From Desulfobacterales bacterium (lineage in GTDB: Bacteria > Desulfobacterota > Desulfobacteria > Desulfobacterales > JANQIE01): a stretch of DNA of 64,000 nt. The stretch's first letter is position 1. Every line of letters begins with the position of its first letter. Of this stretch, positions 1 to 64,000 are shown piece after piece. The position numbers and the translations under genes were made by a program. A model generated the notes under the pieces. The model made no database searches. It had not been told where the DNA came from and was given only the letters and a program-made list of their open reading frames with translations. Location: contig JANQIE010000085.1 of NCBI GenBank assembly GCA_028282295.1, forward strand, positions 16,590-80,589. Direction: 5' to 3'.

Positions 1-261
1 CATGCCCACATGATTCATGGCGATGCCGTCGCAGACACCGATGGTGCCGAACTCCACGGGTGTGCCGCCGGCGGTGTAAATCCCGGCCTTGACCGCCTCG
101 ACCAGTTTGTCGAGATGAACGTGCCCCGGAATGATGGTGTTGGCGGAATTGGCAATACCGATCAACGGTTTTTTGATTTCACTGTCGGTGTATCCCATGG
201 CCTTGAACAGACTGCGGTGCGGCGCGCGTTCGATGCCTTTTTTGACGTTGTCGCTTTTCAT
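1..261 (-). CDS. ilvD: Dihydroxy-acid dehydratase, N-terminal part (truncated by window edge)
   Basis: Reverse-strand translation [87 protein letters not shown] matches IlvD N-termini; AAGGAG Shine-Dalgarno upstream of the ATG. Confidence 0.9.
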
Positions 262-354
262 ACCCGGTATCTCCTTATCGATGGACATTTGTTGGACATT
301 TGTTCACAAAAGTTCAAGCTCTACCGTTTTCGGGTCGTGTTAAAACCAAAAAAA

Positions 355-388
355 ATCCGTTATCAGCGCTTGGGGCTGATAACGGATT
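355..388 (-). terminator. Intrinsic terminator/attenuator of the ilvD leader
   Basis: Minus-strand AATCCGTTATCAGC-CCCAAGC-GCTGATAACGGATT stem followed by a T tract (TTTTTTTTGGTTT). Confidence 0.88.
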
Positions 389-413
389 TTAAAGTTTCTT
401 GGTGGTCAGGCAG

Positions 414-515
414 TCAGCCCGTTATCAACCCTTTGTCCTCGTAGTCGAGAAGTACAACCACGAGGCTGAGAATAAGGATAAGAAGGTTGATAACGGTTAC
501 GTTTTGAATCATCAT
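414..515 (-). CDS. Branched-chain amino acid leader peptide (IlvL-like), 33 aa: MMIQNVTVINLLILILSLVVVLLDYEDKGLITG
   Basis: Small minus-strand ORF absent from the ORF track; 18 of 33 residues are I/L/V; AGGT upstream of ATG; followed by mutually exclusive hairpins and ilvD. Confidence 0.88.
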   Translation of the reverse strand: MMIQNVTVINLLILILSLVVVLLDYEDKGLITG

Positions 516-544
516 ATTACCTGAAAATTCGATGTTGGCTTCAA

Positions 545-573
545 GCCATATCAGCCTGTTTTTACCCTGTCAA
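545..573 (-). promoter_or_regulatory. Putative sigma70 promoter for the ilv leader
   Basis: Minus strand TTGACA-17 nt-TATGGC upstream of the leader peptide. Confidence 0.55.
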
Positions 574-683
574 GCAGTTTTCGTTAGGAGTACGTTAAAA
601 AAAATGAAGATATTCGGACTGTTGCCGGTTGACTCCGTTCATGGCTTTGCCTACATTGGAAAAAATCAACAGCCAAAAAAACT

Positions 684-1322
684 ATGTCACTAAAAACGTT
701 CCAAAATTTGCCGGTCGCCAAACAACGGCGCATCACGCAGGCGGCGGTGGATGAATTCAGCGTCAAGGGGTACGCCGGCGCGAGCATCAACGCCATTGTG
801 AAGAACCTGGGCATTGCCAAGGGGTCCATTTTTCAGTACTTCGGCGATAAAAAGGGGCTCTTTCTGTTTGTGTTCGATCATGCCATGCAGATGGTCAAGG
901 GCAACCTGAAAACCGTGCGCGAATCGACCCGGGAAGAAGATCTGTTCACCCGGCTTGAAAAAACCATGCTGGCCGGGGTGCTGTTTTTAAATGAGCATCC
1001 GGTGATTTACAAACTTTACCTGACGATCATGTTCGAGTCGGGGATTCCCTTTCGCACCGAGATCCTGACGTCCCTGCGTCAGTATAGTGTGAAATACCTG
1101 CGGGGGCTGCTCGAAGACGCACACCGGCGCGGCGAGTTGCGCGAGGATCTCGATCTGGACAAGGCCGGGTTTTTACTCGATGCGGTGATGGATCGTTTTT
1201 TACAGGCTCAGACCACGGCCCACCTGGACGCCGGCCTGGGGGTCTACCAGTGTGACATGGAGACGGCCCGCCGTTGGGTGACCGGGCTGTTGGCGGTTAT
1301 GCGCACGGGGGTTTTGAAGTAA
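684..1322 (+). CDS. TetR/AcrR family transcriptional regulator
   Basis: N-terminal TetR HTH: KQRRITQAAVDEFSVKGYAGASINAIVKNLGIAKGSIFQYFGDKKGLF. Confidence 0.9.
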   Translation: MSLKTFQNLPVAKQRRITQAAVDEFSVKGYAGASINAIVKNLGIAKGSIFQYFGDKKGLFLFVFDHAMQMVKGNLKTVRESTREEDLFTRLEKTMLAGVLFLNEHPVIYKLYLTIMFESGIPFRTEILTSLRQYSVKYLRGLLEDAHRRGELREDLDLDKAGFLLDAVMDRFLQAQTTAHLDAGLGVYQCDMETARRWVTGLLAVMRTGVLK

Positions 1323-1323
1323 A

Positions 1324-2094
1324 ATGGGCGATCGTTCGACTGACGGCGATATTCTTGTCGTTGCCGCCGTTGATGATGAATCGGTTTTGTTGGCTGACCA
1401 ACTGGAGTATCCCGGCCGGCAGTATTGCGGCCACCGTGACGTGTTGACCGGCAGACTCATGCAATGGCCGGTGCGCTTGCTGACCGCCGGGGTCGGTCTT
1501 GTGAATACGGCCCAGGCGTTGACCGCCGCCATTGAATCCCGGCGGCCACGCTTGATTATCCAGATCGGTTCGGCCGGGGTGTTTGGCCAAAGCGGTTTGG
1601 ATGTCGGTGCAATCGGTCTGGCCACGTGTGAAATCGATGTTCAGTTGGGATTGGAAACGCCAAACGCCGGTGTGGCCGATTCGGCGGCGCAATTGCCGTT
1701 TGCAGTGCTCAGGACGGCAGGGCGCGCCTATACGAATCGATTTGAATTGCCCGCGGGGTGGGTGGCGTGGGCCAAAACCACGCTCCAATCTCATGCCCGG
1801 TTTGAAGGCGTGCCGGTCGCCGACGGTCCTTTTGTCACTGTGAGCACCGTCACCACCACGGACCGGCGCGCGCAGGCACTTTATGCTGAACACGCTGGCA
1901 TCATGGAAAACATGGAAGGGGCGGCGGCGGCCCATTTGGCGTTGTTTTACAACCTTGCGCTGGTGGAGGTGCGGACCGCGAGCAATCTTGTCGGCCATCG
2001 GGACCGCCGGTCGTGGCGGCTCGCCGAGGCCCACCGGACCTGTTGCGAGGCGGTTTTAACCTTGATGGCGGCCATGGATCGGGCGCCGTTTTGA
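1324..2094 (+). CDS. mqnB: Futalosine hydrolase
   Basis: Nucleosidase-type protein (LLTAGVGLVNTAQALTAAIE..IIQIGSAGVFGQSGL..ENMEGAAAAHLA) adjacent to mqnD. Confidence 0.85.
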   Translation: MGDRSTDGDILVVAAVDDESVLLADQLEYPGRQYCGHRDVLTGRLMQWPVRLLTAGVGLVNTAQALTAAIESRRPRLIIQIGSAGVFGQSGLDVGAIGLATCEIDVQLGLETPNAGVADSAAQLPFAVLRTAGRAYTNRFELPAGWVAWAKTTLQSHARFEGVPVADGPFVTVSTVTTTDRRAQALYAEHAGIMENMEGAAAAHLALFYNLALVEVRTASNLVGHRDRRSWRLAEAHRTCCEAVLTLMAAMDRAPF

Positions 2095-2175
2095 ATAGGC
2101 TTCAAGAAAACGCGGTTGCCCATTGCGAGAAACAACAGTTATTATTAAACCGGCGGCTAAATAGGCAGACCTTCG

Positions 2176-2243
2176 TCATGCCGGACTTGATCCGGCATCC
2201 AGAATTGACACTTGATGCCGGCGCTCGCCGGGATCACAATTTT
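2176..2243. repeat. REP-like intergenic palindromic repeat
   Basis: gtcatgccggacttgatccggcatccag...gatgccggcgctcgccgggatcac, a common short dispersed palindrome type; a related piece lies at about 13001-13021. Confidence 0.6.
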
Positions 2244-2271
2244 AAAGGTATTTTATTGCCGGGTTAATAAT

Positions 2272-3111
2272 ATGCTTCAAACGCTTTCCCTGGCCTATTC
2301 CACTTGCCCGAATGACACGTTTCTTTTTTACGCCCTGGCTCACGCCAAGGTTACGGTGCCGCAAATCGGTTTCGATATTGTTTTGGATGATGTGGAAACC
2401 CTGAATCAGGCCGCCCGGCACGGCCGTTACGACATCACCAAAATGTCCTTTGCCGCGTTGGGACACTTGCAGGATCGCTATGCGTTGCTGCGCAGTGGAG
2501 CGGCTTTGGGCCGCGGCTGCGGTCCATTGGTGGTGGCCCGGCCCGGTTTCGATATCAACCGTCTGGCGCAAACACCGGTGGCGGTGCCCGGCTTGTGGAC
2601 CACGGCTCATTTGCTGCTGGCGCTCTACTTGGACGACGTTCCGAATGCACAACCGATGGTGTTCGATCAGGTCATGCCGGCGGTCAAAGCCGGCGCGTAC
2701 CGGGCCGGGGTGATTATTCATGAAGGCCGCTTTACCTATCCGGCTTACGGTTTGCAGTGTCTGGTCGATTTAGGACAGTGGTGGGAGGCCCAGACCGGTT
2801 TGCCGATTCCGCTGGGGGCCATTGCCATACGGCGCAATATGCCCGGCAAGACCGCTGCCCGGATCGAAAAGGCCATCCGGGCCAGTTTGACGTTTGCCCG
2901 CCGCCATCCGGCGCAAGTCCGGCCCTACATCGATCATCACGCTCAAGAGATGGCCCCGGATGTGGTGGATCAACACATCGAATTGTATGTCAATGATTTT
3001 ACGCTCGATCTTGGCGACGAGGGGAGGCGGGCCGTGGCAACATTGTTTGAGCGGGGCCGTCGCAACGGTGTTCTGCCCCCTGGTTCACGGCCGTTGTTTA
3101 TCGCAGATTAA
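2272..3111 (+). CDS. mqnD: 1,4-dihydroxy-6-naphthoate synthase
   Basis: LSLAYSTCPNDTFLFYALAHAKV... typical MqnD N-terminus; downstream of mqnB. Confidence 0.9.
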   Translation: MLQTLSLAYSTCPNDTFLFYALAHAKVTVPQIGFDIVLDDVETLNQAARHGRYDITKMSFAALGHLQDRYALLRSGAALGRGCGPLVVARPGFDINRLAQTPVAVPGLWTTAHLLLALYLDDVPNAQPMVFDQVMPAVKAGAYRAGVIIHEGRFTYPAYGLQCLVDLGQWWEAQTGLPIPLGAIAIRRNMPGKTAARIEKAIRASLTFARRHPAQVRPYIDHHAQEMAPDVVDQHIELYVNDFTLDLGDEGRRAVATLFERGRRNGVLPPGSRPLFIAD

Positions 3112-3117
3112 GGTGAA

Positions 3118-3978
3118 TTACGCGACAAACGCAGGTTCAACCGGTTTGTCGCACAAACCGTTGACATACGCGAGTTGGAAAAAACAGGTCAGCCCTGCCA
3201 GGTGGCGCGGCGTCAACGCATAGCTTAGATGCTGAAAGTAGGCGCGGCAGCGATTCAGGTCGAGACCGAGCTCGGCCGCGGCCCGTGCGCACAGGTCGCT
3301 CTGGTGGCGGCGGCCCTGTTGGTGTGACTGCGCAAACAGGGATGTCAGGCGCCGGATGCTGTCCGGCTGTTGCGCGGCAAATTGTTTGCGCACGGCCCAC
3401 ACGGCAAAGACAAAGGGCAGCCGGGTGCGGTCATGCCACATTTTCCCCAAATCGTACACATAGCCGAAACTACCGCGCCAGTTATAGCGCAGGGCCGCAT
3501 CACCGATGATCAGGGCGGCATCGATCTGCGTTGATAGACGCTCGGGCGGTCCCACCGGGCCGGTGATGAACCGGGCGTCGATGTCTTCCATCCGCAGGAG
3601 CAGTTTGACCAGGGCGGCGGCCGAGGCCGACTCATCAGTCAGCAAAACAGTGCCGGTCGTCAGTTCACCCATTGGTCTGCGGCTCACCAGCAGCACGCTC
3701 ATCACCTTGCCTTCGCAGGCAATCGATTGACCGGGCATCAGCAGCCAATCGGCCTGATTCAGGGCATACGCCATGGAAGATACCGGACTGACATCCAGAC
3801 GGCTGTCGGCCAGCATCCGGTTCAGAACCGCCGGTGGGTGGTTGTGCAATTGCAGCCAGGCGGGCCGCAACCCGTTGTCCAGGCCGTAGTAAAGCGGAGC
3901 GACGTTCAGGTAGTTGATCCGGCCCAGTTTTACCGGTGTGATTGGTGTCGGCGGTTGATGTGACGTATCTGTTTTCAT
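3118..3978 (-). CDS. mqnA: Chorismate dehydratase (menaquinone biosynthesis)
   Basis: KLGRINYLNVAPLYYGLD typical MqnA N-terminus; clustered with mqnC/mqnE. Confidence 0.88.
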   Translation of the reverse strand: MKTDTSHQPPTPITPVKLGRINYLNVAPLYYGLDNGLRPAWLQLHNHPPAVLNRMLADSRLDVSPVSSMAYALNQADWLLMPGQSIACEGKVMSVLLVSRRPMGELTTGTVLLTDESASAAALVKLLLRMEDIDARFITGPVGPPERLSTQIDAALIIGDAALRYNWRGSFGYVYDLGKMWHDRTRLPFVFAVWAVRKQFAAQQPDSIRRLTSLFAQSHQQGRRHQSDLCARAAAELGLDLNRCRAYFQHLSYALTPRHLAGLTCFFQLAYVNGLCDKPVEPAFVA

Positions 3979-3982
3979 GGTG

Positions 3983-5146
3983 TTATTGGGTGTTGTGCAC
4001 GATGGTTTCAATCACCGCCCGGCGGTGGTTACAATGCAGCGGCCGATAAACCGGGGCGTCTTTTTTACCGGGTGTCAGGGTACCCCAGGCGGCATGCAGC
4101 CCCAACGCCCGCGCGCCGTGGCAGGTGGCCATGGCAAACAACACGGCCGGGTCGACCTGCTGATAGGACCGGGCGGCAAAGGCCAACTCGTCCCACATGC
4201 TAAGCGACCGCACGCTCGCCAAACTGTCGGTGCCCAACGCCGGTTGCAAGCCCGCGGCCAGCATGCGTTGCAGGTCTGGCAACCGCTGGTGCAGATTTTG
4301 ATTGCTGCGCGGGCAGAGGCAAACCGCCGTTTGTCTATTTGCCAGAACCGCTATGTCCGTATCGTCGGCGTGCAGGGCATGAACCACCAGGGTGTCGCGA
4401 TCCAGCAGGCCGAGCCGGTCCAGGTACTGGATAGGCGAGGCCGCCGGTAGCGGCCAGTCGTCGTGATCGATCCCGCGCGACTTTATGAAATCGCTCCAGG
4501 CGCCCTGGCCGGTGGTGATGAATGCCGTCTCGGCGGCGGATTCGGACACGTGAATTGCCATGGGGCGTTTTTGCTGCTGTGTTATCGCCTTGATTTTTTG
4601 CAGCAGTTTCGGTGCAGTCGTGTGCGGGGCGTGCCCGGCCAGCGAAGTGGTGACAAGCCCGGTGTCCGGTTGCCGGTCCCCAAATGAGGCCGTCGTCCCC
4701 AAATGCTCCTGAAACCGGATACCGGCCAAACCGGACTGCTCCATGGCCGGTCCACTCAATCCCAAGGTCGAAACGTCGCCCACGACCCGGCAACCCGATG
4801 CATACAATCCCTTGGCGGCCCCGGCAGCCCCGGCGGCAAGGTCCTGACGGTTGACGGTTTCACGTTGGGCGAGCAGCTCGCGCACCCAGGTTTCGAATCC
4901 TTGCGTCCGGCAAACCTGGCCGTGAAGGGCACTGAGTTCCAAATGGGTGTGTGTGTTGACCAGACCGGGGGTCAGGATACCCGGGCCATGGTCGACTACC
5001 CGGACACCTGAAGGCCCGTGCCCTTTGCCAACATCGACAATGCGGCCGTTGACGGCATGGATGTAACCGGTTTCGATGATGATTTCCGGTGTTGCCACAA
5101 CCCATCCGGCTTTATGAACCCTTGCGTGTAAATGGTTGGTTTCCAT
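3983..5146 (-). CDS. Amidohydrolase family protein, probable aminodeoxyfutalosine deaminase
   Basis: GILTPGLVNTHTHLELSAL metal-binding motif, LVVHALHADD, CPRSNQNLH; position in the mqn cluster. Confidence 0.78.
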   Translation of the reverse strand: METNHLHARVHKAGWVVATPEIIIETGYIHAVNGRIVDVGKGHGPSGVRVVDHGPGILTPGLVNTHTHLELSALHGQVCRTQGFETWVRELLAQRETVNRQDLAAGAAGAAKGLYASGCRVVGDVSTLGLSGPAMEQSGLAGIRFQEHLGTTASFGDRQPDTGLVTTSLAGHAPHTTAPKLLQKIKAITQQQKRPMAIHVSESAAETAFITTGQGAWSDFIKSRGIDHDDWPLPAASPIQYLDRLGLLDRDTLVVHALHADDTDIAVLANRQTAVCLCPRSNQNLHQRLPDLQRMLAAGLQPALGTDSLASVRSLSMWDELAFAARSYQQVDPAVLFAMATCHGARALGLHAAWGTLTPGKKDAPVYRPLHCNHRRAVIETIVHNTQ

Positions 5147-5153
5147 GCGTTGC

Positions 5154-6221
<1,068 letters not shown>

Positions 6222-6228
6222 GATCTGC

Positions 6229-7347
6229 CTATTCGATGCCGCCCGCGCGGACCGTTGGCCCGGTGGTGGCGACCGGTTGATAAAAAGAATCGCGTTGCAC
6301 CGGCTTAAAACCGGCCTTGGCGATTAAACGGCGCAGTTGTGACGGGTTCAAGCCCTTGGCGGTGACGGCGCCGGCAGTGTGGGTGATTTTTTCCTCGATA
6401 ATGGTGCCGTCCAGGTCGTCGGCGCCGAAGGCCAGCGCGGTCTGCGCCGTTTTCTCGCCGATCATGACCCAGTAGGCTTTGATATGCGCGAAATTGTCCA
6501 ATATCAGCCGGGCGATGGCCACGGCTTTTAAATCGTCGAAACCGGTGGTGGGGTGCAGGTGGCTTAAACCGGTGTTGGCGGCGTGAAACGCCAGCGGGAT
6601 AAACGCTGAGAAACCGTTGGTTTCGCTCTGCAAGCTGCGCAGGCGCAGCAGGTGTTCGACGCGTTCGGCGTCGGTTTCGATGTGTCCGTAAAGCATGGTG
6701 GCGTTGGCGCTCAGGCCGGCCCGGTGTACCGCGCGCATGACTTCCAGCCAGCGGCGGTAGCCGATTTTGCGGGGAAACAGCCGGTCGTGGATGCGGTCGC
6801 TCATGACTTCGGCGCCCCCCCCCGGCAACATGGCTAAGCCCGCCGCCTTGAGCCGGGCGATGGTTGCATCCAGGCCGAGCCTGGATATGGCGGCCAAGTG
6901 GTCGATTTCCACGGCGGTGAAGGCTTTAATGGTGGCTTTGGGCCGAATCTCACGAATGGTCGCCAGCAGGTCAAGATAGTAGGTGAGGGGTAATTCCGGG
7001 TTCAGGCCGCCCACCACATGGATTTCAGTGATCGGTTCATCAATGCGGGACAGCAGTTTGGCGCGAACGGCCTCACGATCCAGGGTGAAGGTGTCAGGGG
7101 CGTCCTGATCCTGTCCGTAGGCGCAAAATTTGCAGCGGTTTGCGCAGATATTGGTATAGTTGAGGTGCTGGTTGTAAACGAAATAGGCGCGGTTGCCGTG
7201 ACGTCGGCGGCGCATGAAGTCGGCCATGCGGCCGATGCCGATGATGTCGTTGCTGCGGTAAAGCCGGAGGCCGTCCTCGAAATCGAGGGACCGGTCTGCG
7301 TGTACTTTTTCAAATATCGGCAGCAGATGTTTGTCGAGAACCTGCAT
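6229..7347 (-). CDS. mqnE: Aminofutalosine synthase (radical SAM)
   Basis: NYTNICANRCKFCAYG radical-SAM motif, MLPGGGAEV; MqnE-type sequence. Confidence 0.9.
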   Translation of the reverse strand: MQVLDKHLLPIFEKVHADRSLDFEDGLRLYRSNDIIGIGRMADFMRRRRHGNRAYFVYNQHLNYTNICANRCKFCAYGQDQDAPDTFTLDREAVRAKLLSRIDEPITEIHVVGGLNPELPLTYYLDLLATIREIRPKATIKAFTAVEIDHLAAISRLGLDATIARLKAAGLAMLPGGGAEVMSDRIHDRLFPRKIGYRRWLEVMRAVHRAGLSANATMLYGHIETDAERVEHLLRLRSLQSETNGFSAFIPLAFHAANTGLSHLHPTTGFDDLKAVAIARLILDNFAHIKAYWVMIGEKTAQTALAFGADDLDGTIIEEKITHTAGAVTAKGLNPSQLRRLIAKAGFKPVQRDSFYQPVATTGPTVRAGGIE

Positions 7348-7547
7348 GTTCTTTTTATTATTACAATTATTGGATAGATAGTGTTGGCCCCGGAAAAGTG
7401 ACCAGGTGGTCATTTAATAGCGGCAACAGTCCGGTTTGGCAAGCTTTTTATTGACTTTCAAAGGGGCCGACGAAATTATAGATGCCTTCAAAAGCGAGTC
7501 GTGCTAATCTGTTCCTGCACACGCTGTGATTATAAGAGGTAATATCC

Positions 7548-8744
7548 ATGACCGACCCCTTCAAAACCCGTGATTGCTGCCCGTCGAAATCTTCGGCTGG
7601 CGGCTGTGAAACGTCCACCATATCGCTGATGGATCATATGCCGTCCAATGAACCCTGTTGCGGACCGGATCTGGCGTGCGCTAGCCGTCCGGATGAAAGA
7701 CCGGGCTACATTCTGTGGCATTTTGTCGATAAATTTATTCGCACCCCTGCCGGGCCGGTGCCGCAGGTGCAAACCCAATTGACGCGCCGGGATGTGCGCG
7801 GCAATCTGGCGGTGCGACTGGGCATTAATCGATTTGAGTACAAGGTGGCCCCGGGGCTATATTGCGTTGGAACCCCCGGAGCGGAGGCCCCGGTGGTGGT
7901 GACCGCCAATTATAAGCTGACTTTCGATGCGGTGCGCCGGTCCCTGCATTGCCGGGATGCCTGGATTCTGGTGCTGGAAACGCATGGTATCAATGTCTGG
8001 TGCGCGGCGGGCAAAGGGACGTTCGGCACCCAGGAGATCATTCGACGCGTCAAGGCCACTGAATTGGCACAGGTGGTAAACCACCGCCGTTTGATCGTGC
8101 CGCAATTGGGTGCGGTGGGGGTTGCGGCTCACCTGGTCAGCAAGGGCTGCGGTTTCAAGGTGATCTGGGGACCGGTTCGCGCCGAGGATTTAAATGAATT
8201 TCTCGCCGCTGGCAACAAGGCCGGCCCGCAAATGCGCAAGGTGACTTTTACTCTGTGGGAACGGTTGGTGCTTGTGCCGGTGGAAATCAATAACCTGGGC
8301 CGGCATTTGTTGTGGCTGACACTAGCCCTTTTCGTCCTGTCGGGTATCGGCGGCGGCATATTTTCAATCACCGCCGCTCTTGAAAGGTCTGTCATGGGGT
8401 TGGCGGCGGTTGCTGCGGGCATCCTTGCCGGCGCCGTGGCCGCGCCGGTATTGTTGCCCTGGCTTCCGGGCCGCGCCTTTGCGGTAAAAGGGACGGTGAC
8501 CGGCGCCGTTGCGGGACTGCTTGTGTTGATATTGTTCTGGGCGCGGGCCGGCACGCTGGAGCTGCTGGCGTTGCTGTGTTTCACTGTTGCGCTGAGCAGT
8601 TTTCTGGCGATGAATTTTACCGGGTCGACACCGTTTACGTCGCCCACCGGCGTTGAAAAAGAGATGCGCAAGGCAATACCGGTGCAACTGTTGGCGGTTG
8701 GGTTGTCGGCCGTGGCCTGGATCGGGGCGGGTTTCGCAGGGTAG
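7548..8744 (+). CDS. hgcA: Mercury methylation corrinoid protein HgcA
   Basis: Cap-helix motif NVWCAAGKGTFGT (consensus N(V/I)WCA(A/G)GK), C-terminal multi-TM domain, followed by an HgcB-like ferredoxin. Confidence 0.93.
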   Translation: MTDPFKTRDCCPSKSSAGGCETSTISLMDHMPSNEPCCGPDLACASRPDERPGYILWHFVDKFIRTPAGPVPQVQTQLTRRDVRGNLAVRLGINRFEYKVAPGLYCVGTPGAEAPVVVTANYKLTFDAVRRSLHCRDAWILVLETHGINVWCAAGKGTFGTQEIIRRVKATELAQVVNHRRLIVPQLGAVGVAAHLVSKGCGFKVIWGPVRAEDLNEFLAAGNKAGPQMRKVTFTLWERLVLVPVEINNLGRHLLWLTLALFVLSGIGGGIFSITAALERSVMGLAAVAAGILAGAVAAPVLLPWLPGRAFAVKGTVTGAVAGLLVLILFWARAGTLELLALLCFTVALSSFLAMNFTGSTPFTSPTGVEKEMRKAIPVQLLAVGLSAVAWIGAGFAG

Positions 8745-8808
8745 GATCGCCGGAATCAGAATGTTGCCCCCTCTACCATATAAGAATAGAAGAAAGGGAT
8801 AATGGAAG

Positions 8809-9099
8809 ATGCAGCGATTTCGCTATTTACCGGAGGTAACCACCTTGAAATTGAATGCCGGGGCCTGCGTTGGTTGCGGCATGTGCGAGGCGGTCTGTCC
8901 GCACACGGTTTTCGCCGTCCATGAGCGCAAGGCCCGGATCGTTGATCTGGACGGCTGCATGGAGTGCGGCGCCTGTGCCATCAATTGTCCTGCTGAGGCG
9001 ATCACGGTAACGCCGGGTGTTGGTTGTGCCGGCTACATCATCCAATCCTGGATCAAAGGCAAGGAAAATGCCGCTTGCGGCGGACCGGGATGTTGTTGA
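8809..9099 (+). CDS. hgcB: Mercury methylation ferredoxin HgcB
   Basis: Two CxxCxxCxxxCP clusters (CVGCGMCEAVCP, CMECGACAINCP), conserved GVGCAGY cysteine, terminal Cys pair GPGCC; directly downstream of hgcA. Confidence 0.93.
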   Translation: MQRFRYLPEVTTLKLNAGACVGCGMCEAVCPHTVFAVHERKARIVDLDGCMECGACAINCPAEAITVTPGVGCAGYIIQSWIKGKENAACGGPGCC

Positions 9100-9339
9100 T
9101 TCGAACGTGTCAATTGGGTGCGGTGGTTGGATGAAATTTTGATGTCCTGTACGCACCCACGGCGCACTGTCCGGTCCTTTATTTCATTTATTTCATTTTA
9201 TTCGCTTCGGTCCTGTACAACTTCTGATTTTGTCATTTGTTCCACTCCTTTTGAGCCGACCATTCATTTCCCGCGACCGAATTCAATCCATTGGCGACCG
9301 CCGGTAAGCGGTGTCACTAAATTGTTAGTCGGAGGAGCT

Positions 9340-10083
9340 ATGTGGAAATACCTGGTGTTGAGTATTTGCATTTGGGGGTCTATTGGGATTTTACCGAGTG
9401 ATACCGGCGCGTTTGATCTGGAGATCGTGACGGAGGAGTGGGCACCGTATAATTACAAGAATGGTGACGTGTTGACCGGATTTTCGGTGGAGATCGTTCG
9501 CGCCATTATTGCCGAGTTGGGCGAGAAACATGAAATTCATCTATATCCGCCGGCGCGAAGCTCCATGATGATTGAGAAAATGCCGAATGTGATGAAATTC
9601 TCATGGTTCCGCACACCGGCGCGGGAGAAAAATTTCAAATGGATCGGTCCCATTTCCCAGGATGCGGTCTATTTTTACAAGAAAAAAGGGGACCAGCGGG
9701 TCTTCAAGACAATCGAGGATATCAAGCGCGCCGACAATATTACGGTTCCGCATCGCGGTCTCATTTTGAAGCATGTTGAGGCGCTTGGAATTACGAACAT
9801 TACCAAAATCCCCAACAAGGAGGGGCAATTTCTGCACCTGTTTCGGGGTGAAGCGGATCTTTGCGTCAATTCAACTCCCCTGGGCATTGCCTACTATCTC
9901 GAAATGTTGAACATGCCTGCGGATGCCCTGGTGCAAACCCAGGTGAAGTTGTTGGAATTTCCGCTTTACATCGCGTGTTCCAAGGCGATTCCTGATAGTG
10001 TGGTCACCAAATGGCAAGAAGCGTTGGATCGCGTCAAGGCGTCAGGGCAATATAAGCGGATTTATGATAAGTATCTGAACTAG
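9340..10083 (+). CDS. Periplasmic solute-binding protein, family 3 (ABC/amino-acid type)
   Basis: Signal peptide MWKYLVLSICIWGSIGILPSDTGAFD then EWAPYNYKNGDVLTGFSVEIVRAI; GGAGGAG SD at 9331; no permease/ATPase adjacent. Confidence 0.78.
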   Translation: MWKYLVLSICIWGSIGILPSDTGAFDLEIVTEEWAPYNYKNGDVLTGFSVEIVRAIIAELGEKHEIHLYPPARSSMMIEKMPNVMKFSWFRTPAREKNFKWIGPISQDAVYFYKKKGDQRVFKTIEDIKRADNITVPHRGLILKHVEALGITNITKIPNKEGQFLHLFRGEADLCVNSTPLGIAYYLEMLNMPADALVQTQVKLLEFPLYIACSKAIPDSVVTKWQEALDRVKASGQYKRIYDKYLN

Positions 10084-12807
<2,724 letters not shown>

Positions 12808-13327
12808 TTCAGAATCATCATGACGAGATTATATTTCACAGCCTGTTCAGCATGAAATCCATAATTTCTGTTTGAACTCGATTTAAGTAGGGAGTGAAGG
12901 TGTTGTGTCTTGTAGACCTGCGTTGCGCCGGTGAAAACCGGAATCCGGATCCATGGTCCGGGATCCCCTCCAGGATCCCCCCCCAAGATCATCATAGATA
13001 TCGGATCGAGCCCGGCATGACAAACAGATTTTTGATATATTTTTTGAATTACACCTCGATCTCTTGCGCCGGCATGGCGCTCAAGTCACTACGCCCTCTG
13101 ACCTATTGCACACGTAATATATCGTCCTCAAACCGACTTATCTTGAACCACGAGCCGCGCACGGGTGCCAGTGAAAACAACATCGCACCTTGGGTATCGA
13201 TATGTTTCGTCCGGCTATTTTGTTTTTCGGGGTAGAAAAGCGATGATGATTTCCATGCGTGGGTGGTGGGAATAACAAACACGGAAATTCGAACCGCAAC
13301 CGATCACAAGCCGCGGCGAGGCGGCCC

Positions 13328-15622
13328 TTATTCGCTCGGCCCTTTTTCACCCGGCCCTTTGTAACCGCACTCTTTATCCATGCACATTAAAAAAGTGCCC
13401 TCCCTTTTGGTGGTTTTTTCCAGTAGGAAACTCGCCTTGCAAACCGGGCAGGGAGTCGGCACCGGTTTATCCCAGGAGGCAAAATCGCAGCCGGGATATT
13501 TGTTGCAGCCATAAAAAACTTTGCCGCGCCGGGATCTTTTTTCGACCACGTCGCCCTTGCAATCCGGCCGGGGGCAGGTTACCCCGGTACTGTTGCCGGC
13601 ACCGTTGTTGCTGAGTGATTCGGTTTTCTTGCAATCCGGATAACCGCTGCAGGCGATAAATTTGCCGTAGCGTCCCTGTTTGATCACCATCGGTTTGCCG
13701 CAGTTCGGGCAGGTTTTGTCGGTGGCCTCTTCCTCGGCCACCTGCACGACCTGGACGGTCCCTTTTTCGTCACGGGTGTAATCGCTGGAAAAATTGCATT
13801 CCGGATAACCGCTGCATGCCAGGAACAGGCCGTTGCGGCCCATTTTGATGTGAAGCTGCTTTTGGCATTTGGGGCACTCAAGGCCGGTGGGCACACCGAC
13901 CGCCTTCATGCTCTGCATCCCCTCGGCGGCTTTTTCGAGATCCGCCTTAAATGGCTGGTAGAAAAGTCGCAACAGATTCAGAGAGTTCATGTCGGCCGAC
14001 TCAATGCGGTCAAGATCGGTTTCCATCTTGGCGGTAAAATCGACGTTGAACAGATGGGGGAAATTGGCCACCAACAAATCGTTGACAATAAACCCGAGTT
14101 CGGTGGGGTGAAAATACCCCTTGAGGAGTTCCACGTAGCCCTTGTCGCGAATTGTGGATAAAATACTGGCATAGGTGCTGGGCCGGCCGATGCCGTTTTC
14201 CTCCAGTTCCTTGACCAGCGACGCCTCGGAAAAACGGGGCGGCGGCATGGTAAAGTGCTGCTTGGGGTCGATTTTCTGAACCTTCAAAATATCGCCGACC
14301 GTCAGCTCCGGCAGGCGCGGTTTCTTCTTTTCCATTTCGCTTTGAATCTCTTCATCGGCCGAGAGATAAAGCTTCATGAAACCGGGAAACTTGATGGATG
14401 AGCCGCTGGCGTTGAACGTATACGCACCGGCTTTGACGGCCACGCTGATCTGGTTGATCAGCGCTTGTTGCATTTGCGAGGCGACAAAACGATTCCAGAT
14501 CAGACGGTACAGCTTGATTTGATCCTGACTCAAATAAGGAGCCACTTTTTTCGGAGTGTTGAACACCGAGGTTGGCCGAATGGCCTCGTGGGCGTCCTGC
14601 ACCTTGTTCTTGTTTTTAAAATAGCGCGGCTTTTTAAGGGCGTAGTCGTCGCCGTAGTTTTGTTTGATCAGGTCCTGGGCCTCGAGGGCGGCTTCCTGCG
14701 AAATACGGGTGGAGTCGGTTCGCATGTAGGTGATCAACCCCACCGGTTCGCCCGGCCCCAGATCGATCCCTTCATATAGCTGTTGCGCCACAATCATCGT
14801 TTTTTTGGCTGAAAAGCGTAGCTTGCGGATCGATTCCTGCTGTAATTTACTGGTGGTGAACGGGGGTTGGGGATTCCGTTTGGTGGTTTTTTTGAGGACC
14901 TTGTCGACGGTAAACGCGGCTTTTTCCAGATCGGCCAGGATTTTTTTGGCTGCCGCCTCATTGGGAATCTTGATTTTCTTGTCGTCCTTGCGGACCAGTT
15001 TGGCCGGGAAGGGTGGGGGCGTTCGGCCTTCCAAATGGGCGGTCATCGACCAGTATTCTTCCGGTTCAAATGCCTGGATCGCGCGTTCACGTTCGCAAAT
15101 GACCCGCACGGCCACCGATTGGACCCGCCCGGCGCTTAACCCGCCTTTGACTTTACGCCACAGCAGCGGTGACACCTGGTACCCCACCAGCCGATCCAGA
15201 ATACGCCGGGCCTGTTGGGCTTCATATTTGTTCTTGTCCAGGATCAGAGGTTTGGTCATGGCTTCCTGGATGGCCTTTTTGGTCAGTTCGTGAAACAGCA
15301 CCCGATGAAAATTGCGGCCTTTTTTCTTGAGCACATCGGCGGTATGCCAGGCAATCGCCTCGCCTTCGCGGTCCGGGTCGGGGGCCAGGTAGATGTCGGC
15401 AGCGTTGCCGGCCGCCTTTTTCAAGGCGCTGATCACCTTTTGTTTGCCGGGGATACTGCGATATTTCGGTTTGAAGTCGTTTTCAATATCAATCCCGATT
15501 TCCTTGGTCGGCAGATCCTTGATATGCCCCACGGTGGCGGCAATATTAAAATCTTTGCCGAGGTATTTTTTGATGGTGCGTACTTTGGTGGGTGACTCTA
15601 CAACAACAAGTGGTTTGCTCAC
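13328..15622 (-). CDS. topA: DNA topoisomerase I with C-terminal zinc ribbons
   Basis: MSKPLVVVESPTKVRTIKKYLGKDF; GLITYMRTDSTRIS active site; several C-terminal CxxC zinc ribbons. Confidence 0.97.
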   Translation of the reverse strand: MSKPLVVVESPTKVRTIKKYLGKDFNIAATVGHIKDLPTKEIGIDIENDFKPKYRSIPGKQKVISALKKAAGNAADIYLAPDPDREGEAIAWHTADVLKKKGRNFHRVLFHELTKKAIQEAMTKPLILDKNKYEAQQARRILDRLVGYQVSPLLWRKVKGGLSAGRVQSVAVRVICERERAIQAFEPEEYWSMTAHLEGRTPPPFPAKLVRKDDKKIKIPNEAAAKKILADLEKAAFTVDKVLKKTTKRNPQPPFTTSKLQQESIRKLRFSAKKTMIVAQQLYEGIDLGPGEPVGLITYMRTDSTRISQEAALEAQDLIKQNYGDDYALKKPRYFKNKNKVQDAHEAIRPTSVFNTPKKVAPYLSQDQIKLYRLIWNRFVASQMQQALINQISVAVKAGAYTFNASGSSIKFPGFMKLYLSADEEIQSEMEKKKPRLPELTVGDILKVQKIDPKQHFTMPPPRFSEASLVKELEENGIGRPSTYASILSTIRDKGYVELLKGYFHPTELGFIVNDLLVANFPHLFNVDFTAKMETDLDRIESADMNSLNLLRLFYQPFKADLEKAAEGMQSMKAVGVPTGLECPKCQKQLHIKMGRNGLFLACSGYPECNFSSDYTRDEKGTVQVVQVAEEEATDKTCPNCGKPMVIKQGRYGKFIACSGYPDCKKTESLSNNGAGNSTGVTCPRPDCKGDVVEKRSRRGKVFYGCNKYPGCDFASWDKPVPTPCPVCKASFLLEKTTKREGTFLMCMDKECGYKGPGEKGPSE

Positions 15623-15641
15623 GACGGTCCTCTTTTATGCT

Positions 15642-16784
15642 TCAACGTGATGCCTGGTTTTCACGGACAAAATGTTTGCCCGGTAGTTGGTTAATATAAC
15701 CATTGATTTCAAGGTCGAGCAAAATTTCGGATAATTTTGCAGGCGCCAAGCCGGTTAAGCGTGTCAGTTCATCGATATGAATCGCATAGGGTTCCAGCGC
15801 GTCGAGGACGCGCAATTGGTCGGCCGGCAGCCCCTTGTCCGGCGGCGTGCCGGCAGCGGGCGCCGGTTCTTCATTGCGTAGCGACGCCAGCACGGCCGGT
15901 TCGATTTGCGGCATCAATTCATCCAGAATGTCCCGGCCGTTCTCAATCAGTTTGGCGCCTTCGCGGATCAAGCGATGCGTGCCGCTGCTGCTTTGGGACT
16001 GAATGCTGCCGGGCACAGCGAACACCTCCCGATTTTGCTCCATGGCCAAGCGCGCCGTGATCAAAGATCCGCTTTTTTGCGCCGCTTCCACGATGACGGT
16101 TCCCATGGTCATGCCGCTGATGATGCGGTTACGCTGGGGAAAATGGAACGGTTCCGGCGCGGCGTTCATGGGAAATTCGCTGACCACCGCGCCGTTTGCG
16201 GCGATCTGCTTGAACAAGGCGCGGTTTTGGGGTGGATATATCCGATCCAAACCACTGCCCAAAACCGTTATAGTCCGCCCTTGGGCGGCTAATGCGCCAT
16301 TGTGGGCGGCGGTATCGATGCCGCGCGCACCGCCGCTGACAATGGTGAAACCGGCCCCGGCCAGTTCGCCGGCCAATTGATGCGCGTTTTTCAAGCCGTA
16401 GCGCGTGGCCTTGCGCGATCCCACAATGGCTGCGGCCGGCTCCAGGTTCTCCAACGTCCCCTCGACGTACAGAATCGGCGGCGGGTCCGGAATCCGTTGC
16501 AGCAGGAGCGGATATTGCGGTGAATCCAGGGTGACCAACCGGCAGCCACAATCCCGTACACGGTCAAGATCCCGACGGACGGCGTCACTTGCCCGGGGCT
16601 TTCGTAGCGCATTTGCCAGACGCACCGATACCCCTTTCACACGGCCAAGTGCGTCGCGGTCGGCGCAAAAAATATTCTGCGGCGTTTTAAACTGTTCAAT
16701 TAGTCGTTTTATTAGATAGTTACCGACGCCCGGAATACTCTTCAGAATCAGCCAGGCCAGCTCCGGCTCCATACGTGACTGCAA
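15642..16784 (-). CDS. dprA: DNA processing protein DprA
   Basis: AAAIVGSRKATRYGLKNAHQLAGELAGAGFTIVSGGARGIDTAAHNGAL Rossmann signature. Confidence 0.95.
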   Translation of the reverse strand: MQSRMEPELAWLILKSIPGVGNYLIKRLIEQFKTPQNIFCADRDALGRVKGVSVRLANALRKPRASDAVRRDLDRVRDCGCRLVTLDSPQYPLLLQRIPDPPPILYVEGTLENLEPAAAIVGSRKATRYGLKNAHQLAGELAGAGFTIVSGGARGIDTAAHNGALAAQGRTITVLGSGLDRIYPPQNRALFKQIAANGAVVSEFPMNAAPEPFHFPQRNRIISGMTMGTVIVEAAQKSGSLITARLAMEQNREVFAVPGSIQSQSSSGTHRLIREGAKLIENGRDILDELMPQIEPAVLASLRNEEPAPAAGTPPDKGLPADQLRVLDALEPYAIHIDELTRLTGLAPAKLSEILLDLEINGYINQLPGKHFVRENQASR

Positions 16785-16830
16785 ATTTGTTGCCTATCCT
16801 TGATGAGATTATCAAAAAAAATAAAAAAGA

Positions 16831-16857
16831 ACCTTCTTCCGGCGAGGGGGAGAAGGT
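16831..16857 (-). terminator. Intrinsic terminator downstream of the 17031-17842 cassette
   Basis: Minus strand ACCTTCTCCC-CCTCGCC-GGAAGAAGGT then TCTTTTTTATTTTTTTT. Confidence 0.7.
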
Positions 16858-17030
16858 CGTTGTGAGGGCAAGTTGTTGTTTGTCATGAAAACCATTAAAA
16901 TCAATTAAGAATTATGAATTGGGAATTAAGAATCGCGGTTGGCCGTCATGATAAAAACGAGTACTATCCGTTGTTCTTAATTCTTAATGTTGACGACTAA
17001 ACGATTCAGTCAGGCCGGCAATCATTTAAA

Positions 17031-17336
17031 TCAGCGGTGCGGTTTTTTGCGCCCGCTGGGTTTGTGTTTGAGCATGTCTTGTGTCCGCGACCAAACATAT
17101 TGCGACAGCAAAGTGATAATGATGACAAATAGTAATGAAAGTGTAAGCATGTATAATAATTCGAAGTCGGATAATTCCTCACCATTTGCAATGTCGAAAA
17201 GGCTTGTGAGCCAGATTGAGGTTTTTTCCGGAGGGCGCGGAAACATGTCCGGATGTTTACCCCAGAAATAAACCAATGAGAAGGTTGCTCCGATAATCCA
17301 AGTTCCAACAAAAAATTTTTTGATGGACGGCTTCAT
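17031..17336 (-). CDS. Small two-TM hypothetical protein; candidate immunity protein of the adjacent Tlde1-like protein
   Basis: MKPSIKKFFVGTWIIGATFSLVYFWG...LLYMLTLSLLFVIIITLLSQYVW; ATGA overlap with the upstream Tlde1-like ORF; AT-rich. Confidence 0.6.
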   Translation of the reverse strand: MKPSIKKFFVGTWIIGATFSLVYFWGKHPDMFPRPPEKTSIWLTSLFDIANGEELSDFELLYMLTLSLLFVIIITLLSQYVWSRTQDMLKHKPSGRKKPHR

Positions 17337-17842
17337 CTAACCGTCACCTTGCCGTAGGCTTCCAAACCCACTTCCGGTATGGTAACAGTCTCACTTCCTT
17401 TTAAAATTGTTCGCAAAAAATTGTAGTCAGATTGTTTTTCAATGACAATACATCCATAGCTTAGTCCCAAAGGTCCTTTGGGGTGAAGCCTAAATTTTCC
17501 TCTTTTTACCAAGTTACAATAAGTTTCATCATCGATTTTTTCATCAATTGCGTATAATGCAAACCATTCGTCCCTGCCTGTGAATAAATCTCGCAACGGA
17601 CCGAGGAGACCTCCGGATTGTCTATCGAAGATATAATAAGAACCTGGTGGAATGGGTCCTAAATTGGGTAGACAGACTGAAATTCTTCGATTTCTATGTT
17701 CGCCGACACCTGAGAATGCTGCAAATTTTGTCACTCCAGCTTGGAAAACACTCATGAATTCATTGTTTAGTGTGAATGAACAATTAACCAATCTATTTCT
17801 CTTTTCATTTAATGGTGCTTCAAGTTTATTATCCAATGCCAT
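17333..17842 (-). CDS. Tlde1/DUF2778-like (L,D-transpeptidase-type) putative effector
   Basis: GPIPPGSYYIFDRQSGGLLG...DEWFALYAIDEKIDDETYCNLVKRGKFRLHPKGPLGLSYGCIVI: conserved His and SxGCI motif of the Tlde1/DUF2778 family. Confidence 0.75.
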   Translation of the reverse strand: MALDNKLEAPLNEKRNRLVNCSFTLNNEFMSVFQAGVTKFAAFSGVGEHRNRRISVCLPNLGPIPPGSYYIFDRQSGGLLGPLRDLFTGRDEWFALYAIDEKIDDETYCNLVKRGKFRLHPKGPLGLSYGCIVIEKQSDYNFLRTILKGSETVTIPEVGLEAYGKVTVR

Positions 17843-17869
17843 TAACTTGCTGTAGGAGGAGCGGCTTTT

Positions 17870-18712
17870 TTATTCTCGTATTTTTTTAAGCATTTGCTCA
17901 GCCTTGCCGCCGGCCTTGCTGAAGGGGTAGCTTTTGATTACTTCCTTTAAGAAAATGCGCGCATTGGCTTTATCGTTGACTGACAGATAGGCGTAGCCGG
18001 TTTTCAACAGTGCGTCCGGCACTTTGCTGCCGTCCGGGTACTTTAGTACGACGTTTTTAAAAATCTGAATCGATTCCTGGAATCGTTTTTCCGCGTAGTG
18101 GCATTCCCCGGCCCAATAGAGCGCATTGTCCGCCAGGTCGTGGGTGGGGTGTTGCTGCGCCATGCGCATGAAAAGTGGCAACGCCTCACTGTATTTATTC
18201 TCCTGATAGGCGGCAAGCGCCTTGCGATAGAGGGTCTCCGCGCTGACTGCGGGGGCTTTGGGCGGTTTTGCCGGTTGGGCGGCCGGCGGGGGCTGCGGCG
18301 TCAACCGGGCCATTGGCGCCTTTGCCGGTGCCGGTGTTTGCGGCGCAACAGCCGATGTCTGCGGTGCTTTTGACGGCCCTAAGTCAGATGTCCGTATTTT
18401 ACCGAACGCGTTGTTGGGGGCTTGCGGCTGCGGTGCCCTGGCCGCGGGTGCTTTGTGACCCGGCAGGTCGTTTTTGCCAACACCGAGCCGCTCCATGTCG
18501 CGCAGGGTGCGTTGGTGGTTGTCGACCATAAATTGAATCACCGAGATTCGATGATAGATCTCCTCCAACTTGCGGTTGGCTTCGGCGATCTGTTTTTCCA
18601 GCAACATGATGTTGGTGCGGTAGGGGTCTTCCACCTTTGGGGCCGTTGTGGCGCAACCTGCCAACAAGGTGGTGAACACGGCGAACGTAATCAAGACGCG
18701 GGCATGTCTCAT
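17870..18712 (-). CDS. ybgF: Tol-Pal system protein YbgF/CpoB
   Basis: Lipoprotein/coiled-coil N-terminus and C-terminal TPRs (ETLYRKALAAYQENKYSEALPLFMRMAQQHPTHDLADNALYWAGECHY). Confidence 0.85.
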   Translation of the reverse strand: MRHARVLITFAVFTTLLAGCATTAPKVEDPYRTNIMLLEKQIAEANRKLEEIYHRISVIQFMVDNHQRTLRDMERLGVGKNDLPGHKAPAARAPQPQAPNNAFGKIRTSDLGPSKAPQTSAVAPQTPAPAKAPMARLTPQPPPAAQPAKPPKAPAVSAETLYRKALAAYQENKYSEALPLFMRMAQQHPTHDLADNALYWAGECHYAEKRFQESIQIFKNVVLKYPDGSKVPDALLKTGYAYLSVNDKANARIFLKEVIKSYPFSKAGGKAEQMLKKIRE

Positions 18713-18735
18713 TGCGACTCCTTCATCCGGTGCGG

Positions 18736-19773
18736 TTATTTTTTTGCGCGACCCTGCCACGCCAGCAGAATCGGACTGGCTACATAGATAGATGAATAGG
18801 TCCCGACCATGACACCGACGATCAGAGCAAAGGCAAAGTCGTGGATGATGCCGCCGCCGAGCACAAACAGGGTCACGACCACGACCAGGGTGGTAAACGA
18901 GGTCAGGATGGTCCGGCCCAGGGTTTCGTTGACACTGCGGTTGATGATGGTGGTCAGGGGATTGCGGTGATATTTTCGCAGGTTTTCACGGATACGATCG
19001 TAAACGATAATCGTGTCGTTGAGCGAATACCCGATAATCGTCAGCAACGCGGCGATAATCGGCAAGGTAAATTCTTTGTCGAAAATGGAAAACAGGCCGA
19101 CGGTGATCGTCACATCATGAATCAACGCCACGATGGCGCCCATGGCATATTTTAGCTCCAGGAACCAGAACAGGGCAATGGCCACAATCAGCGCGCCCAC
19201 CATGAGCCAGGGAATATTAAAACCGACTGACTTGAACAGATAGACCGCCAGCGCCAGGACGGCGGCGATAACGATGCTGACCATCCATTTCAGCTCGAAA
19301 CGTCCTGAAATATAAACCGTGATCAGAAGCAGGGCGATAAACATCGCCAGCAGGGCTTTTTCCCGCAGGCTTTTGCCGACCTGAGGGCCGACCATCTCGA
19401 ACGATTCGATGCTGAGTTTGACACCGGTGGCCGCTTCGATCGCGCCTTGCATTTTGGTGCTGATGGCGTCATCGGCGGCGACGTTGCTGTCGATCAGGAT
19501 GCGGTAGGTGTTCGCGCCGGGCCGATCGTACTGTTGAACCGACGCATTGCCCAGTTCAATGGCGGCCAGACCGGCCTTGAGGGCCTCGATCGACACCTGT
19601 GACTCAAATTTGATCCGCATTTCCGCGCCGCCGACAAAATCAATCCCTTGCTTGGGGCCGCCGTGAATGACCAGGGAGATGATACTGATCAGAATCATGG
19701 CCACCGAAATGGCAAACGCGACTTTGCGAAAGCCGATGAAATTGATGTTGATATCAGGTTTAATCAGTTGCAT
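18736..19773 (-). CDS. secF: Protein translocase subunit SecF
   Basis: GIDFVGGAEMRIKF, SLNDTIIVYDRIRENLR; next to secD. Confidence 0.96.
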   Translation of the reverse strand: MQLIKPDININFIGFRKVAFAISVAMILISIISLVIHGGPKQGIDFVGGAEMRIKFESQVSIEALKAGLAAIELGNASVQQYDRPGANTYRILIDSNVAADDAISTKMQGAIEAATGVKLSIESFEMVGPQVGKSLREKALLAMFIALLLITVYISGRFELKWMVSIVIAAVLALAVYLFKSVGFNIPWLMVGALIVAIALFWFLELKYAMGAIVALIHDVTITVGLFSIFDKEFTLPIIAALLTIIGYSLNDTIIVYDRIRENLRKYHRNPLTTIINRSVNETLGRTILTSFTTLVVVVTLFVLGGGIIHDFAFALIVGVMVGTYSSIYVASPILLAWQGRAKK

Positions 19774-19828
19774 GCAACTTGTCCTTTTTGATTGAAAAGA
19801 TTCAAACCGGAACCGCGTCCGGCCAATA

Positions 19829-21412
19829 TCAGATACTTAGCTGTTTCAACCGCCGTTTGCCCAGCAGCGTGTCGAACACGGCCCGTGACAGGATCAGTGC
19901 GGTGAACAGGCTCGACACGACCCCTAAACTCAGGGTCACGGCAAAACCCTTCACCGGTCCGCTACCAAAGGCGTAAAGCACCAGGGCAGCAATAAACGTG
20001 GTGACATTGGCGTCCAGAATGGTCAAAGTGGCGCGGTCATACCCGGCATCCACGGCAGCCCGCGCGGATTTGCCGATGCGCAGCTCTTCCCGGATCCGTT
20101 CGAAGATCAGCACATTGGCGTCGACGGCCATGCCGATGGTTAAAATGATCCCGGCAATGCCGGGCAACGTCAAGGTGGCATCGAACGCCGCCAGACCGCC
20201 GGCAATCAGGATGATGTTGACGATCAGGGCCAGATTGGCAATCAAACCGGCCCCCTTGTAATAGATCATCATGAAAAGGATGACCAGGGCACCGCCGATG
20301 AGCATGGAGACGAGCCCTTTGCGGATGGAATCGGCACCCAGGGAAGGGCCGACTTTCTTTTCGTATAGCGTTTCCACCGGTGTTGGAAACGCTTCACGCA
20401 GCACCAGGGCCAGATCCTTGGCGCTTTCGTCGGTGAACTGACCGCTGATGATGGCATCGCCGGCAATTTTTTGCCGGATAACCGGGGCTGAATAGACCTC
20501 GTTGTCCAACACGATGGCCAGTCGTTTGCCGACGTTGGCCTCAGTCAGGCGTTCAAAAATGCGCGCCCCTTTGCGGTCGAATTTTATAGCGACGATCGGT
20601 TCGTTGGTTTGCTGGTCGAATTGCACGCGCGCTTCGGTTAAATACGCCCCGGTCAGTTCCGCTCTTTTTTTAAGCAGAATCGGTTGCCCCTTGGCGTCCG
20701 AACTTTTGTTGTTGAAATATAAAACCTGACTGCCCGGCGGGACCCTGCCTTGCAGGGCGCTGTTCAGATCGTTGATTTCGTCCACCAGTTTGAATTCAAT
20801 CTGGCCGGTTCGCACCAGCAGGTCTTTGACTTTGCTTTCATCCTTGATGCCGGGCAGTTGCACGATGATCTGTTTTTCCCCCTGGGGCCGGATATCCGGT
20901 TCACGCGTGCCGGTAAAATCGACACGGTTGCGGATCTTATTCAGGGCCTGATCGGCAGCTTGCCGTTTGAGGCGCTGCACCTCTTCGGGGGTGAGGGTCA
21001 AATCGAAGGTGCTGTGATCGACATCCTTGCGGGTCTCTATTTTCAGGGTGGGGTAGTCGTCTTCAAGCAGTTTTTGCAGCTTGTCCAGTTCCGTGTTGGC
21101 GCTGGTTGTGATTTGGATATGGGTGGGACCCGGCTTCTTGATACCGGCAACGCGAATGCGGTCCTTGCGCAAGGTGCGCCGCAATTCGTCATACATGCGA
21201 TTGACTGTATCAGCGACGGCTTTGTCGGTATCGACCTCCAACACCAGATGCAGGCCCCCCTGCAGATCGAGCCCCAGATTGATTTTTTTATGCGGCCAAA
21301 GGGTCGGATCCTCTAATTGTTGTGACACCATGTGGACGGTCGGCATCACACAGATGATTGCGGCCACCAAAACCGCCGCAATAAAGACCGCTCTCCATGA
21401 AAAGTTGCTCAA
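19829..21412 (-). CDS. secD: Protein translocase subunit SecD
   Basis: INLGLDLQGGLHLVLEVD, TLPGIAGIILTIGMAVDANVLIFERIREELR. Confidence 0.97.
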   Translation of the reverse strand: MSNFSWRAVFIAAVLVAAIICVMPTVHMVSQQLEDPTLWPHKKINLGLDLQGGLHLVLEVDTDKAVADTVNRMYDELRRTLRKDRIRVAGIKKPGPTHIQITTSANTELDKLQKLLEDDYPTLKIETRKDVDHSTFDLTLTPEEVQRLKRQAADQALNKIRNRVDFTGTREPDIRPQGEKQIIVQLPGIKDESKVKDLLVRTGQIEFKLVDEINDLNSALQGRVPPGSQVLYFNNKSSDAKGQPILLKKRAELTGAYLTEARVQFDQQTNEPIVAIKFDRKGARIFERLTEANVGKRLAIVLDNEVYSAPVIRQKIAGDAIISGQFTDESAKDLALVLREAFPTPVETLYEKKVGPSLGADSIRKGLVSMLIGGALVILFMMIYYKGAGLIANLALIVNIILIAGGLAAFDATLTLPGIAGIILTIGMAVDANVLIFERIREELRIGKSARAAVDAGYDRATLTILDANVTTFIAALVLYAFGSGPVKGFAVTLSLGVVSSLFTALILSRAVFDTLLGKRRLKQLSI

Positions 21413-21723
21413 TGCTCCGTTCCTTTCTTTTGCTGTCCGGCGTCTTGTCTTTGAATTCGGCGTTCGCCGGCCGCTGGTGAGTTCGATCTAGCCGCGCGGC
21501 ATGCATCAATACCGGTTGATGGCATCCTCGTGCAAGAACACGTGTCTAACGCGTACTCCCTGCACAGCAGGCGCCGCCGGTTTGATTCTGTGGCGGCGGC
21601 CCACTTTGCCCGGGCACCAACTAACAAAACGCAATCCAGGGGCGCTGTTTGGCGCGCTTTCAGGATAAGTCGCACGACCCGTGCATAGACGCCCATGTAT
21701 ACAAGACGAGACCGTCGCGAAAT

Positions 21724-22110
21724 CTATTTGGAATCGTTTGAATCTTTTTTTTCGTCTTTTTTCTTTTCGTCTTTTTTCGGCTGGGACTGGGCCGCGGGTT
21801 TGACCAGCGTCGAAACGTTGGCGCGATTGACTTTTACCCGCACTTTGTCGGCGATTTCCACGGTCAGCACATTTTCATCGACCCCGGTAATGCGGCCATA
21901 GATGCCGCCGCCGGTGATAACCCGATCGCCTTTTTTGAGGGCACCGAGCATTTCCCGGTGCTCTTTCTGGCGTTTTTGCTGGGGGCGAATCAACAGAAAA
22001 TAAAAGACGACGAAAATAAGAATAAACGGCAACATGCCGCCCAAACCACCGACACCGCCCTGACCGGCCGCGCCGCCGGATGTACCCATTGCGTATGCGA
22101 GATCGACCAA
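21724..22110 (-). CDS. yajC: Preprotein translocase subunit YajC
   Basis: FYFLLIRPQQKRQKEHREMLGALKKGDRVITGGGIYGRITG. Confidence 0.95.
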   Translation of the reverse strand: MVDLAYAMGTSGGAAGQGGVGGLGGMLPFILIFVVFYFLLIRPQQKRQKEHREMLGALKKGDRVITGGGIYGRITGVDENVLTVEIADKVRVKVNRANVSTLVKPAAQSQPKKDEKKKDEKKDSNDSK

Positions 22111-22270
22111 AACAAAACCTCCTTAACCCGAATTAAATGTATTTTTTGAATCTGTTTGTGTTATTTTTTTTAAAAAATGGCGCACATATACTTTAATTTA
22201 TTGATGACGTCAAATCATTCTTGCCGGTGGTTGGGGACTGGTGAACTTTCAAGACGTGGGATTGCAGCTT

Positions 22271-22367
22271 GTGTCCATCCGCAAATAGCATCTTTTGGTT
22301 CAGACCAAGGTCGCAATCGGGCTACGGTCTTGGCCTGAACCAAAAGCGACTATTTGCGGCTGGACAC
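22271..22367. repeat. Dispersed nested-palindrome repeat, copy R1 (short form)
   Basis: gtgtccatccgcaaatagcatcttttggttca...tgaaccaaaagcgactatttgcggctggacac: long inverted termini. Confidence 0.85.
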
Positions 22368-22388
22368 GAACTTACGACATTTCGGTGG

Positions 22389-23153
22389 TTACTGCTCGGC
22401 CGGTATCCACAGATTTTCGCCGTCGAACTGGATCATGTTCACATTTTGATAATCGATGCTGTCCAGCAGTTCAAATACCCTTCCCATGTTGTAGACGACA
22501 ATCTTGGTCAACGGTTCCAGCAGGTTCAGGTCGGACGACAGTTTTTTTTCCTGTATATTATAAATGTAGACCATTCGTTCCGAAAACTTCAGCAGTTTGC
22601 CGATCCCGGAGCTATAGCCCGAGGCGGCCGGCTCATCCGACCGGGGGGACAATTCCACCCCTTTGCGGTAAAAATAGTCTTTCAAGAGTTTAAAATGGAT
22701 GTTCCAGATGTTGTCGCCGGGCTGGACGACGTGGATGCCGTAGAGGGCATCCTTGGATGCGGATGAGTCTGTTGCGGCGATATCTTTCTCCACAACTTCG
22801 CCTTCTTTAAGTTTGATTTCGTCCAGAATCGTCTGCATGCGCACCGTGGTGTCCCCCACCTTGATCGATTCGTCGGGCTTGACCAGCGCATCGAGCCCCT
22901 GCCCGACCCCAAGCTCGTCCTTGCGCGCTTGCATGATCGACTTCAGATCTTCATCTTTTTCAAGTTGGTCGTAATCGATCACCGTTTCCGGTTCAACCGC
23001 CACCTGCGTTTTGGGTGCGACTTGCGCGGCCGGTTGGACGGGCGTTTTACGGGAGAAGAATTGGGATGCAACTATGATAGCGATGAGAACCACCGCCAGG
23101 CACATGACGATGAAGAACATTTTGCGCGATGAATCCAATGGCTGTTTCGGCAT
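22389..23153 (-). CDS. Hypothetical membrane-anchored protein with LysM-like segment
   Basis: N-terminal TM (MFFIVMCLAVVLIAIIVASQFF) and GIHVVQPGDNIWNIHFKLLKDYF; adjacent to rng. Confidence 0.7.
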   Translation of the reverse strand: MPKQPLDSSRKMFFIVMCLAVVLIAIIVASQFFSRKTPVQPAAQVAPKTQVAVEPETVIDYDQLEKDEDLKSIMQARKDELGVGQGLDALVKPDESIKVGDTTVRMQTILDEIKLKEGEVVEKDIAATDSSASKDALYGIHVVQPGDNIWNIHFKLLKDYFYRKGVELSPRSDEPAASGYSSGIGKLLKFSERMVYIYNIQEKKLSSDLNLLEPLTKIVVYNMGRVFELLDSIDYQNVNMIQFDGENLWIPAEQ

Positions 23154-23157
23154 GCTA

Positions 23158-24618
23158 TTAACCCCTGTTGATGCGACTGTCACCCGGCCCCATGCGGCGG
23201 TCGCCCTCGATGCGGATCGATAGATCCCGTCGTTGCTCAAGATCGAGAATTTCTTTACGTTTGCGGTTTTGCAGATAATCGGCGACTTCCACCGGCAACA
23301 CGCCGGTCACTTTGTGCGTCTCGGGCTTCAAGGTTTCCAGGCGCAGTCTGCGCAAAAAACTCAAGGCGAGCATTTCCGTGGACGGCACCAATCCCTTGCC
23401 CTGGCATTGCGGACAGGTGTGGAAATTGACAAATTCGATCGACGGCCGCAGGCGTTGACGATTCATCTCCAACAGCCCGAATCGCGACAGACGGCCCACC
23501 TTGCTGCGGGCGCGGTCGGTGCGCATATGCTCTCTGAGCGTTCGTTCAATCTGGGCCCTGTTTTTGGGCTCGCGCATATCGATAAAATCGATGACAATCA
23601 AGCCCCCCATGTCGCGTAAGCGCAACTGGCGCGCGATTTCCTCGGCAGCATCCAGATTGGTCATCAGTGCGGTTTTTTCGATCGACCGTTCGCGCGTGCC
23701 CTTGCCGGAATTGACGTCGATGGCGACCAGGGCTTCGGTTTGTTCGATGACGATGCTGCCGCCGGATTTGAGATTGACGCGGCTTTCGAAAATCGACGCG
23801 ATCTGGCTTTCCAGTTGGTATTTGGTGAAAATCGGCTTGGCGCCCTTGAACAGTTTTACAATATTACTACTACGCGGGGAGATCAGACTGACGAACTCCT
23901 TTACTTCCCGGAAGATCGAAGGATCGTCGATAAGAATCTCACTAATTTCAGGCGTCAGATAATCGCGAATGGAGCGCACCGATAAATTGCGTTCCTTATA
24001 CATGAGCGTCGGCGCTTCGGCCTTGGTGCTTTTTTTGGCGATGTTTTTCCACATGCGCATCAGATAACGCAGGTCTTTGGAAATCTGGGTTTTGGTGCAG
24101 TTCTCTCCAACGGTGCGCACGATGACGCCGTAGTCGTCGTCAATTTTGAGCTTTTCAATGATGTCTTTTAAATTCTGACGTTTCTCCTCGTCTTCGATTT
24201 TGCGCGAAATGCCGCGATTTTTACTCCCTGGCATCAAGACGATATAGCGTCCCGGCAGGCTGATAAAGGTGGTCAGCATGGCGCCCTTTTTGCCGATCGG
24301 ATCTTTAACCACCTGCACCAGCAGTTCCTGGCCTTTTTTGACCACATGCTCGATGGAACGGTCCCTGGAATGATTTTCCTGAAAATAGTCGTGATGAATC
24401 TCCTGGATTTGCAAAAAGCCGTGCCGCTCGGCGCCGTAATCGATAAAGGCGGCTTGCAGGCTGGGCTCCACGCGGGTTACGATACCTTTATAGATATTGC
24501 CGTGGGTAATTTCGCGCGCCGCGCTCTCGATGTGAAATTCATCCAGTTTGTTCTCTTTGACCACCGCAATGCGGCACTCCTCGGGGTCGACGGCGTTGAT
24601 TAGGATTTTATATGTCAT
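23158..24618 (-). CDS. rng: Ribonuclease E/G family protein
   Basis: MTYKILINAVDPEECRIAVV; GNIYKGIVTRVEPSLQAAFIDYGAERHGFLQ (S1-like); GGLIVIDFIDM; CPQCQGKG. Confidence 0.95.
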   Translation of the reverse strand: MTYKILINAVDPEECRIAVVKENKLDEFHIESAAREITHGNIYKGIVTRVEPSLQAAFIDYGAERHGFLQIQEIHHDYFQENHSRDRSIEHVVKKGQELLVQVVKDPIGKKGAMLTTFISLPGRYIVLMPGSKNRGISRKIEDEEKRQNLKDIIEKLKIDDDYGVIVRTVGENCTKTQISKDLRYLMRMWKNIAKKSTKAEAPTLMYKERNLSVRSIRDYLTPEISEILIDDPSIFREVKEFVSLISPRSSNIVKLFKGAKPIFTKYQLESQIASIFESRVNLKSGGSIVIEQTEALVAIDVNSGKGTRERSIEKTALMTNLDAAEEIARQLRLRDMGGLIVIDFIDMREPKNRAQIERTLREHMRTDRARSKVGRLSRFGLLEMNRQRLRPSIEFVNFHTCPQCQGKGLVPSTEMLALSFLRRLRLETLKPETHKVTGVLPVEVADYLQNRKRKEILDLEQRRDLSIRIEGDRRMGPGDSRINRG

Positions 24619-24783
24619 TTGAAAACTCGTGGTGCCGGGTTTTACCGACAGGCTAGGGTCCATCCGGGTTTGCTAGTTGACTTTGCTTGAAGTATTAGAT
24701 TGTTAGGCTTAAGTCAAACTTTTTATGCCGCCGGTTCGCAGGCCGCGTCTTCCTGTCAGTGGGGTTTTCATTCTTTTGCCGCA

Positions 24784-24897
24784 GGGCAATCTCGCAGTTA
24801 GAAATCATCCGGATAATGTTGGTGGGCACGGCCCACTCTGCGTTATCAGATGTGCGCTTCAAATTTCCAAATGCGATTGTCCCGTCTTTTGCCCCGG
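24784..24897. repeat. Degenerate copy of the second palindrome family (P1)
   Basis: gggcaatctcgca...aatcatccggataatgttggtgggcacggcccac...ttccaaatgcgattgtccc; resembles 39760-39889. Confidence 0.5.
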
Positions 24898-25065
24898 CAG
24901 GCTTGCCAAACCACCGACATTGTGGCATGAAAGAAAAATTCCAAAACGCGTGGCCTGAATCCGCTTTATTTTTCGAACGGTTACGAGTCACCCGATGCTG
25001 ATCGGACAGTGCGAAAACCGTTCAGGCGAAATAAAATCACCATCAATTCCCAGGAATGCAAAACA

Positions 25066-27672
25066 ATGGAACAGACCTACACGCCGCAACAAATAGAAGC
25101 CAAATGGCAGCAAACATGGCAGGACTGGCAATTGTTCACGGTTTCGGAAGATCCGGAAAAAGAAAAATACTATCTGTTGGAAATGTTCCCCTATCCGTCC
25201 GGCAAGATTCACATGGGACATGTCCGCAACTACACCATCGGTGATGTGGTCGCCCGCTATAAACGCATGCGCGGTTTCAATGTCCTGCACCCGATGGGGT
25301 GGGACGCCTTTGGCATGCCGGCCGAAAACGCCGCCATTGCCAACCGGACCCACCCGGCCGAATGGACTTACGAAAACATCGATACCATGCGCGCCCAGTT
25401 GAAACAGATGGGCTTTAGCTATGATTGGAACCGCGAGATCGCCACTTGCCGGCCGGAGTACTATCGCTGGGAACAGTGGCTCTTTCTCAAGATGGTTGAA
25501 AAGAACATGGCCTACCGCAAGGAATCGTTTGTCAACTGGTGCGAAGATTGCCAGACGGTGCTGGCCAACGAACAGGTGGAGGCCGGCATGTGCTGGCGTT
25601 GCGGGCAAGCGGTTCGTCAGAAAAAACTGTGGCAGTGGTTTTTCAGAATAACCGATTTTGCCGACGATCTGCTGGTCCACTGCGATCAATTGCCGGGCTG
25701 GCCCGACAAAGTCATCACCATGCAGAAAAACTGGATCGGTAAAAGCTATGGCGCCGAGATCCGGTTTGCCGTGGCGGACTCGGAACAAGTCATATCCGTG
25801 TTCACCACCCGGCCGGACACGATTTTCGGCGCCACGTTCATGTGTCTGGCTCCCGAGCATCCCCTGGTTGTCGAGTTGTCCCAAGGGACCGCCGAAGAAA
25901 ACGCGGTGCAGGCCTTTGTGGAAAAAATGGCGATGCAGGATCGCAGCGCCAAGGCGGTCGAAGGAAATGAAAAGGAAGGGGTTTTTATCGGCGCCCACTG
26001 CGTTAATCCGATGACCGGTCAAAAGATGCCGATTTATACTGCCAATTTTGCCCTGATGGAATACGGCACCGGGGCCGTCATGTCTGTACCGGCCCATGAT
26101 CAGCGCGATTTCGAATTTGCCCGCAAATACGAACTGCCCATCATTGCGGTGGTGCAACCGCAAGAAACCGCCCAGGACGAGCCCCTGACCCCGGACACAA
26201 TGGAAAAAGCGTACGTGGGCGAGGGGATAATGATCAATTCCGGGCAGTTCAACGGCAGTCACAACAAGCAGGCCCAGCAGGATATAACCGCCCATTTGGA
26301 AGCAAACAAGCACGGCCGCCAAACCGTGAGTTTCCGGTTGCGAGACTGGGGGATTTCCCGGCAACGCTACTGGGGCGCTCCCATACCGATGGTGCATTGT
26401 TCTATTTGCGGAATTGTGCCGGTACCTGAAACCGACCTGCCGATTTTGCTGCCCGAGGACGCGCAACTACTCGAGGGCGGCAAATCACCCCTGGCCACCC
26501 TGGAAACGTTCATCCAAACCACCTGCCCCAAATGCGGCAGCGCCCAGGCGCGCCGTGAAACCGATACCATGGATACCTTTGTCGAATCTTCCTGGTACTT
26601 CGAGCGGTACTGCAGCCCGCGTTACGAAGACGGCATGTTCGACAAAGCCGCCGTCGATTACTGGATGCCGGTGGATCAGTACATCGGTGGGGTGGAGCAT
26701 GCCATTTTACATCTGTTGTATTCCCGTTATTTCACGCGCGTGTTGCACGAACTCGGCCTGGTCAGTTACAAGGAGCCGTTCACGCGGCTGCTGACCCAGG
26801 GGATGGTCTGTAAAGAGACCAACGCCTGTGAGACCCATGGGTTTTTACACCCGGACGACGTGCAGGTCCGCGACAAGCAGCTTTTCTGCAAGATATGCGG
26901 GCAGCCGGTCACCACCGGGCGGGTCGAAAAGATGTCCAAATCCAAGAAAAATGTGATCGACCCCAATCTACTGCTGGATCGCTATGGAGCGGACACCACC
27001 CGCCTGTTTTGTCTGTTTGCCGCCCCCCCCGAGCGGGACCTGGAATGGAGCGAGCAGGGCGTGGAGGGCGGTTTCCGCTTCCTGAACCGGGTCTGGCGGT
27101 TGGCGGCCAAGTGGATCGGGATCGTCAAACCCGTAACCCCGTATGACGGCGTCCCCGGCCAACTGACCGGCGATTTGGCGGATCTGAACCGGAAGATCCA
27201 TGAAACCATTTACCGCGTAACCCGCGATATTGACGACCGGTTCCATTTCAACACGGCGATCAGCGCGGTCATGGAGTTGGTGAACGTTATGCACGGCATT
27301 GGCACCGACCATGCCGACGACGATGACACGCCCGCGGTGATGCGCGCCGCCCTGGAAACGGTGGTGGTCTTGCTGGCGCCCATCGTGCCGCATTTCGCCG
27401 AGGAGATTTGGCAGACCCTGGGGCATACCCAAAGTATTGTGTGCGCCCCCTGGCCCGCCTACCGCGAAGACGCCCTTATCAAGGACGAGGTCCTGATCGT
27501 GGTGCAGGTCAACGGTAAACTGCGCAGCCGGTTCAACCTGCCCGCGGACACCGATCAGGAAACGATCAAGCAGCAGGCATTGAGCGATGAACGAGTCCAA
27601 AGCTTTATCGCAGGCAAAACCATTCGCAAAGTGATCGTCGTGAAGAACAAGCTCGTCAATATTGTGGTGTAG
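25066..27672 (+). CDS. leuS: Leucyl-tRNA synthetase
   Basis: [21 protein letters not shown] (HIGH) and [14 protein letters not shown] (KMSKS). Confidence 0.98.
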
Positions 27673-27722
27673 TACTTTTTTAAATATTACCGTTCAAAAG
27701 GAATTGACCGCGGTCAAAGGGT

Positions 27723-28244
27723 ATGGTTGAAGGATTGAAAAAAAGTCGGCACGGTCTGATTATAATTTTCATGGTTTGCCTGATGTCTTCCTGCGGGTTT
27801 CGCTTTGTCGGCGAGGGTAAATTCCCGGCCGACGTTCAGCGGATTTTTATTGCGATTTTCGAAAACCGCAGCAATGAAACCGGTGTGGAAAGCCTGTTTA
27901 CCAATGACCTGGTCGATGAGTTTACCCGCAACCGCAAAAACGCCCTGGCCGCAAAGCCGGCCGCCGATGCGCAACTACACGGTGTAATCGAGTCGATCAC
28001 GCAGGAAACGATTTCCCGCAGCGGACAGCTCAGCGCCCTTGAGCGGCGCGTCCGTGCGGCGGTGGCCCTGCGCTTGACCGATTCCAACGGCCGCCTGTTA
28101 TGGAAGCGCGAAGTGTCCGAAGAAGAAGAGTATGCCGTGGGCAGCAGTAATTCCGCAACCGAACGAAACCGCAAGGACGCCATCGAAGAACTCTCCAAAC
28201 GCCTGGCCGAGCGAATCTACGATCGCCTGACGGATGATTTCTAA
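27723..28244 (+). CDS. lptE: LPS-assembly lipoprotein LptE
   Basis: Lipobox MVCLMSSCGF; FVGEGKFPADVQRIFIAIFENRSNETGVESLFTNDLVDEFTRN; downstream of leuS. Confidence 0.85.
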   Translation: MVEGLKKSRHGLIIIFMVCLMSSCGFRFVGEGKFPADVQRIFIAIFENRSNETGVESLFTNDLVDEFTRNRKNALAAKPAADAQLHGVIESITQETISRSGQLSALERRVRAAVALRLTDSNGRLLWKREVSEEEEYAVGSSNSATERNRKDAIEELSKRLAERIYDRLTDDF

Positions 28245-28277
28245 GTTTGCATTAATTTATTAAAAAAAGATGATTCA

Positions 28278-28577
28278 ATGGCGAAATTGGGAACCGAAAA
28301 GAAACCGGTAAGATTCAGGGCCCAGACTGAGGAAAGGCTGCAACAGCTTGCATCGCTTTGCGACCAAAACGGATGGCAATTTATCGGAGGGTACGAACCG
28401 GACGAGCCGGAAGACATATCCGAGGTTGAGTATATGTTGAATCCAGAGGACTTTGAATCACAGCCTCGTATGAGCCATGCCGATAACAGGACCATTGCAT
28501 ATGACGGCCCAAAGATCGGCCGAAATGAGCAATGCCCATGTGGAAGCGGTAAAAAGTATAAGAAGTGTTGCCTGTGA
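28278..28577 (+). CDS. SEC-C motif small protein (PBPRA1643-like SWIM/SEC-C family)
   Basis: C-terminal [21 protein letters not shown] metal-binding motif. Confidence 0.8.
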
Positions 28578-28644
28578 TGTGACAAAAGATTCAGCATCTG
28601 TTTTCGGCTGAAAACAGACGGTGAAGGGGGATACAGTCCTAAGA

Positions 28645-28667
28645 CGGCCGAAGCGACGCTTCGGCCG
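28645..28667. terminator. Strong inverted repeat, possible terminator or structured RNA end
   Basis: cggccgaagcg-a-cgcttcggccg, perfect palindrome between the SEC-C gene and rpsT; no clear T tract. Confidence 0.4.
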
Positions 28668-28732
28668 GTGCAATTCAGCGGTGCCCGGCGGTTTGCCGGA
28701 TTCAAAATCTGAAGTTATTTTTTTCGCCAGCC

Positions 28733-28999
28733 CTAAGCTTTAAGGGCGTTGACCTTTTTGGTGAGCCGTGCGATTTTGCGGGCCGCGGTGTTGCTGTGGA
28801 GCACGCCTTTTTTGGCCGCTTTGTCGATGACCGACTGGGCGGTGTTCAAATGGCCCCGGGCGGCTTCGACGGCATTTTCGGATATGGCGGTATGCACTTT
28901 CTTGATGACGGATTTGACGCGCGTTTTAACGACACGGTTGCGCAGTCGTTGGATGTTATTTTGTCGCGCTCGTTTTAAAGCGGATTTATGGTTTGCCAA
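28733..28999 (-). CDS. rpsT: 30S ribosomal protein S20
   Basis: MANHKSALKRARQNNIQRLRNRVVKTRVKSVIKKV. Confidence 0.97.
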   Translation of the reverse strand: MANHKSALKRARQNNIQRLRNRVVKTRVKSVIKKVHTAISENAVEAARGHLNTAQSVIDKAAKKGVLHSNTAARKIARLTKKVNALKA

Positions 29000-29130
29000 G
29001 GTGAAACTCCTTTCAAAGGTATTTGTTTAGAATCTGGATCAATTATATAAACCCTCTGTCGATGTCAAGCGTTTTTTATCGTCAGCCAGCGCCCATACCG
29101 ATCATACCACTGGGTTGAATGCCGTAAAAC

Positions 29131-30705
29131 ATGTCTGAATCCCGACAAATTACCAAAGCCGCCGGCGTCGTGAGCGCGGCCACATTTGCCAGCCGTGTGC
29201 TGGGGTATATCCGCGATATGGTCATCGCCTGGTTCTTCGGCGCCGGGATGAGCGCGGATGCGTTTATCGCCGCTTTCACGGTGCCCAACATGTTACGGCG
29301 TTTATTTGGTGAGGGGACATTGAGCAGCGCGTTTATTCCGGTTTTTAGTGATATCTTGTCCCGGCAGGGAAAGAACGAGGCGCTGTGCATGGCGCAGGCG
29401 GCATTTCGATTGGTGGCTGTATTGCTTCTGGCGATCACGGTGGTCGGGGTTTTTTTGTCGCCTCAGATTGTCAAGCTTATCACCCCGGGATTCGGCAGTG
29501 TGCCGGAAAAACTCGCGTTGACCATCCGGTTGACAAAGATCATGTTGCCGTATGTTTTTTTCGTCGGTCTGGTGGCGTTATGCATGGGCGTTTTGAACGG
29601 TCTGGATCATTTTCTGGCGCCGGCTCTGGCGCCGGTGATGTTGAACGTGGCTATGATCGGCGCGGTTTTGTGGTTGGCTCCGCGTTTTGACCAGCCGGTT
29701 TACGGATTGGCCGTGGGGGTTCTGATCGGAGGCGGATTACAGCTTTTGCTGCAATATCCTTTTCTAAAACAAAAAGGGTTTGCGTTCGACTTGTCGTCCC
29801 CCTGGCGTCATCCGGGGTTGCGTCGCATCGGCGGCTTGCTGTTTCCGGTGGTGTTCGGGGCTGCGGTTTATCAGATCAATATTTTGGTTGATCGCTTCCT
29901 GGCGTCACTGCTGCCCGGTGGGAGTGTTTCTTATCTTTATTATGCCGATCGGTTGGTTCAGTTTCCTTTGGGCTTGTTCGGCATGGCCGCTGCGACCGCC
30001 AGCCTGCCGTCCCTTTCCAGGCAGGCCGCCCGCCAGGATCTGGCGGCATTTCGTCGGACCGTGACGGAGTCCTTGCGGCTGGTTTTGTTTATTATTGTCC
30101 CGGCAATGGTTGGCTTGGTGGTGTTGCGTGAACCGATAACGGTGCTGTTGTTTCAGCGAGGGGCGTTCGATGCCACGACCTCCCGATTGACCGCGGTGGC
30201 GGTTTTATACTATGGTATGGGTCTGTGGGCGTTTGCTTCCGTCCGAATTGTGCTCGTGGCCTACTATGCGCTGCAGGATACGCGGACACCGGTTGTCTAC
30301 GCGGCGATCGCCGTTGGTTTCAACATCGCCGCCGGCATCGTTCTGATGCGCTATCTGGACCACGGTGGACTGGCGTTGAGCACGTCGCTGGCTTCGGTGA
30401 TAAACCTTGGTCTGTTGTTGCGGACCTTGCGGCGTAAACTGGGTCCCATGGGCTGGCGCGCCCTGGTGGCGGCACTTGTCCGAATCATCATTTGCGCGGG
30501 CGCTATGGGGCTTGGCGTTGGCATACTGGCCGGGCACTTGGTCGGTTCATATCACGACGGCACGCTTGTTCGGTTGTACGGTCTTGGCGTCAGTATACTT
30601 TCCGGGATCCTGATTTACGGTATTTGCGCGTTTTGCACGCGCAGTCCGGAATTAGGCAATATCATCGATTTCTTTCGCAAGCCCAAAGGGTTACAAAAAA
30701 CGTGA
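29131..30705 (+). CDS. murJ: Lipid II flippase MurJ (MviN)
   Basis: AAGVVSAATFASRVLGYIRDMVIAWFFGAGMSADAFIAAFTVPNMLRRLFGEGTLSSAFIPVF. Confidence 0.97.
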   Translation: MSESRQITKAAGVVSAATFASRVLGYIRDMVIAWFFGAGMSADAFIAAFTVPNMLRRLFGEGTLSSAFIPVFSDILSRQGKNEALCMAQAAFRLVAVLLLAITVVGVFLSPQIVKLITPGFGSVPEKLALTIRLTKIMLPYVFFVGLVALCMGVLNGLDHFLAPALAPVMLNVAMIGAVLWLAPRFDQPVYGLAVGVLIGGGLQLLLQYPFLKQKGFAFDLSSPWRHPGLRRIGGLLFPVVFGAAVYQINILVDRFLASLLPGGSVSYLYYADRLVQFPLGLFGMAAATASLPSLSRQAARQDLAAFRRTVTESLRLVLFIIVPAMVGLVVLREPITVLLFQRGAFDATTSRLTAVAVLYYGMGLWAFASVRIVLVAYYALQDTRTPVVYAAIAVGFNIAAGIVLMRYLDHGGLALSTSLASVINLGLLLRTLRRKLGPMGWRALVAALVRIIICAGAMGLGVGILAGHLVGSYHDGTLVRLYGLGVSILSGILIYGICAFCTRSPELGNIIDFFRKPKGLQKT

Positions 30706-30989
30706 GCACACGACATGCAATCTTGATGAGTCTGGGCGTCCTGATTTTGTTGGCTACGGCTTTGTACACCGTTTTTGGGGACAAAGGCCTGGTGGACGTG
30801 CTGCATTTGAAAGCTGAAAAAGCGCGCGTGACGGCGATCAATCAAGAGCTGACCGATGAAAATCTCAAGCTTTACCGTGAAATCGAGCGGTTAAAAAAAG
30901 ATCCTGAATATATTGAGGAGGTCGCCCGCGGTGAACTCGGTGTTGTGGGCCAGGATGAGTTGGTCATCAAATTGAAAAAAGGCCGCTGA
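30702..30989 (+). CDS. ftsB: Septum formation initiator family protein (FtsB/DivIC-like)
   Basis: GTG start in a GTGA overlap with the murJ stop; N-terminal TM plus coiled coil, ENLKLYREIERLKKDPEYIEEVARGELGVVGQDELV. Confidence 0.85.
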   Translation: MSTRHAILMSLGVLILLATALYTVFGDKGLVDVLHLKAEKARVTAINQELTDENLKLYREIERLKKDPEYIEEVARGELGVVGQDELVIKLKKGR

Positions 30990-31001
30990 TAAAATAATAT
31001 C

Positions 31002-31146
31002 GTGTCCATCCGGAAATGGTAGATTTTGGCGCCCGGCAAGGCCCGAGCACTTTTTAAAACCGCAGGCATAGTCATGCTATGTCGAGGATTTTAAAAAATG
31101 CGAGAACGCCGCCGGGGGCCAAAAAATGCCATTTCCGGATGGACAC
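31002..31146. repeat. Dispersed nested-palindrome repeat, copy R2
   Basis: gtgtccatccggaaatggtagatttt...gcaggcatagtcatgctatgtcgagga...atgccatttccggatggacac. Confidence 0.88.
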
Positions 31147-31173
31147 AACCTAACCCTAAATCAAGCAGGTATA

Positions 31174-31485
31174 ATGACGGACAACGATTTCAACACACTG
31201 ACCATGGCCAAGCTGTACGCCGATCAGGGGTACTATGTCGAAGCCGCCGACGTCTATCGATTTCTCCTCAAGCAATCACCAGGCGATAAAGAACTTGAAA
31301 AGGCACTGGCCGATGTCGAAGCCCAGATCGAGCCCCCGGAACCGCAGCCGTTTGGCGCCGTTGAGAACGAGCAGTTTGAAGAAAAAGCAAATCTGGAAAA
31401 GTTGTTTGAGCAATTCAGCGACTGGCTGATCCGCTACCGCCGGGTACGTGATCTGCATCGAATAAAGCAAAAACTAGTAAAATAG
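31174..31485 (+). CDS. Hypothetical TPR-like protein
   Basis: MTDNDFNTLTMAKLYADQGYYVEAADVYRFLLKQSPGDKELEKALADVEAQIE; single TPR-like unit. Confidence 0.65.
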   Translation: MTDNDFNTLTMAKLYADQGYYVEAADVYRFLLKQSPGDKELEKALADVEAQIEPPEPQPFGAVENEQFEEKANLEKLFEQFSDWLIRYRRVRDLHRIKQKLVK

Positions 31486-31614
31486 CACATTTAAAAATAT
31501 GAATGCCTATCCGAACCAGTCCGGAGGTTCACTGCGGCCGGGACCGGGACGTGGGGGCGTTTGTGCCTATGCAATAAAAAAATGGGGTCGTTTACCATAG
31601 CAATATAAGGAGGA

Positions 31615-32115
31615 TTGATGCGCATCCAAAAAGGTCTTAACCTATCTTTGGCCGGGTTGTTATTGTTCGTCACATTCATGGGGCTCAGCGGATGCTCGGC
31701 CTTGAAGTCCCGTTCCAAGGGCGCGACGCCACCGGCAGCCTCAGCCAAATCAACGCAAGCCACACCCCGTTATTTTGAATTTGAAGATGTTTTGATTCCC
31801 GGTGAGTTGAAGATTGTGCGGGGGGCTTCGTTTGTATTCCAGGCGCAGGGTATGACGGCCGGTGTTCTGGCGTTTAAAGGGCGAGTGGAACTGCATTCGT
31901 TGATCACTTTTTTTGAAAAAAACATGGTCAAGGACAACTGGCAGGAGATTGCTTCGTTTAAATCACCACGTACGATGATGCTGTTTAACAAGCAGAATCG
32001 CTGGTGCGTAATCAACATTCGTGATGGTGAGTTGAGCACGGCCATCGAGATCTGGATATCGCCGTCGAACGGCATGTCCGCGGGTAGTATTTCCGAAAGC
32101 GGTTTGTTGCGCTGA
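31615..32115 (+). CDS. Hypothetical lipoprotein
   Basis: GLLLFVTFMGLSGCSALKS lipobox; AAGGAGG upstream; conserved-looking C-terminal domain. Confidence 0.75.
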   Translation: MMRIQKGLNLSLAGLLLFVTFMGLSGCSALKSRSKGATPPAASAKSTQATPRYFEFEDVLIPGELKIVRGASFVFQAQGMTAGVLAFKGRVELHSLITFFEKNMVKDNWQEIASFKSPRTMMLFNKQNRWCVINIRDGELSTAIEIWISPSNGMSAGSISESGLLR

Positions 32116-32176
32116 TAACGATCTGCTGCTAAGGGCTCTGTAAACGCCAAACGTTGAATCGAGTTGAAGGTCCGTC

Positions 32177-33385
32177 ATGCGTGTGAAGGGCAAAACGGTT
32201 TTATTGGGTGTCTGCGGCGGGATTGCGGCCTACAAGAGTGTTGAACTAGTGCGCCTGTTGACCAGACAGGAGGCGCGGGTACGTGTGGTAATGACATCCA
32301 ATGCCCGCTGGTTTGTGGGGCCGGGGACGTTCCAGGCCCTGTCCGGCTTGCCGGTTTGTGACAACCTCTTCGCCGAGCAGGACGACGCGGCCATGCGTCA
32401 TATCGATTGGGCGCAACAAGCCGATATTGTCGTTGTCGCCCCGGCCACAGCCAACGTGATCGGCAAAGTGGCCAATGGGATTGCCGATGACGCCCTGACG
32501 ACCTTTGTGATGGCGGCCACGGCGCCGGGGATCATGTGCCCGGCCATGAATACCCATATGTATGAGAAACCGGCGGTGCAGCGCAACATCGACACTCTGG
32601 AAGCGGACGGTTGGTACGTAATGGAGCCGGATGCCGGGCAGTTGGCCTGCGGCACACTCGGTCCCGGCCGTTTGCCCGAACCGGCCGCCATTGCCGATCG
32701 CATCACGGCACGGCTGACGCCCAAGGATCTTGCCGGCAAGCGTGTTCTGGTGACCGCCGGTCCGACCCATGAAGCCATCGATCCGGTGCGGTTCATCAGC
32801 AATCCAAGTACCGGTAAAATGGGCTACGCCATTGCACGGGCCGCCGGGCACCGGGGCGCCGAGGTGACCCTGATCAGCGGGCCGACCCATTTGACGCCGC
32901 CGTATTACCTGCAAACCATTGGCGTGCAGACAGCGCAGGAAATGGCCGATGCGGTCTTTGAACGGGCCAAGCAGGCTGATGTTATCGTCAAGGCCGCTGC
33001 CGTGGCCGACTATCATGTCCGGGCACCGCGTACCCATAAGATAAAAAAGCAATCGGACTCGCTGCAGATCGGCCTTAAAAAAAATATCGATATCCTCGCC
33101 GAGCTTGGTCGCCGCAAAAAGAATCAGATACTGGTCGGTTTTGCCGCTGAAACCCGGGACCTGGATGTCAACGCCAATGAAAAACTACAGCGTAAACACC
33201 TGGATATGATCGTCGGCAATCTAGTTGGCAATGCCGACTCCGGTTTTGGCGCCGAGACGAACCGGGTGGTTTGCTACACGCAGGGCAAACGGCCCGAAGC
33301 ACTGCCCCTGCTGCCGAAAGATGACGTGGCCCACGCACTTTGGGACCGCATTGTGCAAACATTCATAACAAGTGACGGCTCGTGA
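32177..33385 (+). CDS. coaBC: Bifunctional phosphopantothenoylcysteine decarboxylase/ligase
   Basis: VLLGVCGGIAAYKSVELVRLL; CPAMNTHMYEKPAVQRN; VLVTAGPTHEAIDPVRFISNPSTGKMGYAIA. Confidence 0.97.
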   Translation: MRVKGKTVLLGVCGGIAAYKSVELVRLLTRQEARVRVVMTSNARWFVGPGTFQALSGLPVCDNLFAEQDDAAMRHIDWAQQADIVVVAPATANVIGKVANGIADDALTTFVMAATAPGIMCPAMNTHMYEKPAVQRNIDTLEADGWYVMEPDAGQLACGTLGPGRLPEPAAIADRITARLTPKDLAGKRVLVTAGPTHEAIDPVRFISNPSTGKMGYAIARAAGHRGAEVTLISGPTHLTPPYYLQTIGVQTAQEMADAVFERAKQADVIVKAAAVADYHVRAPRTHKIKKQSDSLQIGLKKNIDILAELGRRKKNQILVGFAAETRDLDVNANEKLQRKHLDMIVGNLVGNADSGFGAETNRVVCYTQGKRPEALPLLPKDDVAHALWDRIVQTFITSDGS

Positions 33386-34119
33386 TGTCCGAACCCGAAT
33401 CTCATCGTGTGTCCATCGCACCGCAACAATTTGCCGCGGTTGTCGATCAGGTGCGGCAAAGTTTGACAGCGTTGGCGCAGCAGGGACTCGACGGGGTTGA
33501 TTGCTCGCGTCAAAGCCTTGCAATTATTGAAAGGTGGGGCCGTGAACCGGCGGTTGACGCACAGGATTTGGACGGGGTTCGCAAGATCCTGGGGGACTGC
33601 CGGCGCTGCCGTCTGGCACGGGGCCGCAAGGCGATTGTTTTTGGTGAAGGGGATGCCGACGCCGATCTTGTTTTTGTCGGGGAATACCCCGCCGTCGAGG
33701 ACGATCGGCAGGGGCGTCCGTTCACGGGCTCTGCGGGGCGCTTGCTGGCCCGCATTATCGAAGCCATGTCGTTGACCCGCGAGCAGGTTTATCTTTGCAG
33801 CATCGTTAAATGCTGTCCGACCGACGACCGCCCCCCATCATCGGAAGAGATCGAAGCCTGCCTGCCGTTTTTAAAACGCCAACTGGCCGCATTGCAACCC
33901 AAGGCGATTATTGCTCTGGGCGGTCTGGCCGCCCGGACATTGTTGGCGAGCCCCGAACCGATTGCCCGGTTGCGCGGCAGGTTCCATGAATATCAACAGA
34001 TCAAAGTCATGCCGACGTTTCATCCCGCCTATCTGCTGCGCCACCCGGAGCACAAGCGTGCCGTGTGGGAGGATGTGCAGCAGGTTATGCGGCTGCTCGG
34101 CCTAAAAGCCGGTAAGTAG
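33382..34119 (+). CDS. Uracil-DNA glycosylase (type 4/5-like, Fe-S)
   Basis: CRRCRLARGRKAIVFGEGDADADLVFVGEYPAVEDDRQGRPFTGSAGRLL; MPTFHPAYLLR; ATGA overlap with coaBC. Confidence 0.92.
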   Translation: MMSEPESHRVSIAPQQFAAVVDQVRQSLTALAQQGLDGVDCSRQSLAIIERWGREPAVDAQDLDGVRKILGDCRRCRLARGRKAIVFGEGDADADLVFVGEYPAVEDDRQGRPFTGSAGRLLARIIEAMSLTREQVYLCSIVKCCPTDDRPPSSEEIEACLPFLKRQLAALQPKAIIALGGLAARTLLASPEPIARLRGRFHEYQQIKVMPTFHPAYLLRHPEHKRAVWEDVQQVMRLLGLKAGK

Positions 34120-34156
34120 TGGTTTAAATCAATGTCATTCAAAAGGATCGTAAACC

Positions 34157-35449
34157 ATGCGAACGACGCTTTTCCAATGGTTCACCCTTTGTGTCCTGGC
34201 GGTTGCCGGTGTGATGCCCGCGCCCGCCCTGAGCGCCACTTCCCAGGTCCATAGCATCAGGATTGAAAGCCCCATCGGTGTCGCGGTGGCCGAGTTTGTT
34301 GACAACGGCATCAAAGCCGCCAACCGGGCCGATGCCGCCTGCGTGTTGATCGAACTCGATACGCCCGGCGGCCTGGGAGTTTCGATGCGCACCATTGTGC
34401 AGGCGATTTTAAACAGCCGGATACCGGTGATTGTCTATGTTGCCCCCAGCGGTGCCCGTGCGGCGTCCGCCGGCGTGATGATTACCATCGCGGCGGATGT
34501 CGCCGCCATGGCACCCGGCACCAATATCGGCGCCGCCCACCCGGTGAGCGCCGGCGGTAAGGAAATTAACAAAACCATGGATGAAAAGGTGACCAACGAT
34601 ATGGTCGCCTATGTGAAAAGTATTGCCGAAGAACGTGGTCGTAACGCGGCGTGGGCTGAAAAAGCGGTGCGCGAGAGTATTTCCGCCACGGAAACCGAAG
34701 CGCTCAAGGAAAAGGTGATCGACCTGATCGCACGCGACCGCGACGCGCTTTTAAAGGCGCTGGACGGCCGTGACATCAAAGGCAAAGGCACCCTTAACCT
34801 TAAGGAGGTTGAGATTGTCGAGGTTAAGGAAAATTTGCGAACCAAGGTCTTGAAAATCATCAGCGATCCGAACATCGCGTATATTTTGCTGATGATCGGG
34901 TTGGCCGGTCTTTACTTCGAACTCAGTCATCCGGGGGCGATCGTTCCGGGGGTGATCGGCGGGATTGCGATTATTCTGGCCTTTTTTGCCATGCAAACCC
35001 TGCCGGTCAATTACGCCGGGATCCTGCTGATCGTCCTGGCATTGGTTTTCTTCATCATGGAGATGAAAATCACCAGTTACGGGTTGTTGAGCGTGGCCGG
35101 TATTATTGCCCTGTCTTTGGGCTCGCTGATGCTCTTCAAGGACGCCGGGCCGGCGATCCGATTGTCCTGGGGGGTTCTGGTGCCGACCCTGGTCATGGTG
35201 TCAGGGTTTTTTGTGATGGCGGCCGGGCTTGTGTTTCGCGCCCATACCCGTAAACCGATGACCGGCGTGCGCGGGTTGATTGGTGAAACCGGTACTGTGA
35301 AGGCGGCGTTATCCCCGGCCGGTAAAGTGTTGGTGCACGGCGAACTGTGGCAGGCCAAGGCCGACCGGGAGGTTGCCGCCGGAGAAAAAGTCCGCGTGAC
35401 CGCGGTAAACGGTCTGGTTTTGAAGGTGGAGCACTTTACGGAAGAATAG
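34157..35449 (+). CDS. NfeD family protein (ClpP-class membrane serine protease)
   Basis: LIELDTPGGLGVSMRTIVQAI, GARAASAGVMITIAADVAAMAPGTNIGAAHP; C-terminal TM and OB regions. Confidence 0.93.
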   Translation: MRTTLFQWFTLCVLAVAGVMPAPALSATSQVHSIRIESPIGVAVAEFVDNGIKAANRADAACVLIELDTPGGLGVSMRTIVQAILNSRIPVIVYVAPSGARAASAGVMITIAADVAAMAPGTNIGAAHPVSAGGKEINKTMDEKVTNDMVAYVKSIAEERGRNAAWAEKAVRESISATETEALKEKVIDLIARDRDALLKALDGRDIKGKGTLNLKEVEIVEVKENLRTKVLKIISDPNIAYILLMIGLAGLYFELSHPGAIVPGVIGGIAIILAFFAMQTLPVNYAGILLIVLALVFFIMEMKITSYGLLSVAGIIALSLGSLMLFKDAGPAIRLSWGVLVPTLVMVSGFFVMAAGLVFRAHTRKPMTGVRGLIGETGTVKAALSPAGKVLVHGELWQAKADREVAAGEKVRVTAVNGLVLKVEHFTEE

Positions 35450-35480
35450 GGCGACGAATTCTATCAAAAGGAGATGAAAG

Positions 35481-36248
35481 ATGCTTAATCTTTATGGAAT
35501 TGTGATCATAGCCGCACTGGTCATTTTGTTCCTTTGGAGTGCGCTCAAGGTTCTGAACGAGTATGAACGCGGGGTGATTTTCCGCCTGGGCCGTGTCATC
35601 AAGGCCAAGGGGCCCGGCCTGATTATTTTGATCCCGATTATTGATAAAATGGCGAAAGTCAGTTTGCGCCTGGTCGCCATGGATGTAGATCCGCAGGATG
35701 TCATCACCCATGACAATGTATCGGTAAAAGTGAATGCCGTTATTTATTTTCGGGTGATCGATCCGATCAAGGCCATCATTGAAGTGGAAAACTATCACTA
35801 TGCCATGAGCCAATTGGCCCAGACTACCTTGCGCAGTGTGTGCGGACAGGCCGAACTGGACGAATTACTTTCGGCGCGTGATAAAATCAACACCCAGTTG
35901 CAGGAGATTCTCGATACCCATACCGATCCCTGGGGCATCAAAGTCGCCACCGTGGAATTGAAACATATTGATCTGCCTTCGGAGATGCAGCGCGCCATGG
36001 CCAAACAGGCCGAAGCCGAACGGGAGCGGCGTGCGAAAGTAATCAATGCCGAAGGTGAATATCAGGCCGCCTCGAAACTTTCCGAAGCCGCCCAGATTAT
36101 CGACGAGTATCCGGTTGCCCTGCAACTGCGCTACTTGCAGACCATGCGCGAGATGTCGGCCGAGCAGAACACGACCACCATCTTTCCGTTCCCCATGGAT
36201 GTTTTCAAACCGTTGCTGAAGTTTCTGGATGGCAAAGACAGGGGGTGA
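35481..36248 (+). CDS. SPFH/stomatin-like (slipin) protein
   Basis: [39 protein letters not shown]; adjacent to nfeD. Confidence 0.94.
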
Positions 36249-36279
36249 TTTACCCCGACTTTTGAAACGTTGGCGTTTA

Positions 36280-39200
36280 TTATAAAAGATGTTGCACCAG
36301 CGCCCGGGTTGCTTCATCAGGTGGGGAGGAGATGGTTTTGCGCAGGGCTTTTTGGCAGGCCCGGAACACCCACAGGGCTTCGTTGGGCCGCTGCTGGTCG
36401 AGATACAGACGGATCAGTTCGCGGTAGCTGTTCTCAAAAGACGGATCGATCTGCATTAGGGTTTGGTAGCACCAGATGGCCCGGTTTACGGCATTGTTGG
36501 AAAGGTGAATGTCTGCCAGAGCGAGGTGCAGTTGGCGGTGTTTCTGCTTTAGTTTTTCGCGCCGCGTCTTGACCCATTCGGCATACCGTTCCTCCGGAAG
36601 AAAATCGCCTTCATATAAATCACGGGCCTGCTCGTAGTAAACGATGGCTTCTCTTTTGCGGCGCTGTCGCAGTTTATTTTCCGCCTGGCGGCACAATTCC
36701 TCGAAGTGATCGCAGTCCACTTGCAGGTGGTGGGGGTCAAGTGAGATGAGATTGTCCTTGAGGGTGATATACGATGCGCTGGTTTTATGTTTGAGATCTT
36801 TTTCCAGAGCGGCGCGCAGCCGGTGCAGGGTGACTTTGAAAACTTTTTCGGCGGTCGCAAGCGAGCTTTTCGGCCAAAGGTCTTCGAATATAAGTTCCTT
36901 GGGGATTTGTATGCCGCCTCGCGCCACGATGACTTTAAGTAAACGGAACGGTTTGCGGCGGTTCAGCGATTTAGGGGCCATCGCCCGGCCGTCTTTGATA
37001 ATTCTAAAACCGCCTAGTGTCCGGACTTCCAATGATGACAGCCGACGGCGCGTAATCTGTTTTTTTATGATTCGGGCCACTTTTTGGATACACCTGCTTG
37101 GGTGACTTTCCAGCCGGCTGAGCTCGCCCTTGATCGCAGGGCTGTTGTTTTGCACCAGAATACTGTCGATAAACTGAACCGCCCCTTTTACTTTCAGCTC
37201 CGCCGCCAGGGCACAGGCGCCGACAAAATCGGCGGGACTCAAAATCAGGTTGTGAATGTAGGCACGTTGTTTGAAAATTACAATTCCCCGGGCCAGTTGG
37301 GATTTGGCTTCCGGCTGGTTGTCACGGGCAAATTCCAGCAGCCCCAAAGCAAGATGCATTTCGGCAAGCGAAAGGTGACTTTCGATCGCTTTGAAATAGG
37401 CCAGCGCTTCGGTGAGTTGTTTTTGGGCCGTTTGAAACTTTTTGCAATGGCAGTAGAGCAGGCCCAAGACCCCCTTGGCGCGCAGGAAGTGGTGTTTGGA
37501 CGCCCCTTTCTGGTCGGCCAAAAAGGCGATCGATTTTTCCATGTAGTGGATCGCCGTGTCAAAATCGGCGTTGAAATAATGGTATTTGCCTAACAGCCCC
37601 CAACCGAGACCTTTCAAAAAGTGATTTCTAACCGAATCGGTCAGGTCCAGCAACTGTTCGGCGGATGTCTTGACGGCATCCAATTTTCCCACGGAAAGAC
37701 GCAGAATGTTCTTAAAGTAGAATACCGAGGGTTGCAGCGAATTATAGCCGTAAGCCTCGATCAATTCTTCCAATTCCATGATATAGGCGTCGGCCTGTTT
37801 GAAATTGCCGCTGTAGATATGAAACGAGGATATACTAAGCAGATAACCGGCCTTGATTTCCGGGTCGTTGGCGTCGAGCAGATCGTCGATGCGGTCAAAG
37901 AGATCGGCGGCTTCCCTGAATTCGCCGAGAAAGGTGTGGCCGAACACACAATAAACCAGCGCTTTGGCCTGGATATCGCGGTCGCGTAAGTGTTGACCCA
38001 GAACAAACGCGGTCCGGCATGCGCGCAGGCCGGCGCGCACGTCGCCGGTGCCTCGGATGTGGCCAAGGCCGACCTGGAGCCATAACACCGCAGTTTCGTT
38101 GGTCTGCTCTTCCTTTGAGGGCCGCGCGAGTAATGCTTCCGCTTGTTTGAGAAGTTTTTCAACAGGCACCTTGAAGTAACCACCTTGAAAAGAGTATTCG
38201 ATCAAATTGGCCAGTGCCAGCATCCGGCCGGTGTGGTTGTTTTGTTTTTGAAAAAGCGTGCAGGCGTCATGCAGGCAGGCGACCCGGTTTTTGACATCGG
38301 CAAAGCGCCGGGTTTTGGCTTTCATGAACAACAGCCAGGGAGATTGTTCGATTTGGGCGACCGGTAATTTTTGCAACCAGCTTTCCAGATCCGCACCCCG
38401 GCCCATGGACAAGAGCGACAAACCGACGCGTTCGATAACTTTTACGGCCAGTTTGGGCGCTTCGGCATGCAGGTAGAAGTGAACCGCATTTTCAAGTTCG
38501 TTGCGTCGTTCGTAAGTCGTGGCCGCGGCCATGAAGAGCCAGCGGCGGTCCTCTTGGGTCAACACGGTTTGGCATTTATACTGTAAAAATTCCTTAAACA
38601 ATTGATGGAAACGGTAGACGATTCGGTTGTTAGCGTTCACCAGCGATTGAGTGAAGAAATTGTTTTGTGCCAGATTATAAAAAATGGTTTGGGCGTCCTT
38701 GCGCCCCAGGCAGGTATTGACAAGATCGGTATCCACATGGTCAAAAACCGATGACCGGATGAGCAGGCTTTGCGTCGGCTTGGGCAGGGTCGCAAAAATC
38801 TCCTCGCTGAAATAGTTGAAAATATCTTCCGGAAGCCGGTGGTCGGGGTGTTGGTGAAGATCCACTTCGCCGTTTTGAGTTGGAAAGCGGTTGTACATTT
38901 CGGTTACCAGGATAAGCCCGCCGATCCACCCCTCGGTTTTGGTGTGAATTTCAGCGCTTTTTTCCGGTGAATACGCATTCGGCAGATCCTGGTTTAAAAA
39001 AGTCCGTGATTCTTCCAGCGTCAGGGCCAGTTCAGTATTGTCGACGATTAAAACCTGACGCTTCAGTTTCAGACGCTGAACATTGAAGGGCGGGTGATTG
39101 CGTGAAAGAACCAGAAACTGAACCTGGGGAGGGGAGTCTATAACGATGCGCTGCAGTAATTCCAGACTTGGTGCCCCGGCCGGTATTTTTTCCAGGCCGT

Positions 39201-39615
39201 CCAAAACGATAAGCATCGGCTCTGTTTTGGCGGGAATCAGGTCGTGGGCCCATTCAGCCAAAAGGGCCTGGTTGCGTTTCAAGCCGATCCAGTTTGAAAT
39301 GCTATGCAGCCAGTTTTGGTGATCGGCCGGTATTGCAAGCGTTTTGAGCGCTTCCAGAAACACATGGCAGAGATTGGCGGTATCACCCTCGGCTGAATTC
39401 AGATTGATCCAGATGGTCCGTTTGCGGGATTTACGGACATAGTCCGCCGCCAGGGTCGATTTGCCCTGCGCGGCCTGACCGATCAGAAAGATGATTTTTT
39501 TGGACGCATTCTGTTTGAGTTTTTGGATAAGGCGCGGGCGTGCGACGATTTTGGGGCAATGTCTCGAAGTTAAGTCGGGTGGTGTAAATTTCGAACTGGG
39601 TGATAACAGGTCCAT
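36280..39615 (-). CDS. MalT-like STAND ATPase with C-terminal winged-helix/BTAD domain
   Basis: GQAAQGKSTLAADYV P-loop; LLIVLDGLEKI-type Walker B; TPR array; C-terminal VRTLGGFRIIKDGRAM...RRKPFRLLKVIVARGG plus BTAD. Confidence 0.87.
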   Translation of the reverse strand: MDLLSPSSKFTPPDLTSRHCPKIVARPRLIQKLKQNASKKIIFLIGQAAQGKSTLAADYVRKSRKRTIWINLNSAEGDTANLCHVFLEALKTLAIPADHQNWLHSISNWIGLKRNQALLAEWAHDLIPAKTEPMLIVLDGLEKIPAGAPSLELLQRIVIDSPPQVQFLVLSRNHPPFNVQRLKLKRQVLIVDNTELALTLEESRTFLNQDLPNAYSPEKSAEIHTKTEGWIGGLILVTEMYNRFPTQNGEVDLHQHPDHRLPEDIFNYFSEEIFATLPKPTQSLLIRSSVFDHVDTDLVNTCLGRKDAQTIFYNLAQNNFFTQSLVNANNRIVYRFHQLFKEFLQYKCQTVLTQEDRRWLFMAAATTYERRNELENAVHFYLHAEAPKLAVKVIERVGLSLLSMGRGADLESWLQKLPVAQIEQSPWLLFMKAKTRRFADVKNRVACLHDACTLFQKQNNHTGRMLALANLIEYSFQGGYFKVPVEKLLKQAEALLARPSKEEQTNETAVLWLQVGLGHIRGTGDVRAGLRACRTAFVLGQHLRDRDIQAKALVYCVFGHTFLGEFREAADLFDRIDDLLDANDPEIKAGYLLSISSFHIYSGNFKQADAYIMELEELIEAYGYNSLQPSVFYFKNILRLSVGKLDAVKTSAEQLLDLTDSVRNHFLKGLGWGLLGKYHYFNADFDTAIHYMEKSIAFLADQKGASKHHFLRAKGVLGLLYCHCKKFQTAQKQLTEALAYFKAIESHLSLAEMHLALGLLEFARDNQPEAKSQLARGIVIFKQRAYIHNLILSPADFVGACALAAELKVKGAVQFIDSILVQNNSPAIKGELSRLESHPSRCIQKVARIIKKQITRRRLSSLEVRTLGGFRIIKDGRAMAPKSLNRRKPFRLLKVIVARGGIQIPKELIFEDLWPKSSLATAEKVFKVTLHRLRAALEKDLKHKTSASYITLKDNLISLDPHHLQVDCDHFEELCRQAENKLRQRRKREAIVYYEQARDLYEGDFLPEERYAEWVKTRREKLKQKHRQLHLALADIHLSNNAVNRAIWCYQTLMQIDPSFENSYRELIRLYLDQQRPNEALWVFRACQKALRKTISSPPDEATRALVQHLL

Positions 39616-39759
39616 GGCCAGAAATTCATTTAATCAGGACTTTTGATCAAGCGAGTGATCAATCGAGAGTTGACGGACTAAACGTTTCCGGCCGCCGATA
39701 CCCACGTCTAATAGGATTTTTGCACATTCTTGTCAAGTGTTGTCACCGCAATATCCAGG

Positions 39760-39889
39760 GTAACCGCATTTGGGAATCATCGGGTTGGTGGGCACGGCCA
39801 ATTGCCGCCGGGTAGGATTGTGGGCCATGCCCACCAGGTAGAGCTGTTTATGTTAACGAATGATATCCAAATGCGGTTACCTGCCGGCC
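39760..39889. repeat. Second palindrome family, copy P2
   Basis: aggtaaccgcatttgg-type termini: ggtaaccgcatttgg...ccaaatgcggttacc, with inner ggtgggca...tgcccacc. Confidence 0.8.
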
Positions 39890-40010
39890 GGAGTATCCGT
39901 TAAAGGCGTGCTGCGTGATTTTGCATGTTGGCTATTGACTTTAAAAAGAATATTGTTTTATGTGCCAGTTTGGTATAGGCAATAATATTTTTTGAAAGGA
40001 GCAGATACAA

Positions 40011-40337
40011 ATGGGTGCGAAAAATAAAGCGGTCAAAGAAAAACCATTAGAAAAAATGACGGCTACCGAATTGCGGGACAAAGCCAAGGAAATCTCCGAC
40101 ATTGTCGGTGCCCACGGCATGAATAAGGCCGAACTTGTCAGTGCTATCAAAAAAGCCATGGGCATTGAAGACACGTCCAACAAAAAAAAGCAATCCTCCA
40201 TGCGCGATATCAAGAAAAAGATTAAAGAATCCAAGGAAAAACATCGACAGGCGGTTGAAGCCGAAGATGCCAAAATGGCCGGCATTTACCGCAAACGTAT
40301 TTCGCGTCTCAAGAAAAAAACACGCCGCGTCGCATAG
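40011..40337 (+). CDS. Rho N-terminal-like (SAP-like) domain small basic protein
   Basis: LEKMTATELRDKAKEISDIVGAHGMNKAELVSAIKKAMG then basic coiled coil. Confidence 0.75.
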   Translation: MGAKNKAVKEKPLEKMTATELRDKAKEISDIVGAHGMNKAELVSAIKKAMGIEDTSNKKKQSSMRDIKKKIKESKEKHRQAVEAEDAKMAGIYRKRISRLKKKTRRVA

Positions 40338-40358
40338 GCCGCAACCCTTTTGCAGTTA

Positions 40359-40501
40359 GTGTCCATCCGGAAATAGTAGATTCTGGTTCCCGGCAAGGCC
40401 TGAACATTTTTAGAACCGCAGGCATAGCGGGCTACTGCCGAGGATTCTAAAAATGCGAGAACGCGGCCGAGGGCCAAAAGATGCTATTTGCGGATGGACA
40501 C
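40359..40501. repeat. Dispersed nested-palindrome repeat, copy R3
   Basis: gtgtccatccggaaatagtagattct...gcaggcatagcgggctactgccgagga...atgctatttgcggatggacac. Confidence 0.88.
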
Positions 40502-40517
40502 GAGTTAGGGGCATTGA

Positions 40518-41459
40518 TTGCGTTCAACGAGTCAGGATAGCGCTGGTGAACGGAATTTGGTGACGCTGGTCTCTGTTTTTGTTCGTTCACTCGCCACCGA
40601 GAAAGGCTATTCGGAACATACCTGCCGGGCCTATTCGGTTGATCTGGCCGAATTTGCAGGCTTTGCCGGTCGATTTCTAAAGTCATCAAAAGCGGCCCTG
40701 CGTGCCGAGCAGGTCGATAATTTGATGATCCGGGCGTATCTGGGGCGATTGTACAAAAAAAACAGTAAAGCCACGGTCGCGCGAAAACTGGCGGCTTTAA
40801 GGTCGTTTTTCAAATTTCTGGTCAAGCACGGCATGCTTGCTTCAAATCCGGCTCAAGCCGTCCGGACACCGAAACAGGAGAAAACGATTCCGGTGTTTTT
40901 GTCGGTGGACGATATGTTTCGGCTGCTCGATTCCATCAAACCCAAGTCAGTATTGGAATTGAGAAACCTGGCGATGTTCGAGACGCTCTATTCGAGCGGG
41001 TTGCGGGTGTCGGAGCTGGCCGGCATGAATACCGGGGACGTCGATGCCGCCAACCGGTTGATCCGCGTATCCGGCAAGGGCGGCAAGGAACGGATCGTTC
41101 CCATTGGTCGACGCGCATTGGCCGCAATTGAGCGATACCGCGAAGCACTGGGTAAAAAGGCCGCCGCAGCGGGTCTGCCGGAAGGTGCGCTGTTTTTAAA
41201 CTACCGCAACGGCCGGCTTGCCACGCGTTCGATTGCCAGAATATTGGTAAAAACGGTATTGGCCTGCAAGCTGGCCACCCCGATATCACCGCATGCGTTG
41301 CGCCATTCGTTTGCAACGCACTTGTTGGATGCCGGCGCCGATCTTCGCGTTGTGCAGGAATTGTTGGGGCATCAAAGCCTGTCGACCACCCAGAAATACA
41401 CCCATGTGAGTATCGATCAATTGATGCAAACCTATGATAAAGCTCATCCCCGGCGATAA
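40518..41459 (+). CDS. xerC: Tyrosine recombinase XerC
   Basis: LYSSGLRVSELAGMN, HALRHSFATHLLDAGADLRVVQELLGHQSLSTTQKYTHV. Confidence 0.93.
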   Translation: MRSTSQDSAGERNLVTLVSVFVRSLATEKGYSEHTCRAYSVDLAEFAGFAGRFLKSSKAALRAEQVDNLMIRAYLGRLYKKNSKATVARKLAALRSFFKFLVKHGMLASNPAQAVRTPKQEKTIPVFLSVDDMFRLLDSIKPKSVLELRNLAMFETLYSSGLRVSELAGMNTGDVDAANRLIRVSGKGGKERIVPIGRRALAAIERYREALGKKAAAAGLPEGALFLNYRNGRLATRSIARILVKTVLACKLATPISPHALRHSFATHLLDAGADLRVVQELLGHQSLSTTQKYTHVSIDQLMQTYDKAHPRR

Positions 41460-41543
41460 CCGCGGCCGGTGGCACATGCTATGGGCCGGTGCGAATAGTG
41501 TTTATATTGTCGCAATAAAGACCGGTTGCAAAGGACCCGAAAC

Positions 41544-42086
41544 ATGACACAGCTTACAGCTTTTCACGGTACTACCATCCTCGCGGTTCGGCGTGACGGC
41601 GCCACGGCGGTGGCGGGTGACGGTCAAGTCACCCTTGGGCAGACCGTGATTAAAAAAAGTGCCAAAAAAGTACGTAAAATATACAATGACAAAATTATTG
41701 TCGGCTTTGCCGGCGCCACGGCTGATGCCCTGACCCTGTTTGAAAAGCTGGAGGGCAAACTGGAACGCTACAATGGTAATTTGATGCGTGCGGCGGTGGA
41801 GTTGGCCAAGGAGTGGCGCACGGATAAATATCTGCGCCGGCTGGAAGCGGTCATGATCGCCGTGGATGTCGACAACACCTTTTTGATTTCGGGCACCGGC
41901 GATGTTATCGAGCCGGACGACGATTATATCAGCATCGGTTCGGGCAGTGTGGGCGCCCAGGCGGCCGCCGCGGTTTTGATGCGTCACACCAAACTGAGCG
42001 CGAGCGCCATTGCCGCGGAATCGATGCAGATCGCGGCCTCGATGTGCGTCTACACCAATGACGCCGTCACCATCGAAGAGCTTTGA
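41544..42086 (+). CDS. hslV: ATP-dependent protease subunit HslV
   Basis: [39 protein letters not shown]. Confidence 0.97.
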
Positions 42087-42153
42087 CAGCCGATTGACGG
42101 GCATTGGATCAACAAAAGTCAAAAAAACGGTATACAAGTTGGGTCACACGCTT

Positions 42154-43521
42154 ATGGATAATTTAACCCCCGCACAGATTGTCAAACAACTCGACAAATA
42201 CATTATCGGGCAGGACCAGGCCAAACGTTCGGTCGCCATTGCCTTGCGCAACCGTTGGCGGCGGCGGCAGGTGCCGCCTGATTTGCGTGATGAAATCGCA
42301 CCGAAGAATATTATCATGATCGGTCCGACAGGTGTCGGCAAGACCGAGATCGCCCGCCGGCTTTCCCTGTTCACCGATTCCCCGTTTTACAAGGTCGAGG
42401 CGTCCAAGTTTACCGAGGTCGGCTATGTGGGCCGTGATGTGGAATCGATGGTTCGTGATTTGCTGGAACTGACCATCAACCGGCTCAAGGCAAACGAACA
42501 GGAAGCCGTCAAGGAAAAAGCGCTGCAAATCGCCGAAGAACGGATGCTCGATTTATTGCTGCCCAAGCCTAAGCCGGCCAATCCGCTGCAAGCCGGTCCC
42601 GAGCCCGGCATTGCCACCACCGAAACCGAATCGGAAAGTCAGGCCGCCACCCGTGAAAAGCTGCGGGGCATGTTGCGCAAGGGGAAATTGGACGAACGCT
42701 ATGTCGACATGGATATCGCCGAGCGCAGCACGCCGGTGGTCGAGATTTTCTCCAATGTCGGCATGGAGGAGATGGGGATCAATTTCAAGGATATGCTCGG
42801 CGGCTTGCTGCCGAAAAGCACCAAGCGGCGTAAGGTAAAAGTGCCCCAGGCCTTGGAAATCATGGCCAAGGAAGAGGCGCAGAACCTGGTCGATATGGAA
42901 GGTGTGGTCAAACGGGCGATTGAAAAGGTGGAGCAATCGGGCATCATATTTCTGGACGAAATCGACAAGATTGCCGGCAAGGAAGGCGGCCATGGCCCGG
43001 ATGTCTCCCGTGAGGGCGTGCAGCGGGATTTGCTGCCGATCGTCGAGGGCTCCTCGGTGACCACCAAGTACGGGCCGGTGAAGACCGATCACATCCTGTT
43101 TGTGGCCTCCGGTGCCTTTCACACCATCAAGCCGTCGGACCTGATTCCGGAACTGCAAGGGCGTTTTCCGATTCGGGTTGAACTCGCTTCTTTGGGGCAG
43201 GCCGAGTTCGCGCGCATTCTCACCGAGCCCGAAAATGCGCTGCTGCTCCAGTACATCGCATTGATCCGCACCGAGGGCGTGCAAGTGGCTTTTGAGCAGG
43301 AGGCGGTGGAAGAGATCGCCCGCATTGCCGAAGACGTCAACAACCTGACCGAAAATATCGGCGCGCGCCGGCTGCATACCTTGATGGAAAAACTGCTCGA
43401 GGAGATCCTGTTTGACGCGCCTGATTTAAAGGGCACGAAAATCGTCATCGACGGCAAATACGTTCTTGACCGGCTTAAGGATATCAAGGAAGACGAAGAC
43501 CTGAGCCGCTACATCCTTTAA
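42154..43521 (+). CDS. hslU: ATP-dependent protease ATPase subunit HslU
   Basis: [50 protein letters not shown]. Confidence 0.97.
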
Positions 43522-43537
43522 CCGCTTCAAATCGCCG

Positions 43538-44449
43538 GTGGTGCTGAAAGTGGCAAAAGAAGACAAGTCCATACAAATCCCGAACGTCGCTGAAATACTG
43601 ATCGAATCCTTGCCGTACATCCGCCGGTTTTACGGCGGCACCATTGTGGTCAAGTACGGCGGGCATGCCATGGTGGATGCGCAGTTAAAGGAAGATTTTG
43701 CCCGCGACATCACCTTGTTGAAATTCATCGGCCTGAATCCGGTGGTGGTTCATGGCGGCGGGCCGCAGATCAACGTAGTGCTGGACCGCATGGGGATCAA
43801 ATCCAAGTTCGTGCGGGGGATGCGGTTGACCGACCAGCCCACCATGGATGTGGTGGAAATGGTGCTCGGCGGTAAGGTGAACAAAGCCATTGTGGCCCAG
43901 ATAAACCGTCAGGGCGGTAAAGCGGTCGGTTTGAGCGGCAAGGACGGCGCCTTGATCCTGGCGGAGAAGTTGAAGATCGTGCATCAGCCCGATGAAAATC
44001 AACCGCCTGAAATCATCGACCCCGGACTTGTCGGCTGTGTGACCCGCATCAATCCGGAGATCATTAATACATTGACGCAACAAGGGTTTGTGCCGATTAT
44101 CGCACCGGTGGGCACCGGTGAGAACGGTGAAACGTTCAACATCAACGCCGATCTGGTAGCCAGTGAAGTGGCCCGGGCCCTGAACGCCCAGCGGTTGATT
44201 CTGCTTACCGATGTTGACGGCGTTCTGGATGCCGCCGGTTCATTGGTGTCTTCCATCGAAGCGCAAACCGCGCAGCAGATGATTGCCGGCCAGCAGATCA
44301 AGGGCGGGATGATTCCCAAGGTCGAGTATGCCTTGAAGGCGGTGACCAACGGGGTTGAAAAGGCCCATATCATCAACGGTACGCGGCGCCACGCCATTTT
44401 GCTTGAACTGTTTACGGATAAGGGGATCGGGACCGAAGTAACCGCTTGA
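43538..44449 (+). CDS. argB: Acetylglutamate kinase
   Basis: [46 protein letters not shown]. Confidence 0.96.
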
Positions 44450-44501
44450 AGCGATCAGGAAGGCCGAATTGATAAAAGCAAAGACGATTGAGGTAGAAAA
44501 A

Positions 44502-45680
44502 ATGAACGCACCCAACATGCAGACAGCCGATCAAGTTATCGCCAACACCTACGCCCGGTTTCCGGTCATGTTGACCAAGGGGCAAGATTGTTATGTCTGG
44601 GACGATCAAGGGCGCCGTTATACCGATTTCGTATCCGGCATCGCGGTCTGCAATCTCGGCCACGCCAATCCGCGAGTCACCGCGGCTCTTCAGAAGCAGG
44701 CCGCCACGCTGGTGCATGTTTCCAACCTTTACTACAGCCAACCTCAAATCGCATTGGCGCAAAAGCTGGTGACGCACTGCTTTGCCGACCGGGTCTTTTT
44801 TTGCAACAGCGGCGCCGAGGCCAATGAGGCCGCTATCAAGCTGGCCCGCCGCTTTTTTCAGCAGCAGGGACAAACGCAGCGGCATCGCATTGTCAGCATG
44901 GAGAAGTCTTTTCATGGCCGGACCATGGCAACGTTGTCCGCCACCGGTCAGGATAAAATCAAAAAAGGGTTTGATCCGATTCTCGACGGCTTTGATTTTG
45001 CCCCGTTTAACGACATCGAACGGCTGCAAGCCGCCATCGGGCCGCAAACCTGCGCCGTCATGTTGGAACCGGTGCAGGGTGAAGGGGGGATCAACTGCCC
45101 GGACAGCAGTTATCTGGCCCAAGTTCGGACCGTGTGCGACAATGCCGGGGTGCTGTTGATCTTCGATGAAATTCAAACCGGCCTGGGACGCACCGGCAAG
45201 CTGTTTGCTCACGAACATTTCGGTGCTGTGCCGGACATCATGACATTGGCCAAGGCGTTGGGCAACGGGCTGCCCATCGGCGCCATGCTGGCCACCGATA
45301 GGGTTGCGGCGGCGTTCAGCCCCGGCGCACATGCCTCCACCTTTGGCGGCACCCCTTTGGTGACCGCGGCCGCCTTGCAGGTGATTACCATGCTGACCGA
45401 AGAAAAGATAGTTGAACAAGGCCGCGAAACAGGCGCGTATTTCAAATCGCAATTGCTGGCGCTCAAGCAGCGGCAGGCCGCCATCGAAGATATCCGGGGC
45501 CTCGGGCTTTTGCTGGGGGCGCGTTTGAATGTACCGGCACTACCGATTGTCAACCGGTGCCTGGAACAGGGGTTTCTGGTCAATGCCGTCCAGGAAAAGA
45601 TTTTGCGGTTTGTGCCGCCGCTGACGATTAAAAAAGAACAGATCGACGAGTTGATCGCTTGTTTGGACGACGTTTTATAA
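44502..45680 (+). CDS. argD: Acetylornithine aminotransferase
   Basis: FCNSGAEANEAAIKLARRF; LLIFDEIQTGLGRTGKLFAHEHFGAVPDIMTLAKALGNGLPIGAML. Confidence 0.95.
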   Translation: MNAPNMQTADQVIANTYARFPVMLTKGQDCYVWDDQGRRYTDFVSGIAVCNLGHANPRVTAALQKQAATLVHVSNLYYSQPQIALAQKLVTHCFADRVFFCNSGAEANEAAIKLARRFFQQQGQTQRHRIVSMEKSFHGRTMATLSATGQDKIKKGFDPILDGFDFAPFNDIERLQAAIGPQTCAVMLEPVQGEGGINCPDSSYLAQVRTVCDNAGVLLIFDEIQTGLGRTGKLFAHEHFGAVPDIMTLAKALGNGLPIGAMLATDRVAAAFSPGAHASTFGGTPLVTAAALQVITMLTEEKIVEQGRETGAYFKSQLLALKQRQAAIEDIRGLGLLLGARLNVPALPIVNRCLEQGFLVNAVQEKILRFVPPLTIKKEQIDELIACLDDVL

Positions 45681-45699
45681 CTGCTGTGCCTGAAAGGAG

Positions 45700-46911
45700 T
45701 TGCACGTGAAAGAAAAAGTAAACAAGGTCGTACTGGCGTATTCCGGTGGCTTGGATACCTCCGTGATCCTGAAATGGCTGGTCGAAACCTATGACTGCGA
45801 GGTGGTCACGTTTTCCGCCAATCTTGGTCAGGACGAGGACATGGGGCAGATTGAAACCAATGCCCGCAAGACCGGGGCTTCCAAGATTTTTATCGAAGAT
45901 CTGACCGAAGTGTTTGTCAAGGATTATGTCTTCCCGGCCTTTCGCGCCAACGCCGTTTACGAAGGGCAATATCTACTGGGCACGTCGCTGGCCCGGCCGC
46001 TGATCGCCAAGCGTCAGGTGGAGATCGCCGAGGCCGAGGGCGCCGATGCGGTCAGCCACGGCGCCACCGGCAAGGGCAACGATCAGGTGCGTTTCGAACT
46101 GGGGTATCTGGCGCACAATCCGAGCATCAAAATCATCGCGCCGTGGCGTGAATGGGACTTGGATTCCCGCACGGCCCTGATGGCATTTGCCCAAAAACAC
46201 GGCATCGAGGTGCCCACGACCCGGAGTAAACCGTACAGCACCGACTGGAACCTGTTGCACATCTCTTATGAGGGCGGCATCCTCGAAGACCCCTGGGCCG
46301 CGGCGCCGGACGATATCTATACCTTGACGACGGCCCCCCAGGCGGCCCCTGATGAAGAGGAAGTGGTCGATATCACGTTCGAACAGGGCAACCCGGTGGC
46401 GCTGAACGGAAAATCGCTGTCACCGGCCAAGATGCTGCGGGCATTGAATGAACTGGGCGGTCGCCATGGCATCGGGCGGGTGGATATTGTTGAAAACCGT
46501 TTTGTCGGCATGAAGTCGCGCGGTGTCTACGAGACCCCCGGCGGCACCATCCTGCGCAATGCCCACATGGCTATGGAGTCGATCACCATGGACCGGGAAG
46601 TCATGCACCTGCGGGACTCGCTGATTCCCAAATATGCCCAGTTGATCTACAACGGATTCTGGTTCGCGCCGGAAATGCGTTTGATGCAGCGGATGATCGA
46701 CGATACCCAGCAGGATGTAACCGGTGAGGTTCGGATGGGTCTTTTCAAGGGGGCGTGCCGGGTCATCGGCCGGCGGTCGGATTTTTCACTGTACAGCGAG
46801 GCGTTTGCAACGTTTGAAGATGATGAGGTATACAGCCAGAAGGATGCGGAAGGGTTTATCCGGTTGAACGCCCTGCGGTTGCGCATACAACAATTGATGA
46901 AAAAAGCGTAG
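45700..46911 (+). CDS. argG: Argininosuccinate synthase
   Basis: [33 protein letters not shown]. Confidence 0.97.
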
Positions 46912-46913
46912 AA

Positions 46914-46952
46914 AACCTGCCGCTGCCGGTCAACGGCCGGCAGCGGCAGGTT
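46914..46952 (+). terminator. Strong hairpin between argG and argH
   Basis: AACCTGCCGCTGCCGG-tcaacgg-CCGGCAGCGGCAGGTT followed by CTTTT. Confidence 0.75.
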
Positions 46953-46993
46953 CTTTTGGGCACGATTCACAAAAGCCATTCACGAGGCTAACA

Positions 46994-48373
46994 ATGACGG
47001 AAAAACCCTGGGACGGCCGGTTTGACGAAAAGACCGACCGGCGTGTCGAAGCGTTCACGGCTTCGCATCAGTTTGACCGGCGGTTATACGCCGACGATAT
47101 CGAAGGCAGCATCGCCCATTGTCGCATGCTGGCCAAGTCCGGCATTATTACCGGCGACGAAGCCGCTACCCTGGCAAAAGGACTGGGGCAGATCAAAACC
47201 GAGATCGAAAGCGGACAATTCACTTTCGAGGACCGGTTGGAAGACATCCATATGCATATTGAAGCCCGGTTGGGCGAAATTGTCGGCGATGTGGCCAAAA
47301 AGCTGCATACCGCGCGCAGCCGCAATGACCAGGTGGCCCTGGATGTCCGGCTTTTTTTGCGGCGTACCACCCAAGAGACGATCGCGCTGCTCGACACGTT
47401 ACGCGCGGTCCTGGTCGATCTGGCGGAACAGCACCAGGATGTCGTGCTGCCCGGCTATACGCATTTGCAGCGGGCTCAACCGGTTTTACTGGCCCATCAC
47501 CTGCTGGCTTACTACGAAATGCTCACCCGCGACCGGCAGCGGTTTGGCGAGGTCCGTGAGCGCATTGACGTAATGCCCCTCGGCGCGGCCGCCCTGGCCG
47601 GCACTACTTATCCCATCGATCGCCACTTTACGGCCAAACAACTCGACTTCCCACGGGTTTCCACCAACAGTATGGATACGGTGGCGGACCGGGATTTTAT
47701 ACTCGAATATCTCGCAGCGGCCAGTATTTGCATGGTCCATTTGAGCCGCCTGTCCGAGGAGTTGGTGTTGTGGGCCTCTGCTGAATTCGGTTTTGTCGAG
47801 CTGCCCGACGCGTTTGCCACCGGCAGCAGCATCATGCCTCAGAAGAAAAATCCGGATGTTCCGGAACTGGTGCGGGGCAAGACCGGGCGTGTGTTCGGTG
47901 ATTTGATGGCCATGTTGACGCTGATGAAGTCGTTGCCGCTGTCGTACAACCGCGATATGCAGGAAGACAAACCCTTGTTGTTCAGTAGTGTCGATACGTT
48001 GCACGGCTGCCTGGATATCTATGCCGAAATGCTGCCGCGTTTGAAATTCCAGCGGCACACGATGGCCAAGGCCGCCAATCAGGGGTTTCTGAATGCCACT
48101 GATCTGGCCGACTATCTGGTCACCAAGGGGATGCCGTTTCGGCAGGCGCACGGCTGCGCCGGCCAAATTGTCGGGTTTGCCCTGGCCAATCAAAAGGAAA
48201 TTCACGAATTGAGCCTCATCGAGCTGCAACAGTTCTCCGACCTGATCGAGCCGGATATTTTCGACCAATTGACCACCGAGCAGATGATTGCCCGCCGCTC
48301 CTCTTACGGCGGAACGTCCCAGGACAATGTGCGCGCAGCCATTAAGGCCGCGCGTCAAAAACCGGCGTCATGA
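46994..48373 (+). CDS. argH: Argininosuccinate lyase
   Basis: WDGRFDEKTDRRVEAFTASHQFD; GSSIMPQKKNPDVPELVRGKTGRVFG. Confidence 0.97.
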   Translation: MTEKPWDGRFDEKTDRRVEAFTASHQFDRRLYADDIEGSIAHCRMLAKSGIITGDEAATLAKGLGQIKTEIESGQFTFEDRLEDIHMHIEARLGEIVGDVAKKLHTARSRNDQVALDVRLFLRRTTQETIALLDTLRAVLVDLAEQHQDVVLPGYTHLQRAQPVLLAHHLLAYYEMLTRDRQRFGEVRERIDVMPLGAAALAGTTYPIDRHFTAKQLDFPRVSTNSMDTVADRDFILEYLAAASICMVHLSRLSEELVLWASAEFGFVELPDAFATGSSIMPQKKNPDVPELVRGKTGRVFGDLMAMLTLMKSLPLSYNRDMQEDKPLLFSSVDTLHGCLDIYAEMLPRLKFQRHTMAKAANQGFLNATDLADYLVTKGMPFRQAHGCAGQIVGFALANQKEIHELSLIELQQFSDLIEPDIFDQLTTEQMIARRSSYGGTSQDNVRAAIKAARQKPAS

Positions 48374-48374
48374 A

Positions 48375-48815
48375 ATGATTGAATCAAACCGACGAATAAC
48401 GTATGGCGTCAGTTGGCTGGTGGCCCTGATGGTGGTGGGGATGCTTTGGGGGTGTGGCGTCAAGGGACCGCCGGTGCCGCCCGAACAAATCAAACCCTCT
48501 GCGGTAACGGATCTTGCCGTTCGGCTTGAAGAGGGCGAGGTGCTCCTCTCCTGGACGGTGCCGGCCGCGGATACGAAAACTGAAAGCCAATTTCAAGGTT
48601 GCCGTGTCTATCGCTCCCGTTTTGAAATCGCGTCCTATTGCGCGGATTGCCCCCGTACCTTTGAAAAAGTAGGGGATATCGATCTGCGCACCGACGACCC
48701 GGCATTTCGCGAACCGGTTGCGTCCGGCTACGCCTACACGTATAAAGTGATCGTGTACACCAACAAGGGCATGCAAAGCGATGATTCCAATCTTGCCGAA
48801 ATCATCGTACCGTGA
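48375..48815 (+). CDS. Hypothetical lipoprotein (fibronectin type III-like)
   Basis: LVALMVVGMLWGCGVKGPPVPPEQIKPSAVTDLAVRLEEGEVLLSWTVP. Confidence 0.75.
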   Translation: MIESNRRITYGVSWLVALMVVGMLWGCGVKGPPVPPEQIKPSAVTDLAVRLEEGEVLLSWTVPAADTKTESQFQGCRVYRSRFEIASYCADCPRTFEKVGDIDLRTDDPAFREPVASGYAYTYKVIVYTNKGMQSDDSNLAEIIVP

Positions 48816-48892
48816 ACCGGCTCGCCACCACATTTCATTATGTGCTCTAGCCTGACGGCCGGACCCGTGGTTGGGGCTTGCAAGGAGGGCTC

Positions 48893-50161
48893 ATGCATCA
48901 CTTCGAATACCGCAATGACACCCTGTTTTGTGAGGCTGTTTCGGTGGCAGCGATCGCCGAAACGGTCGGCACACCGTTTTATCTCTACAGTCAAGCGACG
49001 TTGGAACGGCACTTCACGCAGTTCGACCGCGCGTTTGACGGCATTGACCATTTAGTCTGTTATTCCGCCAAAGCCAATACCAACCAGGCGATTTTAACAT
49101 TGTTCAACCGGATGGGCAGCGGCCTGGACATTGTCTCCGGCGGCGAACTTTATCGTGGCCTGCGGGCGGGCTTTGCGCCGGAAAAAATTGTCTATTCCGG
49201 TGTCGGCAAGCGCATCGATGAGATCGATGCGGCTTTGGCGCGCGGCATCTTGATGTTCAATATTGAATCGCAGCAGGAATTGGAACTCATCAACGCCCGG
49301 GCCGGCCAATTGAATACAACGGCGCCGGTTGCCATCCGTGTGAATCCGGATGTCGATCCGAAAACCCACCCCTACATCTCCACCGGATTGAAGCAAAATA
49401 AATTCGGTATCGATATCCGCACGGCACGCGATGCCTATCGGGCGGCCCAGGCCCTTGACCATGTCGATGTTGTGGGGATCGATTGCCACATCGGTTCGCA
49501 GATCACCGACACCCAGCCGTTTGCCGATGCCCTGCAGAGTCTGAAAGCGCTGGTGACGGCTCTTAAGGATGACGGGATTGTGATCAAGTACATCGACATG
49601 GGGGGCGGTTTGGGAATTACCTATCAAGACGAAGCGCCACCCGCGTTGAATACTTACGCCGCGACAATTTCAGCAACGCTAAAAAAAATGCCGGTGAAAT
49701 TGATTCTGGAACCGGGACGGGTCATTGTCGGTAACGCCGGCGTGTTGGTCACGCGGGTGCTCTTCATCAAGCCGGGACCGGTGAAAAACTTTGTGATCGT
49801 CGACGCCGGGATGAACGATTTGATGCGTCCGACGCTCTATCACGCCTATCACCACGTCCAACCGATCATCCGCAAGACCGCGGGTAAGGACGAGGCATTT
49901 GTTGCCGACGTGGTGGGGCCGATCTGTGAATCGGGTGATTTTCTGGCCCAGGATCGCAAAATGCCGCCATTTGAGCCGGGCGACCTCATGGCCCTGATGA
50001 GTGCCGGGGCCTATGGATTTACTATGGCCTCAAACTACTGTTCCCGGCTCAAGCCGGCGGAAGTTATGGTACACGGGGAACGTTTCGAGGTTGTCAGCCG
50101 TCGCCAGGATTATGAGACGCTGGTGCAAAACGAACGGGTGCCGGCGTGGATGGACGCTTGA
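48893..50161 (+). CDS. lysA: Diaminopimelate decarboxylase
   Basis: TPFYLYSQATLERHF; VCYSAKANTNQAIL; CHIGSQITD; GAYGFTMASNY. Confidence 0.96.
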   Translation: MHHFEYRNDTLFCEAVSVAAIAETVGTPFYLYSQATLERHFTQFDRAFDGIDHLVCYSAKANTNQAILTLFNRMGSGLDIVSGGELYRGLRAGFAPEKIVYSGVGKRIDEIDAALARGILMFNIESQQELELINARAGQLNTTAPVAIRVNPDVDPKTHPYISTGLKQNKFGIDIRTARDAYRAAQALDHVDVVGIDCHIGSQITDTQPFADALQSLKALVTALKDDGIVIKYIDMGGGLGITYQDEAPPALNTYAATISATLKKMPVKLILEPGRVIVGNAGVLVTRVLFIKPGPVKNFVIVDAGMNDLMRPTLYHAYHHVQPIIRKTAGKDEAFVADVVGPICESGDFLAQDRKMPPFEPGDLMALMSAGAYGFTMASNYCSRLKPAEVMVHGERFEVVSRRQDYETLVQNERVPAWMDA

Positions 50162-50185
50162 GGTTTGAAATTGGAAACTTGAAAT

Positions 50186-50201
50186 TGGGGCGGATGGACA
50201 C
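50186..50201. repeat. Solo terminus of the dispersed palindrome family (R6 fragment)
   Basis: ttggggcggatggacac matches the right end (ttgcggatggacac) of R1/R3, without a partner end. Confidence 0.45.
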
Positions 50202-50224
50202 TATTTGATATAGGGTAAGTAGCG

Positions 50225-51049
50225 ATGGATATTCCTTTTACAAAAATGAGTGGGGCCGGCAACGATTTTATTATTATCGATAACCGGCAGGGGGGGGTCA
50301 CGGATAAAGCGTCGGACACGTTTATCCGCAATTTGTGCCGCCGCAAAATGGCGGTGGGCGCCGACGGGTTGATATTGATCGAATCATCGGAGGAACACGA
50401 TTTTAAATGGCGGTTTTTTAACTCGGACGGCTTCCCGGCTGAGATGTGCGGAAACGGTGCCCGCTGCGCGGCGCGATACGCCTTTTTAAATAAGATTGCC
50501 GGGGCGATCATGGTGTTCAAAACGGACGCCGGTTTGGTGGAGGCCCGGGTGGACGGCGCGCAGGTCAAAATCAACATGCCGGCACCCACCGGTTTCAGCG
50601 ACGCCCGTGATCTCGATTTGGACAATCAGACGCTACGCTTTGAAAGTATCAACACCGGTGTGCCGCATGTCGTGATTACCGTGGATGACTTGGAGAATAC
50701 CAACGTAGTCGCGCTGGGAAGACGGATACGGCACCATGCACAATTTCTCCCCGCCGGCACCAATGTCAACTTCATCGCGGCAACCATGAAAGGGGAATTG
50801 GCGGTGCGGACGTATGAGCGTGGGGTTGAGGACGAGACATTGGCGTGCGGCACCGGCGCGGTTGCAGCGGCCCTGGTTTACGCCCGGCAACATGCCGCCG
50901 CAAGCCCGGTGCGGGTCTGCACACGCAGCGGCGCGCAGTTGAATGTTTTTTTTGTGCACCGGGGCAATGACTTCACCGATATCCGGCTTGAAGGGGATGC
51001 ACGGGTGATTTATCACGGCCGGCTCTGTGAAGACGCCTGGGAGTATTAG
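50225..51049 (+). CDS. dapF: Diaminopimelate epimerase
   Basis: FTKMSGAGNDFIIIDNR; MCGNGARCAARYA; ACGTGAVAAALV. Confidence 0.96.
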   Translation: MDIPFTKMSGAGNDFIIIDNRQGGVTDKASDTFIRNLCRRKMAVGADGLILIESSEEHDFKWRFFNSDGFPAEMCGNGARCAARYAFLNKIAGAIMVFKTDAGLVEARVDGAQVKINMPAPTGFSDARDLDLDNQTLRFESINTGVPHVVITVDDLENTNVVALGRRIRHHAQFLPAGTNVNFIAATMKGELAVRTYERGVEDETLACGTGAVAAALVYARQHAAASPVRVCTRSGAQLNVFFVHRGNDFTDIRLEGDARVIYHGRLCEDAWEY

Positions 51050-51104
51050 GCCCGGTGGGTATTGTTGCAACCCCGCCGCAACCGTGTAGGCAGGCAACCG
51101 GAAC

Positions 51105-51602
51105 ATGAGAACAAGGGATATCTTTATTTCGTGCGGTTCCAATATCGGCGACAAACGGCGGAATCTGGACCGTGGCATCGCCACGTTGGGCGACTGCGCC
51201 GGCTGTGACGTTGTCGCCACGTCCAAATTTTACCGCACCGAACCGGTCGATTATTTGGATCAGGACTGGTTTATCAATGCGGTGGTGAAAATCGAGACCG
51301 ACGAGACACCACACGAACTGTTGACCCGCCTGAAACGGATTGAAGCTGCGATCGGCCGGACAGTCTCCGCCATCCGTTATGGGCCGCGGGTTCTGGACAT
51401 GGACATTGTGCTGTTCGGGCGTCTGGTTCTTGAATCGCCCACCCTGACGATCCCCCACCGCCGTCTGCATAAAAGGCGCTTTGTGTTAAAGCCCATTTGT
51501 GATATAGATCCGGATATTTTGCACCCGGTATTAAATCAGCCGCTCAAATCCTTGTTGGCCGCCTTGAACACCGAGGGGCAGGGACTCGAACCAATTTTAT
51601 GA
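51105..51602 (+). CDS. folK: HPPK (2-amino-4-hydroxy-6-hydroxymethyldihydropteridine diphosphokinase)
   Basis: SCGSNIGDKRRNLDRGI; GPRVLDMDIVLFG; LTIPHRRLHKRRFVLKPI. Confidence 0.94.
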   Translation: MRTRDIFISCGSNIGDKRRNLDRGIATLGDCAGCDVVATSKFYRTEPVDYLDQDWFINAVVKIETDETPHELLTRLKRIEAAIGRTVSAIRYGPRVLDMDIVLFGRLVLESPTLTIPHRRLHKRRFVLKPICDIDPDILHPVLNQPLKSLLAALNTEGQGLEPIL

Positions 51603-51859
51603 AACTGATTGTTTTCTTAATCATTATTTACCTGATATACCGTGGGTGGAAATACTGGGAGCAGAAGATTTTATCCCATGACCGACAGTCTTCAGCGGCC
51701 CCCCGGTTACAGGTGGATGATGTGATGGTAAAAGATCCCTACTGCGAAGTATATTTCCCCAAACGTGATGGCGTGTCGATAAAACTGGACGGTCGACAAT
51801 TGATTTTTTGCAGTGAAGAATGTCGGGATAAATACTTGGCTGCACGTACGAACCGGTAG
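51599..51859 (+). CDS. Small membrane-anchored YHS/PP0621-like protein
   Basis: N-terminal TM, VKDPYCEVYFPKRDGVSIKLDGRQLIFCSEECRDKYLA. Confidence 0.75.
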   Translation: MKLIVFLIIIYLIYRGWKYWEQKILSHDRQSSAAPRLQVDDVMVKDPYCEVYFPKRDGVSIKLDGRQLIFCSEECRDKYLAARTNR

Positions 51860-51891
51860 CAAACCGTTTTAAATCAACAGGCTTCAAATCC

Positions 51892-52458
51892 ATGCAATTT
51901 CGTAACTCCATCACCAAGCTGTTAAGTCACCCCAATAGTTTGACCCTGTACCGGATTATCGCCTGTCCGATCATCGTCATACTGCTGCTTTATCCCAACC
52001 CGCTGTGTTCGTTTTTGGCGGCCATGTTTTTCAGTGCCGCGGCGATTACCGACTACCTGGATGGCTTCTTCGCCCGCCGACACGGTCTGGTGTCGACCTT
52101 GGGTAAAATCCTGGACCCTCTGGCCGACAAACTGCTGGTTTCATCGGCGTTTATCATGATGACCTCATTGGGCTGGGTGCCGGCCTGGGTGGTTTGTATC
52201 ATCATCGGCCGGGAGTTGGCCGTCACCGGCCTGCGCGTTATTATCAGCGATAAAGGACAGGAGATCGGCGCCTCCTGGCTGGGCAAGTACAAAACCGGTT
52301 TTCAGATCGCCGCCATCATTCCCTTGATGATCCACTACAGTCATATCGGCATCGATTTTAACCTGATCGGCCGGTTTTTCATGTGGGGTGCCTTGATATT
52401 TACTTTATGGTCCGGGATCGATTATTTTGTCCGGTTTCGCCGTTTACTGCTAAGTTAG
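51892..52458 (+). CDS. pgsA: CDP-diacylglycerol--glycerol-3-phosphate 3-phosphatidyltransferase
   Basis: AAITDYLDGFFARRHGLVSTLGKILDPLADKLLVSSAF CDP-alcohol phosphatidyltransferase motif. Confidence 0.94.
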   Translation: MQFRNSITKLLSHPNSLTLYRIIACPIIVILLLYPNPLCSFLAAMFFSAAAITDYLDGFFARRHGLVSTLGKILDPLADKLLVSSAFIMMTSLGWVPAWVVCIIIGRELAVTGLRVIISDKGQEIGASWLGKYKTGFQIAAIIPLMIHYSHIGIDFNLIGRFFMWGALIFTLWSGIDYFVRFRRLLLS

Positions 52459-52528
52459 GTTTTGTTTGAAGCTGCTTGCGGGGTGGGGCTGAATTTTCGG
52501 TTTTTATCAGATATGTCGATATTTTCTG

Positions 52529-52557
52529 TTGACAAAAGGCACTAAAATCTGTAGTCA
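52529..52557 (+). promoter_or_regulatory. Putative tRNA promoter
   Basis: TTGACA-17 nt-TAGTCA 15 bp upstream of tRNA-Gly. Confidence 0.5.
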
Positions 52558-52571
52558 CAATATTTCGTTGA

Positions 52572-52646
52572 GCGGGAATAACTCAGCGGTAGAGTGCGAC
52601 CTTGCCAAGGTCGAAGTCGCGGGTTCAAATCCCGTTTCCCGCTCCA
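52572..52646 (+). tRNA. tRNA-Gly (GCC), CCA encoded
   Basis: GCGGGAATAACTCAGCGGTAGAGTGCGACCTTGCCAAGGTCGAAGTCGCGGGTTCAAATCCCGTTTCCCGCTCCA cloverleaf. Confidence 0.97.
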
Positions 52647-52656
52647 TTTTTTTTAT

Positions 52657-52731
52657 GGCGGCATAGCCAAGTGGTAAGGCAGCGGTCTGCAAAACCGCTA
52701 TTCACCAGTTCGAATCTGGTTGCCGCCTCCA
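52657..52731 (+). tRNA. tRNA-Cys (GCA), CCA encoded
   Basis: GGCGGCATAGCCAAGTGGTAAGGCAGCGGTCTGCAAAACCGCTATTCACCAGTTCGAATCTGGTTGCCGCCTCCA cloverleaf. Confidence 0.97.
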
Positions 52732-52741
52732 CTTTCTTAAG

Positions 52742-52772
52742 GATTTACAGCAACTGCTGTAAATCTTTTTTT
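52742..52772 (+). terminator. Intrinsic terminator after tRNA-Cys
   Basis: gatttacagcaactgctgtaaatcttttttt. Confidence 0.88.
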
Positions 52773-52805
52773 GTTTAAAGCCCGCGAAAAAATAGCTTCA
52801 CATTT

Positions 52806-53672
52806 TTACTTCATGCAATTTACTTCCTCTCGCAATTCGTAAACTTTGCCCATCAGGTTTAAGAATTCGGATTCATCATATTCCATGGTCGTCATGATGG
52901 TTGTGGTGATATTGTCTTTCTCGCTATCGTTCAAAGGATCCGCCGCCAATGTGGCCAACAGGTTGGCTAAGCAAATGACCCTGCAAAAATCCTTGTCCGG
53001 TATATCTTGGTCGGATCGCTGTAAATCGCTCCGGCTATGAAATTCGCATGCCATGCGCATGCGCTCCGGCAGATTCCAATGGTCGCACAAAAGAACGCCG
53101 AGATAGTTGCTTTTCGGAAAAGCGAGCGCTTTTTCAGCTTCCGAAAACAATGTCCCATTATCCCGGCAGTATTGAACCAGCGCTTTATAATGGTCCGGAA
53201 AAAATTTGATGTAGACAAGTTTGCCGATATCATGCAGGATGGCCGCCGATCCGATATCCTCATACGGAAGCAACGGCTCATGCTGCTTGGCCAGATGCTT
53301 GGCACAAAGCGCAGTCAGCAATGAATGTTCCCAGTAGGCGTCCAGGCTCGCCTGATCTTTGATGTCGAGGGTTTTGACAATATAAAGCGTCAACACCATT
53401 TTGTGGATCTCGCTAAGCCCCAGATAGGCAACGGCGTATTTGACGCTGGCAACTTCGCGGGGCAGGCCGTAATAGGCCGAATTCACCACTTTCAACACCT
53501 GGGCGACCAAGGCGGGATCACTACTGATCAGCTCCGCGATGGAATTTATTTCACCGGTTTGAGATTTGATTTGGTCCTCGATTTGAAAGACCATCGAGGG
53601 GAGCGCAGGTAGAACCTGATGCCGCTTCAGAAAAGTTTTGGGGTCTATTTGGATAGGAGGCATTCCATTCAT
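52806..53672 (-). CDS. HDOD domain-containing protein
   Basis: LPALPSMVFQIEDQIKS..ISSDPALVAQVLKVVNSAYYGLPREVASVKYAVAYLGL; AAILHDIGKLV. Confidence 0.88.
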   Translation of the reverse strand: MNGMPPIQIDPKTFLKRHQVLPALPSMVFQIEDQIKSQTGEINSIAELISSDPALVAQVLKVVNSAYYGLPREVASVKYAVAYLGLSEIHKMVLTLYIVKTLDIKDQASLDAYWEHSLLTALCAKHLAKQHEPLLPYEDIGSAAILHDIGKLVYIKFFPDHYKALVQYCRDNGTLFSEAEKALAFPKSNYLGVLLCDHWNLPERMRMACEFHSRSDLQRSDQDIPDKDFCRVICLANLLATLAADPLNDSEKDNITTTIMTTMEYDESEFLNLMGKVYELREEVNCMK

Positions 53673-53910
53673 GCAAGTGGATTCCTTATTGTCAAGATTT
53701 TGGTTGTCAATTCGATCCCGCCGTCTGTCTGTGCATAGTTGTTAGTTTGTTCTATTCTTGCAAATCGTGGCTATGCCCGGCATTTGGCCGTGGATTTTTC
53801 CGCACTAAATATGTATTGACAACTTTACAAATCGGGTGTAGTGAGTCTTATAGCCGCAGTTACAAAGCTATCGGTTTGTATATCGGATTAAAAGCAATAA
53901 TCTTTAGCTG

Positions 53911-54073
53911 GTGTCCATCCGGAAATAGCATCTTTTGGTCCAGGCCGGCGTTCTCACGAATCTGAAATAATGGCGCAGCCATTCATGTTCTTGCGACGTA
54001 GCCTTGCTACGCCTGCGGTTTAAAATTCGCTGCGGCCTTGGCCTGAATCAAAATCTACTATTTCCGGATGGAC
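53911..54073. repeat. Dispersed nested-palindrome repeat, copy R4 (with inner insertion)
   Basis: gtgtccatccggaaatagcatcttttggtccagg...gacgtagccttgctacgcctgcggttt...aaaatctactatttccggatggac. Confidence 0.88.
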
Positions 54074-54101
54074 CCAAGTTGTTGGGGGACCATTTTTTTA
54101 T

Positions 54102-54833
54102 ATGTTGAACTCACGCTCTCCAATTCCCCTATACCGTCAATTGGCGGAATGGTTGCTCGACCAGATTCGGTCCGGCCAATTCCCCGCCGGCACCAGAATT
54201 CTGTCGGAAAATGAACTGGCGGCGCGGTTTTCCATTGGACGGCCCACGGTTCGGCAAGCAACCGATTTGTTAATTCGGCGAGGCTATTTGCAGCGTCGCC
54301 GGGGGGCGGGCACATTTGTCAAAGACGCGCCCGAAGAGGTGGACCTGTTTTCCCTGGCCGGCACGCTTTCGGCATTTCAAAAAAAGGGCATTGACATTGT
54401 TTCGAAAGTCGTCACACCGGTCCGTTTGCAGCCCATTGCCGCCGACGCCACCAATCCGTTTGGCGGGCAGGCCGCCTATCGCTTCAGCCGTTTGAACCTG
54501 GCTCAGGGGCAACCGGTGTTGTTTGAAGATATTTGCCTGCATCCGGACCTGTTCGCGGGCATAGAGCATATCGACCTGAGTGGGCGCTCTTTGTCACAGG
54601 TGGTCGATACCCATTTTTATTTACGGCCGGTCAGCGGGCGCCAAAGCTTTCGTGTCACGCCCGTCACGGACCTTCCGGCGGCGCAACTGCGGGTCGGCGC
54701 AAATGAACCGATTTTGCTGGTTGAGCGTTGGTTGAATTTTCCCGATGCCGACAACGCCTTGTTTGCCAGGATGTATTGCCGGACCGATCAATTTGTTTTT
54801 TCACAGCGCATAGGAGGATTTCCCGATGATTGA
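54102..54833 (+). CDS. GntR/HutC family regulator (UTRA domain)
   Basis: IPLYRQLAEWLLDQIRSGQFPAGTRILSENELAARFSIGRPTVRQATDLLIRRGYLQRRRGAGTFV; UTRA-like C-terminus. Confidence 0.92.
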   Translation: MLNSRSPIPLYRQLAEWLLDQIRSGQFPAGTRILSENELAARFSIGRPTVRQATDLLIRRGYLQRRRGAGTFVKDAPEEVDLFSLAGTLSAFQKKGIDIVSKVVTPVRLQPIAADATNPFGGQAAYRFSRLNLAQGQPVLFEDICLHPDLFAGIEHIDLSGRSLSQVVDTHFYLRPVSGRQSFRVTPVTDLPAAQLRVGANEPILLVERWLNFPDADNALFARMYCRTDQFVFSQRIGGFPDD

Positions 54834-56052
54834 AAGGGGCTATTACGACGGTTTCGGAGGGGCGTTTTTACCTGAAGTGTTGGTCGCCACCTTTGACGAA
54901 CTTGAACAAACCTTTCGGGCCGCCAAGGCCGATGAGGGCTTCTGGCAGGAATATGTGCGGGTCATGTCGACTTACTCATGCCGCCCGACACCGTTGACTT
55001 TTGCCGAAAACCTGACGCGGCATTTCGGTGGTGCGCGTATCTACATCAAGCGTGAGGATCTGAATCATACCGGCGCCCACAAAGCCAACAATGTCATGGG
55101 ACAGGGGCTGTTGGTCAAACGGATGGGCAAAAGCCGGGTGATTGCGGAAACCGGTGCCGGGCAGCACGGTGTGGCTACGGCCACCATGGCTGCCCGCTTT
55201 GGATTCAAATGTACGATTTACATGGGTGAAGTCGACGTGCAACGGCAACGTCCCAATGTGTTCTGGATGGAACGGCTGGGCGCCGAGGTGGTGCCGGTGA
55301 CCGAAGGGACCCGCATTTTGAAAGACGCCATCAATGAAGCCTTTCGCGATTGGGTGACGAACATGGATACCACCCACTATGTTTTGGGCACAGCCTGCGG
55401 TCCGCATCCGTTTCCGGAGATGGTGACCTATTTTCAGTCGCTTATCGGTCAAGAAGCCCGTGAACAGGTATTGGCGGAAACAGGACGCTTGCCGCACCGC
55501 ATTTACGCCTGTGTCGGCGGCGGTTCCAATGCCATGGGCATTTTTAACGCCTTTTTAAAGGACGAGGTTGAACTGGTCGGTGTCGAGGCCGGCGGCAAGG
55601 GCGTCACTACCGGACAACACGCCGCCCGGCTGGCTTCCGAGGATGGGAGTGTCGGGGTTGCCCAGGGATACAAGACTTTTTTCTTGCAGGATGAAGACGG
55701 CCAGATGATGGAAACCCATAGTGTGGCCGCCGGCCTGGACTATGTGGGGGTTTCACCGATTTTGGCCAGCCTGAAGCAATCCGGGCGGGTCCGTTTTGAG
55801 GCGGCCACGGATACCGAGGTGGTTGAGGCGCTGCAATTGACCATTCAAAAAGAGGGGCTCATTCCGGCCCTGGAATCGGCCCACGGTTTTGTGCAGGCTT
55901 TCAAGGAAGCGCCCCAGATGTCCGCCGAAAACGCTATCATCATCAATCAGTCCGGAAGAGGGGACAAAGACATATTCACGGTTGCCGATGCCTTTAACGA
56001 TCCTAAATGGCAGGCGTTCATCAAAGCCAAAGCGGAGGCGTATCATGCTTGA
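54826..56052 (+). CDS. trpB: Tryptophan synthase beta chain
   Basis: YIKREDLNHTGAHKANNVMGQGLL; ETGAGQHGVATA; GGGSNAMGIF. Confidence 0.96.
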   Translation: MIERGYYDGFGGAFLPEVLVATFDELEQTFRAAKADEGFWQEYVRVMSTYSCRPTPLTFAENLTRHFGGARIYIKREDLNHTGAHKANNVMGQGLLVKRMGKSRVIAETGAGQHGVATATMAARFGFKCTIYMGEVDVQRQRPNVFWMERLGAEVVPVTEGTRILKDAINEAFRDWVTNMDTTHYVLGTACGPHPFPEMVTYFQSLIGQEAREQVLAETGRLPHRIYACVGGGSNAMGIFNAFLKDEVELVGVEAGGKGVTTGQHAARLASEDGSVGVAQGYKTFFLQDEDGQMMETHSVAAGLDYVGVSPILASLKQSGRVRFEAATDTEVVEALQLTIQKEGLIPALESAHGFVQAFKEAPQMSAENAIIINQSGRGDKDIFTVADAFNDPKWQAFIKAKAEAYHA

Positions 56053-56806
56053 AGCCTATATTCGCGAGCAACGCGAAAAAAAAGACATACTGCTGATGAC
56101 CCATATTGTGCTGGGCTATCCGTCATTTGACGCATCTTTGGAAATCGTTCACGCCATGGTCGAGGCCGGTGTCGATTTAATGGAATTGCAGATCCCGTTT
56201 TCCGAGCCGATCGCCGACGGCCCGGTGATCCTGCACGCCAACCAGCAAGCACTGGCAAGCGGCGCCAAGGTGCAACGAAGTTTTGAATTTGCGCGGAAAG
56301 TTGCTTCGAGATTCGAGATACCGTTTTTGTTTATGACCTACTACAACATTCTGTTCAAATACGGGGTGTCGGGGTTTGCCGCGGATATGAAGGCCGCCGG
56401 CTTAAAAGGGGCCATCGTGCCGGATTTGCCTCCCGAAGAAGGGGCCGCTTATCTCGATGCGATGCAGACACACGATCTGGCGCCGATTTTTATCTACGCC
56501 CCAACCACCCCCGAAGAGCGAATGGCGCAGATAGCTCAATGTGGCCGGGGGTTTATTTATTGTGTGGCCCGCAAAGGTGTAACCGGCAAAAAAACGGCGT
56601 TTTCCGATGACCTGTCCACCTACCTTTCCAGATGCCGCGAGGCCACCAACTTGCCGCTGGCGGTGGGCTTCGGTGTGAAATCGAAGCAGGACGTCGATTT
56701 TTTGAAGGGCAAGGCGGATATTGCCGTTGTCGGCACCCAGACCATTCGCATCATCGAGCAGCAGGGCATTGCAGCCGTTAAACCGTTCATCGCGCAGTTG
56801 CGTTAG
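56045..56806 (+). CDS. trpA: Tryptophan synthase alpha chain
   Basis: DLMELQIPFSEPIADGPVILHANQQALASG; ATG at 56045 overlaps trpB end by 8 nt. Confidence 0.95.
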   Translation: MLEAYIREQREKKDILLMTHIVLGYPSFDASLEIVHAMVEAGVDLMELQIPFSEPIADGPVILHANQQALASGAKVQRSFEFARKVASRFEIPFLFMTYYNILFKYGVSGFAADMKAAGLKGAIVPDLPPEEGAAYLDAMQTHDLAPIFIYAPTTPEERMAQIAQCGRGFIYCVARKGVTGKKTAFSDDLSTYLSRCREATNLPLAVGFGVKSKQDVDFLKGKADIAVVGTQTIRIIEQQGIAAVKPFIAQLR

Positions 56807-56879
56807 ATCCACGCAATATTGATAATTCAAAAATAATACTTTCACTAAACTTTCCTGCGTAAAAGCCGAAATCTTACTT

Positions 56880-56922
56880 AGGGCTCGCGCCAAAAATGTA
56901 ACCTTATTGTTGCGCGAGCCCT
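56880..56922 (+). terminator. Inverted repeat downstream of trpA
   Basis: agggctcgcgc...gcgcgagccct, perfect 11-bp arms with a 21-nt loop; no downstream T tract. Confidence 0.45.
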
Positions 56923-57135
56923 GAGTGCCCATCCACGAGCGGTTTCGTTTACACATGTTAGATGTTGGGCGTTTTTTATAATTCTCCAAACATCGAAACC
57001 AACCATTGTTTCAATTCAGTTTACGGTTTGGATTCGGACCGCCGGCGGCCGCGTTCGCCGGATATTCTTCGACCCCGGCGCCGATGCAAATTCTAACACC
57101 GGGTGATTGGGTCGACCCAAATTCAGGAGGGTGGT

Positions 57136-58476
57136 GTGCAAGATTTGGATGAACGAAAAATAACATCTTTGCAAACGGCGTTAAACGGTATGCAGCCGGA
57201 GCAGATACGCACCTTATCCGAATTGTCGGAGGTGCGATCGCTGCGACCGGGCGATTTGCTTGACGAGACCGCGCATGCTTATGTCATTTTGGACGGTGAG
57301 GTGGATGTCTTCCGGTATCTTGGCGGCAGGACGCGCCGCCTGACGACCCATCGGGCCGGCCAGTGGCTCAACGAAGCTGTTCTGACAGGTGTGAACGGCA
57401 ACGATGACGCGTTTGTGGCCAACGCACCAACCCGTATGATGGAAGTCAAGCAGTCTTCCATCGACGCGCTCAATGAAAAGACGCGTCTGGTTTTTTATCA
57501 GTGCCTGAACCGTGTGCTGGCCCAACAGGCACAAGCCTGCGTCGCACGCGAAAAACTGTATGCCGAGCAAAATGTCGCTTTGAAGGAGCAAATCCTGACG
57601 GAGGGATTGAAAACACGCAAAGACTACGGCCAGGTCGAGATGATCCAGCGCATTGTCGAGAAAGTGCCGCGGCTGCCGGTTTTCGCCAGTTCGCTGGCAT
57701 TCAAATTACTGGAGGACCGGATATCCGCATCCGAGGTTGCCCGGCTGGTCAAGGAAGATCCCTCGTTGCTTGCATTGGTTTTGAAAACCATCAATTCTGC
57801 CTATTACAGTTTTCAGGAAAAGATCGTCGATATCAACCATGCCGTGGTCATCCTCGGTTTTAACGAGTTGTACCAGTTGATCGTAGGTGAGGGAATTCGC
57901 CGGACATTGCCGAATGTCAGCACTTTCCAGAAACTGTACATTCATTGTTCGGCTATTTCGCATCTGGCCTTTGTCGTGTCGCAAGTCGCCCAAATCGAGC
58001 GGCCGACCCACATGGCCACTGCCGGCTTACTGCATGCCGTGGGCGAGACGGTCATGTACTTTCTGCACAAGCAGAATGCCAAATTGTCCATCTTTCTTGA
58101 TTTTATCAATTCCGATCAACTCGGCGCTCTGCTGCTCAAGCACTGGAACCTGCCCGAATCGATCCACGCAACCATTGCCCACAAAACCTACCCCGATTTC
58201 GCGCCTCCGGAAAAGGTCCCTGACGCTGTCCGGGAAAAGGTTGCCATTTTACATCTGGCCCACCTTTGCCTGATGCAGCTCAAAGGTGCAAAACCCAAGG
58301 ATCCGCCTTCGATGTATTTTAACGACTATTGTCATGTTCTGCACTGGGATCAGTTGGATTGGCACACCATCACGTTTAAAAAAGTTTTGCCGGTTCTTGC
58401 CAAACATAGCGATACGCTGCCGAGCTATCTGCGTAAGTTGATCAACGATCAGAACCGGGCAATGCCCGATATTTAA
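57136..58476 (+). CDS. HDOD protein with N-terminal cyclic-nucleotide-binding-like domain
   Basis: SELSEVRSLRPGDLLDETAHAYVILDGEVDVFR; LLEDRISASEVARLVKEDPSLLALVLKTINSAYYSF; GTG start with AGGAGG SD at 57125. Confidence 0.82.
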   Translation: MQDLDERKITSLQTALNGMQPEQIRTLSELSEVRSLRPGDLLDETAHAYVILDGEVDVFRYLGGRTRRLTTHRAGQWLNEAVLTGVNGNDDAFVANAPTRMMEVKQSSIDALNEKTRLVFYQCLNRVLAQQAQACVAREKLYAEQNVALKEQILTEGLKTRKDYGQVEMIQRIVEKVPRLPVFASSLAFKLLEDRISASEVARLVKEDPSLLALVLKTINSAYYSFQEKIVDINHAVVILGFNELYQLIVGEGIRRTLPNVSTFQKLYIHCSAISHLAFVVSQVAQIERPTHMATAGLLHAVGETVMYFLHKQNAKLSIFLDFINSDQLGALLLKHWNLPESIHATIAHKTYPDFAPPEKVPDAVREKVAILHLAHLCLMQLKGAKPKDPPSMYFNDYCHVLHWDQLDWHTITFKKVLPVLAKHSDTLPSYLRKLINDQNRAMPDI

Positions 58477-58517
58477 AAGCCGCTGAAATTTGAAAAACTG
58501 AATAAGAAAGGTCTAAG

Positions 58518-58910
58518 ATGTCTCTGTTAAGTAGCATTCTCAAAGACGAACATGCAGGGTTGCTTAAGTTGCTGGGAGAACTTCAACGGATCGATCTCAG
58601 ATCGCCGGAAGGTGGTGAATTGCTGTTACTGACCAAAGTAATGCTTTTTGATCACTTGAAAAAAGAAGATAAATATCTTTATCCGGAACTACGCAAGTAC
58701 GAACAGGGCGGGTTGCTGGCCAACAGTTATGCTTGCGAGATGACAGCCTTGACAAACATCGCCCGTGAGTTTTTTAAAAAGTATGATTGCGGCGGGGCGG
58801 GCATGAGCTTTTCCAAGGATCTGGGCGAGTTCATCGGGGCGCTCAAAGAAAGAATCATCAAGGAAGATTGCGTCCTGCTGCCCAAATTTGATGAAATCAC
58901 CGGCCAATAA
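58518..58910 (+). CDS. Hemerythrin-like HHE domain protein
   Basis: ILKDEHAGLLKLLGEL...VMLFDHLKKEDKYLYPELRK...RIIKEDCVLLPKF. Confidence 0.78.
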   Translation: MSLLSSILKDEHAGLLKLLGELQRIDLRSPEGGELLLLTKVMLFDHLKKEDKYLYPELRKYEQGGLLANSYACEMTALTNIAREFFKKYDCGGAGMSFSKDLGEFIGALKERIIKEDCVLLPKFDEITGQ

Positions 58911-58972
58911 TTGCAGGGCGGTCAAAATCTATTTTTCGCGCGGCCCGGTATCAAACCAGGATCAACCCAGGG

Positions 58973-59650
58973 TCAAGCACGATGAAAAGCGTCGCGGATG
59001 TTTTGATGGGGTGGCGTTGTGGCGCGCACCGCATCAATGAGCCGGGCAACCTGTTTTAAATCTTTTCTTCCCGGCTTTGCTTCAACCCCGGAGCTGACAT
59101 CGACCGCGTCCGGTTGGGCTTTTTGAATGGCCTGGGCGATATTGGCCGGATCCAGGCCACCGGCCAGGATGAGCGGTTGGGTGCGATCTACCGTCAGGGC
59201 TTCTTCCCAGTTCCAGGTCAGGGCATTGCCCCCCGGCAGTTCACCCTTGCCGCATTCCACAAGAAATGCAGATGCATGATAATCCGGCGCAGCGTTCAAG
59301 GCCGGCGCCCGTCCGGAAAACAACGCCTTGATCACATGGCGATTCTCAGCGCGCAAGCGGCGCACCAACTCGGGTGCTTCCTGTCCGTGCAGTTGCACCG
59401 CGCCCAGACCGCAGAACGCGACCGTGCGCATGATGTCTTCGAAGGATTCATTGACGAAAACCCCCACTGCAGGCACATTGGGCGGCAGATGGCGCGCTAT
59501 CTGCCGGGCCTGGTTCAATTCCAGGTGCCGAGGACTTTTGGGGTAGAAAATCAGACCGATGGCATGCGCCCCCAATTCGGCACAGGCCACGGCCTGATCC
59601 ACATCGGTCAGACCACAGATTTTGATTTGGATGGGCGACTCAGGCGGCAT
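58973..59650 (-). CDS. trpF: Phosphoribosylanthranilate isomerase
   Basis: IKICGLTDVDQAVACAELGAHAIGLIFYPKSPRHL; LAGGLDPANIAQAI. Confidence 0.95.
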   Translation of the reverse strand: MPPESPIQIKICGLTDVDQAVACAELGAHAIGLIFYPKSPRHLELNQARQIARHLPPNVPAVGVFVNESFEDIMRTVAFCGLGAVQLHGQEAPELVRRLRAENRHVIKALFSGRAPALNAAPDYHASAFLVECGKGELPGGNALTWNWEEALTVDRTQPLILAGGLDPANIAQAIQKAQPDAVDVSSGVEAKPGRKDLKQVARLIDAVRATTPPHQNIRDAFHRA

Positions 59651-60439
59651 GTGGTTTGATCATTCCTTTCAAAAAAGTGATCGGATCGGCTGCGCGCACC
59701 AGACTTTCCCCGATCAAAAAACTGTTGATCCCGGCAGCAAGGGTGGCGTCGATATCTTCGCGGGTGGCGATGCCGCTGGCCGCCACCGGAATTCGACCGG
59801 GCGTCAAGGCTGCGGCCATGGTCTGAGCGGTGCGGATATCGGTGTCAAACGATTTTAAATTACGGTTGTTGATGCCGATCAGGGTGGCGTCGACCGCTTG
59901 GGCGTCTTCCAGATCTTCGGACGTATGCACTTCGACCAGCGCATCCAAACCGACGGCGCGGCTGACCGCCAGTAGATGGCGAAGTTCTTCCAACTCAAGA
60001 ATGCGCACGATAAGCAGAATCGCATCAGCGCCCAGCACCTTGGCTTCGTAGATCTGGTATGGCGAAATCGTGAAATCCTTGCGCAGGATGGGCAGCGTTG
60101 TTGCCCCGCGCGCCCGGATCAAGTCTTCGGCGCTGCCCTTGAAGTACTGCCTGTCGGTCAGCACCGACAGGGCCGCGGCGCCGCCCCGGGTGTAGGCCGC
60201 GGCGTAAACCGCCGGGTCGAGATCGACGCGGATGTCGCCCTTGGAGGGCGAGGCCCGTTTGATTTCGGCTATAACCGCAATCCGGTCTTCCCCCGGCCGG
60301 GCCATGCAGCCGGCAAAGCCGCGCCCGGCCGGCCGGGCTTCGGCTTGCCGCCGTATTTCGGATTCCGGCAGATCGCGACGGGCCTGGGCCACTTCTTCTT
60401 TTTTGGTGGCAACGATGCGGCTTAAAATATCGGTTGCCA

Positions 60440-60440
<1 letters not shown>
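59640..60440 (-). CDS. trpC: Indole-3-glycerol-phosphate synthase
   Basis: VIAEIKRASPSKGDIR; LRKDFTISPYQIYEAKVLGADAILLIV; IGINNRNLKSF. Confidence 0.96.
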
Positions 60441-61456
<1,016 letters not shown>

Positions 61457-61494
61457 GCTTGCCTCCGCGATGTTGGTCGTCAATCAATAAATTT

Positions 61495-62067
61495 TCAACT
61501 TGTTGTCGTCTTGATGAAATTGCGCAGCAGTCGTTTGCCCATTGGTGTCATGATCGATTCGGGATGAAACTGAATCCCTTCGGTCGGATGCGTACGATGG
61601 CGCAGCCCCATGATTTCGCCGTCATCGGCGTGCGAAGTCACAATGAAACAATCGGGAATACTCTCCTGCGCCACGACCAGGGAGTGATACCGCATGGCCT
61701 GAAACGGTTTGGCGATCCCCTTGTACACCCCTTGCCCATCGGCGGTGATCAGCGAGGTTTTGCCGTGCATCAGTTTGGCGGCCCCCACGATGTTGCCGCC
61801 AAAGGCCCGGGCGATGGTTTGATGCCCCAGGCAGACGCCGAGCAGGGGCCGTTTGCCGGAAAACTTGCGGACCACGTCCAGGGAGACCCCGGCACTTTCC
61901 GGTCGGCCCGGCCCCGGTGAAATCACGATGCCGTCCGGCGCCATGGCCTCAATGTCGGCCACCGTGGCCTCGTTGTTGCGAATCACATTTACTTCGGCGC
62001 CGAGCTGGCGCAGGTACTGTACCAGGTTATAGGTAAACGAGTCAAAATTGTCGATCATCAATATCAT
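61495..62067 (-). CDS. trpG: Anthranilate synthase component II (glutamine amidotransferase)
   Basis: MILMIDNFDSFTYNLVQYL; ISPGPGRPESAG; LLGVCLGHQTIARAFGG. Confidence 0.96.
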   Translation of the reverse strand: MILMIDNFDSFTYNLVQYLRQLGAEVNVIRNNEATVADIEAMAPDGIVISPGPGRPESAGVSLDVVRKFSGKRPLLGVCLGHQTIARAFGGNIVGAAKLMHGKTSLITADGQGVYKGIAKPFQAMRYHSLVVAQESIPDCFIVTSHADDGEIMGLRHRTHPTEGIQFHPESIMTPMGKRLLRNFIKTTTS

Positions 62068-63563
62068 GCTGGCCTCCCTTTGAAACTCTTTTGGCAGAGC
62101 TGCAATGCTTTTTGAATAGCCATGGCCTTGTTGACGGTTTCCATCCGTTCACTCTCGGGATCGGAGTCGGCCACGATACCGGCGCCGGCCCTTACGGTCA
62201 GAGTGCCGTTCTCCACGCACGCCGTGCGAATGGTGATGGCCAGATCCATGTTGCCGTTGAACGAGACGTAGCCGACGGCTCCGCCGTAGGGTCCGCGCGG
62301 TTGGTCTTCCAGTTCCTCGATAATCTGCATGGCCCGTACCTTGGGCGCGCCGCTCAGGGTGCCGGCCGGGAAGGTGGCGGCAAAAAGATCCCAGGCGTCG
62401 TATTCGGCTTTCAGGTCACAGATAATGTTCGATACCAGATGCATCACGTGCGAGTAGCGCTCGACCACCATTAAATCGGTCACTTGCACACTGCCGGTCT
62501 CCGCCACCCGGCCCAGGTCGTTGCGGCCCAGATCGACCAGCATCAAATGCTCGGCCCGCTCCTTTTCGTCCTTCAACAGCTCGTCGGCCAGGGCGCGGTC
62601 CTCCTGCTCATTGCCGCCCCGCCGCCGGGTGCCGGCAATGGGGCGCAGATTGGCCACACCGTTTTCAAGCCGCACCATGGTTTCCGGCGACGAGCCCACC
62701 AGCATGGTATCGTCCAGGTGCATGAAGTACATGTAAGGGGACGGATTGATGTAGCGCTGGGCGCGGTACAGGGTCCAGATATCCGGCAGGCCGTTGCATT
62801 GAAAGGGCTGGGAGATGACGGCCTGGATGATGTCGCCGGCCTTGATGTAGGTCTTGGCTTGTTCGACCTTGGCCCTGAACGCCTTTTCGGCGGTTACCGG
62901 GTGCAGTTCCAGGGCAGGGCAGTTGTCGGCGTCGGCATCTTCGGCCGCCACCGGTTGATTGATCTTTGCCAGGAGCGCCGTAACGCGCTTTTGAGCCGCA
63001 TCGTACACCTGGTCCGGGTCATCGCCCGGCTCGGTGAAACACAGCACCACGGCCATGAGGCTGTGGCGGATGTTGTCGAAAATGATCAGTTCGTCCGGGA
63101 GCATGAAATGGGCCAGAGGGGTGTCCGGCGGCAAATTGTTCGGGATCGCCTCGATGAACGCGACCATCTCGTAAGTCAGATAGCCGACCAGCCCCCCCCA
63201 GAAGCGGGGCAATTCGGGCAGTTGCACGGCGTTGAATTGCGCCATGAACTCTCTTAGAATCGGCATCGGCGCGCCATTGTGCGGTTTTTCGATCCGGTTG
63301 CCGTTGTGGGCGATGACCACCTTGTCGCGCAAGACGCGCACGTTGGTAATGGCCGATGTGCTCAAAAAGCTGTACCGGCCCCAGCGTTCGCCCCCTTCAA
63401 CACTTTCCAGCAAAAAGGCCGGTCCCTGACCCTGATAGATTTTTTTCAACACCAGAACCGGCGTGTCGGTATCGGCCAGAATTTCAGCACACACCGGAAT
63501 CACATTGTGGCTGCGGGCCAGCTTCTTAAAACGGTCGCGGTCGGGAAATTGATCTAACAACAT
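62064..63563 (-). CDS. trpE: Anthranilate synthase component I
   Basis: LLESVEGGERWGRYSFL; NPSPYMYFMHLDDTMLVGSSPE; MLVDLGRNDLGRVA. Confidence 0.96.
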   Translation of the reverse strand: MLLDQFPDRDRFKKLARSHNVIPVCAEILADTDTPVLVLKKIYQGQGPAFLLESVEGGERWGRYSFLSTSAITNVRVLRDKVVIAHNGNRIEKPHNGAPMPILREFMAQFNAVQLPELPRFWGGLVGYLTYEMVAFIEAIPNNLPPDTPLAHFMLPDELIIFDNIRHSLMAVVLCFTEPGDDPDQVYDAAQKRVTALLAKINQPVAAEDADADNCPALELHPVTAEKAFRAKVEQAKTYIKAGDIIQAVISQPFQCNGLPDIWTLYRAQRYINPSPYMYFMHLDDTMLVGSSPETMVRLENGVANLRPIAGTRRRGGNEQEDRALADELLKDEKERAEHLMLVDLGRNDLGRVAETGSVQVTDLMVVERYSHVMHLVSNIICDLKAEYDAWDLFAATFPAGTLSGAPKVRAMQIIEELEDQPRGPYGGAVGYVSFNGNMDLAITIRTACVENGTLTVRAGAGIVADSDPESERMETVNKAMAIQKALQLCQKSFKGRPA

Positions 63564-63648
63564 GGCGTGATCCTCTTTCGGTTGCTTGGTAAAATCGGTC
63601 TTGTTGGTTGCGTGTTTGAGGCGTTCGAGCCTATCCGTAAATTCAAAA

Positions 63649-63676
63649 GGGCCGTGAGTTGTTGCCACCCACGACC
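63649..63676 (-). terminator. Second hairpin in the trp leader (possible tandem terminator)
   Basis: Minus GGGTCGTGGGT-GGCAACA... ACTCACGGCCC followed by TTTT, 11-bp stem including G.U pairs. Confidence 0.55.
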
Positions 63677-63684
63677 CTTTAAAT

Positions 63685-63720
63685 CAAAAAACCGTGGGGT
63701 GCTTGCGCCTGCCCACGGTT
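63685..63720 (-). terminator. trp attenuator terminator
   Basis: Minus AACCGTGGGCAGGCGCAAGCACCCCACGGTTTTTTG. Confidence 0.85.
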
Positions 63721-63745
63721 TATAGTGCTTATCGGTGTCTTGCGG

Positions 63746-63829
63746 TCACCGGTTATCCGTTGGCACGCCCATAATGACGAACCACCACCACCAGTGTCCC
63801 TTGGAAAAATATTTTAGTTCGGCTTTCAT
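63746..63829 (-). CDS. trpL: trp operon leader peptide, 27 aa: MKAELKYFSKGHWWWWFVIMGVPTDNR
   Basis: Minus-strand small ORF absent from the ORF track, four consecutive TGG codons, followed by terminator hairpin and trpE. Confidence 0.92.
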   Translation of the reverse strand: MKAELKYFSKGHWWWWFVIMGVPTDNR

Positions 63830-63862
63830 TACAATCAAAAGATCCCGCGAAGATTTTAGTTA

Positions 63863-64000
63863 GTGTCCATCCGGAAATAGCATCTTTTGGTCCAGGCCCG
63901 CGTTTTCACGAATTTGCAATCCTCGACGTAGCCTTGCTACGCCTGCGGTTTCAAATTCGCTGCGGCCTTGGCCTGAACCAAAATCTACTATTTCCGGATG
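63863..64000. repeat. Dispersed nested-palindrome repeat, copy R5 (cut by window end)
   Basis: gtgtccatccggaaatagcatcttttggtccaggcc...gacgtagccttgctacgcctgcggttt...aaaatctactatttccggatg. Confidence 0.88.

Follow-up and report, generated by a model that had tools for sequence, protein, structure and literature searches.

The closest described counterpart of the gene pair reported here is HgcAB of Pseudodesulfovibrio mercurii ND132 (model 9a0b; PMC7305189, PMC11588087), in which HgcA combines a corrinoid-binding domain and a cap-helix cysteine with five transmembrane helices. The cap cysteine of ND132 HgcA is Cys93 and the protein is active when expressed (PMC11588087); in ND132 HgcB, Cys73 and at least one terminal cysteine are required for full methylation (PMC7305189). 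Selenoprotein forms of both HgcA and HgcB have already been published (Haft & Gwadz 2023, as cited in PMC11588087), and a review table (PMC13188914) lists the HgcA motif as 'CU' and the HgcB motif as 'GVGU'; selenocysteine at these sites is known and is not new here. Two further related systems are the CFeSP large subunit (AcsC/CdhE; 2ycl, 2h9a), which has the corrinoid-binding fold in common with HgcA, and an HgcAB-like fusion protein (NF043039), which carries related corrinoid and ferredoxin domains in a single chain.

Identification and organization of the hgcAB locus

The window, which is the whole stretch of 64,000 nucleotides that was analysed, contains two adjacent open reading frames at exactly the positions where the initial annotation had placed an hgcA-hgcB pair. 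The features of the locus are:

7548..8744, + strand: hgcA, mercury methylation corrinoid protein, 398 aa (NF040863 profile, fold match)
8809..9099, + strand: hgcB, dicluster ferredoxin, 96 aa (NF040864 profile, sequence)
7534..7539, + strand: ribosome-binding-like site AAGAGG, 8 nt 5' of the hgcA ATG, located by eye
7451..7479, + strand: promoter-like TTGACT-17-AATTAT, weak (4 matches in the region vs 1.4 expected)
6229-7413, - strand: mqnE, divergent upstream neighbour of hgcA (TIGR03700, 467 bits, above cut-off)

HgcA scored 441.5 bits against the NCBIfam model HgcA_corrinoid (NF040863; cut-off 275, E 1.7e-132) and HgcB scored 122.5 bits against HgcB_ferredoxin (NF040864; cut-off 99, E 4.6e-36), so chance is ruled out for both genes and the hgcAB assignment stands. 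The models of the CFeSP/CdhD family, which the initial annotation had named as the competing assignment, fit HgcA far worse, with 72.4 bits against CFeSP gamma (cut-off 306) and 46.3 bits against Pfam CdhD over residues 99-190, a superfamily match limited to the corrinoid domain; a CFeSP/CdhD identity is ruled out by these scores. An HgcAB-fusion identity is ruled out in the same manner, with 198.1 bits against NF043039 (cut-off 285), and the window carries two separate genes in contrast to the single fusion protein.

The hgcB gene begins 64 nt downstream of hgcA on the same strand, and hgcB is adjacent in nearly all of the hgcA loci of relatives. On the 5' side the pair is divergent from mqnE, as initially described, and on the 3' side the next two genes encode a family-3 solute-binding protein and a hybrid histidine kinase, in that order. 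None of these adjoining genes (mqnE, solute-binding protein, histidine kinase) encodes an ArsR regulator, unlike in ND132. The absence pointed out in the initial annotation is real; however, an ArsR-like ORF just upstream of hgcA was recognized by eye in 5 of 17 relatives, and its absence is therefore common and unremarkable.

Other parts of the window were also annotated. Positions 2212-7413 hold a futalosine-pathway menaquinone cluster with two VitK2_biosynth (MqnA/D-like) genes, MqnC and MqnE, together with an amidohydrolase that is close to aminofutalosine deaminase and scores below cut-off. MqnE probably starts at an internal codon (Met23), given that the match to its family covers the protein only from residue 33. 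In one relative (L064:3430-7389) hgcAB also lies beside an mqn cluster, with a different gene order (mqnD, mqnC, mqnA, mqnE); with this single relative locus showing such neighbours, a conserved hgcAB-mqn link was rejected. On the minus strand at 36280-39615, a 1111-aa protein with AAA and BTAD domains resembles a large SARP-like regulator, and a tRNA-Ser (tga) called by ARAGORN at 44150-44242 falls within a coding stretch, is unconfirmed by Rfam and is probably false.

The host genome comprises 5.46 Mb in 326 contigs. It encodes a DsrA above the profile cut-off, indicating a sulfate reducer, and its CFeSP is encoded by a separate gene (G000:C96). The host most likely belongs to the Desulfobacterales.

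Predicted structure of HgcA and cysteine motifs of HgcB

The AlphaFold model of HgcA (mean pLDDT 81.6) comprises the following parts:

7548..7670, + strand: disordered N-terminal arm, residues 1-41, pLDDT below 50
7725..8213, + strand: corrinoid-binding domain, residues ~60-222, with strands and helices modelled at high pLDDT
7992..8030, + strand: cap helix NVWCAAGKGTFGT, residues 149-161
8001-8003, + strand: codon of cap Cys152, the counterpart of ND132 Cys93
8253..8738, + strand: membrane domain, five long helices modelled at residues 236-266, 274-301, 311-330, 336-356 and 369-397

The cap helix and the C-terminal multi-helix membrane domain that had been read from the sequence were both recovered in the model. 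The segment NVWCAAGK at residues 149-156 agrees with the pattern N-V/I-W-C-A-A/G-G-K that contains the cobalt-ligating cysteine, and residues 150-156 are predicted to be helical. In an alignment of 28 HgcA proteins, N149, V150, W151, C152, G155 and K156 are invariant, as are residues of the membrane domain. Structural modelling had been suggested for the corrinoid-binding domain, and it returned a CFeSP-like fold: among PDB entries, the model matched best to the integrative model published for HgcAB (9a0b_A, 52% identity to the modelled ND132 chain, E 3.1e-23), followed by CFeSP structures 2ycl/2h9a with an rmsd of 1.3 A over ~125 columns of the corrinoid domain. Unlike CFeSP, the window HgcA has no 4Fe-4S domain or TIM barrel and instead has a membrane domain and the cap-helix cysteine.

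The features initially ascribed to HgcB are all present in the sequence, namely two CxxCxxCxxxCP motifs (Cys20/23/26/30 and Cys50/53/56/60), Cys73 within GVGCAGY and a C-terminal cysteine pair (Cys95-Cys96). The cluster cysteines and Cys73 carry the same numbers as in ND132 HgcB, which also ends in a cysteine pair. In three relatives (L014, L016 and L018, in genomes G016, G050 and G035, respectively), HgcB Cys73 is replaced by TGA (GVGU); HgcA has no CC/CU site in two of these, and the loci are too few for a claim of a trade-off.

The N-terminal cysteine site and its exchange with selenocysteine

With the cap cysteine at position 152 compared to 93 in ND132, the window HgcA carries ~59 extra N-terminal residues, which include two cysteine-containing segments:

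7572..7607, + strand: DCCPSKSSAGGC, second Cys-rich stretch, residues 9-20, poorly conserved in aligned relatives
7656..7661, + strand: Cys37-Cys38 (TGT TGC) of EPCCGP, the Cys form of a C-[Cys/Sec] site

Both segments had been put forward as possibly metal-binding, and the alignment of HgcA N-termini in relatives separated them. The segment EPCCGPDLAC (residues 36-45), with C37-C38 inside the disordered arm, corresponds to a conserved chalcogenol (Cys/selenocysteine) site, and 'EPCCGP...ERPGY' is a lineage feature conserved across Desulfobacterota HgcAs and not peculiar to the window gene. In contrast, DCCPSKSSAGGC varies and may represent loose cysteines and nothing more.

Among the 127 HgcA genes whose N-terminus could be read, 47 have an in-frame TGA at the position of the second cysteine and 61 have CC, a tally made after the removal of two spurious U calls outside the motif (L135, L136). 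The apparent frame in Geobacter and numerous other Desulfobacterota starts right after the site, with C-TGA-G-P or S-C-TGA-P-P lying upstream in frame. When the first upstream stop lies 93-112 codons from the cap, it is TGA in 49 of 52 cases, compared to 39 of 74 for first stops at other positions (Fisher p 1.7e-7, shared ancestry ignored). Just after the TGA, a hairpin is found with a mean z of -1.34, whereas a control position 120 nt further along gives -0.05 (Wilcoxon p 5e-9, z scores from base shuffles only and shared ancestry ignored), its apical loop lying at +20 to +22 in 35/47 TGA forms; the hairpin is absent after the site in CC forms (mean z -0.12). A start codon in frame lies farther upstream in all TGA forms. 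An HgcA tree computed with the motif columns left out implies at least six (counting well-supported branches only) to nine changes of the TGA label, and it contains one family (f87) in which CC and CU forms are neighbours (L107 vs L120, L127 and L131). Combined, the TGA stop bias, the hairpin at a fixed distance, the upstream starts and the repeated switches on the tree support selenocysteine at this site.

The motif is missing in 19/125 HgcAs. All 13 of the genomes probed for selA contain it, spanning TGA, CC and motif-less HgcAs. The presence of selB, above cut-off in 51/58 relatives, does not discriminate between the Cys and the Sec forms and was left out as evidence. A second Desulfobacterota HgcA clade (including L019, L020, L021, L024, L085 and L087) carries a site of the S-C-U-P-P type instead of C-U-G-P, and the residues after the selenocysteine therefore vary by lineage.

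For the window HgcA itself, the second cysteine codon is TGC (7659-7661) and not an in-frame TGA, and the sequence after C37-C38 forms no strong SECIS-like hairpin (z -0.81), so it was rejected as a selenoprotein. The host nevertheless possesses the selenocysteine machinery (selA, selB and tRNA-Sec) despite the Cys form of its HgcA. In the motifs quoted from the selenoprotein work, C-U-G-P aligns with the window C-C-G-P and GVGU with the window HgcB GVGC, and the window proteins differ in having cysteine at both positions. Judged by its sequence, C37-C38 is thus the cysteine version of the published selenocysteine site. A wider family of CCGP proteins in the host was considered and rejected, as the codon pattern occurred at counts (57/59) that did not clearly exceed those of the reversed control pattern (41/55).

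Proposed mechanism and alternative explanations

The residues found important by mutagenesis or modelling are all present (Cys152, the five-helix domain, two [4Fe-4S] sites, HgcB Cys73 and the terminal cysteine pair). We consider it very probable that the two genes form a genuine hgcAB operon of a sulfate reducer, operating by the proposed methylation mechanism with an accessory N-terminal arm. In this mechanism, HgcA would be a membrane-anchored corrinoid protein with Cys152 ligating cobalt, and HgcB would supply electrons via its two [4Fe-4S] clusters, keeping the cobalt reduced. The HgcB Cys73/terminal-CC arm would deliver Hg(II), to which a methyl group from S-adenosylmethionine would be transferred by way of the HgcA cobalt, as in the ND132 biochemistry (PMC11588087). 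Family membership, key residues, fold and gene order together make mercury methylation by the host a well-supported prediction.

Some hgcAB carriers may not methylate mercury. A true hgcAB pair could also have a native role in arsenic or other organometal chemistry, with methylmercury arising as a by-product or not being produced by the host at all; the ArsR regulation and arsenic response of ND132 hgcAB (PMC10349881) and the ArsR-like ORFs upstream of hgcA in relatives point in this direction, whereas the window pair has no ars gene beside it and retains every residue needed for mercury methylation. We regard such a role as unlikely, while giving it real weight.

Mercury methylation by the operon remains the preferred reading, and within it the role of the HgcA arm was considered separately. 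Most likely, the flexible arm would bind a soft metal, for example Hg(II), or hand it on, with C37-C38 serving as its reactive thiol/selenol pair. The arm would be accessory since a minority of HgcAs have no such site, and the annotated ND132 HgcA, with its cap cysteine at 93, has no arm, indicating that the arm is dispensable for activity there. A more specific proposal, offered tentatively as a possibility, is that in most Desulfobacterota HgcAs a mobile Cys-Cys/Cys-Sec arm loads Hg(II) onto the corrinoid centre or takes it from there, partnering the HgcB tail.

The arm might instead be a redox (disulfide/selenylsulfide) switch or a reductant site for the corrinoid or product and not a metal ligand. 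Cys/Sec exchange is typical of redox-active cysteines and the C-C/C-U pair is vicinal, but the arm is disordered with no thioredoxin-like fold around the pair, and we hold this to be a rather doubtful alternative. That the N-terminal cysteine segments are functionless disordered sequence appears improbable: the predicted disorder of residues 1-41, the variability of DCCPSKSSAGGC, the activity of ND132 without the arm and the HgcAs without the motif would all agree with it, yet most Desulfobacterota HgcAs retain the CC/CU site, and without selection the exchange of its second position for TGA together with a SECIS-like hairpin would be difficult to maintain. Finally, the idea that HgcA is a Wood-Ljungdahl corrinoid protein of the CFeSP/CdhD type, with which the Pfam CdhD match and the CFeSP structural matches to the corrinoid domain agree, has a negligible chance of being correct against the profile scores, the membrane domain, the HgcB partner and the host's own CFeSP gene elsewhere in the genome.

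Implications

The window HgcAB is an ordinary representative of the known family, and its N-terminal arm is the one feature of further biological interest. The pair adds one more likely methylmercury producer among the sulfate reducers, and the odd Cys-rich start of its HgcA is explained as the Cys counterpart of a selenocysteine site that was already published. The Cys/Sec site has been swapped several times between lineages and is therefore probably functional. If the arm does load Hg(II), it would represent a mercury-delivery step, partly selenium-dependent, that has so far gone unmeasured because the annotated ND132 form used in purified-enzyme work has no arm. For the UGA-form genes, an ordinary ORF call starts past the UGA and loses the arm, which is relevant to databases and to expression constructs.
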